Virus record (IMG/VR): IMGVR_UViG_3300042543_000295
Location: 1-37,537 of that record
Direction: 5' to 3' (one strand)
Origin: a virus
Length of the DNA stretch: 37,537 nt
Shown here: piece by piece, positions 1 through 37,537 of the stretch
Layout of the letters: every line of letters starts with the position of its first letter
How positions within the stretch are numbered: position 1 is the stretch's first letter
Notes under the pieces: model-generated
Told to the model about the DNA's origin: nothing
Databases searched by the model: none
Seen by the model: only the letters and a program-made list of their open reading frames with translations
Made by a program: the position numbers and the translations under genes

Positions 1-64
1 TGGGTGTCGCCAGGGTGGGTGTTTTCATGGGCGACGCCCATAGTAGTGAGACGGGAAGATACAC

Positions 65-241
65 ATGCACGGAGCAATCAGGATAATTCTACAGGTTCAG
101 GGGACAATCTTTGTGATGTCGGCGGCGGCTGAAACTCTCCACCGCACTACGCCGCATCCGCCATTGATATGGGTTGCACTGGGCGGTCTGATTGTGTACA
201 TGATAGCTGAGTTTGTTCCATTGCCGGGCGAGAAAGAGTAA
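65..241 (+). CDS. Small single-pass membrane protein (58 aa), unknown function
   Basis: This short frame opens with ATG at 65, about 8 bases after a purine-rich GGGAAG stretch that could serve as ribosome binding site, and ends with TAA at 239-241. The C-terminal half holds one hydrophobic stretch (about residues 36-52, from LIWVALGG to MIAEFV) ending in a charged GEKE tail, as in a one-pass membrane protein. The next small gene starts 4 bases after its stop, so the two are probably co-translated. Paired tiny membrane proteins in phages are often holins, spanins or superinfection-exclusion factors, but there is no family match here and no endolysin in view. It is called because of the membrane segment, the start site and the tight pairing; a chance frame is possible. 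Confidence 0.45.
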   Translation: MHGAIRIILQVQGTIFVMSAAAETLHRTTPHPPLIWVALGGLIVYMIAEFVPLPGEKE

Positions 242-245
242 AAAA

Positions 246-392
246 ATGGGATTGGGTAAAATCTGCGGTGCGTCGTCGGTTGTACTCGGCGCAATCGTCA
301 CCGCCATCAACACGTACCACGGCGGTGAACCGTTGCCAATTGTAGCATTTGCTACCGTGATCGGGCTGCTGGAATATGCGCTGTTGAAGTAG
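246..392 (+). CDS. Small membrane protein (48 aa), holin-like size and topology
   Basis: ATG at 246 follows an AGAAAGAG purine run lying inside the end of the preceding gene, and TAG lies at 390-392. The peptide has two hydrophobic stretches, about residues 10-22 (VVLGAIVTAI) and 33-47 (LPIVAFATVIGLLEYALL), joined by a short polar HGGE turn. This fits a two-helix membrane hairpin, which is a common holin shape, but size and topology alone do not prove that role. It forms a pair with the gene ending at 241 and is followed by a strong hairpin at 406-428. It is too short for family recognition. Confidence 0.45.
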   Translation: MGLGKICGASSVVLGAIVTAINTYHGGEPLPIVAFATVIGLLEYALLK

Positions 393-405
393 GGCAAAAA
401 AAATA

Positions 406-428
406 GGTTCATGGCTAGGCCATGAACC
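406..428 (-). terminator. Strong hairpin with A8 on its left flank (intrinsic terminator-like for leftward transcription)
   Basis: GGTTCATGGC (406-415) and GCCATGAACC (419-428) form a perfect 10-bp stem with a 3-base loop. An A8 run lies just left at 396-403, so a leftward transcript would read stem then U8. No leftward gene is seen to its right, so it may block antisense transcription or act as an RNA-stabilising 3' hairpin for the two + strand genes. A second, weaker inverted repeat follows: GGCTTTG at 441-447 against CAAAGCC at 477-483. The rest of 393-599 shows no gene. Confidence 0.4.
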
Positions 429-530
429 CATTAACCCTACGGCTTTGAAATCTTCGAGTGTGGAAGCCCAGAACTCCAAAGCCCTAACCAGAATCAAACG
501 GGATTGACTCTAGTCTCCCTGGGGCGTGCA

Positions 531-558
531 TTGCGTCCACGCCGATGTCATGTATAAA
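531..558 (+). promoter_or_regulatory. Possible sigma70-like promoter for the 600-809 gene
   Basis: TTGCGT (531-536) and TATAAA (553-558) are separated by 16 bases and lie about 40 bases upstream of the ATG at 600. The -35 box is poor and the spacing one short of ideal, so this is tentative. Confidence 0.25.
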
Positions 559-599
559 CCGTGGCGCAACACGGATATTATACCAGAAAGGAGACAATC

Positions 600-809
600 A
601 TGGCAAGTAAACGGCACCAACGGCGCAAAGCCTGTGAGTGGAAACGCAGTCACCCGACGCAGGCGGAAGCCGTCAGCGCGTCGCTGTCGTTGCGCAGACA
701 TACCGGTGAGCGAACCAGGGCGTATCGTTGCCCACACTGCGGATTGTGGCATCACGGCCACACGGCGCGGCGGACGAAAAGAGTGATGAGGGTGAAGAGG
801 GGGTACTAA
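600..809 (+). CDS. Small basic zinc-ribbon-like protein (69 aa)
   Basis: The start is ATG at 600, preceded by a good ribosome binding site, AAAGGAG at 588-594; the frame runs further upstream but without a comparable site. The protein is very basic, beginning MASKRHQRRKACEWKR. Residues about 41-51 read YRCPHCGLWHH, a CxxC knuckle followed by histidines that could bind zinc. Small phage proteins of the pattern basic N-terminus, helix, then Y-x-C-x-x-C-x-x-W-H are common and functionally uncharacterised; nucleic-acid binding is an inference from charge and the knuckle. It lies about 40 bases upstream of the promoter of the CRISPR module. Confidence 0.7.
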   Translation: MASKRHQRRKACEWKRSHPTQAEAVSASLSLRRHTGERTRAYRCPHCGLWHHGHTARRTKRVMRVKRGY

Positions 810-847
810 ATATCTAAAATCGGTATGAATTCCCCATATAGGGATTC

Positions 848-876
848 TTGACAACGTTTATATTTCATGGTATGAT
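848..876 (+). promoter_or_regulatory. Near-consensus sigma70-like promoter of the CRISPR module
   Basis: A perfect TTGACA -35 (848-853), 17-base spacer and TATGAT -10 (871-876) predict transcription starting near 882-884. No open frame starts just downstream. What follows is the structured RNA and then the repeat array, so this promoter most likely makes the tracrRNA-like transcript and perhaps, by read-through, the array and effector mRNA. It is one of the two best promoters in the window. Confidence 0.75.
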
Positions 877-882
877 ATTTCT

Positions 883-1072
883 CGCGTAGTAGTCACACAC
901 TGCGCGCCCCGTGCCTTGCGCGGACGATCTGCCCTGGTGCTTGCATTTGCGGCGGACGATACGCAGGGAGCCGAAAGGTCGGGGGCAATAGCTACTGTGT
1001 AGCGGCTAAATCCTGTTTTGGGGGAGTAGGGAAACCTACTCCCTGACCTTTTCGCAAACCACCCCCGTTTTT
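883..1072 (+). ncRNA. Candidate tracrRNA of the type V-like CRISPR module (about 190 nt)
   Basis: The RNA would start just after the strong promoter at 848-876. Bases 1006-1020 (CTAAATCCTGTTTTG) pair without interruption with 15 bases of the CRISPR repeat (CGAAGTAGGATTTAG): 11 Watson-Crick and 4 G-U pairs. A second segment, GTCACAC at 892-898, is the exact complement of the last seven repeat bases (GTGTGAC). Two separated anti-repeats, with the 5' one pairing next to the guide, is the layout known for Cas12b and Cas12f tracrRNAs. Other structure includes hairpin GCTAC/GTAGC (991-995/999-1003), a perfect 9-bp GAAA-loop hairpin GGGAGTAGG/CCTACTCCC (1022-1030/1035-1043), and a closing helix AAAGGTC/GACCTTT (974-980/1045-1051). 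CGGGGG (980-985) can pair with CCCCCG (1062-1067), which is followed by T5 at 1068-1072 and may end the RNA. A 9-base direct repeat GCGGACGAT occurs at 920-928 and 952-960. Exact ends are inferred. Confidence 0.75.
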
Positions 1073-1140
1073 GTGCAAAAAGTGAGTTGCGAACCGGCGA
1101 TGATGATGAGCGGAGAATCTGTCAATGGTGGCGAGAATTG

Positions 1141-1160
1141 ACCGCACAGAACCGCACAGA
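1141..1160. repeat. Perfect tandem 10-mer in the array leader
   Basis: ACCGCACAGA occurs twice back to back, 60 bases before the first CRISPR repeat. It could be a protein-binding site in the leader. A weak promoter-like pair (TTGCGA 1161-1166, 16 bases, TACATA 1183-1188) lies directly after it. No coding frame is supported in 1073-1219, and its function is unknown. Confidence 0.4.
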
Positions 1161-1219
1161 TTGCGAGATTGGGCATCGCGGATACATACGGCCCCAAAAT
1201 TTCGTCTTGCGAATGTGCG

Positions 1220-1471
1220 GTTGCAGTAAGCGAAGTAGGATTTAGATAAGTGTGACTCTAGCCGCAACCCTGGCCGCACGCCTGAATGGGTTGCAGTAAG
1301 CGAAGTAGGATTTAGATAAGTGTGACTCGGCGGGACGAGAATCAAGCCGACAAGTAGCATGGTCGCAGTACGCGAAGTAGGATTTAGATAAGTGTGACAA
1401 CTCTATCAGAGCGGCAGCGCCCACATCGTCACCACGTTACAGTACGCGAAGTAGGATTTAGATAAGTGTGA
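1220..1471 (+). CRISPR. CRISPR mini-array: four 36-37-nt repeats, three spacers
   Basis: Repeats lie at 1220-1256, 1290-1326, 1362-1398 and 1436-1471. The first two are identical over 37 bases. The third differs at two positions and the fourth at two plus a final C-to-T change. The differences fall in the first ten bases or the last one, while the segment GCGAAGTAGG...AGTGTGA is invariant in all four. Spacers are 33 nt (1257-1289), 35 nt (1327-1361) and 37 nt (1399-1435) and unlike each other. Degeneration towards the right suggests the leader is on the left, so transcription is rightward and the conserved repeat end becomes the handle 5' of the guide, as in type V. The last repeat ends 15 bases before the effector ATG. 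No adaptation genes are present. Spacer targets cannot be determined by eye. Confidence 0.92.
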
Positions 1472-1486
1472 TATATAGGTGTGTCT

Positions 1487-3001
1487 ATGCAAAAACAAGC
1501 ATTCATCACCGTGTCGTTTCGCTTGCGAACCCCGACACGGCGCAAGCAAGAATTACTCGATTTCGCCATGCAGGAATATACAAGCCAGGTGCAGCGCTTG
1601 CTCGATTGGGCGCATGAACACCTGGACAACATTCGTACTAACGGGCGCACGAGTAAAGGCGTGTACAACGCCGATAGCATCCGGCCCTGCTTGCCCACTG
1701 GTACGGAGTGGCGCGTCCCGCTATCCTCATCACTAAAAGACGGCATCTTCTCGGACGTGTGCGGCATGATTGCCAGCTACTTGGAACTGGAAAGCACTGA
1801 CTTGCTGAACAACTGGCCGACGGCGGAAACCGTTGTCACCGACGAACCCCGCGCCCGCGCCTTGTCCGCATTTGGCACGTTGGATACAGTAGGGCGCGCC
1901 GGCACGCTGCGTTCTGCCGCTGATATTGCGGAGGTTGCAGACGAGGTGGCGCTGCTGCTTGACCGTCGCCGGGAAAGTGACTTAGCCGCCGATATGCGTC
2001 GCAAAGCCTTCGTCAAGGAGCGCCCACTGACTTACACGCGTGGCCGTGACTTTGACTTACTGATTACCTCCGACCTCAAGCATCCCTATATTTATTTGCC
2101 CCTGCTGCCCAACGATGATAAGCGCGCCGGCGTTACCGACTTTGGGCAAAAGAACATGCTGACCCTGTGGAGCAATGACCCGAATGGCGTCACCCCGATC
2201 CAGGCGGGCAAGAAGCGCAACGGGCTGCTGCTGCCGTTGGAACTTGGCAAGCGTGGCGGTCAATTCCACTGGCAGTTTCGTAAGTTTCTACTCGCCATGC
2301 TTGACGGCAATGGCGTTCCCAAATCGGCAAAAGTCATCAAGCGCCGTGGTCATTATTACATCAATGTGTCGGTAGCTTTCCCCGCGCCGGCGCCCTATGA
2401 GCCGCAGGGGTACATGGGGATTACCGACAACGTGCTTTACAACTTAACCTACGCCATTGTAGGCAAAACAGGTGAGTTGATGCAAACGCACCAGAGCGAA
2501 ACAGGTATTCTCGATTTGAAGATGGACGCGCAGAAGCAGATCCGTCGCAAGCAGCAGCAGGGCAAGGCGGTCTCCTACCTAGATTATCGCACATCAGCGC
2601 AGGATGAACTTTTGCACCTGATGATCAACCAAATGCTGCAAACGGCAAAGACGCACGGCGCTGGCATTGCAATGATGGATACCAACGGCATTTACAGCAA
2701 GCGTAACGAAAAGAAGCTGAAACGCCTATGGACAAAAGCGGAGTTCATCATTGCCTACAAATGTAAGATGATGGGCATCCCATACCGCACCGGTGTGTTT
2801 CCGGCGAAAGCGATGGGTATTTGCATCCGGTGTGGCGGCGACTGCTCGCGCCAAGAAAGCAATGCTGTTTGTGCGCAATGTGGGGCGTCTGTTCCGCTGG
2901 GGATTACGAAAGCCGTCAATATTGCGCGGCGGGTGATGTATCGCAAGAGTGAATGGGAAACTAAGGGAGGCTACCGTGGATTCCACCAAAGTTTTAGATA
3001 A
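1487..3001 (+). CDS. TnpB/Cas12-like (type V) RNA-guided effector with apparently inactive RuvC domain, 504 aa
   Basis: I chose ATG 1487 because AGG (1477-1479) sits 7 bases upstream; GTG 1481 is the alternative. The C-terminal third has the TnpB/Cas12 order RuvC-I, RuvC-II, zinc ribbon, RuvC-III. RuvC-I reads GITDNVLYNLTYAIV from residue 311, against the canonical G-I-D-x-G-x-x-N-L. RuvC-II reads IAMMDTNGI from 394, against I-V-x-E-D-L. The zinc ribbon CxxC-x12-CxxC (C446, C449, C462, C465) is intact. RuvC-III reads GITKAVNIARR from 472, against D-x-N-A-A-x-N-I-A. The three acidic positions thus become T313, M397 and G472, although D314 and D398 lie next to the first two sites. Residues 1-300 would be the recognition lobe and match nothing I recognise. 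Its size lies between TnpB (about 400 aa) and most Cas12. With its own tracrRNA and array, and no TnpA, it looks like a binding-only effector such as Cas12k, Cas12m or TldR, but I cannot place it in a named subtype. Confidence 0.87.
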   Translation: MQKQAFITVSFRLRTPTRRKQELLDFAMQEYTSQVQRLLDWAHEHLDNIRTNGRTSKGVYNADSIRPCLPTGTEWRVPLSSSLKDGIFSDVCGMIASYLELESTDLLNNWPTAETVVTDEPRARALSAFGTLDTVGRAGTLRSAADIAEVADEVALLLDRRRESDLAADMRRKAFVKERPLTYTRGRDFDLLITSDLKHPYIYLPLLPNDDKRAGVTDFGQKNMLTLWSNDPNGVTPIQAGKKRNGLLLPLELGKRGGQFHWQFRKFLLAMLDGNGVPKSAKVIKRRGHYYINVSVAFPAPAPYEPQGYMGITDNVLYNLTYAIVGKTGELMQTHQSETGILDLKMDAQKQIRRKQQQGKAVSYLDYRTSAQDELLHLMINQMLQTAKTHGAGIAMMDTNGIYSKRNEKKLKRLWTKAEFIIAYKCKMMGIPYRTGVFPAKAMGICIRCGGDCSRQESNAVCAQCGASVPLGITKAVNIARRVMYRKSEWETKGGYRGFHQSFR

Positions 3002-4163
3002 TGTTTTTACTGCCAACGAACGGGAAAGCATGACGATTGTTGAAGTTGATCCCGGTGAGCTCTTCATTGATTGGACAGTCAATGAAGCGCACGTCCAGGA
3101 GATCATCAATTCTCTGCCGGCGCACAAAGGTCAAATTGTTTTCCCGCCTTATGTCTGCCTGCACAATCGCAAAATTATCGACGGTCTACATCGCGTAGTG
3201 GCCGCGCATCGGGCAGGGATTGGCAAAATTCGTATTGTCCTGGTTGACCTTGCGGAAAGCCGCTTCTGGGATCTACGGATCATGGCCGCCAAACCACATC
3301 ACAGCATTGAAAATAGCCGTCTTTATGAATGGATGGAAAAGAGTTGGGAAACCGATTGGGGACACCGCACAAACGCGAAAGAGGAAATTGCTACCCATTT
3401 GTGGCAAATGTTTCGTGGGGAAAATTACCGCCAGTCGCAAAGCCTCTATGCCAAGTTAGACCGCAGTAAGTTGGTCGGCGAACAGGCGGAACTATACGAC
3501 TGGTTTGCCGCCAAATCGGTTGTATGGAATATCCCTGTTGAATCGCTGGCCGACCGCATCCTGTCCTTCTGGAATGTCGTACCACCCAGACCGGAGCTTG
3601 ACCAACTGGCGGGTGAATATGCGCTAACACTACCGGAGCGCAATCGATTGCAGGATGAAGCGCGCCGAACACCGGCAAAGCCAACCTACGTAAAAAAGTG
3701 GGTTGATGCTGGGATGCCCGACACGCTGCTGGAATTTGCCAAAAAGGAAAAAGCGCAGAAGGTTGAGCGCAAGAAGCGGGAGCGGGCAAGAGAGGAACAG
3801 AAAGCCGCTACACCCATCGGACAAGAGCAATTGCACCGCCGCCACTTCGCCACCGTGCGTGATGCCATCAACCGCGCCGGGGAGGAAGTTGCACGCGTAG
3901 CCGCTCTTTTCCCCCAGGTGCCAGAATCAGCCGCTATGCTGGCGACACACTTGGAAAGAGTGCGCACCTATGCGCAAGATATTGTTGACGTTCAGTCCGA
4001 CGCGATTGAGAAAGTACTGGCCGACAACGCCAGGCTCTACCGAGAGAACAGCGAGTTGCGTATCAAGGTGGCGTCGCTTGAGCGCGCTAATGGGAAAAAT
4101 ACCGAAATCTCATCCAGCGTACTGGCTTGGTCATCCCTGGAAATTTCTCGACAAAAGCAGTGA
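2976..4163 (+). CDS. ParB/sulfiredoxin-fold N-terminal domain protein with coiled-coil tail (395 aa), coupled to the Cas12-like effector
   Basis: GTG 2976 is preferred because GGGAGG (2965-2970) lies 5 bases upstream; the frame extends to 2949 without such a site. The gene overlaps the effector by 26 bases, so it is probably translationally coupled. Residues about 20-95 resemble the ParB/Srx fold: a V-x-P-x-x-L start, a helix, then IIDGLHRVVAAHRAG (67-81) with the D-G-x-H-R signature. This fold binds or hydrolyses nucleotides (CTP in ParB, ATP in sulfiredoxin, nuclease activity in some phage relatives). Residues about 245-275 are very rich in K, E and R, and about 335-370 look like a second coiled coil (SDAIEKVLADNARLYRENSE). 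The middle region is unrecognised. Its place suggests a partner of the RNA-guided effector, but a phage ParB-like gene that merely shares the operon remains possible. Confidence 0.8.
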   Translation: MDSTKVLDNVFTANERESMTIVEVDPGELFIDWTVNEAHVQEIINSLPAHKGQIVFPPYVCLHNRKIIDGLHRVVAAHRAGIGKIRIVLVDLAESRFWDLRIMAAKPHHSIENSRLYEWMEKSWETDWGHRTNAKEEIATHLWQMFRGENYRQSQSLYAKLDRSKLVGEQAELYDWFAAKSVVWNIPVESLADRILSFWNVVPPRPELDQLAGEYALTLPERNRLQDEARRTPAKPTYVKKWVDAGMPDTLLEFAKKEKAQKVERKKRERAREEQKAATPIGQEQLHRRHFATVRDAINRAGEEVARVAALFPQVPESAAMLATHLERVRTYAQDIVDVQSDAIEKVLADNARLYRENSELRIKVASLERANGKNTEISSSVLAWSSLEISRQKQ

Positions 4164-4174
4164 GGAACGAACCG

Positions 4175-4204
4175 CAGCGCCAACCGGGGTAATGGTTGGC
4201 GCTG
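4175..4204 (+). terminator. Hairpin terminator between the convergent CRISPR operon and virion operon
   Basis: CAGCGCCAACC (4175-4185) and GGTTGGCGCTG (4194-4204) make a perfect 11-bp GC-rich stem with an 8-base loop, followed on the + strand by TGTCTATTTTA. It lies 12 bases after the stop of the ParB-like gene and 9 bases before the end of the leftward operon, so it may stop transcription from both sides. The U tract is better for rightward transcripts. Confidence 0.7.
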
Positions 4205-4212
4205 TGTCTATT

Positions 4213-4614
4213 TTACCCGCAACTTACCGGCGCATCCGACACCACAATCGGGCTGATCCAGGTGGTGCCACTTACGTTGTCGAGCGCAGATTCGGGGAAC
4301 CCTTCGCACTCAAACGTATCATTCAGCAATGCAGCATAGTCAGCGTTCAGCGCGTCCTTGTCGGTAATGTCGGCGTCGCTCTGGATTGTCACCGGTTCGT
4401 CGTTTTCATCACGGCGCGCGTGGACTTGCAGCAGGCGCTTTTTCTCTGCGGCCACATCTGCGATCTGAGCGTCAACGGCGTTCACAATGCGCCGGTAGAG
4501 TTTGCCCGTGTCCCGGCTCAACCGCTGGCGGCCAATTTCCTGCAATGCCGTGATTACCGGCGCCGGAAACCGAGGATCGTCGCTGTAAATGTCACTGTTC
4601 CGTAAAGTTGCCAC
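4213..4614 (-). CDS. Hypothetical protein (133 aa), last gene of the virion operon
   Basis: The start is GTG at 4614, directly abutting the stop of the preceding gene (4615-4617), with GAGGGTG upstream as a possible ribosome binding site. The protein is acidic, with a predicted helical middle (about residues 30-65, rich in K, R, D and A: QRLSRDTGKLYRRIVNAVDA) and no membrane segment or cysteine cluster. No family is recognised. Its position downstream of the fibre and protease genes suggests a tail accessory or an early-lysis gene, but nothing in the sequence decides this. Confidence 0.75.
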   Translation of the reverse strand: MATLRNSDIYSDDPRFPAPVITALQEIGRQRLSRDTGKLYRRIVNAVDAQIADVAAEKKRLLQVHARRDENDEPVTIQSDADITDKDALNADYAALLNDTFECEGFPESALDNVSGTTWISPIVVSDAPVSCG

Positions 4615-5010
4615 CTATTCACCCTCCTGTGCTACTTGCGCCACAACCGGCGACGACATAATCAAATCGATAGGGCGTTTCTCTAACGTCACCGTCTGCC
4701 CCTGAACAACAATCGTGATCGGCGTCGTTAACCAAGCCATGTAGCTACCCCACATGGCCTGAATCTCGCGGATGTACGCAGCATCATACGCCCCGTCGCC
4801 CACGGCGCCGGTCTGCGTTGCCATCACCGCCGCCGCAATACCGCTGTAATCCCACTGGTTTTTCCCGGCCCCGGCAATGCTCACCTGTGTTTTGGTGATG
4901 AGCAGCGCGGCGCGTAGCATCGCCTCGAACTGACGAATACCACTAGCCTGCATATCGTTTGCATGCTGCCACTGGCTGGCAACTTCGTTTGCAATTTCTC
5001 GTGTCAACAT
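4615..5010 (-). CDS. Hypothetical protein (131 aa)
   Basis: ATG at 5010 follows GAGG with an 8-base gap. The sequence is helical at the N-terminus (LTREIANEVASQWQHAND) and contains a WDYSGIAAAVMATQTGAVGDGAYDAAYIREIQAMW region followed by a short beta-like stretch with the ITIVVQGQTVTLEKRP pattern. It is neither strongly hydrophobic nor a known domain. The gene is spaced 3 bases from its upstream neighbour and abuts its downstream one, so it belongs to the same transcript. Function is unknown. Confidence 0.75.
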   Translation of the reverse strand: MLTREIANEVASQWQHANDMQASGIRQFEAMLRAALLITKTQVSIAGAGKNQWDYSGIAAAVMATQTGAVGDGAYDAAYIREIQAMWGSYMAWLTTPITIVVQGQTVTLEKRPIDLIMSSPVVAQVAQEGE

Positions 5011-5013
5011 GAT

Positions 5014-5283
5014 TTATACCTCGTCTCGTGCCATAAACACGTAATCGCCGCTTTGCCATAGAACTGATAAGCCATCAGCCTCGTGGGAGACGATAAGCTC
5101 GCTTGATAGCTTGCCCATCACGGCAAGCGTTTTGGGTTTGCCGGAAATCTCATTCCACTCGCTGCCAAAAAGCACTATTTCCGCGGGTAACTCACCGCCC
5201 AAAAGTGCTATTTCCGTAGATAGTTCATTGTCTTCCGCTGCTGAATCAATCATTGCTGTCACCTCGCGTGTATCGGCAACCAT
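5014..5283 (-). CDS. Hypothetical small acidic protein (89 aa)
   Basis: The frame starts with ATG at 5283, 25 bases inside the end of the metzincin-like gene, and stops at 5014, 3 bases before the next start. It contains an imperfect internal duplication, ELSTEIALLGGELP followed by PAEIVLFGSEWNEI, giving short alternating beta segments, and ends with LSVLWQSGDYVFMARDEV. The ribosome binding site is weak, consistent with translational coupling to the upstream gene. No family is recognised. Confidence 0.7.
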   Translation of the reverse strand: MVADTREVTAMIDSAAEDNELSTEIALLGGELPAEIVLFGSEWNEISGKPKTLAVMGKLSSELIVSHEADGLSVLWQSGDYVFMARDEV

Positions 5284-6047
5284 ACCAAATGCTTTGGCAC
5301 GCTCACCAAAAATATCGAATCAGCACTGTTCCACCTATCCGTAAACCGGTTGCCAGGTGACAGGCTGAAATAGTCATCATTGCCACAGTCAATTTTATCA
5401 TAGATCCCGCAATTGTCTGCACTTATCGTACCCATTATGTCAAATTGCGTGGCGTGGAATTTGCCGTCATCATGCGGTGCCGATGGTTGCACCGCGCCGA
5501 TGCTATGCAGAAGCTCATGCGCTACCACAAAAACACCCAGGCACTGACGAGACACAGCGGCAAGGCTTGACCAATTGCTCATGTTCCCCGGCCCCGGTTC
5601 ATCGTCTACGTTGACGTAGGCGTAGCCACAATACCTGTCGCTGTCCTCGATTTGGATTAACTTTACTTCCCCGTCCACCGGTGGAATCGTGCCGGTGATC
5701 AGCCCGTTTGCCCAGCGAATGTCCAGTTTGCAATCCGCCGTCACTTTCCAGGCCGGTAGGCGCATTTCTCTATAGCTATCCGCGTCACGCCAGAATAACC
5801 AATTGACCTGTTCGGCTATCTTGCGTAACTGCGCTTCAACGGCGATTTTGTCCACCGGTTCATCCGGCGACGCAATCCACGTAAACTGCACGACGTTGCG
5901 CAGGGTCGGATCGCAGATGAGCGGATAGCCTGACGGTTCATATTGCGCCGCCAGGGGAACAGGGGCGGCGTGGTCAATGTGGAGCGTCTGCGATGGCGCA
6001 AAGAGTAAGGTCATCGCTGCTATGGTGGCAATCGCCGTCTTTAACAT
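5259..6047 (-). CDS. Secreted metzincin-like zinc metalloprotease (262 aa)
   Basis: Residues 1-22 form a typical signal peptide (MLKTAIATIAAMTLLFAPSQ), predicting export. The active-site region reads HELLHSIGAVQPSAPH at 177-192, that is H-E-x-x-H-x-x-G followed by APH. H198 and a Met-turn-like DIMG at 203-206 follow. This H-E-x-x-H-x-x-G-A-V-Q-x-S-A-P-H pattern is familiar from secreted bacterial reprolysin-like peptidases. H177, E178 and H181 would bind zinc and catalyse; the third ligand may be H192 or H198, since the usual position +10 is Q187. Six cysteines (45, 106, 140, 169, 213, 221) suggest disulfides. It lies directly after the giant fibre gene in the virion operon, so it may trim host surface proteins or be released at lysis. 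No lipobox is seen. Confidence 0.85.
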   Translation of the reverse strand: MLKTAIATIAAMTLLFAPSQTLHIDHAAPVPLAAQYEPSGYPLICDPTLRNVVQFTWIASPDEPVDKIAVEAQLRKIAEQVNWLFWRDADSYREMRLPAWKVTADCKLDIRWANGLITGTIPPVDGEVKLIQIEDSDRYCGYAYVNVDDEPGPGNMSNWSSLAAVSRQCLGVFVVAHELLHSIGAVQPSAPHDDGKFHATQFDIMGTISADNCGIYDKIDCGNDDYFSLSPGNRFTDRWNSADSIFLVSVPKHLVWLPIHAR

Positions 6048-6063
6048 GATTACTTTCCCTTCG

Positions 6064-9000
6064 CTACGTGCTTGCCAGCAGCTTGTACGTTACCCCGTTG
6101 ATCACTACGGTTACGTAGCCCGTAGCCGTTGGTGCGCCGCCCGTATACCCGCCCAGATCCCACTGTACGCCCGCCGCTGTGCGAACTGTTCCACCTATCG
6201 CTACGTTTGCCGCGCCAAAACCGCCATTATACCCCAGCGTGATTAGCCCAGCGCCTACACGGATGAAGTCAACCCGATTATTAGAATCGTGAAAGCCAAT
6301 GGTTGTGTGATCTAGCCCGTTCAGAAGCAGAGTCGATCCTGACGTTCCCCAATTCCCGCTGGTTGGCGAGTAATTAACCCCGATGTCGCCAGCAGCAATT
6401 CCACCAGCACTGAGTGTGTATCCGTTGCCAGCAGATAGGGAGCCAGCGACAGCGACATTGCCCGACCCGTCAACGCTGAAATCGGCCGTACCGGTGCCGT
6501 TGAGCGCCAGGGCAAAGGATGTTGCAGACAACTCCATTTGGCCCGTAGTTGTCCCATTCGCCACATAGCCCACGATTCTCCCCGATGTTGAGCTACTGAT
6601 CGCCAGTTCGGTCGTCCGACCGCTTGCGGAATTGGCCCGTAATGAAATGCCCTCCGTCGCCGCTGTTCCGTTCGTTTTGATGCCAACGCCGGTACTGTTG
6701 AGGATCGAGCTATCCAGTGGGTTACTACTGTAGATGTAACCCTTCAATGTGCTGGCGTCCTGCATGATACGGAAAACACCGTCACCGACAACGCTAATGC
6801 CGCCGCTGTCCAGCACTGCATTGCCAGCGCCCGCGTACAGTTTGCCGTCCGTGTTGGCATACCATTGCAGCGTTCCGGTATTGTAGCCGCCGATGCGCCC
6901 AATGCCGCCGCTGTTCCAGATTTTCAGGCCGGTTGTCGGCGTGGCAAACGTACCGGTTCCCTGGTAGATACCACCGCTTGTGCCGATGGTCATCGCGCCA
7001 GAGAAATAGCTATTGCCGCCACCTTCGAGTATGATGGCCCCACCGTTGGCCCCAAGCGTCAGATTACCAGTGCTTGCTCGAAAGTCAAAAGTGGTCGTGG
7101 TTGGGCTGTTTGCGTCAGTACCCATCACCAAGCCGTAATCAGCAATGGATAGCCCGTTGAGATTGCCCCAGCGGCTGCGCACTTTGCGATTGCCCGCCGG
7201 GCCGGGGTGTGTTGTCCAGGTGACGATCTGGCTATAGGGCGAGTTTTCAGCGTTCAGCCCGTCCGCCGCGTTGACTTCGTAGTAGCCATTCCCCGATGTG
7301 CCGTAGTCAACAATGATGGCGTCTTTGGCGATGATACTGCCGGGAACAATGCCGCCACCCTGCGCATCATAGAACACACTGATGGTTGGCCGCAGCATGA
7401 TCAACGCGCCGATGCTGGCGAAAGAGGATGAGCTAATTGTTGCCGTCTTGGTGCCAACCGCCCCCGCCGCCGCCAACGTTTGATCCGCTACGTAGACGCG
7501 TATCCCGGTAGCGCCAGCGTCAATCAGTTCTGCCATGCCAGCCGGCGGCGTTGACGATGTGTTGTTCGACACCCCGCCCAGGAAGACAAGTTCCCCCACC
7601 GTTGAGGACGCCCAGACCGTAGACGCGCTCATGTTGGCGCCGGCGGCGTTCGCTTGGATGCTATAGCCATCAATCGGCGTGTAGGCCGTATCCACGTTGT
7701 AATAAGCGACAACCGCCGCCGCCAGCGCGTGGCTATTCGCTGTGCTGAACGTGTACGATGCGCCCTCCGATCCACCCGCCACTTTATAATAAATGGCGCC
7801 GTTGATGTCTGTTCCCGTTGCCGATCCCAACAGCGTCCAGCCTGTTGCCGTGATTGTATCGGCGCTGCCGTCGTGCGTAACCACTGCCACCAACACATCA
7901 CCGCTAACAACGCCGGTTGGCCTACTTGGGGCAACACTGGCGCCTGCTGCCGTGGTGGCGCTGGTCGCCGTACCACGTTGCGTAATCGCATTGTAGGTCG
8001 ATGTGCCACTGCGGTTGAACGTCCAGGTTTGCGTGCCATCGGCGTTGTCGGTTGGACTGGTGACAGTTCCCCAGGCGTAGCCAATTAGCAACTCACCCGA
8101 CGCACGGGCAAACGAACGCAACGCAATGTGGTCGCCAGAGACGAACACTTGCATCCCCGGCGCTGATGGCAGATCCCTGACCGTGATGCGCTGTTGTCCC
8201 CCGAAGTACGGTGTACGGAAGTCGGACGCCAGCAGGGTGACGCTCTTGGCAATAATCTGGCCGCCGGCAAGCGCTTGCTCCAAGTCGGCAATGAACGCCT
8301 TTGCGTGCATTTCGTCGGTGTAGATGTAGCGGAAATCGGCAGCCCCAGCCCCGGTAACGCGCCAGCCCGTCAATTGGCTGGCATAATTGTTGCTGCCGAT
8401 GTTGCCGCCATACAGCCGCGTGTGGCCGCTGCCATCCACGTCGATAAGAACGTTTGCCGGTCTAAAGAATCGCAACAGCCCCGCGCTATTGTCGATCTGC
8501 CACTGGTTTGTTCCGTCATCCAAATTGATGCGCGGCGTACCACCGGCTATCCCCAACCGCACGTTGGCGACGCCGCGGCTTACCTCCGTCAAGGCGCCTT
8601 GCACTTGCAAACCTTCGGGAGTAATGGTGCCAACGCCTAGCGCCGTCGTTGTGAATGTGGCAATTGTTGTGCCGCCTGGCGCAATGGACAGGTTGCCGCT
8701 GGCCGTATCGATTAGCGGTGTTGTTACCTTTGTAGATGCCGCCACCGTCACCGCCGTTGCCGCACCCGCGCTGGTGATGTTCCACGATGTGCTAGATAGT
8801 GTGCCGGTCAGTGACAGAGCGCCCGTCACCGCCGTTGTTCCACCCGCCGGGGCGATGGTTAAATTGCCGCTAGCTGTGTTGATGGTTGGCACAGTCAGCG
8901 CGCTGGCAACCGTGACCCCGCCGCTGCTGAACGTGGCCCGCTGTGCGCCACCGGTCGTCACCGCCAACGTATCCGCTGCTGACCAGTATAGCCCTGTGTT

Positions 9001-12000
9001 GGTGTCACTCAGCGCCGCGATGCTAGGGAGCGATGCCGACCCGGCCCCGACCAGCACGTCGCCCGTCACCTCCGCGTCACCGATGATCTGCACGGTGCCG
9101 CCAAAATAGCTGGGGGTTGATCCGGCGCTATAAAACGCATAGCTATTGGTTGCTCCCGATAACGCGGCGCAATAGTAGCCATATTGGTTGGTTAGCGTTG
9201 CCCCGCCCAAACTGGCGTTCAGCGCGTGAAACATCGACAGCGACGTAATGGCGCCGGTGTATCCCGCTTGGCTCAACAGTTGCCCTTGAGCCAAGCGGAC
9301 ATTGGTTACGTTGAATGCGCTGTTGTCGAGCCGTAGGTTATTGTTGATGTTGATAAAGGTGGTGATAGCCCCCTGCGGCTCTTCGGTTGGAACCCAGCGC
9401 ATCGCCTGCATTGTCGCGCCGGCGGCGTGGCGCAAAATGGCCGAGGTATTGAACAAAAACCCGGCGCTGGCGTAGGTGCCTTCGAGTGTCATGCCGCCCG
9501 TTTGGCCGGTTGCCGGTTGTGCTGTCACCACATACCCGGTGATCGGCGCGCCGTTGATGCTGATTTGACCGCTGGCGTTGACACGAAGCCGCTCTGTCCC
9601 AACGGTTGCAATACTCAGGCTATCCACCGCCTGTCGGTAAATGCCGGTGCTATCACTGGCTGAAAACGAAAACGCTGGCACTAGCGCCGTGCCGTTGCCA
9701 GTGCGCACGCCATTGGTAAATGTCTGCGCCTGGCTGGTCGCTCCCGTAGTCGCACCGCTTGCCAGCAGGTAATTACTCAGCGTGGCCGTCTGTACATACC
9801 TGGCGTCTGATTCGGCCTCTGTAAAATAGCGGTCATCGTGCGTGTGGCCGCTCAAACTCACCGCCGTCCCACCGACGGTCGGCGTCTGCCCGAAGTCAAC
9901 GATACGCGTGGTGTTATCCGCCTGAAAAACGATATGCGTCGTTGTGCCATCATAATAGGTCAGCAGCATATCATTCTGCTGTGCTGCCGTTGCAAAATCA
10001 TGAGCGCGCCCGATTAGATCCCATGCCTTACCGGTGCTGGTTTGCGTCAACCACCGCACATAGTTGGATGTACCGGCGCTGTCGGCGTCTAGCGTGAGCG
10101 CCCCCGTCCAGGTCGTGGGAATGCGGGCAAAGTCCAACGTGCCACTGGTAATGTCGCTGGCGGCGTGACTATGGCTGTAGGATGGCGTGCCAACGATGGT
10201 GCCGACGTGCAGATTGACGGCGTAGATGTCCTGCCAGCGGGCGCCCGATGCGCCTAGATCGTGAGTGTTATCGGCGTTAGGGGTAATGGCGCGGCTGGTC
10301 AGCGTGCCGGTGAGCGTGCCACCGGATAACGGTAGAGCTTGACCGGCCAGAGTGACCGCCGTCCCATTAACAGTAAGCGCGCCTATAATGTTGGCATCAC
10401 GCTGCACGGTGAGGTCATGCGTAATATTGACGCGCTGCGCCGTGCTACTCTTGATGACTTCCAACCCTACCGGCGTTGAGTTTGGATCAATAAGCAGGTT
10501 GAGGTAACGACTACCCGTTACAGTCAACGTCGAAAGCACTGCGTCAATGGTCGAGAAGACACTTGCATTACGAAAAGTGATGGCGCTAGTGGTCGCCCAA
10601 GTGGCAGTGGCGTTCATGCGCAACCAAAGCCCCGAATTATCCATACCCACCGCCCCGGCCCCGGCGTACAGTCTGCCGTCCGTGGCGTCGGCGTACCATT
10701 GCTCAACGCCACCGCCAACGCCCTGTAGTTTGTTGCTGGCGGCTACCCACTGGATATAGTTATTACTGGCGTTACCGGCTAGGCGCATATTGCCCGACGA
10801 ATCCATGTAGGTTTTCCACCCCGCCGCTGTACCGCTGCCGGTGTGGTAGCCCATGTAATCGCTACCCAGGTACAAACCCGCCGTGCCTGGATTGCCGATG
10901 GCCGTCGCCGGGATCACTGACGTTACCAGGTTATTGCCGCTACTCAGTGCGGTAAAGGCCCGCCCCGCGCCCGTCACCTGACTTGGTGTGGTGCGATGAA
11001 AGCTTGTGCCATTCGGCACATTGTCAATTGTGGCGGTGATGTTGCTGAAGTCGGTTTTGGCGGCATTGCCACCGGTGACGGTGATCGAGCCGTAGACCGT
11101 CACCGTGCCGGGATAGCTGGCGTTACCGATGGTGACAGCGCCGGTTGCACCGTTGAACTCAAAGCCGGTTGTGCTGCTGCTGGCAATGTTCGTGCCGAGC
11201 TTGACACTGCCGTTGGTGGCGCTAATGTCCACAGTTTGCAGCGTCGAATTGTACATTTTGAATGACGCACCACGGATTTGCAGACCGTTGTCGTCGGCCA
11301 GAATAAAGCGGCTTTCGTCATTGGTTGAGCGCGCATACAACCCGAAGCCCGCCGGTGTAACGTAGGCGTTGCCGGTGCTGCCCAAATGCCCAAGCTGGAC
11401 ATAGGTTATGAAGTTGGCCGGGGTGTATGGGTTTGCGCCGCTCCACTTGCGCATTTTAATGTAGGGCGCGCCCGCCGCGTCAATCACCGACAAATGAATG
11501 AGCGCAGCACCGCTTGCACCAAAGTCAATAGCCAAACTGCCTCTTGTGATCTCGGTAGCGGTTGGGCCGCTACGTAGCGTAAATGTCCAGTTCTGCGTGC
11601 CGTCGCTGTTATTGACGTAGGTCGCCACCTGGCCCCACACGTTAAACAGGTTGATGCCAGTGTCAATCTCTAATTTGCGGATTAATACCCAATCATTATT
11701 GACGAAAATCGCACCGGCTAACGCTGGACTATCCTCAAATTTCACTGACACCGTGCCACCGATAGCGCTGGGCGTGGTGAAGGATGCGGCCACAATGCCG
11801 TAACTTTTCGTCCAAAATTCATCCCCCCTATCGACGCGCACCTCGTCAGCCACGAATACACGAACGGCCAGTTCATCAGCCTGAATCTTGCCGATGGTCA
11901 AGGCGCTGTAGCCAGCGACGCCCGCCACCTCGTTGATTTGCCAGCCGTTAATGGGGAATGAGCTATCAAAGGATGTGGTGCGCAGCGTCTGGTCATTCGG

Positions 12001-13116
12001 GAATTGCACCGCCCCCGTTCCCGCGGGATTGATGACCAAATCAACGTTGGTCGCCGTCGTCAGTAGTGGCGTCGTCAAGCTGGTGGATGCTCGCGCCGTG
12101 CCGGTCACGTCCAGGGCAAAACCATTATCGGTCGTGTTGAGGATCGACACGTTGCCGCTGTTGTGGATGCGCAGGCGCTCTGATAGCGTGGTCGAACCAA
12201 CGGCGGTTGTAAAGAACCGCAGGTTAGCACCGTTGGCCGTTGGCGTAAATGTTTCCGAAGCCACCCCGCGAATTTCCGCCGCGCCGGTTGTTTCGTAGGC
12301 CGTGCCATCGTGGCCGCGGAACGAAAGCGCGCCCAGAATATCAGCCGATACCGTCGCCTGTTCCGCGCCTAACACATTGCGCGCTCGAAACAGCGCTAAA
12401 CGCGGGTAAATGCCACTTGTGTCGCCAACAGAGTAAATACCCGCGGTGCCGGCTACCCCGCTACGTTGAATTGTCACATTGCCGTTGATAATGGTCGAAG
12501 CGCCACCAGGTGTCAGCGTCAATGCGCCGCTGGCCGTGTCGATCAACGGGGTGCGTACCCCCGTGGTAGCGGTGAAATTCGGCAATGTCAGCAACCCAGC
12601 CGCCGATGACGCTAGGATAGACGCAGCCGCCCCCGGCGCCGATGACGAGGTGATGGCGTGCGTATGGTTGCCGGTCGCTACGTTGGTTGATGAGACAGTC
12701 AGCCCGCCAGGCGTTGCCAAGCCGATAGTGAGCGCCCCGCCCGCACCGCCATCGGTCTTGGTCAGAGCGGTTGTCACGTCCAGATAGCGGTCGCTCGTAA
12801 GCGCCGCCTCGCCGACAACCGTCAACAGCGATAATGCCGTAACATCTGGCCCAGAGCCGCTGCCAGCGCTGACCGCACTACCGCCGCCTGACTGCACGAT
12901 GACGCCACCGCCAGTCTTCGCAGCATACTGTGCCGCGGCTGGGCGTCCCACGTTGACAACCTGTGTCACGCCGGCAACAGCGCCGTTGTATAACTGGCCG
13001 TCGATAAAAAGTTTACCATCACCTACCGCGCCCGCAACCGGTGCGGGTTGGCTGACTTCGTACTTTTTATCAAGTGCATTTTTCAGCCGCTTGATTGCTG
13101 TCTTCGCATTTGCCAT
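6064..13116 (-). CDS. Giant tail fibre/spike protein (2350 aa)
   Basis: This is the largest gene in the window. Composition is rich in G, S, T, A and V with few charged residues, as in long beta-structured fibres. Recurrent modules include variants of TPLIDTASGALTLTPGG (for example around 12500-12545, 8680-8715 and 8840-8885), sequences like SHSHAASDITSGTLDFARIP, and blocks with GNGTALVPAFSFSASDS-type repeats typical of phage receptor-binding fibres. A globular beta-sandwich-like insert with the SGDVLVAVVTHDGSADTITA pattern lies around 7600-7950. The C-terminus (VTVVINGVTYKLLAST) resembles the end of other fibres; no intramolecular chaperone is obvious. Its start shares one base with the stop of the upstream tail gene (TAATG). 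It should form the host-recognition appendage. Confidence 0.9.
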   Translation of the reverse strand: MANAKTAIKRLKNALDKKYEVSQPAPVAGAVGDGKLFIDGQLYNGAVAGVTQVVNVGRPAAAQYAAKTGGGVIVQSGGGSAVSAGSGSGPDVTALSLLTVVGEAALTSDRYLDVTTALTKTDGGAGGALTIGLATPGGLTVSSTNVATGNHTHAITSSSAPGAAASILASSAAGLLTLPNFTATTGVRTPLIDTASGALTLTPGGASTIINGNVTIQRSGVAGTAGIYSVGDTSGIYPRLALFRARNVLGAEQATVSADILGALSFRGHDGTAYETTGAAEIRGVASETFTPTANGANLRFFTTAVGSTTLSERLRIHNSGNVSILNTTDNGFALDVTGTARASTSLTTPLLTTATNVDLVINPAGTGAVQFPNDQTLRTTSFDSSFPINGWQINEVAGVAGYSALTIGKIQADELAVRVFVADEVRVDRGDEFWTKSYGIVAASFTTPSAIGGTVSVKFEDSPALAGAIFVNNDWVLIRKLEIDTGINLFNVWGQVATYVNNSDGTQNWTFTLRSGPTATEITRGSLAIDFGASGAALIHLSVIDAAGAPYIKMRKWSGANPYTPANFITYVQLGHLGSTGNAYVTPAGFGLYARSTNDESRFILADDNGLQIRGASFKMYNSTLQTVDISATNGSVKLGTNIASSSTTGFEFNGATGAVTIGNASYPGTVTVYGSITVTGGNAAKTDFSNITATIDNVPNGTSFHRTTPSQVTGAGRAFTALSSGNNLVTSVIPATAIGNPGTAGLYLGSDYMGYHTGSGTAAGWKTYMDSSGNMRLAGNASNNYIQWVAASNKLQGVGGGVEQWYADATDGRLYAGAGAVGMDNSGLWLRMNATATWATTSAITFRNASVFSTIDAVLSTLTVTGSRYLNLLIDPNSTPVGLEVIKSSTAQRVNITHDLTVQRDANIIGALTVNGTAVTLAGQALPLSGGTLTGTLTSRAITPNADNTHDLGASGARWQDIYAVNLHVGTIVGTPSYSHSHAASDITSGTLDFARIPTTWTGALTLDADSAGTSNYVRWLTQTSTGKAWDLIGRAHDFATAAQQNDMLLTYYDGTTTHIVFQADNTTRIVDFGQTPTVGGTAVSLSGHTHDDRYFTEAESDARYVQTATLSNYLLASGATTGATSQAQTFTNGVRTGNGTALVPAFSFSASDSTGIYRQAVDSLSIATVGTERLRVNASGQISINGAPITGYVVTAQPATGQTGGMTLEGTYASAGFLFNTSAILRHAAGATMQAMRWVPTEEPQGAITTFININNNLRLDNSAFNVTNVRLAQGQLLSQAGYTGAITSLSMFHALNASLGGATLTNQYGYYCAALSGATNSYAFYSAGSTPSYFGGTVQIIGDAEVTGDVLVGAGSASLPSIAALSDTNTGLYWSAADTLAVTTGGAQRATFSSGGVTVASALTVPTINTASGNLTIAPAGGTTAVTGALSLTGTLSSTSWNITSAGAATAVTVAASTKVTTPLIDTASGNLSIAPGGTTIATFTTTALGVGTITPEGLQVQGALTEVSRGVANVRLGIAGGTPRINLDDGTNQWQIDNSAGLLRFFRPANVLIDVDGSGHTRLYGGNIGSNNYASQLTGWRVTGAGAADFRYIYTDEMHAKAFIADLEQALAGGQIIAKSVTLLASDFRTPYFGGQQRITVRDLPSAPGMQVFVSGDHIALRSFARASGELLIGYAWGTVTSPTDNADGTQTWTFNRSGTSTYNAITQRGTATSATTAAGASVAPSRPTGVVSGDVLVAVVTHDGSADTITATGWTLLGSATGTDINGAIYYKVAGGSEGASYTFSTANSHALAAAVVAYYNVDTAYTPIDGYSIQANAAGANMSASTVWASSTVGELVFLGGVSNNTSSTPPAGMAELIDAGATGIRVYVADQTLAAAGAVGTKTATISSSSFASIGALIMLRPTISVFYDAQGGGIVPGSIIAKDAIIVDYGTSGNGYYEVNAADGLNAENSPYSQIVTWTTHPGPAGNRKVRSRWGNLNGLSIADYGLVMGTDANSPTTTTFDFRASTGNLTLGANGGAIILEGGGNSYFSGAMTIGTSGGIYQGTGTFATPTTGLKIWNSGGIGRIGGYNTGTLQWYANTDGKLYAGAGNAVLDSGGISVVGDGVFRIMQDASTLKGYIYSSNPLDSSILNSTGVGIKTNGTAATEGISLRANSASGRTTELAISSSTSGRIVGYVANGTTTGQMELSATSFALALNGTGTADFSVDGSGNVAVAGSLSAGNGYTLSAGGIAAGDIGVNYSPTSGNWGTSGSTLLLNGLDHTTIGFHDSNNRVDFIRVGAGLITLGYNGGFGAANVAIGGTVRTAAGVQWDLGGYTGGAPTATGYVTVVINGVTYKLLAST

Positions 13117-15821
13117 TAAAAATTACTTTCGTGACCGTATTGCATGAGTCGAAACGACGATGACCAAAAGCCATCCTCCAACCGGTGATCCGCCGACAAG
13201 CACAGGTACAGGCGTTCTAGCGGTTGCATATCACCCGCGAATTGCCACACTATTTGGTGCGCTTCCCCGGCGCGTTTGTCCACCACCTGACCCGCCGCTG
13301 TAACGTTTGCCTCAAATGGGTACAGGCGCATGAAATACAGCCGCCGCGCCGCCCCCTCTGCTGCTGAACTGCCGGCGTACAGGGTTTCGGTTTTTTCTAA
13401 CCGCGTGCCACGTCCTGGTAGCTGTGGATAGTAGATTTTCCCGCTAGACGATCCGCTGGGCGTCTTCCAGGGTAATATCACCTGCGATACTGGGCTATTG
13501 CGCCGAAAACTCTTTTGCACCGTGGATGCACTCGTGCGGTTCCAGGTGGTTGCAATGCTGGGTGTACCCGTCCAAAACGGGTTGGCGCTAATGACAAATT
13601 TGCTATCACGCGCCACACTCACCAAGCTACCGCTGTACTCGGCAATATCCGTGATCACTGTCCATGCGTTGTCCGTGGCTGTGGTCGTCTCCGACAATGT
13701 AGCCGTGCCACTGTGCGAGATAGCGCCGCCCCAGATGCCCGCCGTTTGCAGGATTTGCGACACGAGCGCCCCGGCACTCGTGTCAGCCGCCAGCCACTGA
13801 GCGGCATTATGCAACGACGAATCCACCAGGGCGTTGATCTCTGTCAGCCGCGGGCGTGCCGGATCGGTAGTCATCGACATAATTTCGATTAGCACATGCT
13901 TGACGCGGACATTGCTCAGGGCGTGCGTGTAGCTGCTGGCGGTGTTGTTGGTGACATTGATGCGCAGCGTCCAGTCGTTGACATAATCGGTGTCATCCGG
14001 CGTGCGCACGTTGTCAATTAGATTGGACGTATAAATCTTGAACCATTTCGGGTAAATGGTACTCGCCCCGCCGTTCCACCCGACTGATTTGATTAGATAG
14101 GCGTCGGTCGGCGTACTGCCGTCCATGACATAAACTTCGTCTTTGGCGTTATGCGCCGTGGCCGTGGTGCCACCAGAGCCGCGCGCACTACTGGCCGCCA
14201 GCACGACATAGGATTCGGTTTTGCTGCTGTAGACAATCTTTTCGTCGCCGACAAAGAGCGTGCCAGATGACGGCAATCCGTCCGTTGACCATTTATCGTC
14301 TGGGCCATTGATGTACAAGAATTCCCCATTGCCTGGCACGGTGCTAGTCATGCTTTGCGCCAGCGTCAAGCCCAGCCCCGGCAATGCCACCATGATCCAG
14401 ATCGGATCATCGTCGTCAATGTTGTAGCCGGTGTGCCGGATGTAGCCGGTCTGCCACCGTGCCGCGGCTGTGCCGGATGTTATGTTGTGCCGGTAGCGCA
14501 TGGTTTGCCCCAACGCTGGCGCGGTGACAGTTGCCCCCGTCCAGGTGCGTGATGGTGCATCAGGATGCTGCACGTTACCATTCCCGGTTCCCCAGCGGAC
14601 ACGCGCTTGCCACATATTCAACTCGCCCAGCCGTAACCAGAACTCGCCACCGATGGGCAGAATGTGAGCGAAAAACTCACGCCATTCATAGATCGTGGCG
14701 TCGCCCACTAAGGGATTCAGTCGGTTGAATACTTCCTCATCTTCCACAAGGAAAATCCGGTGGCCCGGTGACACGTCCCCCGGCCCGTTGAAGATCCAAA
14801 TCTCACAGCCATTTGGCCCCACACCGCCGTTTGCACTATTGAGTGCCATACCGCGAATGCTGGCGTTTGACATTACCGACATTCCGATGAAGCGCGCCCC
14901 CGGCCCCGCCGCTGGTGGCGGATTCAAATATAAATGCTCAAACCGCAGCGTGTAATTGTTCTCTGGATCGCTGTTGCTGGCCGTGTACCAAATGTCGGTG
15001 CCCGTAAAATGTTCGGCAATCCAAATCGTGGACAGGTCGTCATCAATAGCCGATGCCGCACTGAGGTCAGGCGCCGCAGCCGTAAAGTCGCCGCTGAACC
15101 GTTCGTCAAAGGGCAACACAAGTTCCACTGACGAAGAAGCGCTGCCAGCGTCGGCTAGATCGGCATTGCCAACCCGCACGCCACTGGCCTCTTCCTCTGC
15201 TACCAGCGCCGCCGATGACACAATATCAAATGTCCAGCGTGCATTGCTGCCGTAGTCGTCAGTGATCTGCGGATTCTGGACAAAGCCAACCAGAAAGATT
15301 GTATAAGCGCCACCGTTCTCGGACAGCGTGACGACAACTACATGGCCGTTGCGTAGCACATGTTGTGGAGCCAGTACGCCGCTGGCCGTCCCTCGCCAGG
15401 TAATGGCACTTACGGTATCGTCGCATTCGTCGGTGATGTTCAGCGTGCCGTCGTTGGTGGTGACGGGATAGAAGCAAAAGACTTTTGCCCCGCTGGTGTG
15501 GACGCCATTATGCTCACGGTCGGTGGAAGATTCACGCTCTACCGTTAAAGTGGTAGTCACGCGTGATGGGAATCGCTCATACTCCCACGATTCGCCGCTG
15601 CCATTTGGCCCTACCCACACACCGCCAACAGTCGGCCAGCTTGCCACCGCGTTGACAGTCAACGTCGTAGCGCCGCTCGATTGTGTGGCAGTGGTGGTGC
15701 GTTGCGCGAAAAGCCCAGCCGCAAAGGTTGCGCCCAGGTTTAAGCCGCTCCAATTGTAGTGCAGATGATGCGGGCCGATGTAGATGCGGAAATCGTTTTC
15801 TGGCTTGATGATGGCTGGCAT
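13116..15821 (-). CDS. Tail-tip/baseplate protein with discoidin-like region (901 aa)
   Basis: It lies between the tape-measure group and the fibre, where siphophages keep the tail hub and baseplate proteins. The N-terminus (PENDFRIYIGPHHLHYNWS) is followed by beta-rich sequence. Around residues 255-275 the segment ASAIDDDLSTIWIAEHF resembles the A-x-D-x-D-x-x-T-x-W signature of F5/8 type C (discoidin) carbohydrate-binding domains, and around residue 585-640 a similar arrangement recurs (WFKIYTSNLIDNVRTPDDTD). The last 250 residues (TAGIWGGAISHSGTATLSET and onwards) look like a hub domain. Start and stop both overlap neighbours by one base in TAATG-type junctions. A role in binding surface glycans is inferred. 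Confidence 0.75.
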   Translation of the reverse strand: MPAIIKPENDFRIYIGPHHLHYNWSGLNLGATFAAGLFAQRTTTATQSSGATTLTVNAVASWPTVGGVWVGPNGSGESWEYERFPSRVTTTLTVERESSTDREHNGVHTSGAKVFCFYPVTTNDGTLNITDECDDTVSAITWRGTASGVLAPQHVLRNGHVVVVTLSENGGAYTIFLVGFVQNPQITDDYGSNARWTFDIVSSAALVAEEEASGVRVGNADLADAGSASSSVELVLPFDERFSGDFTAAAPDLSAASAIDDDLSTIWIAEHFTGTDIWYTASNSDPENNYTLRFEHLYLNPPPAAGPGARFIGMSVMSNASIRGMALNSANGGVGPNGCEIWIFNGPGDVSPGHRIFLVEDEEVFNRLNPLVGDATIYEWREFFAHILPIGGEFWLRLGELNMWQARVRWGTGNGNVQHPDAPSRTWTGATVTAPALGQTMRYRHNITSGTAAARWQTGYIRHTGYNIDDDDPIWIMVALPGLGLTLAQSMTSTVPGNGEFLYINGPDDKWSTDGLPSSGTLFVGDEKIVYSSKTESYVVLAASSARGSGGTTATAHNAKDEVYVMDGSTPTDAYLIKSVGWNGGASTIYPKWFKIYTSNLIDNVRTPDDTDYVNDWTLRINVTNNTASSYTHALSNVRVKHVLIEIMSMTTDPARPRLTEINALVDSSLHNAAQWLAADTSAGALVSQILQTAGIWGGAISHSGTATLSETTTATDNAWTVITDIAEYSGSLVSVARDSKFVISANPFWTGTPSIATTWNRTSASTVQKSFRRNSPVSQVILPWKTPSGSSSGKIYYPQLPGRGTRLEKTETLYAGSSAAEGAARRLYFMRLYPFEANVTAAGQVVDKRAGEAHQIVWQFAGDMQPLERLYLCLSADHRLEDGFWSSSFRLMQYGHESNF

Positions 15822-16165
15822 TATCTGATCCTGTCAATAATCCACGTTACATCCTCAACTAGCCCGCCCCGCGCCTTGCCCCATGTTGGTTCATGCGCCA
15901 CCGCGTTCGTGTAAGTGGTCAGTACGCCCAGCTTGTTGAATAGCTGCGCGCTGGTGTACGTCACACTGGCCGCGCCACCAAGCAACGTCGAGCAAATCCA
16001 CGTAAAATCAGCCAGCGACATTTGCGGAAACGTCCAGGTGACGGTGTAGTAGCCGCCGACAATAGCCTCCCCGTCGCCATTTTTGCCCAGGCGTGGACGG
16101 TCGATAAGGTAAGCGCCGCCGCCATTCTCAATTGATGCTGGAATATCTGTTCCACCTAAGTGCAT
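15821..16165 (-). CDS. Small tail protein (114 aa)
   Basis: The gene lies between tape measure and tail-tip genes and starts within the stop of the tape-measure gene (TAATG, one shared base). The sequence is beta-rich with GGYYTVTWTFPQMSLADFTW in the middle. Its size and position match distal-tail adaptor-like proteins, but I see no diagnostic motif. It has no signal peptide or membrane segment. Confidence 0.7.
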   Translation of the reverse strand: MHLGGTDIPASIENGGGAYLIDRPRLGKNGDGEAIVGGYYTVTWTFPQMSLADFTWICSTLLGGAASVTYTSAQLFNKLGVLTTYTNAVAHEPTWGKARGGLVEDVTWIIDRIR

Positions 16166-19100
16166 TATGGCTGCTCCACTTGATCAGTAATGCCGTCCAC
16201 CACTGCCGTTGTAATCTGGTCAACAAAACCCGCTGCGTTGATGGCGTTTAGCGCGCCTTGCATAAACGCATTGCCCCAGACGCCCCCGGCTGTCACCGCC
16301 GAACGAATACCAATGTCGCTGCTAAAGCCGTCACCGATGCCTTTCTGCACGTAGCCTGCAATGGTCGCGCCACGCTGCATGTAGGCGTCAGCGTCGGCGC
16401 GGATGCCGTTTGTGAGCGCGTCCAGCAATCCCGACGATAGCCCGTCGTAGGCGTAGCCTTTAAATCCACTTTCGACGGCGACGGCGGGAATGCTCCCAAC
16501 TGTGAAAAAAGAGCTTTGTGCTGTTGTGAATTGTGTGTTGACAGCAAAGAACAACGCGTCTGAAATAGTGGTTGTCGCCTCGCCGCCTTGCTGTGTCCCC
16601 TGAAACGCGGCGATCATCCCGGCAATGATGATCTGCGAAACGCTGGCCCCCTGCGCGCCGATCTGATCTTGGTTAGCGCCGATCTGGGTTGTCAGGCCAG
16701 TAACCAATGGCGTGATAAAGTCCGCTTGTGCATCACTCTGCGGAGCGTAGACTATCGGCGCGGTCAGCGAGGCAAGCGCTGTTTCGTCTATCTGCGCCGT
16801 AACATCAAATTTGGTAATGTTGGCTGTAACATCAATTGTCCCTAGCGGCTCCACATCACCCAGACGTTGACCAGGCGCTTGGAGCATCGGCATGATGGTT
16901 GGCGGGTTCGCCTCGACCTCCGCTTTATAGTCCAGGTAACTCTGGTAGGCCGCCGGTGAAAGTTGCGCCTGAATGTCGATAGCGTATGGCCCAGCGTCGG
17001 TAATTCCAGGCGCGGTGTCCGGCCTTTCGGGTGACGGGCCATACAAAAAGCTATACAGCTTATCTTGCGCTGCCCTGACCGCTTCGCCAGCAAACTCTAC
17101 TACCTTCGACAAATCAACCGTGAAAATTGGTACGGCGCCTGTGTAAGCAACTAGCGCGGTGCGGTCTACCTGTTCGCTTGGCACGCTTCCCAGAAACGCC
17201 ACCACGTTGGCGCGGTCAATGGTTTCGGTTGGCACGCTGTTGAGGTAGGAGACAAGCGTCTGCCGATCCACCGCTTCACTCGGTACGCTACCCAAGAAAG
17301 AAATCAGCGCCGACCGGTCAATGTTTTCTGCCGGCAAGGCGTTGGCAAAGGAGATCAACTCGGCACGATCAACGGTCTCCGTGGCTGGACTATTGATGTA
17401 TCCAATCAGCGTTGATCGGTCTACCTGCTCTGTTGGCAGTTCACTGAGGAATGACACCAGCCCAGAGCGGTCAATCTCTTCTTTGCTAACTTCGCTGACA
17501 AACGCCACCAGCGCTGATCGGTCAATCTGCTCGGTGGGTAGCTCACTCAGGAATGACACCAGCTTGGCGCGGTTGACCTGTTCCACCGGTAGCGCATTGG
17601 TGAATGTCACCAGGTCGGCCCGATTGACTGTTTCCACAGGGGCAGAACCATCGAAGGTGAAGAAGTCCGCTGCGGCCAGCTTGACCTTGCCGCCTTCAGG
17701 TGTCACCACCTCGTAATAGTCGGTGATCAGCAGCTTGGTTTTTTCGCCGTCCATTGAGGGCGCTGCCTGTGGCCCTGCGACGCCAAGCGCCACGGTTGCC
17801 GTCGTCGTCTGTCCCGTCACAACTGGCAACCACGCCTGCGCTGTAGCGTCGGCGGTGACGGTAATCTCCGGTTTGGCGACCGGCCCCATAGCGCCAGGCT
17901 TACCACTCGCCGCGGTCGAACCAAACAAGTTGGCCGGATCAAAGAACAGGGCTTTGGCCTTCGCCATCTGCTCCTTGACCATTTCGCCGCTGGCGTTGAC
18001 ATATTCGTCTAAGCCGGTTTGTAACCCTTCGGTGAGCGGATCAATGTCGATTAACTCTGGTGGCCTGACTGCGACGCCACCGCCACCGCCACCCGTCGCC
18101 GCGCCGACCGCCTCGTCAACTTGGATGCCGAAATACTCGTAAATATTTTTGCGGCCCTGTTCGCTCTTACTTTGTAATTCCTGTGTAAATTTGACCGCTT
18201 CTTCGTTGATGAAAATCGGAATGTTTTCGACGGCGGAATAAAGCGAACTGTCATTGATCGCCTTTTCCAAGAGCGCCACCGTTTGCTCTGCCGTACTGCC
18301 CACTTCTAGGCCAGCGCGTTCCAACCCTGCCCGCGCTTCTTCCAGGCTCACATCTTCCCAGTCGTTGCCGTTCTGTACCTCGTCGCGTAACCGGCGTAGG
18401 TACTCGTCAGCTTTCTCCTGGTAGACACCTAACTCGGCATCTTTCATGTCCTGCTCAGTGACCTGTGACGCGCTGAATAGCCCCGGCACTTTATCGAGAG
18501 CGCTCTTTAGCTCCTGGTTGGCTTTCTTCGCCCCGTCCTCCAACAGCTTGCCAGCACGGCCCGCTGACCGTTCCTGTGACCGTGCCAAGTCTTTATTGTA
18601 GCGCTCCATCTCGCGCCGGTTCTGCTCGCGCCCGCTGGTCTGCTGCTGCGACTGAATGCGGTTGGCAATGCTGCCACCGATGGCAAGGCCCGCCGGTGAT
18701 GCCATGTCCGCCTGGGCGCTGTTGAGCGCGTAGATAGCGCCGGTGGCAATGCCAGCGCCTTGCGCCAGTGTCAGCAGTTGTCCCGTCAACATCGCTGTCA
18801 CACCGGCGTAAATGTCGCCGGAAATAGCCCCGTTGCGGTAAGCGGCTTCGGTGAGAACCAACTGATTGACAAGTTCGGCGGCATACGCGTTGGACGCCAA
18901 AAAGTCATTGCCAAGATCGTTGATAACGGCGCTTAACTGGCTGCCACCATCGGCAACACTGTAGGCGACCGCTGAGAGGTATTCAAACTGGGCAAGCTGC
19001 TCCGATGTAACGGTTGAGCTATACAACATCTCCTGCGACAACGCTGCTAATTCCTCACGGGCCGATGATACGCCGGGAAGAAAATCGACAAAGCCAGCGT

Positions 19101-20721
19101 TGAGGCTGGATATAGCACCGCTCATTGCGGAAAAGTCGATTTGATTGGCGCGCGCCTCTAGTTCATCGAAGGGCGCAAGCAAACTCGTTAGGATTTCAGC
19201 ACTACGAAATTGCAGTTCCGTGGCATCGGTGACACCGGCATCCATCAACGATTGCAAGGCGGCTTCAGCGTCTGCTTTTGCCTGCCGGTATTGTGCCAGC
19301 GCCTGATCCGGCCCGATAGTATCGACTGATTTTTCGGCGCGGCCCATCAGAGACTTATTGATTGATGATTCCTGATCCCCGTACAGCGTGAGAATCTCGG
19401 CACTGACCGCTTTGGCCTTTTGGCCGGTCATGTCTAAGGCAGCGCCGACGTTGGTGATAATCCCTTCTTGTTGCAGGAATGCGTCCGACGCGCTGTTTGT
19501 CGCCACTTGCATTTCCTCAAGGACACGCAATTCATCGCGTAGATTGGGGAGTGTGCCAATACCCTCTTTGAATTGGCTTACGTCGAATCCAAGAATCGTA
19601 AAAGGTTCTGCGTTTTCAAATTTTGCAATCTCAGTCTTGATCTCTTCGATCCGGCGTGAAATAGTATCCTGCGATTGTCCGCCCTCAAACCATGTTTCAC
19701 GAATATCGCTAAGAGCGTTAGCGGCGTCACCAATCTTGTCGGCGGCTAACGTGGCGATTAATTCGCCCCAGGAATCTTTTAGATTCTGGACATTGGCATC
19801 GAATCGTTCAAATTGCGTGGCGGCGCTATCAGCGGCCTCGCGGTTGGCTTCAATGGCGACCGCGCCCTGGCGGAAAGCTTCTTCCAGCAATGCTTGTTTT
19901 CGTTCGGCGGTCGTTAGCTGATCGGCGCTTTTGCCTATTGTGTCGGCGTACCGTTTCGTGGCAGCTTCCAGATCAATGATTAGGCCCAAGTTATCCAAAA
20001 TCAACCGGCTCTCACGCGCTAGACCGGTCGTCAAGAACTCCAACGCCTGCGTATCGGCTATGCCCTGCGCCCGACCAAGCGCCGTTGAAAGCTCAATTAG
20101 TTTTGCGAAAGCTTCGGGGGTTTTGGCGACCTCGAATTGAATCGCGCGATTCGCATTTAAGATCAATTCGTACTCGGAGATCGTCCCTTGCGCGGCCTTC
20201 TTCGCTGCGTCAATCATGGCGCTGGCGTTGGTGCCAACACTGCGCGTATAATCGTCTAGCACGTCACCTAACTGCTGAAAGACAGCGCCGCGCCGCGCCG
20301 TTTCAGATAGCTGTTGCCCTAATTCCTTTAATTCATTGATGGCGATGCCACCAGCAAAGCCGCCTAGTAAGCCGCCAGCTAACCCGCTAGGGATGCCGCC
20401 ACCGCCAACTGATGGTGGCCGAACGTTTGCCGCGGCGTTGCGCGCCTGCTCAAATGCCGTGCGCAACGCCTGCGCCTCGCTGACCGCCCGCTGAATGCCA
20501 GAGGTGTCGAGTTGTCCCAGATCGCCAGCCTTGACGGCGCGTTCCATTTCAGCGGCAAACAACTTGGCTTGCGCCTGCGCGGCCTTTAGCCCAGAGGTGT
20601 CGAGTTTGCCAACATTGATTTGGCGCAGTTCGGCCTCGAACACAGACCGCATGTTTTGCGCTTGACGCTTCGCGTCACTCGTCTGAACTGAAACGCGATA
20701 TATTAGCTCTCTGCTAGGCAT
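16165..20721 (-). CDS. Tape measure protein (1518 aa)
   Basis: Length, position after the tail-assembly chaperone and composition identify the tail-length ruler. Residues 1-100 are helical (MPSRELIYRVSVQTSDAKRQ, with 'LDTSGLKAAQAQAK' and 'LDTSGIQRAVSEAQ' as an internal duplication), followed by a glycine-rich hydrophobic stretch near 110-135 (GLAGGLLGGFAGGIAI) suited to membrane insertion. Long alanine- and glutamine-rich coiled coil occupies about 140-950. A tandem 17-residue repeat block follows (DNA 17083-17643), then a mixed C-terminus. With an alpha-helical rise of 0.15 nm per residue, 1518 residues would predict a tail of roughly 200 nm, if the whole protein is extended helix. The ribosome binding site is weak (GAGATCAACT before ATG). 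Confidence 0.92.
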   Translation of the reverse strand: MPSRELIYRVSVQTSDAKRQAQNMRSVFEAELRQINVGKLDTSGLKAAQAQAKLFAAEMERAVKAGDLGQLDTSGIQRAVSEAQALRTAFEQARNAAANVRPPSVGGGGIPSGLAGGLLGGFAGGIAINELKELGQQLSETARRGAVFQQLGDVLDDYTRSVGTNASAMIDAAKKAAQGTISEYELILNANRAIQFEVAKTPEAFAKLIELSTALGRAQGIADTQALEFLTTGLARESRLILDNLGLIIDLEAATKRYADTIGKSADQLTTAERKQALLEEAFRQGAVAIEANREAADSAATQFERFDANVQNLKDSWGELIATLAADKIGDAANALSDIRETWFEGGQSQDTISRRIEEIKTEIAKFENAEPFTILGFDVSQFKEGIGTLPNLRDELRVLEEMQVATNSASDAFLQQEGIITNVGAALDMTGQKAKAVSAEILTLYGDQESSINKSLMGRAEKSVDTIGPDQALAQYRQAKADAEAALQSLMDAGVTDATELQFRSAEILTSLLAPFDELEARANQIDFSAMSGAISSLNAGFVDFLPGVSSAREELAALSQEMLYSSTVTSEQLAQFEYLSAVAYSVADGGSQLSAVINDLGNDFLASNAYAAELVNQLVLTEAAYRNGAISGDIYAGVTAMLTGQLLTLAQGAGIATGAIYALNSAQADMASPAGLAIGGSIANRIQSQQQTSGREQNRREMERYNKDLARSQERSAGRAGKLLEDGAKKANQELKSALDKVPGLFSASQVTEQDMKDAELGVYQEKADEYLRRLRDEVQNGNDWEDVSLEEARAGLERAGLEVGSTAEQTVALLEKAINDSSLYSAVENIPIFINEEAVKFTQELQSKSEQGRKNIYEYFGIQVDEAVGAATGGGGGGVAVRPPELIDIDPLTEGLQTGLDEYVNASGEMVKEQMAKAKALFFDPANLFGSTAASGKPGAMGPVAKPEITVTADATAQAWLPVVTGQTTTATVALGVAGPQAAPSMDGEKTKLLITDYYEVVTPEGGKVKLAAADFFTFDGSAPVETVNRADLVTFTNALPVEQVNRAKLVSFLSELPTEQIDRSALVAFVSEVSKEEIDRSGLVSFLSELPTEQVDRSTLIGYINSPATETVDRAELISFANALPAENIDRSALISFLGSVPSEAVDRQTLVSYLNSVPTETIDRANVVAFLGSVPSEQVDRTALVAYTGAVPIFTVDLSKVVEFAGEAVRAAQDKLYSFLYGPSPERPDTAPGITDAGPYAIDIQAQLSPAAYQSYLDYKAEVEANPPTIMPMLQAPGQRLGDVEPLGTIDVTANITKFDVTAQIDETALASLTAPIVYAPQSDAQADFITPLVTGLTTQIGANQDQIGAQGASVSQIIIAGMIAAFQGTQQGGEATTTISDALFFAVNTQFTTAQSSFFTVGSIPAVAVESGFKGYAYDGLSSGLLDALTNGIRADADAYMQRGATIAGYVQKGIGDGFSSDIGIRSAVTAGGVWGNAFMQGALNAINAAGFVDQITTAVVDGITDQVEQP
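17083..17643 (-). repeat. Eleven tandem 51-bp (17-aa) repeats inside the tape-measure gene
   Basis: The protein repeats the pattern L-P-x-E-x-(V/I)-D-R-(S/A)-x-L-(V/I)-x-(F/Y)-x-x-x eleven times without gaps, for example LPTEQIDRSALVAFVSE and VPSEAVDRQTLVSYLNS. The first copy starts with APVETVNRADL and the last, VPIFTVDLSKVVEFAGE, is the most diverged. DNA copies differ at many third positions, so the block is old or kept by selection. Repeat number could tune tail length. Confidence 0.92.
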
Positions 20722-20800
20722 AGTTGATCTCGGTTGACAAAAAACTAATGGAGTGGCAAACTAAAATTAGTGCAATCAACAAAAACGAAAGGGAACCATC

Positions 20801-21052
20801 ATGGATTCATCTAGTGGCCTGATCATTGCAGGCGTCGTACTACTTTTGGCCGGATTCGCCTTTGTCGTCCTGCGTGAAATAGTTCTTTGGTATTTCCGCG
20901 TTGGCGAAATCGTTGAATTGCTCAAGCGCCAAACTGAACTACTCCAGGCCATTGCCGCCGAACGTACCAGCGATGCGCCAAAAGCCATCATCGCCAAAGT
21001 CGAGTCAACAGAGCCACCAGCACCGCGCCCTAATCCGCTAACCCGGAAATAG
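20801..21052 (+). CDS. Small membrane protein (83 aa) on the opposite strand to the virion operon
   Basis: ATG at 20801 follows GAAAGGGA (20787-20794) at a good distance. Residues about 7-32 form one hydrophobic helix (GLIIAGVVLLLAGFAFVVL), followed by an amphipathic, charged segment (VGEIVELLKRQTELLQAIAAE) and a proline-rich, basic tail ending in NPLTRK. The stop TAG at 21050-21052 directly abuts the stop of the leftward gene at 21053. The opposite frame over this stretch is serine/arginine-rich and lacks a start signal, so I read this strand as coding. No clear promoter is seen: TTGACA at 20734-20739 has no -10 at correct spacing. A holin-like, superinfection-exclusion or tail-chaperone-antagonist role cannot be separated. 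Confidence 0.72.
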   Translation: MDSSSGLIIAGVVLLLAGFAFVVLREIVLWYFRVGEIVELLKRQTELLQAIAAERTSDAPKAIIAKVESTEPPAPRPNPLTRK

Positions 21053-21529
21053 TTACCGCCATTCCCGGCGTTCGATTTGCTCAATTACGAAGTCAACCAT
21101 GCGCGCCAATCGGTTCTCGCCATCATCAGTCAGCATTGTCACGCTGCGTTGCGGCATGTTCCGCGTACCCCGTTCGTGAAAGACGGCGCGTCGGTCATTG
21201 CTGCCAACGTCGATGATCAGCCCAAAGCCGGTCGTCTGGATGCTTTCGTGGTTGTCGCCGCCGCGCTGAACGAAGGATGAACGATAGCCGCCAGAGCGAA
21301 CGAGAATGGGCCTTTCACCACTGTATCCCAATTGCCGCCGTTGGGTAACAGTCGATTGCGCCAACCCTGCCCAGCGGCCAAAACCACTGCCCTGGCCGCT
21401 AAAATTTCTTTGAAACTCTTGCCGGATACCATCGGCGATTTTCCGTGTTTCGCCAGCGCCGGGACGGGCGATTTTGCCGATCAGGCGTTCAAGCTCGTCA
21501 AATTTTGCGTTTGTGGTTAGCGTGAACAT
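21053..21529 (-). CDS. Phage virion morphogenesis (Mu gpG-like tail completion) family protein (158 aa)
   Basis: The sequence follows the family pattern: an N-terminal helix, then FGRWAGLAQSTVTQRRQLGY (W-x-x-L-x-x-x-T-x-x-R), ILVRSGGYRSSFVQRGG (L-x-x-S-G-x-x-R-x-S), and FHERGTRNMPQRSV (F-H-x-x-G-x-x-x-x-P-x-R) before a C-terminal helix. Family members act in joining heads and tails or completing tails. It normally sits upstream of the tail-tube gene; here it lies between the chaperone and the tape measure. It begins 3 bases after the end of the frameshifted chaperone frame. ATG 21529 has no strong ribosome binding site, so coupling to that upstream frame is likely. Confidence 0.8.
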   Translation of the reverse strand: MFTLTTNAKFDELERLIGKIARPGAGETRKIADGIRQEFQRNFSGQGSGFGRWAGLAQSTVTQRRQLGYSGERPILVRSGGYRSSFVQRGGDNHESIQTTGFGLIIDVGSNDRRAVFHERGTRNMPQRSVTMLTDDGENRLARMVDFVIEQIERREWR

Positions 21530-21531
21530 GT

Positions 21532-22310
21532 CTACCGTCGCCCCTTCGGTTTTACCGGTTTGGCCTTCTTCGCCTTGTCTCGCTCGTCACCGATTACCCG
21601 ATTGACATATAGAAAATCGTGCCTGTGCGCGGGTGGCATAGACACGATTTCAGTGTACGAGAATCCTCGCTGCTCGCCGCCGAGAACATACCAGGGCACA
21701 TAAACGGTTTCGATAAAGTCTGGATCGCATAGCCCGTCAAACTCTCCCTCTTTTGCCTTCGCCCGTAACTCTGCCGGCGTGGGCGGTCGCTTCGGCTTAT
21801 CTTCCTTCGCCGCCGCTTCCGCCGCGACAATAGCCTTCGCTAGTTCTTTGACGGCTGCACGGTCAGCCGCAGCACTTTTTTTTCCTCGTCTCCGCTGGGG
21901 ATAAACGAGAATAGGCGTGCAGGATTGCCAGCGTCGATTACAGCATCGGTCAACACGTCCATCATGCCGGCAGGAGCCTCACGCGCAAAGCGTTCGGCAT
22001 CATACCAGGCGTCGGGCAGTTTGGTTTCCGTCCAGGTGTCGCCATCCTTGACTTCCACCCGCTTGAGCGCCGCCATCACCATTGCGTGAGCAATCATCAC
22101 TCCCTGCATGACAATGGCTTCATCATTCCTGATCCAGTCGTCGCCATAGGTGGCGCGCATGGACTCAAACACACGCCCGCGGCGACGGTTGAATAGGCCA
22201 ATGTCGAAATTGCTGCAAGTGCCAAAGGTCAGCCGGTATTCCTGCTCCATCTCGCCATCGGAGACGAACAGACTTACCGGCTCAGTGCGTTGCCAGTTAT
22301 TGAGATTCAT
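21532..22310 (-). CDS. Tail-assembly chaperone GT-type fusion made by -1 ribosomal frameshift (259 aa)
   Basis: The zero-frame protein starts at ATG 22310 and stops at 21840. A second open frame, displaced by -1, overlaps its end and continues to TAG at 21532-21534 with strongly coding content: after ...GDEEKK it reads SAAADRAAVKELAKAIVAAE, then RPPTPAELRAKAKEGEFDG, then VYVPWYVLGGEQRGFSYTEI, and ends in a basic KAKKAKPVKPKGRR tail. The only link is the A8 tract on the minus strand (21883-21876), where A-AAA-AAA allows -1 slippage. The fusion has 145 shared residues plus 114 new ones. In lambda and many siphophages the equivalent G and GT proteins, made in fixed ratio, hold the tape measure and recruit tail-tube protein. 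The extension itself has no usable start codon until well inside. Confidence 0.85.
21840..22310 (-). CDS. Tail-assembly chaperone, unshifted G-type product (156 aa)
   Basis: This is the product of ribosomes that do not slip. The first 145 residues are shared with the GT fusion, and the unshifted tail is VLRLTVQPSKN. The protein starts MNLNNWQRTEPVSLFVSDGE, is of mixed alpha/beta composition and has helical segments around 50-80 and 110-130 (EAPAGMMDVLTDAVIDAG). It lies directly downstream of the major tail tube gene and upstream of the tape measure, which is the conserved place for this chaperone in long-tailed phages. Confidence 0.85.
   Translation of the reverse strand: MNLNNWQRTEPVSLFVSDGEMEQEYRLTFGTCSNFDIGLFNRRRGRVFESMRATYGDDWIRNDEAIVMQGVMIAHAMVMAALKRVEVKDGDTWTETKLPDAWYDAERFAREAPAGMMDVLTDAVIDAGNPARLFSFIPSGDEEKKVLRLTVQPSKN
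21876..21884 (-). promoter_or_regulatory. -1 programmed ribosomal frameshift slippery site
   Basis: On the minus strand the sequence is G followed by eight A and then GTG. In the zero frame it is read GAA-AAA-AAA-GTG, so tRNAs on A-AAA-AAA can slip back one base and continue at AGT-GCT. The GC-rich stretch GTGCTGCGGCTGACCGTGCAG just after it could form a stimulatory structure. Confidence 0.8.
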
Positions 22311-22312
22311 AA

Positions 22313-23356
22313 TTAGTAGGTCGCCACATTGTTGATAACTTTAATGGTGGATGGCGTCGCCACATCACCCAGGATGTACCCGTTGGCGCTCATGGTGATC
22401 AGATCGTCACCGCTGGCGCTCGGTGCGTCCCCCGGCTGCCACTGCACAGACGGTGCAACGAATTGAAACTCAAACGGGATCAATGGAGATGTGCCACTGA
22501 TGTTGTCAGCGCTACGCCATTCAACGTCGATATTGCCCCGTACCGGCCCCGTCGCCACGGTCGTCCCCGCGTCAGCGCCGTAATACAATGATTCGTAAAT
22601 GGAATCACTGGCGTTGATTTCGCTGAATGACGCCTGAATGTCAATCGACTGGCGTTGCATATTGACACGGGCTTGTGACCAAAGCGCCTTGTCATCCTCG
22701 CGTAACGCGTTGGTGAATGTGAATTCGGCGGCGCGAATGACTTCGATTACGGTATAGCCGCCGATGTCAATATCAGTACGTGCGCCAATCCAGGGCACGA
22801 TCTCGTCAGCTTGTTCGGTCACATACGTTGGTTGCGTGCCAGAAAATGCCGCCAATGTCAAAAAGCCAAACTCAGCGGTACACATGATTTCGTCAGTGCT
22901 AACGCTGATGGACAACGATGTACAGCGGCCATCAACAGCACGGACGTAATAGGCGCCGTCGCTGTCCTCGACTTCCCACATGGCCGTTACCCATTTGTGC
23001 GCCGTGTCCGTTCCCTGCGTCAACGTGTGCGTGTAGCCTAGCGTGGCGCTCCCCGCGGTCGCCACTTGGTAGCCAGTGGCCTGCAATACCGGCACGATCC
23101 CTTTTGGCCGCAATGGGAACGTGACCGTTGCACGCCCGATGTAGCCTGTTACCTGGTCAGCGTTCGCCCGCGCCCACGAGGTTGTCCCGCCGGCGCTAGG
23201 ATGTTCTAGCCGCGTGTCACGGTATTCAAATTCCGGTGCAAGGCTGCTCTCGGTGGCAATCAACCGATACAGCGTTGTAGCCGCCGTGCCTTTGGCTCCT
23301 TGCACGCCGATGGCAAAAAATGAACCTAATGAATTGGCTTCCGATGATGCCGACAT
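22313..23356 (-). CDS. Major tail tube protein (347 aa)
   Basis: The gene lies directly upstream of the chaperone, ending 3 bases before its start region, as tail tube genes do. The N-terminus (ASSEANSLGSFFAIGVQGAKGTAATTLYRL) matches the common opening of tube proteins of this class, which describe their substrate as 'GxQxxxGTAA'. The rest is beta-rich, with VTFPLRPKGIVPVLQATGYQ, EVIRAAEFTFTNAL and an immunoglobulin-like C-terminal part (VRGNIDVEWRSADNISG) followed by PLIPFEFQFVAPSVQW. It should polymerise into the non-contractile tube. No sheath gene is seen nearby, supporting a siphovirus. Confidence 0.85.
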   Translation of the reverse strand: MSASSEANSLGSFFAIGVQGAKGTAATTLYRLIATESSLAPEFEYRDTRLEHPSAGGTTSWARANADQVTGYIGRATVTFPLRPKGIVPVLQATGYQVATAGSATLGYTHTLTQGTDTAHKWVTAMWEVEDSDGAYYVRAVDGRCTSLSISVSTDEIMCTAEFGFLTLAAFSGTQPTYVTEQADEIVPWIGARTDIDIGGYTVIEVIRAAEFTFTNALREDDKALWSQARVNMQRQSIDIQASFSEINASDSIYESLYYGADAGTTVATGPVRGNIDVEWRSADNISGTSPLIPFEFQFVAPSVQWQPGDAPSASGDDLITMSANGYILGDVATPSTIKVINNVATY

Positions 23357-23359
23357 TTA

Positions 23360-23569
23360 TTAACTCCCCGCCGTTTTATCGGCAATCAACCGCGCCACTT
23401 TGCGATCCGCCTCAGCCTCTTGCGCTTCATCGCCGGCGCTTTCGTAGATCATGACGTCCCACAGCACGTAAAACAGGTTCTGCGGCGTATCGGTCAATTC
23501 AACGCCCGCATCCTGCAATGCCTCGCCGTGCGTGGTAGTGATATAATCCAAAGCTTGCTGTCTGGTCAT
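23360..23569 (-). CDS. Hypothetical small acidic helical protein (69 aa)
   Basis: The gene starts at ATG 23569, 4 bases inside the end of the upstream gene, and stops 3 bases before the tail tube start. It is helical (TRQQALDYITTTHGEALQDAG, then a second helix with EAQEAEADRKVARLIADK). The location between tail terminator and tail tube suggests a tail-assembly accessory, but no family is recognised. Confidence 0.7.
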   Translation of the reverse strand: MTRQQALDYITTTHGEALQDAGVELTDTPQNLFYVLWDVMIYESAGDEAQEAEADRKVARLIADKTAGS

Positions 23570-24081
23570 ACTGTCAACCCCGTTATAGAAAATGCTGTTG
23601 TGCCAACACCATACCGCAGATTGGCCCGATTCTGACTAGGGTGCGGGAATAGCTCGACAACGCTGGCAAACATACTGTTATTACCTCGTGGACGCCCCCG
23701 CAACAGCGATCCATCGGTCGCCGCAACCCCGGCAAAGTTGAGTGTAGCCAATAACTTCTCGGTGCGATGCACTAAAATCTTGGCATCCCTGGTGGCGTCT
23801 GCTGGCGTGCCTTCACAGACGCTGATCACAACAACCGAATATTCAACATCGCGCTTTATCGTGCTGCTGCCATCATGACCGGCGGCCACGGCGCGCGACT
23901 GAAACGACATTACAATCTGAAAAGGCGCTGCGTAACTCTTTGTCCAGTCCTGCACGTCAACCTGGGCCAACTTGTCAACCTGTGTAATCCTCAGCGTTGC
24001 GTAGCTGCCAGCGCTACCCAGCGCCGCAAGCAACTGCGTTGCCAGATAATCGTCAAGCGCATTCCAAAGTGATTCCATCAA
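23566..24081 (-). CDS. Tail terminator/completion-like protein (171 aa)
   Basis: Its position between the connector-type gene and the tail tube gene, its length and its composition match tail terminator proteins, which cap the tube. It begins with a helix (WNALDDYLATQLLAALGSAG) followed by alternating strands, such as RDVEYSVVVISVCEG and FASVVELFPHPSQ. ATG 24081 overlaps the upstream stop by 4 bases (ATGA-type). The assignment rests on gene order more than on motif. Confidence 0.65.
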   Translation of the reverse strand: MMESLWNALDDYLATQLLAALGSAGSYATLRITQVDKLAQVDVQDWTKSYAAPFQIVMSFQSRAVAAGHDGSSTIKRDVEYSVVVISVCEGTPADATRDAKILVHRTEKLLATLNFAGVAATDGSLLRGRPRGNNSMFASVVELFPHPSQNRANLRYGVGTTAFSITGLTV

Positions 24082-24434
24082 TACACCCTCAGTGATGCCG
24101 GTCGCGTGCTGCTCATGGTGTCGTCACCGCTGATACGGCCATACTCGGCTAGATGCTTTGTCGCCTTTTCTTCAAAAGCTGACACACGATTATCAGACCA
24201 AGCGACGGTGTGATTATCAAATGAGCTTTCGTTCGACGGTGTGGACGCGATACGGTTAGCGATCACGGTATAGGCGCGATGGTATACCCAGTGGCGTTGC
24301 GCCGATTCGCTGGCGGTCTTGCCAATGGCATCTGCCAACCACACCCCGACGGCGGTGTTAATGTCACCATCGGGGAACATGGAAGGCAGTAGATCGCCGT
24401 TTGGATAGATCAAATCACTCGCTGTCAGCGCCAC
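24078..24434 (-). CDS. Head-tail connector-like protein (118 aa)
   Basis: The frame overlaps both neighbours (20 bases at the start, 4 at the end). It is mainly helical: ALTASDLIYPNGDLLPSM, then AVGVWLADAIGKTAS and a tyrosine-rich RHWVYHRAYTVIANRIAS. Small helical proteins between capsid and tail-terminator genes are often connectors that dock on the portal. No diagnostic motif is visible, so the function is inferred from location. Confidence 0.65.
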   Translation of the reverse strand: MALTASDLIYPNGDLLPSMFPDGDINTAVGVWLADAIGKTASESAQRHWVYHRAYTVIANRIASTPSNESSFDNHTVAWSDNRVSAFEEKATKHLAEYGRISGDDTMSSTRPASLRVY

Positions 24435-24771
24435 TGATCAACTCCTGCAAAGCCTTGATAAGCGTTGCCCGATTGCGACTGGCCGTCTCAATCACCAGCG
24501 CATCAGCCGCCGTGATTGCGCCAGCCTCCACGGCGGCCAGAACAGCCGCAACTGTGGAGCCGGTCACGTCGAATGGTTGCTCGACAACTGGCACTACTTC
24601 CGCAGGCGGCGCGGGCGGTTGCTCGATAGTTGGCGCTGGCTCAACTTCAACCAACTCCAACTTGTCGGCAAAACCTGCCGCCTCTTCCGGTGTGTGTTCA
24701 ACGATGTCCCCGGCTTTGTAGCAGCCACGCGTGCCATGCTCAAAACCCGGTCGTACTCGGTAGAGTGCCAT
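24415..24771 (-). CDS. Head-region protein with proline-rich linker (118 aa)
   Basis: The start at ATG 24771 follows TAGGTGG closely. The N-terminal part (ALYRVRPGFEHGTRG, then YKAGDIVEHTPEEAAGFADK) resembles small phage head proteins carrying a 'G..Y..Gd.v.l...eA..l...g.le' pattern. A proline/valine linker with repeated PAPTIEQPPAPPAEVVPVVEQP-like sequence follows, and the last 45 residues form a helical domain (AVLAAVEAGAITAADALVIE). It may link capsid and connector or stabilise the head. Confidence 0.65.
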   Translation of the reverse strand: MALYRVRPGFEHGTRGCYKAGDIVEHTPEEAAGFADKLELVEVEPAPTIEQPPAPPAEVVPVVEQPFDVTGSTVAAVLAAVEAGAITAADALVIETASRNRATLIKALQELISGADSE

Positions 24772-24778
24772 AATCCAC

Positions 24779-25111
24779 CTATGCCAAACTAGCCAAAACC
24801 ACCAGGTAATCGTTGGCGCTTAGATTGCTGGCGCTCGACTGCTGAATCTGGTTCAGCACCGTAATTGTGCCCTCGAACGAAGCGTCAGCCGCGCCCAACG
24901 CACCAGCGGTCAGGCCGGCAACGCCAACCACCGTATCGCCCACAGCGGCACCGGTCGCCGTGATGGCGCCAGGGCCGCTGCGCCCGTCAACCGTGATAAA
25001 CTTCAAACCACTGAGCAACGCCGACAAAGTATCGACCACGTCGGCGTTATGATCCACCGGATCTCTGCCTAGAAACTGGCTTTTCAGCACAGCCGTTGTT
25101 CGTACTGCCAT
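24779..25111 (-). CDS. Hypothetical capsid-associated protein (110 aa)
   Basis: The gene lies 12 bases downstream of the major capsid gene. It is glycine-, alanine- and threonine-rich, with a beta-rich centre (GAITATGAAVGDTVVGVAGL) and ends NLSANDYLVVLASLA. This pattern of a 'GDtVvgVag' beta core with an 'L.a.D.LlV.l' ending is frequent in small structural proteins next to capsid genes. A decoration or stabilising role is likely but not shown. Confidence 0.7.
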   Translation of the reverse strand: MAVRTTAVLKSQFLGRDPVDHNADVVDTLSALLSGLKFITVDGRSGPGAITATGAAVGDTVVGVAGLTAGALGAADASFEGTITVLNQIQQSSASNLSANDYLVVLASLA

Positions 25112-25123
25112 GTCAGCCTCCTA

Positions 25124-26179
25124 TTAAGCGCCGGTGCAGTGGAACACGCCGGATCGACCGCTGTAATCGCTTTTGACCATCGGCGCGAACACCGTCATGA
25201 CCTTAAAATTGCTTTGCATCCCGTCGCCACTTGTCCATTCCAGATTGGTGATCGGCCAATACTGTTGGACGTAGGCCAGTTCCACCACGTCGCGACTCAG
25301 ATTGACAACAACAATTTCACCGGCATCCAACCAAGCGGACGAGTCGATGAACTGAATCGACGGGATTTGCAGTACGCGATTCAGCGCACTTTGCCCACTG
25401 CCGTCAGAGTAGACATTGAACGCCATTTGATCGTATTGGGTATCGGCCACGAATACGCCGTAAGGGCCACGATAGTTGTCGGCCTTGAGTTCGGACAAGA
25501 TGCCGCTGAATGTCGGCATGATGTTGCTGATGGTAGCGAAGTCGCCACCGCCAAGCGCCGTGGCGGTGTTGGTATTGCGGTCGGGGTGACTGGTCAATCC
25601 ATGAATGGTGTTACCGTTTAGGTTGACACTTGCGTCACCATTGATCAGCAGATCCTCGACCTTTTCGCCAACCACGCGGGCAGCAGCCGCACCGTTGGCG
25701 GTGTCGATGCTGTCACCCAACCGGCGGGAAGCTTCCAGGTAGCGCTGGTTCAGCTCAAACTCCTTGAAGATGACCGGCACAGGCACGCCGACCAGGTCGT
25801 AATCAACCCGATCCTTTTGGCCGCTGGCATTACCGGACAGGCTCACGTTGGCCTGTGTCATTTCGCTGATCTGGTTGTACTGCGCAATCAGCGTGCCAAG
25901 TCCACCCAACGGACGGGTCAAGCCAGCGGCAATCATGCGCTGAGTCATGTTGAGCGGGGCAACCGCGGCCTGCACAATGGCGCGGTCGAGTTCTTCCCAT
26001 TCGTCTTTGCGCAACGCGCTGTTGACCACCAAGCCACGGCTGGTCATGATCTGCAACTGGCCGGTGCGCTGGTCGAACAGCGGTTGACCGGTTTTCTCGT
26101 TGATGATAGGCCGCGCCCCATTGCCGAGGATCTTGGCAGCCTCGCCAGACGAGGCGTTAACGATCTGTAATTCCGACAT
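25124..26179 (-). CDS. Major capsid protein, HK97-fold (351 aa)
   Basis: Gene order (protease/scaffold, decoration-like protein, this gene, connectors) and length identify the capsid subunit. Features typical of the encapsulin-like branch of HK97-fold capsid proteins are visible: an N-terminal arm with LRKDEWEELDRAIVQAA (about 56-72), an E-loop-like region IFKEFELNQRYLEASRR (about 136-152), the helix ARVVGEKVEDLLINGD, and a C-terminal beta-rich P-domain with VVVNLSRDVVELAYVQQ. There is no obvious N-terminal delta domain, consistent with scaffold supplied by the C-terminus of the upstream protease protein. A GGAG-type site precedes the ATG at 26179 (AGGAGCTTG). Confidence 0.88.
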   Translation of the reverse strand: MSELQIVNASSGEAAKILGNGARPIINEKTGQPLFDQRTGQLQIMTSRGLVVNSALRKDEWEELDRAIVQAAVAPLNMTQRMIAAGLTRPLGGLGTLIAQYNQISEMTQANVSLSGNASGQKDRVDYDLVGVPVPVIFKEFELNQRYLEASRRLGDSIDTANGAAAARVVGEKVEDLLINGDASVNLNGNTIHGLTSHPDRNTNTATALGGGDFATISNIMPTFSGILSELKADNYRGPYGVFVADTQYDQMAFNVYSDGSGQSALNRVLQIPSIQFIDSSAWLDAGEIVVVNLSRDVVELAYVQQYWPITNLEWTSGDGMQSNFKVMTVFAPMVKSDYSGRSGVFHCTGA

Positions 26180-26193
26180 TGTTACAAGCTCCT

Positions 26194-26670
26194 TTATGAT
26201 GCAATATCCACGAGGACGCGAGCCGTACCACCACTGGTGGTGACAGCGTTAGCCGCGTAGCCGATGATCCCGTCCGACAAAGTGCTGGTGCCGGGCGATT
26301 CCTCTTGCAGGAGGCCAGCACCGTTGCTCTCTAGCGCGTCACCGATGGTGATGGTGGCGGCATCCTCAACGATCATGATCAGTTGATCGCCAGGGATGGC
26401 GTGGATATAGCGCACGGTTTCGCCAGTAGCATAGGCGTGGTCGATGGCGCGGCCTGTGCCGTGGTCGCTGAACTCGTTTTCGAGCGCAACCAGGCGCCCC
26501 TTGGCGACACCGCCCTCGGTGCTATGCGCCTGAATCGTGCCACTGGTGGTAAGCTCGCAGAGCATCCCCGGCGTAATCGCACTGGCGGCTCTGGCTTCGC
26601 GCACACGTTGCACGATGTTGTCGGCATTGTTGGAGCGAATGACAATCGTGTTGTAAGTCGAACTAGCCAT
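26194..26670 (-). CDS. Head decoration-like structural protein (158 aa)
   Basis: It lies just upstream of the capsid gene and starts in the last base of the protease/scaffold stop. The sequence is beta-rich, with AITPGMLCELTTSGTIQ, ENEFSDHGTGRAIDHAYATG and ETVRYIHAIPGDQLIMIV, a pattern familiar in small capsid decoration or DUF2190-like proteins of siphophages: 'i.pG.lv.l...gtv......' followed by 'Y..Ge.v.......G......l'. It should be a surface or stabilising protein of the head. Confidence 0.75.
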   Translation of the reverse strand: MASSTYNTIVIRSNNADNIVQRVREARAASAITPGMLCELTTSGTIQAHSTEGGVAKGRLVALENEFSDHGTGRAIDHAYATGETVRYIHAIPGDQLIMIVEDAATITIGDALESNGAGLLQEESPGTSTLSDGIIGYAANAVTTSGGTARVLVDIAS

Positions 26671-28688
26671 TATTTGGCCTCCTTTTTCGGAAAGACGGGC
26701 GGCATCGCCATCGTGGTGTAGCGCGGTTCCTCAGTGGCGTTGGTCGCCACATTGCCGCTACCGACGTAAAGACGGGTCGCAAAGGCGCTTGTCAACTTGC
26801 GCAGGGTTTCCACCGGCATGGCTTTCAGTTCAGCCTCACTGAGTGTGTTGCGTTCGTTGGCGACTAAGCCAGCAACCAGATCGGCGCGCTCCTTGTCGGC
26901 GTTGGCAACCACACCGGATAGAGCCGCCGTCAACTTGTCAATGCCGCCGAATTGCTCGACAACCTTCGCTAGTTGTGCCAGTTCAGCCGGCACAACCTCT
27001 TTGACCACTTCCACCGGCGCTGGCTCGACGGCGGGTGATTCCTCATTGACAACTGGCTGCAATGAACTGGCGAACGCGGTCAGCGTTGCGTCGTCCATCG
27101 CCTCCAATTGTTGCTTGCTGCATTTGCATTGCGCATTGGCTGCAAGCCCTTCAATAATCTTGGTTCGATCCACTTTTTTACCTCCAAGTGAATTGATAAC
27201 ATTGCGCACCAATGCGCTAAGAAAAGATTGACTGGCGTTCTCTGCGGCTTTGGCTTCGTTGATGCGAGGAACCCCGCACCCATCCGCCCAGCTACACGCG
27301 CCGGTTTCGTTTAAGAGAATTGCGATATGATCGGGCCGCAGGTTGCGCGCAATGCCAGTGTAGGCTTTGCCGTCATGCGTACCTGGTTGATCAACCAAGT
27401 CGCGGAAGTAGCCCGTACTTACGTCGATGGCTTCGTTGTTGCGCAGGCGCTGCAATAGCTGTGTCGCCTGTCCGCCAAGCTTTTCGGCTTTAGTAATGTC
27501 AACCCAAAATTCACCTTTGAGCGCGTCGCCGTCGATATGAGCGTCCCAAAACATGGCCGGGGTTTCATCCCACAGATCCATGCTGTTGGCGCTGATCGCT
27601 TGCCCGTCCTGCTTCGGGTGGCCCAACGGCACAGGGCGCCCGTTCCAGGCGTCGGCGTATTTTGCCACCTCGTCAGCCGGCACAAACTCACCATTTAGCA
27701 CGCCAGAGCGAAGGGCCACCGTCGGCGCTACCAGATAACGCGTGCCTTTGCGCGTGACCTCCTTGACTGTCCCCGCCGTGGCGTTGGTGGTCAACTGCAC
27801 GGTGTTGCACCCACAATCCTCAGCGGCATTGGCGCGTATGTAGCCATCACCAGTCAGCGGAAAATCAACCTGTCTGGTGGCGACCGACACGCTGATAGAA
27901 CCAAATTCAAGCGGCATAGTGGGGATCATGCTGATAGGCGATTCGGCCCCCGGCTCAACCTCACTGAGTGTCATGTGTGGCGTAAATCCGTGGTTCATCG
28001 ACACTGGCACGTCGCTGTAGCGCAGGCGCTGCACAACCGCCTCACGCAGTCGTTCAAGTCCAGGCACATCAACCACGGCGTAAATCACATCCTTGCCATC
28101 GGAAAATTGGCTTGCATTAAAGCGGCCCATGCCATTAATCGCGCCGGCCAACTTTCCGAAGTCGCGCGCAATCTGTTGCGCTGCCACGATGGCGTTTGCC
28201 AGTTGTGCATCGGTCAAGGCATCCACTTTGCCGAGATAGGCCAGGGTAACGTGCAATGCGTCGGCGCTCATCTGTACACCAGGCATGGCCGCAATTTGTT
28301 GCGCCAATTCGGTGGACGGGAAAAGCGCCACCATTGCGCCGTTAAACTGCGCGCCCTCTGGCACGGTAAACAGGGTGGCGTTGTTGGCGGGTTGTACTTC
28401 GTTGTCTTGTTCGTTCACGGTTGCACCCTCATCGGTTCGCTGCCAATCGAGACACGCCCAGAAACCAGGCGCTAACGGGTCTTTCTTCGTGCTACAGCTA
28501 TGGCGCTCCAAAAATGCCTTGCGTCGGTCGGGATCGTCTCGCTTCATTTCCATGTCAGGATCGCCGTAGTGGACGAGGTAATCTTTGCCATCCTTCGTGA
28601 CAGTCCGCATATACTTTTTGTCGTCACGGGTTGAGGTTCTTCGCCCCGTCGCTGTGACTGTCACCCCGTTGTAGGTATAGCTCGGCAT
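26670..28688 (-). CDS. Fusion of 2H phosphoesterase-like domain, DUF2213 prohead protease and scaffold-like tail (672 aa)
   Basis: Residues 43-82 carry a C/D-rich motif seen in other phage head proteins (DDPDRRKAFLERHSCSTKKD). Residues about 105-280 form a 2H phosphoesterase-like domain: two H-x-T-L motifs, HVTLAYLG at 146 and HMTLSE at 238, with the usual spacing of about 90. Residues about 310-480 match DUF2213, a phage head maturation protease group: GHPKQDG with H357, IDVSTGYF with S424, and RPDHIAIL with H454 as candidate catalytic residues. The last 180 residues are acidic, helical and proline-linked, fitting a scaffold. The start is ATG 28688; the internal terminator 18 bases upstream is notable. 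The 2H domain could process RNA ends or cyclic nucleotides, as in Acb1 anti-CBASS proteins, but this is inference. Confidence 0.8.
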   Translation of the reverse strand: MPSYTYNGVTVTATGRRTSTRDDKKYMRTVTKDGKDYLVHYGDPDMEMKRDDPDRRKAFLERHSCSTKKDPLAPGFWACLDWQRTDEGATVNEQDNEVQPANNATLFTVPEGAQFNGAMVALFPSTELAQQIAAMPGVQMSADALHVTLAYLGKVDALTDAQLANAIVAAQQIARDFGKLAGAINGMGRFNASQFSDGKDVIYAVVDVPGLERLREAVVQRLRYSDVPVSMNHGFTPHMTLSEVEPGAESPISMIPTMPLEFGSISVSVATRQVDFPLTGDGYIRANAAEDCGCNTVQLTTNATAGTVKEVTRKGTRYLVAPTVALRSGVLNGEFVPADEVAKYADAWNGRPVPLGHPKQDGQAISANSMDLWDETPAMFWDAHIDGDALKGEFWVDITKAEKLGGQATQLLQRLRNNEAIDVSTGYFRDLVDQPGTHDGKAYTGIARNLRPDHIAILLNETGACSWADGCGVPRINEAKAAENASQSFLSALVRNVINSLGGKKVDRTKIIEGLAANAQCKCSKQQLEAMDDATLTAFASSLQPVVNEESPAVEPAPVEVVKEVVPAELAQLAKVVEQFGGIDKLTAALSGVVANADKERADLVAGLVANERNTLSEAELKAMPVETLRKLTSAFATRLYVGSGNVATNATEEPRYTTMAMPPVFPKKEAK

Positions 28689-28705
28689 GTATTTAATCCC
28701 AAAAA

Positions 28706-28744
28706 CAAAAAGACTCGCTTCGATTATTGTAGCGAGTCTTTTTG
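28706..28744 (-). terminator. Intrinsic, symmetric terminator inside the virion operon
   Basis: CAAAAAGACTCGCT (28706-28719) and AGCGAGTCTTTTTG (28731-28744) form a perfect 14-bp stem with an 11-base loop. The A5/T5 flanks make it work in either direction. Leftward transcription would meet it after the LuxR-type gene and 18 bases before the protease gene, so the downstream virion genes need read-through, antitermination or a promoter inside it (TACAAT occurs in the loop region on the minus strand, without a good -35). Confidence 0.85.
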
Positions 28745-28772
28745 TGCTGTATATGCCTAAAAGTGGCTATTT

Positions 28773-28967
28773 TTAGCCAGATGGCTGACGGTGCGTGTTG
28801 ACCGCCAATTCAAAAGTGGAAGTTACGCCCGTTTTGGCTTTGATGTTCTTGATGTGGTTATAAACGGTGTATCGACTGATGACAAGTTGATCGGCAATCT
28901 GGCGTTGCGGCTTGCCTTGCGCCAGCAGATTGACAACCTCTTTTTCTCTCTGCGTCAATTTCGACAT
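28773..28967 (-). CDS. Stand-alone LuxR-type (GerE) HTH DNA-binding protein (64 aa)
   Basis: The whole protein is one LuxR C-terminal HTH: LTQREKEVVNLLAQGKPQ, then RQIADQLVISRYTVYNHIK, then NIKAKTGVTSTFELAV. The recognition helix lies around residues 32-46. I chose the second ATG (28967) because GAGAGG lies 9 bases upstream of it and only 3 from the first (28973). There is no receiver or ligand domain. It sits between head-morphogenesis and protease genes and directly before a strong terminator, so it may regulate late transcription, autoregulate or, alternatively, bind the packaging region. Regulatory targets cannot be read from the sequence. Confidence 0.85.
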   Translation of the reverse strand: MSKLTQREKEVVNLLAQGKPQRQIADQLVISRYTVYNHIKNIKAKTGVTSTFELAVNTHRQPSG

Positions 28968-28980
28968 ATCCATACACCTC

Positions 28981-29877
28981 TCAAATTCGTCTCAACCCCT
29001 GCACGTTGCGATTCTGCGGCGGCAATTCTACCGGCAATTGCCAAGCGCTTGCCTGCCTTGTCGCCCCTGCCGGTTGCACCCCGGCGCTTGACAATATCCC
29101 CGGCGGCAATCGTCGCCACCGGCACCGGCACCGGTTATGCAGGGGAATCAAGCCCCGCGCCTGTGCAATCGTGTAAATACCAGGGCCATAACCGTTATCA
29201 GTGCGCTGTGAAGCGTCAAAACAACGGCTACATACCTTTCGGTCTTCTGCCGTCTGCCAGAACACCCGCTCATCAATCACGCCAACAAATTGATCGCCGG
29301 CATTCTCGTACACGTTCAGCAGCGCTTCATTGTAGCCGCGGACAACGCCATCGGCGGCGATACCATCCGTTGGCGTGCGACCTGCTTTCTGGATGCGGTC
29401 ACGAATGGCAGCCTTGGCCTCGGCGGCGCTGTTGGCGCGTTGGTAGCGGTCGAGAATTTGCCCCGTCAGCCCCAACCGCACCGTCATCAACTGTGTGGAC
29501 AGGAGCAGGATAAGCGCCGCAATAGCGTCATTGTGATCCGCCCGCATCACCGCTTGCTGTGGCGTCGGCATGGCTTCTTCCACTTCGGTGTTAGCCTGTG
29601 CTACTCCCCGCATGTACGCCACTGTTGCCATTGCCCGAACACCGCGTTCTCGGTCGCTCTCCGTTCGGCCAAACTCCTGCTGTAGCAAGGCGTCAACAAA
29701 ACGGTTAAACTCTGCCGTGCGCTGCGCCAGCGGACGGCTAAAATCCACAGTGTCGATGTACTCATTGATGGCAGCATTGACGCGCTGCCACATGCGCCGG
29801 TAGTGTTGACGGTAACGTTTGCGCAACACCGACGTGCGGGTCGGGTCAACGCTCCGTGGCTCGTTAGCGGTGGGCAT
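28981..29877 (-). CDS. Phage head morphogenesis protein, Mu gpF/SPP1 gp7-like minor capsid protein (298 aa)
   Basis: The start ATG 29877 has GGAG 8 bases upstream; the longer frame from GTG 29886 lacks such spacing. The N-terminal 200 residues are helical and basic. The family signature lies near 215-260: EDRKVCSRCFDASQ, then YTIAQARGLIPLHNRCRCRW, a Cys/His set (CxxC, H-x-x-C-x-C) that may bind metal. The last 45 residues are low complexity. These proteins are minor capsid components required for head assembly and sometimes are ejected with DNA. It overlaps the portal gene by 14 bases. Confidence 0.88.
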   Translation of the reverse strand: MPTANEPRSVDPTRTSVLRKRYRQHYRRMWQRVNAAINEYIDTVDFSRPLAQRTAEFNRFVDALLQQEFGRTESDRERGVRAMATVAYMRGVAQANTEVEEAMPTPQQAVMRADHNDAIAALILLLSTQLMTVRLGLTGQILDRYQRANSAAEAKAAIRDRIQKAGRTPTDGIAADGVVRGYNEALLNVYENAGDQFVGVIDERVFWQTAEDRKVCSRCFDASQRTDNGYGPGIYTIAQARGLIPLHNRCRCRWRRLPPGILSSAGVQPAGATRQASAWQLPVELPPQNRNVQGLRRI

Positions 29878-31309
29878 GGGCAACACTCCACAGCATGTTG
29901 GCTGTCACGCTTTCAGGTTCATCGTCATCGGTTTCGCCAAGTTCCTCGTCCAGCAATTCCACCTCATCAATGATGGCATCGCTTGGTAAATCCGGCACGT
30001 AGAATTTGACGAACTTTGGCACATCGACCACTTGCTCAATCCCCGGTTGCGCCATGCGTTCAATGACCTGCGAGTAGCCCTGTGCCAGTTCCATTTGTTC
30101 CAGTGCCGTGGTTTCGGCCAACGGCCACCATTTGGCGTGATAGCGTCCAGTGGATGGCGCGGGCAAGGCGCCCCAACGAATGAGCCGATCAACCAGTGGG
30201 CGCAAGACGGTCGGATCAGCCCAATTGCGTTGGCGCTTGGCAACCCGCTTGGCCCAATTGCGTTCGTCTTGGCTACTGGCAAGTTCTCCCCGTTCGCTGC
30301 CAATCAGAATGCGCTTGGGGATGCCGGTCGCACCGCTGATGAGCGAGAGAATCAGATCCACGTTGCCGGTTGGGTCTACAACCTCGCTGCCCAGATCCTG
30401 GTAGTCGATGCCACGCAATTGCAGGTAGCGCCGTAGACCGTGATCCATTTCATCGATCTGTTCCTCAAACGCCGTTTCTTCCTCTGGCGACAGGCGTGCG
30501 TCAGGTGCAAGCCTGAAAATGCCACCTTTTCGCATGAGCTTCCACGTTGCTTCAGCGCTACCGCCGACGCTCTTCATAATGTCGTCAAGCCGGTTGTAGA
30601 CACGTTGCAAGCGTGGAATGCCGTACACCTCATTGTCGAGCAGGTTTTCGGCAACGTGGATAATCCGACTCCAATGCACTTGCATGGTGGTTGTGCCAGC
30701 CCCCGTTGTCCCAGCCATCATGGTGACATTGTAAAGCGCCGGCAACCCGTAACGGGCGTCGGTGGCGTCGTTGACGAATGAGTGAATATCGGCGTTGATC
30801 TCAGCGAATGGCCGCAGATATAGCACATCAGCGGCGCTATTCAGTCGTTCCACCGGAGCCGACAATGGCGCATCACCGGCCACACCGATAAGCAATGCAC
30901 CGTAGCGCCCAACGCCGGTAATCTTGTCCACCCGTTCGCAATAGTGGGCCAGGCGTAGGCGTTCAGATAGCGCCGCAAACTCTACCGAAAATGGCGAATC
31001 ATCAACCGCTTCATCTTCGGCGCCATCAATGACGGTGACGCCATCGCCCCAAGTTTCCTCCGCTGGGAAGTCGATAATGCGGGCAGCGATGTCCTCGCGC
31101 ATGTACTTGGCAAGGAAGTGTTCAAAGAGCAAATCTTTGGGATAGCCCAGCTTTTCGTAGTAATCCCGATCCCCTTCAAATTGTTTGCCAAGATAACCGG
31201 CGGCCATGCTGTTGTCAAGCATGGAGCGCTGTGCGCGGATACTGCGCACGTTGTTGGTTAGCGGCGCTGTCGGTTGGCGGTGATTGTGTCGGTTGTTGCG
31301 TTTGCTCAT
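29864..31309 (-). CDS. Phage portal protein, DUF1073-like (481 aa)
   Basis: The start at ATG 31309 overlaps the terminase stop in ATGA and follows a purine-rich GAGAAAGAAC; the upstream in-frame start lies inside terminase. Sequence features of the DUF1073/Mu-type portal group are present: MAAGYLGKQFEGDRDYYEKL, FLAKYMREDIAARIIDFPAE, RVDKITGVGRYGALLIGV, RIIHVAENLLDNEVYGIPRL, and the GATGIPKRILIGSERGELAS segment with its conserved 'sGiP...L.G.s..Gl.ass..d'. The C-terminus is acidic. The portal forms the DNA entry ring and head-tail joint; gene order terminase-portal-head morphogenesis is standard. Confidence 0.9.
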   Translation of the reverse strand: MSKRNNRHNHRQPTAPLTNNVRSIRAQRSMLDNSMAAGYLGKQFEGDRDYYEKLGYPKDLLFEHFLAKYMREDIAARIIDFPAEETWGDGVTVIDGAEDEAVDDSPFSVEFAALSERLRLAHYCERVDKITGVGRYGALLIGVAGDAPLSAPVERLNSAADVLYLRPFAEINADIHSFVNDATDARYGLPALYNVTMMAGTTGAGTTTMQVHWSRIIHVAENLLDNEVYGIPRLQRVYNRLDDIMKSVGGSAEATWKLMRKGGIFRLAPDARLSPEEETAFEEQIDEMDHGLRRYLQLRGIDYQDLGSEVVDPTGNVDLILSLISGATGIPKRILIGSERGELASSQDERNWAKRVAKRQRNWADPTVLRPLVDRLIRWGALPAPSTGRYHAKWWPLAETTALEQMELAQGYSQVIERMAQPGIEQVVDVPKFVKFYVPDLPSDAIIDEVELLDEELGETDDDEPESVTANMLWSVAHAHR

Positions 31310-32829
31310 TTGTTCTTTCTCGTTCCCCATGTACCGGCGGATGTGCCTACTTGCCAACGAATCATTGTCTGCGTGAACGCGTCCACATCGTCATCGTGAG
31401 CGCCGTTAGGAAAAATGGCGCAATTCTCTTTGAACTTGTCCACCCAGCCGTACAGCGCCGGATGCGGCAAATAAACATTGTGTGACTCAACGGACGGTGA
31501 AGCGGCGTGCGCTCTGGCAATTTTGCCGCCTTCGGGATTGACGGCAATCAGCCCGTCAATCTTGCCGCGCAACAGTTGGATCACCGCTGGCCCGTTGGCT
31601 TTATCTTCCACCAGCTTTGCGTAAGATTTGGGCCACTTGGTAGTAAGATCAGTGACGGCTCGGATGGTGGCGTTGATGTCGGCGCGCTCATTGAAATAGT
31701 CCAACAGGTACTTACTCACTCCAACCTTGCCCCACACCTGGCCCGCAACAAAGTCGCTTGTTGACGTGTCCTTGAAGGCCATGTCCCAACTCTGGATCAC
31801 TTCGTCAAAACTGTCGGGCAAGTCTACCGCCTCAACTTCAGTCAGCGTGACAGCTTTGGTTTCCTCGTCTACGATCTCGACCCTGACCGGTGGCAGTTTG
31901 ACGCCTTTCGGTTTCCAGTAGCGCCAATGCCATTTCTTAAAGATGCCGCCAGCGTCGGGTGACGGTCGTTGCTGCAATTGACCAGCCACGGCATAGCGAT
32001 CCATGCTGCTTTCTAAATCATTCAGTGCTGCTGGCGTGAACCGCTCAGGCCAAAGTAATTCACCGGGGACGGTGCGAGGATCACGCCAGCCGATTGACGT
32101 TACGCGGTCGGTTGCCTCGTATCGCGCTGGTAAGCTTAAAAGCTCGTAATGTTGCCCGCCAGTCTTCATCCGGTCTAGTAAATGTCCGGTCAAGTCTTCT
32201 TGGTGTAGGCGCTGCATGATGACAACCTTGACCACCTTGTCAGGGTTGTTACCGCGAGTTGACATAGTATTGTCCCACCAGTCTGTTACCGATTCCCTGG
32301 ACGCTAGACTGTGGATGTCAGCCGCTTTGCTCGGATCGTCGCAAATCACGAAATCACCGCCGTCGCCTGTCGCCAAACCGCAAACCCCCGTGGCTAACCT
32401 GTAGCCCGTCTTGTCATTCTCAAACCGTGTCTTCTGGTTCTGATCGCCGGTCAACTTGAACACATCACCAAAGTTTCGCTGATACCACGGATGGCTAATG
32501 ATGCGCCGGCATTTTAACGAATCACGAATTGACAAGTTTTCGCCATAGCTACTGAATAACCAACGCGTCTCCGGCTTTGACGCCCAGACCCAGGTAAACC
32601 AAAAGACGCAACAGATTAGACTCTTCATGTGCCGTGGCGGGATGTTGATAATCAGATTGCGAATCTCTCCGCGGGTTGCCGCCTCCAAATGTTCGCTGAT
32701 GGCGTGCAGATGCCACCCGTCAATAAATCGATTACCTGGTTCCACCACATGCCACGTTTGACGGATGTATTCGGCCAAACTCTTACGCGCCAACTCTCTG
32801 TCAATCTCATCCAACGTTGGCAGGTTCAT
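31306..32829 (-). CDS. Terminase large subunit (507 aa)
   Basis: The ATPase domain carries a Walker A variant PPRHMKS (64-70), Walker B VICDD (161-165) and a coupling-type motif near 201-208 (KVVIMQRLH). The RNase H-like nuclease domain has SWDMAFKDTSTSDF (D349), VEDKANG (E408/D409) and HDDDVDA (479-484) as metal ligands. It drives DNA packaging and cuts concatemers. Length is normal for the family, and all key residues are present. It overlaps the small terminase by 23 bases and the portal by 4. Confidence 0.95.
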   Translation of the reverse strand: MNLPTLDEIDRELARKSLAEYIRQTWHVVEPGNRFIDGWHLHAISEHLEAATRGEIRNLIINIPPRHMKSLICCVFWFTWVWASKPETRWLFSSYGENLSIRDSLKCRRIISHPWYQRNFGDVFKLTGDQNQKTRFENDKTGYRLATGVCGLATGDGGDFVICDDPSKAADIHSLASRESVTDWWDNTMSTRGNNPDKVVKVVIMQRLHQEDLTGHLLDRMKTGGQHYELLSLPARYEATDRVTSIGWRDPRTVPGELLWPERFTPAALNDLESSMDRYAVAGQLQQRPSPDAGGIFKKWHWRYWKPKGVKLPPVRVEIVDEETKAVTLTEVEAVDLPDSFDEVIQSWDMAFKDTSTSDFVAGQVWGKVGVSKYLLDYFNERADINATIRAVTDLTTKWPKSYAKLVEDKANGPAVIQLLRGKIDGLIAVNPEGGKIARAHAASPSVESHNVYLPHPALYGWVDKFKENCAIFPNGAHDDDVDAFTQTMIRWQVGTSAGTWGTRKNK

Positions 32830-33388
32830 CGGTCGCCTTTGCCAACACTGAGCGCAACTGCAAAAGCTCGTCTAGGGATAGCTTGGATAGGTCGGGTTTG
32901 TTGGCCGCCTCTGTCTTAATCGGCCCCCCATCTTTGCCCGTCAACTCGCTTTTTACCGGCGCATCCAACCCCAGCAGCTTGCACCGGCGCTCGATGCAAC
33001 TCATCACGCCAGCGAGAAAGGCGGGGTTGCCGTCGCGCTGCTCTCTCTCCATTGTCGCCCTGACGACGTTGGGCTTGCCGTCCTTGCTCTTGCCGTCGCT
33101 CTCCTGGCGCGCTCTGGTTCGTTCGTTTTTCGACTGCTCCCATGCGGCCCAATATTCCCGCTCCAACTCGTCCAGGCGTGCCAACTCACGCTGCTTTGCC
33201 TCGTTCATATCCATGATGGACGATTCGCGCCAACGCTGCTGAATCAGCTTGAGATCGTGATTGACTTGCCCCTGCGACACGCCAACCACCTCAGCAATGT
33301 CACGCTGCGTGCGGCCTTGTAGGTATAGGCGCGTGATCTGGACAAGGTCTTCCTCACGCTGGAATGGTGTTCGTTTTCGTGCTGCCAT
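32807..33388 (-). CDS. Terminase small subunit-like DNA-binding protein (193 aa)
   Basis: Residues 10-55 form a helix-turn-helix (DLVQITRLYLQGRTQRDIAE, VVGVSQGQVNHDLKLIQQRW). A charged coiled coil follows (about 58-110), and the C-terminus (PDLSKLSLDELLQLRSVLAK) would bind the large subunit. Its place as first gene of the leftward operon and the overlap with the large terminase support the call. AAGG lies 5 bases before the ATG. The 96-base gap to the divergent gene at 33485 holds the promoter region; a clear leftward promoter is not evident. Confidence 0.85.
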   Translation of the reverse strand: MAARKRTPFQREEDLVQITRLYLQGRTQRDIAEVVGVSQGQVNHDLKLIQQRWRESSIMDMNEAKQRELARLDELEREYWAAWEQSKNERTRARQESDGKSKDGKPNVVRATMEREQRDGNPAFLAGVMSCIERRCKLLGLDAPVKSELTGKDGGPIKTEAANKPDLSKLSLDELLQLRSVLAKATDEPANVG

Positions 33389-33436
33389 ATTAACCTTAAA
33401 GAAATCGACTTTTCTTACGAGTTTCGCCCCAAACTG

Positions 33437-33465
33437 TTGACAAGGGCGCTCCCTTGCGATATACT
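33437..33465 (+). promoter_or_regulatory. Consensus sigma70-like promoter for the radical SAM operon
   Basis: TTGACA (33437-33442), 17-base spacer and TATACT (33460-33465) predict a start near 33472, only about 13 bases before the ATG at 33485. The ribosome binding site GGAGG (33473-33477) would then be at the very 5' end of the mRNA. It lies in the divergent region with the small terminase gene. Confidence 0.8.
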
Positions 33466-33484
33466 ATCTACAGGAGGTACACAG

Positions 33485-33691
33485 ATGCAAGTTCGTAAAT
33501 CAATCAAGTTATCCGCCGACCTTTGGCGAAAGCTTGAAGCCATCGCCGCCGATGTCCAGGCCATTGCGCCACCTGGACAGGGAACCGGACAGCCGTCTTG
33601 GCGCTCACTGTTTAGCGAGATTGCAAAAGGCAATCTTATTGTTACACGAAAGGAACAAACTCATGACCAATCTCAAGACTCGAACCTATGA
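33485..33691 (+). CDS. Small protein, possibly ribbon-helix-helix-like (68 aa)
   Basis: GGAGG lies 7 bases upstream of ATG 33485. The N-terminus, MQVRKSIKLSADLWRKLEAI, has the strand-helix look of ribbon-helix-helix regulators (R-x-S-I-K-L-x-x-x-L-x-x-x-L), followed by a glycine/proline loop and a helix (SWRSLFSEIAKGNLIV). It is the first gene after a strong promoter and overlaps the radical SAM gene by 29 bases. An autoregulatory role is a reasonable guess only. Confidence 0.75.
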   Translation: MQVRKSIKLSADLWRKLEAIAADVQAIAPPGQGTGQPSWRSLFSEIAKGNLIVTRKEQTHDQSQDSNL

Positions 33692-35477
33692 ACTCGAAGA
33701 CAACGGTTGGAGCGTCAAAGGTTGCTCCATTGTCTACGCTCCTCGCGGTCAAGCTGGCGAATATGCCAAGCTTGCGACGAACCCTTACCGCGGATGCGGC
33801 CATGCCTGCGCTTATTGCCTCACGGGTGACACCATCATCCAGATGGCGGATGGCTCTACCAAGCAGCTTCGTGACATCGAAGTTGGCGATGCCGTCATCG
33901 GCGTTACCCTCAGTGACAGCAAGCGATCCTGGGGAACACGCATTACCGCCACTACAGTTTTGGCGAAAATTGCCACCCGCAAAGCCGCTTACAAAATCAC
34001 GTTGGCGGATGGCACTACGGCTGTTTGCTCTGCCGATCACCGCTGGCTTACCGAACGTGGTTGGAAATACACCGCTGATGATGGCAGTCACCGCCCACGC
34101 TTGACAACTAACAACTCGATTCGCAAGCTCGGAACTGCGACGCTTACCCCACTTGAGAGCGATGCGAATTTGGCGATTTATGATTACTCGCACAAACGCC
34201 GCCCGTCGGGGAAGACAGCGGGCGTTCAACATCGTTTTCGTTTGGCTCTCAAGGACACTTGCGCCTTGCATCGTACAAAATCCTATCTTACTCAGCATGG
34301 TATTGAAACAACTGACTTTGCTTTCCCTAGCGACGGTGAACCTATGCTTGCTATCGGCACCACTAGCCCCACGCGCTTTTCTGCAATCAAGGCAATGACT
34401 ACGCCGCAAGACGATCCAGAATGGCAGCGTGGTTGGTTGGCTGGCATCTTTGATGCAGAAGGAAGCCACGGCGTACAAGCTTTGCGAATTGCGAACTCTG
34501 ATACAGCCATCCTTGAGACTACCGAAAAAGCACTCTCCTTGTTCGGTTTTGACTATGTTCGCGAAGTCCCACCAAGTCGAGATGTTTGTTACATCCGCGT
34601 TCGTGGTGGCCGTCCCGAACATCTTAGATTCTGGCAACTGCTCAATCCTGCCATCAAGCGCAAGTTTGCCATTACTGGTCAAGCCATCAACGAAAGCGTC
34701 AAGATTGTCAGCGTTGAACCACTGAACGAAACTATGGATATGTTCGACATCATGACCGGCACTGAAAACTTTATCGCAAACGGCATGATCAGCCACAATT
34801 GTTATGTTCCGAAGGTTCTAAAAATGGATCGCCCGACCTTCGACGCTGGCGCATTCCCTCGTACTGACTTTCTTGATGCCTTACGCAAGGACGCCCGCAA
34901 GTATCAGGCGCTTGGCATTGCCGAACAGGTTATGCTCAGTTTTACCACCGACCCCTATCACCCCGGCGACAACTCGCTTACCCGTGACGTGTTGACCACG
35001 TTGCAGAGCTACGGACTTGGCGTCTGTACGCTGACAAAGGGTGGCAGTCGGTCGATTCGTGACATTGACATCTTTCGCCCTGACCGCGACGCCTTTGCCA
35101 GCACCTTGACCACACTTGACGACGATTTTAGCCGCAAGTGGGAGCGGGGCGCCCAACTTCCCGGCGACCGCATTGCGACACTCAAGGCGTTTCATGACGC
35201 CGGGATATTCACGTGGGTCAGCCTGGAGCCGACGCTGAATACCGAATCGTCGCTTGCCATCATCGAACACACGCACGAGTTTGTTGACCTGTACAAAATC
35301 GGGCGGGCTAACTACCTGCCCATGACCAACACAACCGATTGGGAAAGCTACACCTGCCGCACTCTGGAACTGGTCAACCGACTTGGCGTCAAGCATTACA
35401 TTAAAAAGGATCTTCAGCCCTTTTTACCCGCTGGTTACTACAACCCGAAATATATCAACCAGCATCATGGGGCATAA
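33663..35477 (+). CDS. Spore photoproduct lyase-like radical SAM protein interrupted by an intein (604 aa precursor, 276 aa spliced)
   Basis: ATG 33663 follows AAAGGA at good spacing. The N-extein reads KLATNPYRGCGHACAY and the C-extein CYVPKVLKMDRPTF; joined they give GCGHACAYCYVP, the CxxxCxxC cluster motif of radical SAM enzymes of the SPL-like type. C45 and C49 are in the N-extein, and the third cysteine is the +1 residue after the intein (residue 380). The rest fits a TIM-barrel: VMLSFTTDPYHPGDN, YGLGVCTLTKGG, FTWVSLEPTLN and VDLYKIGRANYL. Such phage proteins may repair or modify DNA or tRNA, but the substrate is not evident. The last 23 bases overlap the end of the convergent gene. Confidence 0.9.
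   Translation: MTNLKTRTYELEDNGWSVKGCSIVYAPRGQAGEYAKLATNPYRGCGHACAYCLTGDTIIQMADGSTKQLRDIEVGDAVIGVTLSDSKRSWGTRITATTVLAKIATRKAAYKITLADGTTAVCSADHRWLTERGWKYTADDGSHRPRLTTNNSIRKLGTATLTPLESDANLAIYDYSHKRRPSGKTAGVQHRFRLALKDTCALHRTKSYLTQHGIETTDFAFPSDGEPMLAIGTTSPTRFSAIKAMTTPQDDPEWQRGWLAGIFDAEGSHGVQALRIANSDTAILETTEKALSLFGFDYVREVPPSRDVCYIRVRGGRPEHLRFWQLLNPAIKRKFAITGQAINESVKIVSVEPLNETMDMFDIMTGTENFIANGMISHNCYVPKVLKMDRPTFDAGAFPRTDFLDALRKDARKYQALGIAEQVMLSFTTDPYHPGDNSLTRDVLTTLQSYGLGVCTLTKGGSRSIRDIDIFRPDRDAFASTLTTLDDDFSRKWERGAQLPGDRIATLKAFHDAGIFTWVSLEPTLNTESSLAIIEHTHEFVDLYKIGRANYLPMTNTTDWESYTCRTLELVNRLGVKHYIKKDLQPFLPAGYYNPKYINQHHGA
33816..34799 (+). mobile_element. LAGLIDADG intein (328 aa, in-frame) in the radical SAM gene
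   Basis: The element starts with Cys (residue 52) in CLTGDTIIQMADGSTKQL, the standard splicing block A, and has block B at AVCSADHRWLTERGW. The homing endonuclease core is visible at WLAGIFDAEGSHG. The end NFIANGMISHN followed by Cys is block F/G with the terminal His-Asn and a +1 Cys. All residues needed for splicing appear present. The insertion site is the third cysteine of the iron-sulfur motif, so only spliced protein can be active. Confidence 0.95.
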
Positions 35478-36507
35478 TTGACCACGTTTGAAATAGGACA
35501 TTCCCTTCTCTGCCACGGTAGCTGGATAAAGCCGTGGCAGAGAAACCTGAAAGCGCTGCCACCTTTTGCATAAAATCAGTCACCGTTTGCTCAAGCGCAT
35601 CGTAATCACTTCTAGTCAACTGCCGCATTGATTCGCCATCAACCATATACATTTCGGCAAGGTTGCCCTTGCCGCGAAACTTCATGTTCATTCCGTTCCC
35701 ATCGGTTAGCGATAGAACGAATGGCGTACTCTTTTTCCCTGCAATGGCATGAAAAAACATCTGAATTTCACGACCTGGACAACCTTCGTCATCAAAATCT
35801 ACGTAGTCAAAATCTAAATGTTCATTCAGGTGTTTCTCAATAAAATCACTGGCACTCATAGAGTAATCTACGTCACCATGCTGATAAGCCTTGTCAACTG
35901 TGATTACCGTGGAAAAGCGACGGCGATACCAGGCTGCCAACTGACCTGCGCCACTAAACAAGTCTAGAGCCTTATGCCCGTGCGCTTTCCATGCGGCCTC
36001 AATACGATACGCCAGCTTAAAAGGCTCAACATCATGACCATCGCCAGCATTGTACAATCTACCAGATCGTGATATTTTATCGTTCGCTTCGGTATCATCT
36101 TCGCCAAAGTCAAAATCACCCTCATCGAAACCCCACGTTAGGAGATCGCCCATGTCCCAATCGGCAAGCGCTGCCATGTCGAACTCACCGGTTGCACCGC
36201 GATGTAGATACACCGTCAACTGCTGGCGTTCCCGCTCCGTCAATTCCCGGCTGGCAACCCGCACGTCAACTTCGTAATCCATGCCGTATTGACCGGCAAG
36301 CACACTGAGCCGCTGATGCCCATTATACAGCGCATTCCCCGGCCCAATCGCCAGCGTCTCCACTTGCCCGAACGTTTCCACGCTATCGACCAGCCGCTCG
36401 GCTTGCTTCTGTTTGATCGTGCGCGGGTTATGTTCCCACGGGATCAGGTCGGCCAGCTTGCGGCGCTCATTTGTCCAGGTGATGCTTTGTGTTTTCTTCT
36501 TCGCCAC
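35455..36507 (-). CDS. ParB-like N-terminal domain fused to a Rossmann methyltransferase-like domain (350 aa)
   Basis: GTG 36507 has GAGAGGG just upstream. Residues about 15-100 are ParB/Srx-like: LIPWEHNPRTIKQKQAERLV, then ALYNGHQRLSVLAGQ with the N-G-H-Q-R signature (62-66). In other phages this domain precedes adenine methyltransferases. Here the second half has a SAM-binding-like LDLFSGAGQLAAWY (181-194), TVITVDKA as the acidic loop and FDYVDFDDEGCPGREI (233-248) at the motif IV position. That last motif is neither DPPY (adenine) nor PCQ (cytosine-5), and resembles the D-x-D-x-x-G-x-P of RNA methylases such as Trm1. Substrate is therefore open. It could modify phage or host DNA or RNA. 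Confidence 0.8.
   Translation of the reverse strand: MAKKKTQSITWTNERRKLADLIPWEHNPRTIKQKQAERLVDSVETFGQVETLAIGPGNALYNGHQRLSVLAGQYGMDYEVDVRVASRELTERERQQLTVYLHRGATGEFDMAALADWDMGDLLTWGFDEGDFDFGEDDTEANDKISRSGRLYNAGDGHDVEPFKLAYRIEAAWKAHGHKALDLFSGAGQLAAWYRRRFSTVITVDKAYQHGDVDYSMSASDFIEKHLNEHLDFDYVDFDDEGCPGREIQMFFHAIAGKKSTPFVLSLTDGNGMNMKFRGKGNLAEMYMVDGESMRQLTRSDYDALEQTVTDFMQKVAALSGFSATALSSYRGREGNVLFQTWSIMPHDAG
35506..35544. repeat. Perfect 13-bp inverted repeat near the ends of two convergent genes
   Basis: TTCTCTGCCACGG (35506-35518) and CCGTGGCAGAGAA (35532-35544) form a 13-bp stem with a 13-base loop, 28 bases past the radical SAM stop and inside the last part of the opposite coding region. There is no T tract. 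It could end the rightward transcript or be a protein-binding palindrome. Confidence 0.6.
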
Positions 36508-36509
36508 GT

Positions 36510-36587
36510 CTACCCTCTCACCTCATACACAATAACCACCGCCAGCAGCGTCAACAGTAGCAACGCCGCGACGGTTTCCAGGTTCAT
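36510..36587 (-). CDS. Tiny single-pass membrane peptide (25 aa)
   Basis: ATG 36587 overlaps the stop of the upstream gene as ATGA, and TAG lies at 36510-36512, 2 bases before the next GTG start. The peptide is MNLETVAALLLLTLLAVVIV followed by YEVRG, a single hydrophobic helix with charged ends. Its exact fit between two genes supports translation by coupling, but a separate ribosome binding site is weak and the length is minimal. Confidence 0.4.
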   Translation of the reverse strand: MNLETVAALLLLTLLAVVIVYEVRG

Positions 36588-37006
36588 CGCTTCACGCCAA
36601 CGGCGGCGGCAATCTCGTCAAGCGTCGCTTGGTTGGCGGCTTGGTGTTCAGCCCAGGTGTAAGGCGCATCCCCTGCCGCCTCGTACACAGTGCCGGGATT
36701 GACAATGCTCTCTACGCCATACACCACCGGAATACCGCGCCGCCTTGCCTCTGCCACCTCCGCATCAGCGCCTTTCGACTCACCGGGCAGCCGTACAACC
36801 AAATCTGCCACACTCACCATTGTCATGCACCATTGCATCCAACGTTCATAACTGGCGGGGTGGCGCTCGTCAACGTAGTGACTCAGCAGCGGTGCAATCG
36901 GCTGGTGGCCGGCGTCACGCAATACGGCGAAGGCGTCAATCTGCACGTTGACGGCGGCTTGTTTGTCGTCGTAGCCGCTGTAGGGCGATGCGATGTAGAT
37001 GATCAC
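36584..37006 (-). CDS. DUF4406/nucleoside 2-deoxyribosyltransferase-like protein (140 aa)
   Basis: The start MIIYIASPYSGYDDKQAAVN is typical: a strand ending in ASPYSG that cradles the base, followed by a helix. PIAPLLSHYVDERHP (37-51), W-rich LL-YERWMQWCMTMVSVADLVVRLPGES and ADAEVAEARRRGIPVVY complete the Rossmann-like nucleosidase pattern (G-E-S-x-G-x-x-x-E). Family members hydrolyse or exchange the N-glycosidic bond of deoxynucleosides; in phages this may feed nucleotide scavenging or modified-base synthesis. The protein is close to normal length. It ends in an ATGA overlap with the membrane peptide. Confidence 0.82.
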   Translation of the reverse strand: MIIYIASPYSGYDDKQAAVNVQIDAFAVLRDAGHQPIAPLLSHYVDERHPASYERWMQWCMTMVSVADLVVRLPGESKGADAEVAEARRRGIPVVYGVESIVNPGTVYEAAGDAPYTWAEHQAANQATLDEIAAAVGVKR

Positions 37007-37009
37007 GGC

Positions 37010-37336
37010 CTATACCCCGTCCACATAGTAATCAATATCGTAATTCATCGCCAGCGACGCGGACAGGTTGACGAACACAGCCTCGTTTTGGCCGCAGTAG
37101 ACGCGCTTATCTGTCTCATTTTCGCCGCTCAAGTCCTCGACAATGCCCTGCGCTTTTGTCGCCATAAAGAAGCGCTTAAGCGATGTGCTGCCCGATTTAA
37201 GCAGCACCACCTGATCGCCGTCCACTTCCGCCTGGATACGCCAGCCGTAAATCACAATGCGCAGACCCGCGCCAGGTGCGGCAATGACGGCGGTGCCGTC
37301 GCCACTTGTGTTGCGTGTACCAAATGCTCGTGCCAC
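37010..37336 (-). CDS. Small beta-rich structural-type protein (108 aa)
   Basis: I take GTG 37336, giving MARAFGTRNTSGDGTAVI, with AGGA about 10 bases upstream; the longer frame to 37453 runs through the neighbouring gene and is cysteine/arginine-rich noise. The body is a beta-sandwich pattern: APGAGLRIVIYGWRIQAEVD, DQVVLLKSGSTSLKRF, NEAVFVNLSASLAMNYDIDY and a terminal YYVDGV. Small proteins with this strand order are common among phage decoration and fibre-associated proteins. The exact role is unknown. It ends 3 bases before the deoxyribosyltransferase-like gene. Confidence 0.7.
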   Translation of the reverse strand: MARAFGTRNTSGDGTAVIAAPGAGLRIVIYGWRIQAEVDGDQVVLLKSGSTSLKRFFMATKAQGIVEDLSGENETDKRVYCGQNEAVFVNLSASLAMNYDIDYYVDGV

Positions 37337-37347
37337 GTTATTTTTTC

Positions 37348-37537
37348 CTAACTGATGGCCTGCACGCCAGCAGGCTGAACCATAAATATGCCAGTCACCA
37401 GCGTGTAACCCTCGTCTGCAACTGGCGTCGTATCGAAGCCCTTTGCCCACCAACGATATGTACCCGGCGTAACACCGGTTACGCCGATGGCGATTTTCAC
37501 CAAAAACGATGTGCCGTCAACGATTGTCAATGCGCCA
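37348..37537 (-). CDS. Partial beta-rich protein cut by the window edge (C-terminal 62 aa visible)
   Basis: The reading frame is open to the right edge and stops at TAG (37348-37350), 11 bases before the next start. Visible sequence includes TIVDGTSFLVKIAIGVTG, TPGTYRWWAKGFDTTPVAD and TLVTGIFMVQPAG. The pattern of an extended beta domain with a 'l..GtY.w...' core resembles small phage immunoglobulin-like structural proteins. The start is outside the window, so length and function are open. Confidence 0.6.
   Translation of the reverse strand, partial: GALTIVDGTSFLVKIAIGVTGVTPGTYRWWAKGFDTTPVADEGYTLVTGIFMVQPAGVQAIS

What the first reader, a model, noticed from the sequence alone, without database searches (positions are those of the whole stretch)
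848..4204. Phage-borne tracrRNA / mini-CRISPR / nuclease-dead Cas12-like effector / ParB-like module
Seen in sequence: a consensus-like promoter, a structured RNA with two repeat-complementary segments, four repeats with three spacers, a TnpB/Cas12-type protein, a coupled ParB/Srx-like gene and a terminator, all in one direction within 3.4 kb, next to phage virion genes. Known: phages carry compact type V systems (CasPhi, CasLambda), and some Cas12 relatives (Cas12k, Cas12m, TldR) bind DNA without cutting. Inference: this is an RNA-guided silencing system used by the phage against host or competitor genes. The combination of tracrRNA, absent RuvC acids and a ParB-like partner matches no subtype I can name.
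Basis: partly seen in the sequence, partly recalled or inferred. Interest (0 to 1): 0.95.

Follow-up and report, generated by a model that had tools for sequence, protein, structure and literature searches.

The report
Phage CRISPR with dead Cas12, ParB-like partner
A phage carries a compact CRISPR system whose Cas12 protein has lost all three DNA-cutting residues and is made together with a probable ParB-like protein, so it probably holds or silences rival DNA instead of cutting it.

Summary
In a phage contig, 848-4206 carries a near-consensus promoter, a tracrRNA-like stretch, four 37-nt CRISPR repeats with three spacers, a 504-aa Cas12/TnpB-like protein, an overlapping 395-aa ORF and a terminator. 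One related phage contig (62.6 kb) carries the same module: putative tracrRNA identical at 192 of 192 sites, both proteins under purifying selection (dN/dS 0.08, 0.10), and 12 repeats with 11 other spacers. All three RuvC acids are replaced (T313, M397, G472), the zinc ribbon kept. A low-confidence model fits Cas12f best. The nearest relatives, about 24-28% identical, are RuvC-intact Cas12u3-like proteins, two of three beside arrays. The ParB label is weak but reproducible. Cas1, Cas2, TniQ, tyrosine integrase and TnpA profiles gave nothing. No spacer target was found. None of 14 spacers is shared or matches either phage, which argues for variable foreign targets. Best reading: a nuclease-dead type V system for non-cutting interference with a ParB-like partner, paralleling TIGR-TasA with TasParB (PMC12045711, two sections). 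New variant; targets and ParB's role untested.

The parts
848..876 (+). sigma-70-type promoter (TTGACA, 17 nt, TATGAT)
   Evidence: 1 change, in the spacer, in G001
884..1075 (+). putative tracrRNA (ends inferred: start about 7 nt after the -10 box, end at a T5 run)
   Evidence: 192 of 192 identical to G001 against 188 of 210 and 133 of 144 in the flanks; 0 of 1000 shuffles reach its helix with the repeat
892..898 (+). anti-repeat 2: 7-bp complement of the spacer-proximal end of the repeat, inside a predicted hairpin loop
1006..1020 (+). anti-repeat 1: 15-bp complement of repeat nt 12-26
1076..1219 (+). leader region between tracrRNA and array
   Evidence: 133 of 144 identical in G001
1220..1472 (+). 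CRISPR array: four 37-nt repeats, three spacers of 33, 35 and 37 nt
1487..3001 (+). nuclease-dead Cas12-like effector, 504 aa (T313, M397, G472; zinc ribbon C446, C449, C462, C465)
   Evidence: dN/dS 0.08
2976..4163 (+). probable ParB/Srx-like protein, 395 aa, start overlapping the effector's end by 26 nt
   Evidence: dN/dS 0.10 over 390 codons
4173..4206 (+). intrinsic-terminator-like stem (14 pairs) closing the unit

Best explanation
A phage-encoded, tracrRNA-dependent type V CRISPR module that binds DNA without cutting it. Shown by sequence: a one-directional unit of promoter, tracrRNA-like stretch, array, effector and overlapping second gene; all three RuvC acids replaced; zinc ribbon intact; strong purifying selection; no shared spacer between two related phages. 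Inferred: the tracrRNA pairs with the repeats (15 bp plus a 7-bp loop contact) and host RNase III matures the guides; the dead Cas12 then binds matching DNA of other phages, plasmids or host defence islands and blocks transcription or replication, as Cas12m does. The coupled ParB-like protein is recruited to the effector or target and strengthens or extends the block. New spacers were added at the leader end by adaptation proteins supplied in trans.
For: Dead site: 2 of 2 phage copies have T/M/G where 6 of 6 aligned relatives have D/E/D. Selection: tracrRNA 192 of 192 identical, dN/dS 0.079 and 0.099. Guides: 0 of 14 spacers shared, and outside the arrays no spacer matches either phage by more than a 17-nt piece with one mismatch. 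The 11 non-terminal repeats of G001 lie in contiguous blocks AABBBBBCCDD, chance 0.0006, the pattern that leader-end repeat duplication leaves. 7 of 7 distinct repeats keep the 15-bp pairing. Fold: the 40 Foldseek hits at E <= 0.001 are Cas12, TnpB, Fanzor or TranC entries by title, best CnCas12f1 at E 1e-8; VIA-align Z 16.8 to AsCas12f; the model is of low confidence. Context: no match to Cas1, Cas2, TniQ, tyrosine integrase or Y1_Tnp profiles in either record. Analogue: Cas12m2 silences by binding (PMC10442227, passages).
Against: No protospacer was found: 5 of 14 spacers tried in the INPHARED collection, first 20 nt of 3 of 14 in IMG/VR, 14 of 14 in 131 partly redundant fetched loci. The ParB label is weak and the partner's model unusable (pLDDT 41). 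Only two records with the module were found, so covariation could not be tested. No transcription data; the tracr region's folding energy is not significant. D314 and D398 sit next to lost acids; a displaced active site is unlikely, since no acid lies within five residues of G472, but is not excluded.
Confidence: 0.62

Rival explanations
1. RNA-guided regulator of a fixed host gene (a TldR-like function): the dead effector represses one host promoter to help the phage.
For: RuvC loss with phage residence resembles TldR (PMC13418256, passages).
Against: 0 of 14 spacers shared between two close phages, an array of up to 11 spacers, and no tyrosine integrase found (serine integrases not searched); fixed targets should keep one guide.
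Confidence: 0.1
2. Anti-CRISPR by mimicry: the dead Cas12 and its tracrRNA soak up crRNAs of a host type V system with the same repeat.
For: A phage Cas9 with a dead RuvC and a phage tracrRNA is proposed to sequester host crRNAs (PMC11656645, passages).
Against: That Cas9 lacks an array (PMC10910872, passages), while this module has its own array with changing spacers. The two genome scans returned no close effector; host arrays were not searched for the repeat.
Confidence: 0.1
3. RNA-guided partition or genome marking: the effector seats the ParB-like protein on phage or plasmid DNA to tether or segregate it.
For: Overlapping ParB-like gene; TIGR-TasA loci also carry ParB-like genes (PMC12045711, two sections).
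Against: No spacer matches either phage sequence; a self-partition system should keep self-matching guides. Both records may be incomplete, and ParA was not searched for.
Confidence: 0.08
4. Decaying relic: a former Cas12f-like nuclease on its way out.
For: All three catalytic acids lost; 3-spacer array with degenerate distal repeats in the window.
Against: dN/dS 0.08-0.10, no stops, tracrRNA 192 of 192 identical, 11-spacer array in the relative.
Confidence: 0.03

Closest known systems
Type V-F / V-U3 (Cas12f, Cas12u3) systems, incl. proteins of P. spongiae plasmid, Flavobacteriaceae MAG and phage J2-1
   Same: Compact effector with TNB zinc ribbon; best fold match is Cas12f; the three relatives match PADLOC Cas12u3. 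P. spongiae has eight repeats just upstream of the effector, the MAG three about 350 nt downstream; J2-1 has only one repeat-like copy, seen by eye.
   Different: These relatives keep D, E and D of RuvC where tested (J2-1, P. spongiae; the MAG by eye). No ParB-like gene is annotated beside the P. spongiae one. Identity to the window protein is about 24-28%.
Type V-M (Cas12m)
   Same: Array-guided, binding without cutting, found on mobile elements (PMC10442227 and PMC11656645, passages).
   Different: Here a tracrRNA is predicted (that Cas12m needs crRNA only is recalled), residues are T/M/G instead of Cas12m2's H/D/D, and a second gene overlaps; no significant Cas12m match was listed.
TIGR-TasA with TasParB
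   Same: Nuclease-lacking RNA-guided effector, of systems mostly on mobile elements including phages, 'occasionally operonized' with a ParB-like gene (PMC12045711, sections 10 and 44).
   Different: TasA is a Nop-domain protein with 10-nt repeats and dual spacers; here the effector is Cas12-like with 37-nt repeats and a predicted tracrRNA.
TldR (TnpB-like nuclease-dead repressors)
   Same: RuvC-dead relative of TnpB, in some clades prophage-borne.
   Different: The TldR of that paper use a gRNA cassette against flagellin genes (PMC13418256, passages); here there is a CRISPR array with changing spacers.
Type V-K CAST (Cas12k)
   Same: Cas12k is among the fold matches; dead RuvC and tracrRNA in V-K are recalled.
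   Different: No TniQ match in either record.

Membership tests
Class 2 type V CRISPR-Cas | CRISPR array next to a single Cas12-fold (RuvC plus TNB) effector | tested here: met
   (fold from a low-confidence model)
Class 2 type V CRISPR-Cas | guide array that turns over spacers | tested here: met
   3 against 11 spacers, 0 shared, blockwise repeat variants
Subtype V-F (Cas12f) | intact RuvC D-E-D triad | tested here: not met
   T313, M397, G472
Subtype V-F (Cas12f) | profile match over most of the protein | tested here: inconclusive
   PADLOC Cas12f E 6.5e-7 over residues 280-396 only (another at 6.6e-6 over 266-482); NCBIfam Cas12f2 31 bits against cut-off 450
Subtype V-F (Cas12f) | tracrRNA with repeat:anti-repeat pairing | tested here: met
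   by sequence only; no transcript data
Subtype V-M (Cas12m) | sequence match to Cas12m / Cas12u1 | tested here: inconclusive
   no Cas12u1 row up to E 10 in PADLOC, whose filters drop weak matches; UnCas12m4a only E 1.3; Cas12m2 is a weak fold hit, E 2e-4
Subtype V-M (Cas12m) | binding and silencing without cleavage | not testable with these tools
   biochemistry needed
Subtype V-K CAST | Tn7-like TniQ beside the array | tested here: not met
   0 of 2 records at E 10; no control genome passed that family's cut-off, and TnsB and TnsC were not searched
TldR | single guide cassette, no CRISPR array (partly recalled) | tested here: not met
   four repeats here, twelve in G001
TIGR-Tas | Nop-domain effector with short dual-spacer repeats | tested here: not met
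   no Nop family up to E 1 in Pfam; 37-nt repeats
ParB/Srx superfamily (second gene) | ParB_N domain match | tested here: inconclusive
   Pfam none; PHROG 8071 E 0.003; HMM from other phage ParB_N proteins, this one excluded, E 0.007-0.013
ParB/Srx superfamily (second gene) | CTP/NTP binding and clamp closure | not testable with these tools
   biochemistry needed
IS200/IS605 TnpB element | TnpA partner | tested here: not met
   Y1_Tnp 0 of 2 records; many TnpB elements lack TnpA (recalled), so this alone does not exclude one

The most novel reading that the evidence does not exclude
An RNA-guided ParB loader: the dead Cas12 R-loop replaces the fixed parS site, so the ParB-like protein closes onto DNA at any guide-chosen sequence and spreads to silence or immobilise a long stretch of a rival genome. 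With TIGR-TasA plus TasParB this would be a second, unrelated instance of one principle (guide-programmed loading of a sliding clamp), a mode of interference distinct from cutting and point roadblocks.
Probability: 0.2. Interest if true: 0.92.

Novelty: new variant of a known kind. Interest (0 to 1): 0.74.

Why it matters
Two unrelated nuclease-lacking, RNA-guided effectors of mobile elements, TasA and this Cas12, sit in operons with ParB-like genes. If real, that convergence points to a shared way of acting on DNA without cutting, and it can be tested at once with guide-programmed binding, CTP-binding and spreading assays. It could also give a programmable silencer that covers kilobases. The two phage arrays, fully different in spacers while their putative tracrRNA is identical, also offer a natural case of spacer turnover without cas1 or cas2 in the records at hand.

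Tried and rejected
Spacer targets: 14 of 14 spacers against the window and G001 and against 131 partly redundant fetched loci (best E 0.026 over 15 nt, reversed-spacer control 0.093 over 14 nt); 5 of 14 alone in the INPHARED collection (best E 0.5, chance level); first 20 nt of 3 of 14 exactly in IMG/VR (0 hits). No PAM could be derived.

Further copies: effector, repeat and ParB-like protein in IMG/VR gave only the 62.6-kb contig G001; the ParB-like protein gave nothing in INPHARED and its N-terminal part nothing in PLSDB or INPHARED at the limits used; an alignment query added two 23-25% relatives in IMG/VR. In the species genomes the protein alone found none and the alignment two at 22-24%, one of them the array-linked MAG protein L107. 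0 of 41 TerL-related records had the effector (I gave 41 of the 80 loci), but many are short fragments around terL, so this says little on presence or absence.

Structures: effector model pLDDT 47 with only the RuvC/TNB part fair; ParB-like model pLDDT 41, discarded. Rfam and ARAGORN: nothing. The host is not identified; the thought that it is a Chloroflexota phage (from the look of its sliding clamp) is recall, untested. The RuvC-intact relatives were tested for an anti-repeat: helices of 8-11 bp only, not taken as proof of a tracrRNA there.

A first iterative ParB HMM let this protein into its own training set, so its score there was dropped; one search repeats it without.

Literature: nine searches of the open-licence PMC library. 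Two of them asked for ParB together with Cas12 or CRISPR: 2 papers held all terms, and 39 papers held at least four, of which I saw 20 as listings and PMC12045711 and PMC12704722 in passages or sections. I saw no Cas12 with a ParB-like partner; subscription papers, preprints and supplements were not available, so this is no proof of novelty. Two papers on type V and TnpB diversity were not held.
Full report
What is there. The window is an IMG/VR virus record of 37,537 bases. It encodes a large terminase, portal and capsid protein. Near its left end, all on the + strand, lie: a promoter-like site (TTGACA 848-853, 17 nt, TATGAT 871-876); a stretch of about 190 nt that reads as a tracrRNA; four 37-nt repeats with spacers of 33, 35 and 37 nt; an ORF of 504 codons starting 14 nt behind the last repeat; a second ORF of 395 codons whose GTG start, behind AGGGAGG, overlaps the first ORF by 26 nt; and a 14-pair terminator-like stem. 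The promoter and terminator scans as such find about as many sites as shuffled sequence does.

Is the RNA real? The segment 1006-1020 pairs with repeat nt 12-26 over 15 bp without a gap (G-U allowed); none of 1000 dinucleotide shuffles of the region reaches that, and nothing longer occurs on the + strand elsewhere in the window. A second segment, 892-898, is an exact complement of the last seven repeat bases and sits in a predicted 8-nt loop. The seven distinct repeats of both phages all keep the 15 pairs, by Watson-Crick or G-U. The free energy of the region itself is not exceptional. The strongest evidence is comparative. In the related contig G001 (62,597 bases) the stretch 884-1075 is identical at 192 of 192 positions, while the small ORF before it is 188 of 210 and the leader after it 133 of 144 identical. 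A local recent exchange of DNA could also give such identity, so this is strong but not conclusive.

Is the module kept by selection? Between window and G001 the effector differs at 8 of 504 residues (dN/dS 0.079) and the second protein at 13 of the 390 compared (dN/dS 0.099), without stops. The arrays by contrast share no spacer: 3 against 11, and outside the arrays no spacer matches either phage by more than a 17-nt piece with one mismatch. The larger aligned blocks of the two contigs are 86-96% identical. In G001 the eleven non-terminal repeats fall into four variants lying in unbroken blocks; a random order would do this with probability 0.0006 (the terminal repeat was left out as a class of its own). 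That is what repeat duplication at the leader end leaves behind, so I infer that spacers were acquired there. No Cas1 or Cas2 match exists in either record at E 10, so the machinery would act in trans or lie outside these possibly incomplete records.

What is the effector? NCBIfam guided_TnpB matches at E 1e-10 (41 bits, cut-off 100), PADLOC Cas12f at 6.5e-7 over part of the protein, Pfam's TNB domain below its cut-off. A structure model of low mean confidence (pLDDT 47) retrieves, at E <= 0.001, 40 entries that are by title Cas12, TnpB, Fanzor or TranC proteins, best CnCas12f1 at E 1e-8; VIA-align gives Z 16.8 to AsCas12f over residues 12-489, rmsd 16.2 over 257 residues. That rmsd says that the domain arrangement is not reliable; the RuvC part alone fits better (168 residues at 3.9 A to Al3Cas12f, Z 14.4). 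In an alignment with six other relatives, all six keep D, E and D at the catalytic columns, whereas both phage copies have T313, M397 and G472; all four zinc cysteines are kept. D314 and D398 lie next to lost acids, but no acid is within five residues of G472. I therefore predict no RuvC cleavage.

Nearest relatives. The closest relatives found are proteins of 483-488 aa from Pseudoalteromonas phage J2-1, a P. spongiae plasmid and a Flavobacteriaceae MAG (about 24-28% identity; hhalign probability 99 over 346 columns). They match PADLOC Cas12u3 over nearly their whole length. The plasmid one has eight 60-nt-period repeats just upstream and the MAG one three about 350 nt downstream; in J2-1 no repeat family was found and one repeat-like copy is visible by eye. 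The plasmid one is annotated TnpB, the J2-1 one not at all. So the window's effector looks like a dead offshoot of CRISPR-linked V-F/V-U3-like proteins and not of a bare transposon gene. No tree was built, so this is a ranking by similarity and not a placement.

What is the second gene? It holds the motif KIIDGLHRVVAAHRAG, in the place of the ParB/Srx signature (recalled). PHROG 8071 'ParB-like' matches residues 36-102 at E 0.003. An HMM that I built from other phage ParB_N proteins, with this protein excluded, gives E 0.007 (G001 copy) and 0.013 (window copy), the next rows after the true members among 7,517 partly redundant frames of 80 aa or more. Pfam ParB_N itself gives nothing and the structure model is unusable. 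I call it probable. Its C-terminal part is predicted helical (low confidence). ParB-fold proteins occur in phages, often fused to methyltransferases, and bind various NTPs (PMC12704722, passages). G001 also encodes a ParB_N-methyltransferase fusion.

How it most likely works. Shown: anatomy, selection, lost catalytic acids, changing guides. Inferred from known type V systems: pairing of tracrRNA and repeat, RNase III processing, binding of guide-matched DNA next to a PAM. Inferred by analogy: interference without cutting, as reported for Cas12m2 (PMC10442227, passages) and for V-C and V-M in the 2025 classification, which also predicts it for V-O and V-P (PMC12669027, passages). Most speculative: the ParB-like protein acts at the target. 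The turnover of spacers speaks for changing foreign targets such as other phages or plasmids, against a fixed host gene and against self-partition.

Against known systems. The 2025 classification states that RuvC loss happened on multiple occasions in type V, and a landfill survey reports phage-linked type V proteins with weak or missing RuvC motifs, the highlighted ones without spacer acquisition machinery (PMC12607003, passages). A dead phage Cas12 beside an array is thus not new in kind. What I did not see in print, within the nine searches named under Tried and rejected, is a Cas12 with a ParB-like partner. The closest parallel is TIGR-TasA, a nuclease-lacking RNA-guided protein whose loci are 'occasionally operonized' with a ParB-like gene (PMC12045711, sections 10 and 44). 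Whether the two ParB-like proteins are related could not be tested.

Limits. Two records only; no host; no targets; no transcripts; weak ParB label; many of the 41 TerL-related records without the effector are fragments too short to be expected to reach the locus.

Noticed in passing
window 33534-35477 (+): Radical-SAM protein interrupted by an intein with a LAGLIDADG homing domain (Pfam Intein_splicing, LAGLIDADG_3, Radical_SAM).
   Followed up: no
window 35455-36507 (-): A second, better supported ParB-like protein (350 aa), found by the in-house phage ParB_N HMM (window_-_1015) although Pfam lists nothing for it.
   Followed up: partly
L019 3028-3484 (Pseudoalteromonas spongiae plasmid NZ_CP023400.1): Eight CRISPR-like repeats of 60-nt period directly upstream of a gene annotated 'TnpB', a RuvC-intact Cas12u3-like protein.
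   Followed up: partly
L105 4611-6062 and about 6300-6340 (Pseudoalteromonas phage J2-1): An unannotated 483-aa RuvC-intact Cas12u3-like ORF followed by a single repeat-like copy seen by eye; perhaps a phage CRISPR effector with one guide.
   Followed up: no
L107 2300-3751 and 4097-4247 (Flavobacteriaceae MAG contig): Cas12u3-like protein with RuvC acids intact by eye and a three-repeat array downstream; the contig also carries a second TnpB-like ORF at 294-1403.
   Followed up: partly
G001, coordinates turned to the array's strand, 9917-11620: ParB_N domain fused to an N6/N4 DNA methyltransferase in the related phage.
   Followed up: no
G001 array, 26777-27621 in coordinates turned to the array's strand: Repeat variants occur in contiguous blocks, a likely record of leader-end acquisition in a phage contig without a Cas1 or Cas2 match.
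   Followed up: yes

What the first reader, a model, noticed from the sequence alone, without database searches (positions are those of the whole stretch)
883..1072. tracrRNA with two anti-repeats and a possible pseudoknot
CTAAATCCTGTTTTG (1006-1020) forms 15 contiguous pairs with the repeat, and GTCACAC (892-898) complements its guide-proximal end exactly. Three local helices and a CGGGGG/CCCCCG long-range pairing before T5 add a compact fold. The order (guide-proximal anti-repeat first, main anti-repeat later) recalls Cas12b and Cas12f RNAs. The anti-repeat targets lie in the invariant part of all four repeats.
Basis: seen in the sequence. Interest (0 to 1): 0.82.

Follow-up and report, generated by a model that had tools for sequence, protein, structure and literature searches.

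The report
Phage tracrRNA for a dead Cas12
This phage carries a small CRISPR system whose guide-helper RNA (tracrRNA) grips the guide in two places, as in Cas12f systems, but whose Cas12 protein has lost all three DNA-cutting residues, so it probably silences its targets by binding them rather than cutting them.

Summary
Within 883-1073, CTAAATCCTGTTTTG (1006-1020) is the longest complement to the CRISPR repeat in the whole window: 15 contiguous pairs, 3 of them G-U. GTCACAC (892-898) complements the guide-proximal end of the repeat and lies in the loop of an 8-bp hairpin. That hairpin and the order of the two anti-repeats match the published Un1Cas12f1 guide RNA. In a sister phage with 11 entirely different spacers, these 191 bases are identical while the flanks differ by 7-13%. 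All repeat variants inside the main anti-repeat target keep the pairing. A tracrRNA is therefore well supported. Covariation inside it cannot be tested, because only two identical copies exist. The CGGGGG/CCCCCG helix folds as a nested, terminator-like closing stem, and its length alone is not beyond chance.

The larger finding is the effector at 1481-3001. It is a Cas12f/TnpB-like protein with Thr, Met and Gly in place of the Asp, Glu and Asp of RuvC, under strong purifying selection (dN/dS about 0.08). No Cas1 was found in either phage, and no spacer target was found. Best reading: a phage-encoded, cleavage-dead, tracrRNA-dependent type V system acting by guided DNA binding. It is a new variant of a known kind; transcription and activity are unproven.

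The parts
848..876 (+). sigma-70-type promoter TTGACA-N17-TATGAT for the tracrRNA
   Evidence: 11 of 12 matches with TG extension; kept in L001 apart from one spacer base
883..1073 (+). predicted tracrRNA, about 190 nt
   Evidence: 0 of 191 differences to sister phage against 26/206 upstream and 11/146 downstream; anti-repeats; no Rfam match
883..906 (+). hairpin (883-890/899-906) presenting anti-repeat 1 in its loop
   Evidence: pair probability 0.96; same arrangement as Stem 3 of Un1Cas12f1 guide RNA
892..898 (+). anti-repeat 1, GTCACAC, pairs with guide-proximal repeat end GTGTGAC
914..968 (+). long internal hairpin (914-920/962-968 outer stem)
   Evidence: MFE and centroid fold
991..1003 (+). 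small hairpin GCTAC-TGT-GTAGC
   Evidence: pair probability about 0.76
1006..1020 (+). anti-repeat 2 (main), CTAAATCCTGTTTTG, pairs with repeat positions 12-26
   Evidence: longest complement to the repeat in the window; repeat variants keep pairing
1022..1043 (+). 3' hairpin GGGAGTAGG-GAAA-CCTACTCCC
980..1072 (+). long-range closing helix CGGGGG (980-985)/CCCCCG (1062-1067) followed by T5 (1068-1072), terminator-like
   Evidence: pair probability about 0.66; pairing length alone not beyond chance
1220..1472 (+). CRISPR array: four 37-nt repeats (1220, 1290, 1362, 1436), three spacers of 33-37 nt; last repeat degenerate
   Evidence: 12 repeats and 11 different spacers at the same place in L001
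1481..3001 (+). cleavage-dead Cas12f/TnpB-like effector, 506 aa; catalytic positions T315, M399, G474; zinc-ribbon cysteines kept
   Evidence: dN/dS 0.08
2949..4163 (+). ParB-like protein gene overlapping the effector's 3' end (likely start GTG at 2976); possible operon partner
   Evidence: PHROG 8071 ParB-like, E=0.003; dN/dS about 0.10

Best explanation
A phage-encoded type V CRISPR system that works by guided binding. The 883-1073 RNA is transcribed from 848-876. It pairs with each repeat of the array transcript through a 15-bp main duplex (1006-1020) and a short loop-to-repeat duplex (892-898) next to the guide. The resulting dual RNA loads into the Cas12f/TnpB-like protein at 1481-3001. 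That protein has lost the whole RuvC triad, so it should bind matching DNA and block transcription or another process there, not cut it. Shown here: the sequence complementarity, the conservation, the loss of the triad, purifying selection on the protein, and spacer turnover. Inferred: transcription, dual-RNA assembly, DNA binding, silencing, and the targets (competing phages, plasmids or host genes).
For: Anti-repeats far beyond chance and co-folding at both sites. The 191-nt RNA is invariant while flanks differ. All three variable repeat positions inside the main duplex keep pairing through G-U/Watson-Crick changes, while five variable positions lie outside the paired segments. Protein-level Cas12f similarity: PADLOC E=6.5e-7, NCBIfam TnpB E=1.2e-10, profile against PDB Cas12f E=3.5e-12, best Foldseek hits all Cas12f. 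Triad D/E/D replaced by T/M/G in both phages while six comparators keep it. dN/dS 0.08. All 14 spacers differ between two sister phages and repeat variants occur in blocks, as expected from polarised repeat duplication. Precedent: inactivated type V effectors silence by binding (PMC12669027; PMC10442227).
Against: No spacer matches anything searched, so the target class is unknown. No transcript data. No covariation inside the tracrRNA can be tested. Fold stability is only z -1.65. The structure models are low confidence (pLDDT 54). Curated family cut-offs are not reached. No Cas1 in either phage, so how spacers change is unexplained.
Confidence: 0.72

Rival explanations
1. The effector and tracrRNA act as a decoy (anti-CRISPR): the dead protein, with phage tracrRNA, sequesters host crRNAs or competes with a host type V nuclease.
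For: A phage-encoded inactivated Cas9 with its own tracrRNA is proposed to do this (PMC11656645).
Against: This phage has its own multi-spacer array that turns over between sister phages, which a pure decoy would not need; no bacterial genome scanned carries the repeat core.
Confidence: 0.12
2. The effector still cleaves nucleic acid through a rearranged active site (for example the neighbouring D316 and D400).
For: Acidic residues sit next to two of the three lost positions (GITDN, MMDTN).
Against: All three canonical columns are replaced and the RuvC-III position is Gly with no acidic neighbour in PLGIT; about 13 residues between RuvC-II and the zinc ribbon are missing relative to active relatives.
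Confidence: 0.08
3. A decaying remnant: the effector is a dying nuclease and the RNA a leftover.
For: Loss of the catalytic triad; no Cas1 found; no spacer targets found.
Against: dN/dS 0.08, intact 506-aa frame in both phages, invariant RNA, array growth and spacer turnover.
Confidence: 0.04
4. 883-1073 is not a tracrRNA but another conserved small RNA or leader, and the anti-repeats are coincidence.
For: Folding z-score is modest; no Rfam match.
Against: Both anti-repeats together in 0 of 3000 shuffles; position next to array and effector; Cas12f-like order.
Confidence: 0.04

Closest known systems
Type V-F Cas12f (Un1Cas12f1, OsCas12f, AsCas12f)
   Same: Small effector with RuvC and zinc-ribbon; tracrRNA with a short guide-proximal anti-repeat in a hairpin loop and a later main anti-repeat (PMC8053092); best hits by profile and by fold.
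   Different: All three RuvC catalytic residues lost; upstream stems 1-2 of Un1Cas12f1 absent; extra 3' hairpin and closing helix after the main anti-repeat; curated Cas12f2 cut-off not reached (31 against 450 bits); phage-encoded.
Type V-M Cas12m
   Same: Naturally non-cutting small Cas12 carried on mobile elements, with transcriptional silencing by binding (PMC10442227, PMC11656645).
   Different: Cas12m2 uses crRNA alone and keeps part of its triad (His-Asp-Asp); here a tracrRNA is predicted and the triad is T/M/G. Sequence match to a Cas12m structure is weak.
TldR, TnpB-like nuclease-dead repressors of phages
   Same: Phage-encoded, RuvC-dead, RNA-guided DNA binding in place of cutting (PMC13418256).
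   Different: TldRs use a guide RNA cassette without a CRISPR array and regulate fixed host genes; here a multi-spacer array with turnover and a separate tracrRNA.
dCas12f complexes (PDB 9n9c, 9n9m)
   Same: dCas12f-guide RNA structures appear among the fold matches.
   Different: Found only as structure entries; no paper on them was held, so the biology could not be compared.
Phage J2-1-like Cas12/TnpB relatives (L007, L008, L013)
   Same: Nearest full-length distant relatives (23-28% identity).
   Different: Canonical D/E/D triad, RNA located 3' of the gene, unrelated short palindromic repeats.

Membership tests
tracrRNA (trans-activating CRISPR RNA) | Anti-repeat complementary to the array's repeat, near a class 2 effector | tested here: met
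tracrRNA (trans-activating CRISPR RNA) | Transcribed as a small RNA and bound to effector and crRNA | not testable with these tools
   only a promoter-like site; no RNA data
tracrRNA (trans-activating CRISPR RNA) | Compensatory change between anti-repeat and repeat across homologues | tested here: inconclusive
   anti-repeat invariant in the only homologue; repeat-side changes all keep pairing
Type V-F (Cas12f) | Small RuvC effector with zinc-ribbon, most similar to Cas12f | tested here: met
   four cysteines kept
Type V-F (Cas12f) | Score above curated Cas12f family cut-off | tested here: not met
   NCBIfam Cas12f2 31.1 against 450 bits; Pfam TNB domain 16.1 against 26.3
Type V-F (Cas12f) | Canonical D/E/D RuvC triad | tested here: not met
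   T315, M399, G474
Type V-F (Cas12f) | tracrRNA with loop anti-repeat plus later main anti-repeat | tested here: met
   against PMC8053092
Type V-M (Cas12m) | crRNA-only guide, no tracrRNA | tested here: not met
   tracrRNA predicted
Type V-M (Cas12m) | Binds without cutting | not testable with these tools
   triad loss only suggests it
TldR | Guide RNA without CRISPR array | tested here: not met
   4-repeat and 12-repeat arrays
Complete adaptive CRISPR-Cas locus | Cas1 adaptation gene | tested here: not met
   no Cas1 in either phage record; records may be incomplete

The most novel reading that the evidence does not exclude
A phage-encoded, cleavage-dead, tracrRNA-dependent Cas12 acts together with the ParB-like protein encoded in the same operon: the guide-directed complex marks chosen DNA and the partner spreads on it or occludes it, giving a programmable silencing or partition-interference system.
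Probability: 0.1. Interest if true: 0.85.

Novelty: new variant of a known kind. Interest (0 to 1): 0.62.

Why it matters
It joins three things usually seen apart: a Cas12f-like two-point tracrRNA, a fully dead RuvC site under purifying selection, and a fast-changing array on a phage that is probably well below jumbo size (records of 37.5 and 62.6 kb, possibly partial). If it silences by binding, it is a natural phage-borne CRISPR interference system. It would make testable whether phages use non-cutting CRISPR against rivals or hosts, and how an array gains spacers without its own Cas1. The relatives may also show how single-guide TnpB RNAs split into tracrRNA plus array.

Tried and rejected
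Spacer targets: searched against the window and sister phage, phage records and plasmids (one chance-level hit, E=9), plus two exact scans of viral contigs (one search returned only its own array). Nothing found. Repeat core in bacterial genomes: none. Other close effector or ParB-like relatives in viral contigs: only the sister phage. Rfam: none. Two AlphaFold models stayed near pLDDT 54, so fold matches are supportive only. A third contact between the repeat's 5' end and 1051-1060 was considered and dropped: repeat variants break it. A resemblance to the Un1Cas12f1 repeat sequence was recalled from memory but could not be confirmed and is not used as evidence.

Full report
WHAT WAS CHECKED. 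The window is a 37.5 kb virus record with tailed-phage genes: terminase and portal. At its left end lie, all on the + strand, a promoter-like site, a non-coding stretch, a four-repeat CRISPR array, a 506-aa Cas12-like gene and a ParB-like gene.

THE ANTI-REPEATS. The repeat is GTTGCAGTAAGCGAAGTAGGATTTAGATAAGTGTGAC. Bases 1006-1020 pair with repeat positions 12-26 over 15 contiguous pairs, 3 of them G-U. No other place in the window outside the array reaches 14. Shuffles of the region reach 15 with probability about 0.0007. Bases 892-898 complement the last seven bases of the repeat (shuffle probability 0.005); both features together occurred in 0 of 3000 shuffles. Co-folding of the RNA with two repeat variants forms both duplexes. 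Folded alone, the RNA places GTCACAC in the loop of an 8-bp hairpin with pair probability 0.96. In Un1Cas12f1, the loop of Stem 3 forms anti-repeat:repeat duplex 1 next to the guide, and the tracrRNA 3' end forms duplex 2 (PMC8053092). The order and the loop presentation are the same here. Differences: no stems upstream of this hairpin, and an additional 3' hairpin plus a closing helix after the main anti-repeat.

THE PSEUDOKNOT. CGGGGG (980-985) and CCCCCG (1062-1067) do pair in the prediction, just before T5, but nested, as a terminator-like closing stem. Six-base complements are not rare here (10 against 5 expected). The total fold is only z -1.65 better than shuffles. This part of the finding is plausible but not established.

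CONSERVATION. One close relative was found (L001; IMG/VR 3300044636_000600). Its contig is a sister phage, 86-95% identical over most of its length. Between the two, 883-1073 shows 0 of 191 differences. The upstream ORF shows 26 of 206, the array leader 11 of 146 (Fisher p = 8e-5) and the effector 37 of 1518 (p = 0.03). The invariance includes the promoter apart from one spacer base. The two arrays share no spacer (3 against 11). Variable repeat positions inside the main duplex (G/A, G/A, T/C) all keep pairing, two of them together turning G-U and U-G into A-U and C-G. The other variable positions lie outside both duplexes. This is repeat-side support for the pairing, not covariation in the tracrRNA, which cannot be tested with two identical copies. 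Repeat variants in the sister array occur in blocks (p = 0.0003), as expected if new repeats are copied from a neighbour.

THE EFFECTOR. Sequence profiles point to Cas12f/TnpB: PADLOC Cas12f E=6.5e-7, NCBIfam TnpB E=1.2e-10, an alignment profile against PDB Cas12f E=3.5e-12. The low-confidence model's best fold matches are all Cas12f. No curated cut-off is reached. In the alignment with six relatives that keep D, E and D, the window protein has T315, M399 and G474. The zinc-ribbon cysteines remain. dN/dS against the sister phage is about 0.08, so the dead protein is maintained, not decaying. No Cas1 was found in either record, though both may be fragments.

MECHANISM. Most likely (0.72) the RNA pairs with array transcripts, the dual RNA guides the dead effector to matching DNA, and binding blocks transcription or another process. 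Inactivated type V subtypes are known to act this way (V-C and V-M; PMC12669027). The targets are unknown, because no spacer matched anything searched. A decoy role, as proposed for a phage inactivated Cas9 (PMC11656645), is the main rival, but it does not explain a changing array.

NOVELTY. Virus-encoded compact type V effectors, some without recognisable RuvC motifs, have been reported (PMC12607003), as have inactivated type V subtypes. The combination here of a phage, a tracrRNA with Cas12f-like two-point pairing, complete loss of the triad under purifying selection, and spacer turnover without Cas1 was not found described in the papers read. That makes it a new variant of a known kind. It works like a Cas12f dual-RNA system, but it is not filed as V-F, because the catalytic triad and the family cut-off were tested and not met.

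Noticed in passing
L013 2300-4250, L008 901-2805, L007 3611-5335: The nearest distant relatives (phage J2-1 and kin) keep the catalytic triad. In L013 and L008 a conserved stretch 3' of the gene ends in a 10-base anti-repeat (TGATATAACA, GATATAACAC), followed by 3 and 2 palindromic repeats at 60-nt spacing. In J2-1 the same sequence seems fused into one guide RNA. This may be a natural single-guide to tracrRNA-plus-array transition.
   Followed up: partly
window 2949-4163: A ParB-like gene overlaps the effector's 3' end and is conserved beside it in the sister phage; possible functional partner.
   Followed up: partly
window 33534-35477: Radical SAM protein interrupted by an intein with a LAGLIDADG-type domain (Pfam hits).
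   Followed up: no
window 26670-28688: 672-aa protein matching 2'-5' RNA ligase and DUF2213 families.
   Followed up: no
L001 5148-5991: Sister array of 12 repeats in blocks of identical variants (2, 5, 2, 2, 1) with 11 unique spacers although no Cas1 was found in the phage.
   Followed up: yes
L004 3611-5062: The Cas12/TnpB-like gene of Pseudoalteromonas phage J2-1 is unannotated in the GenBank record.
   Followed up: no
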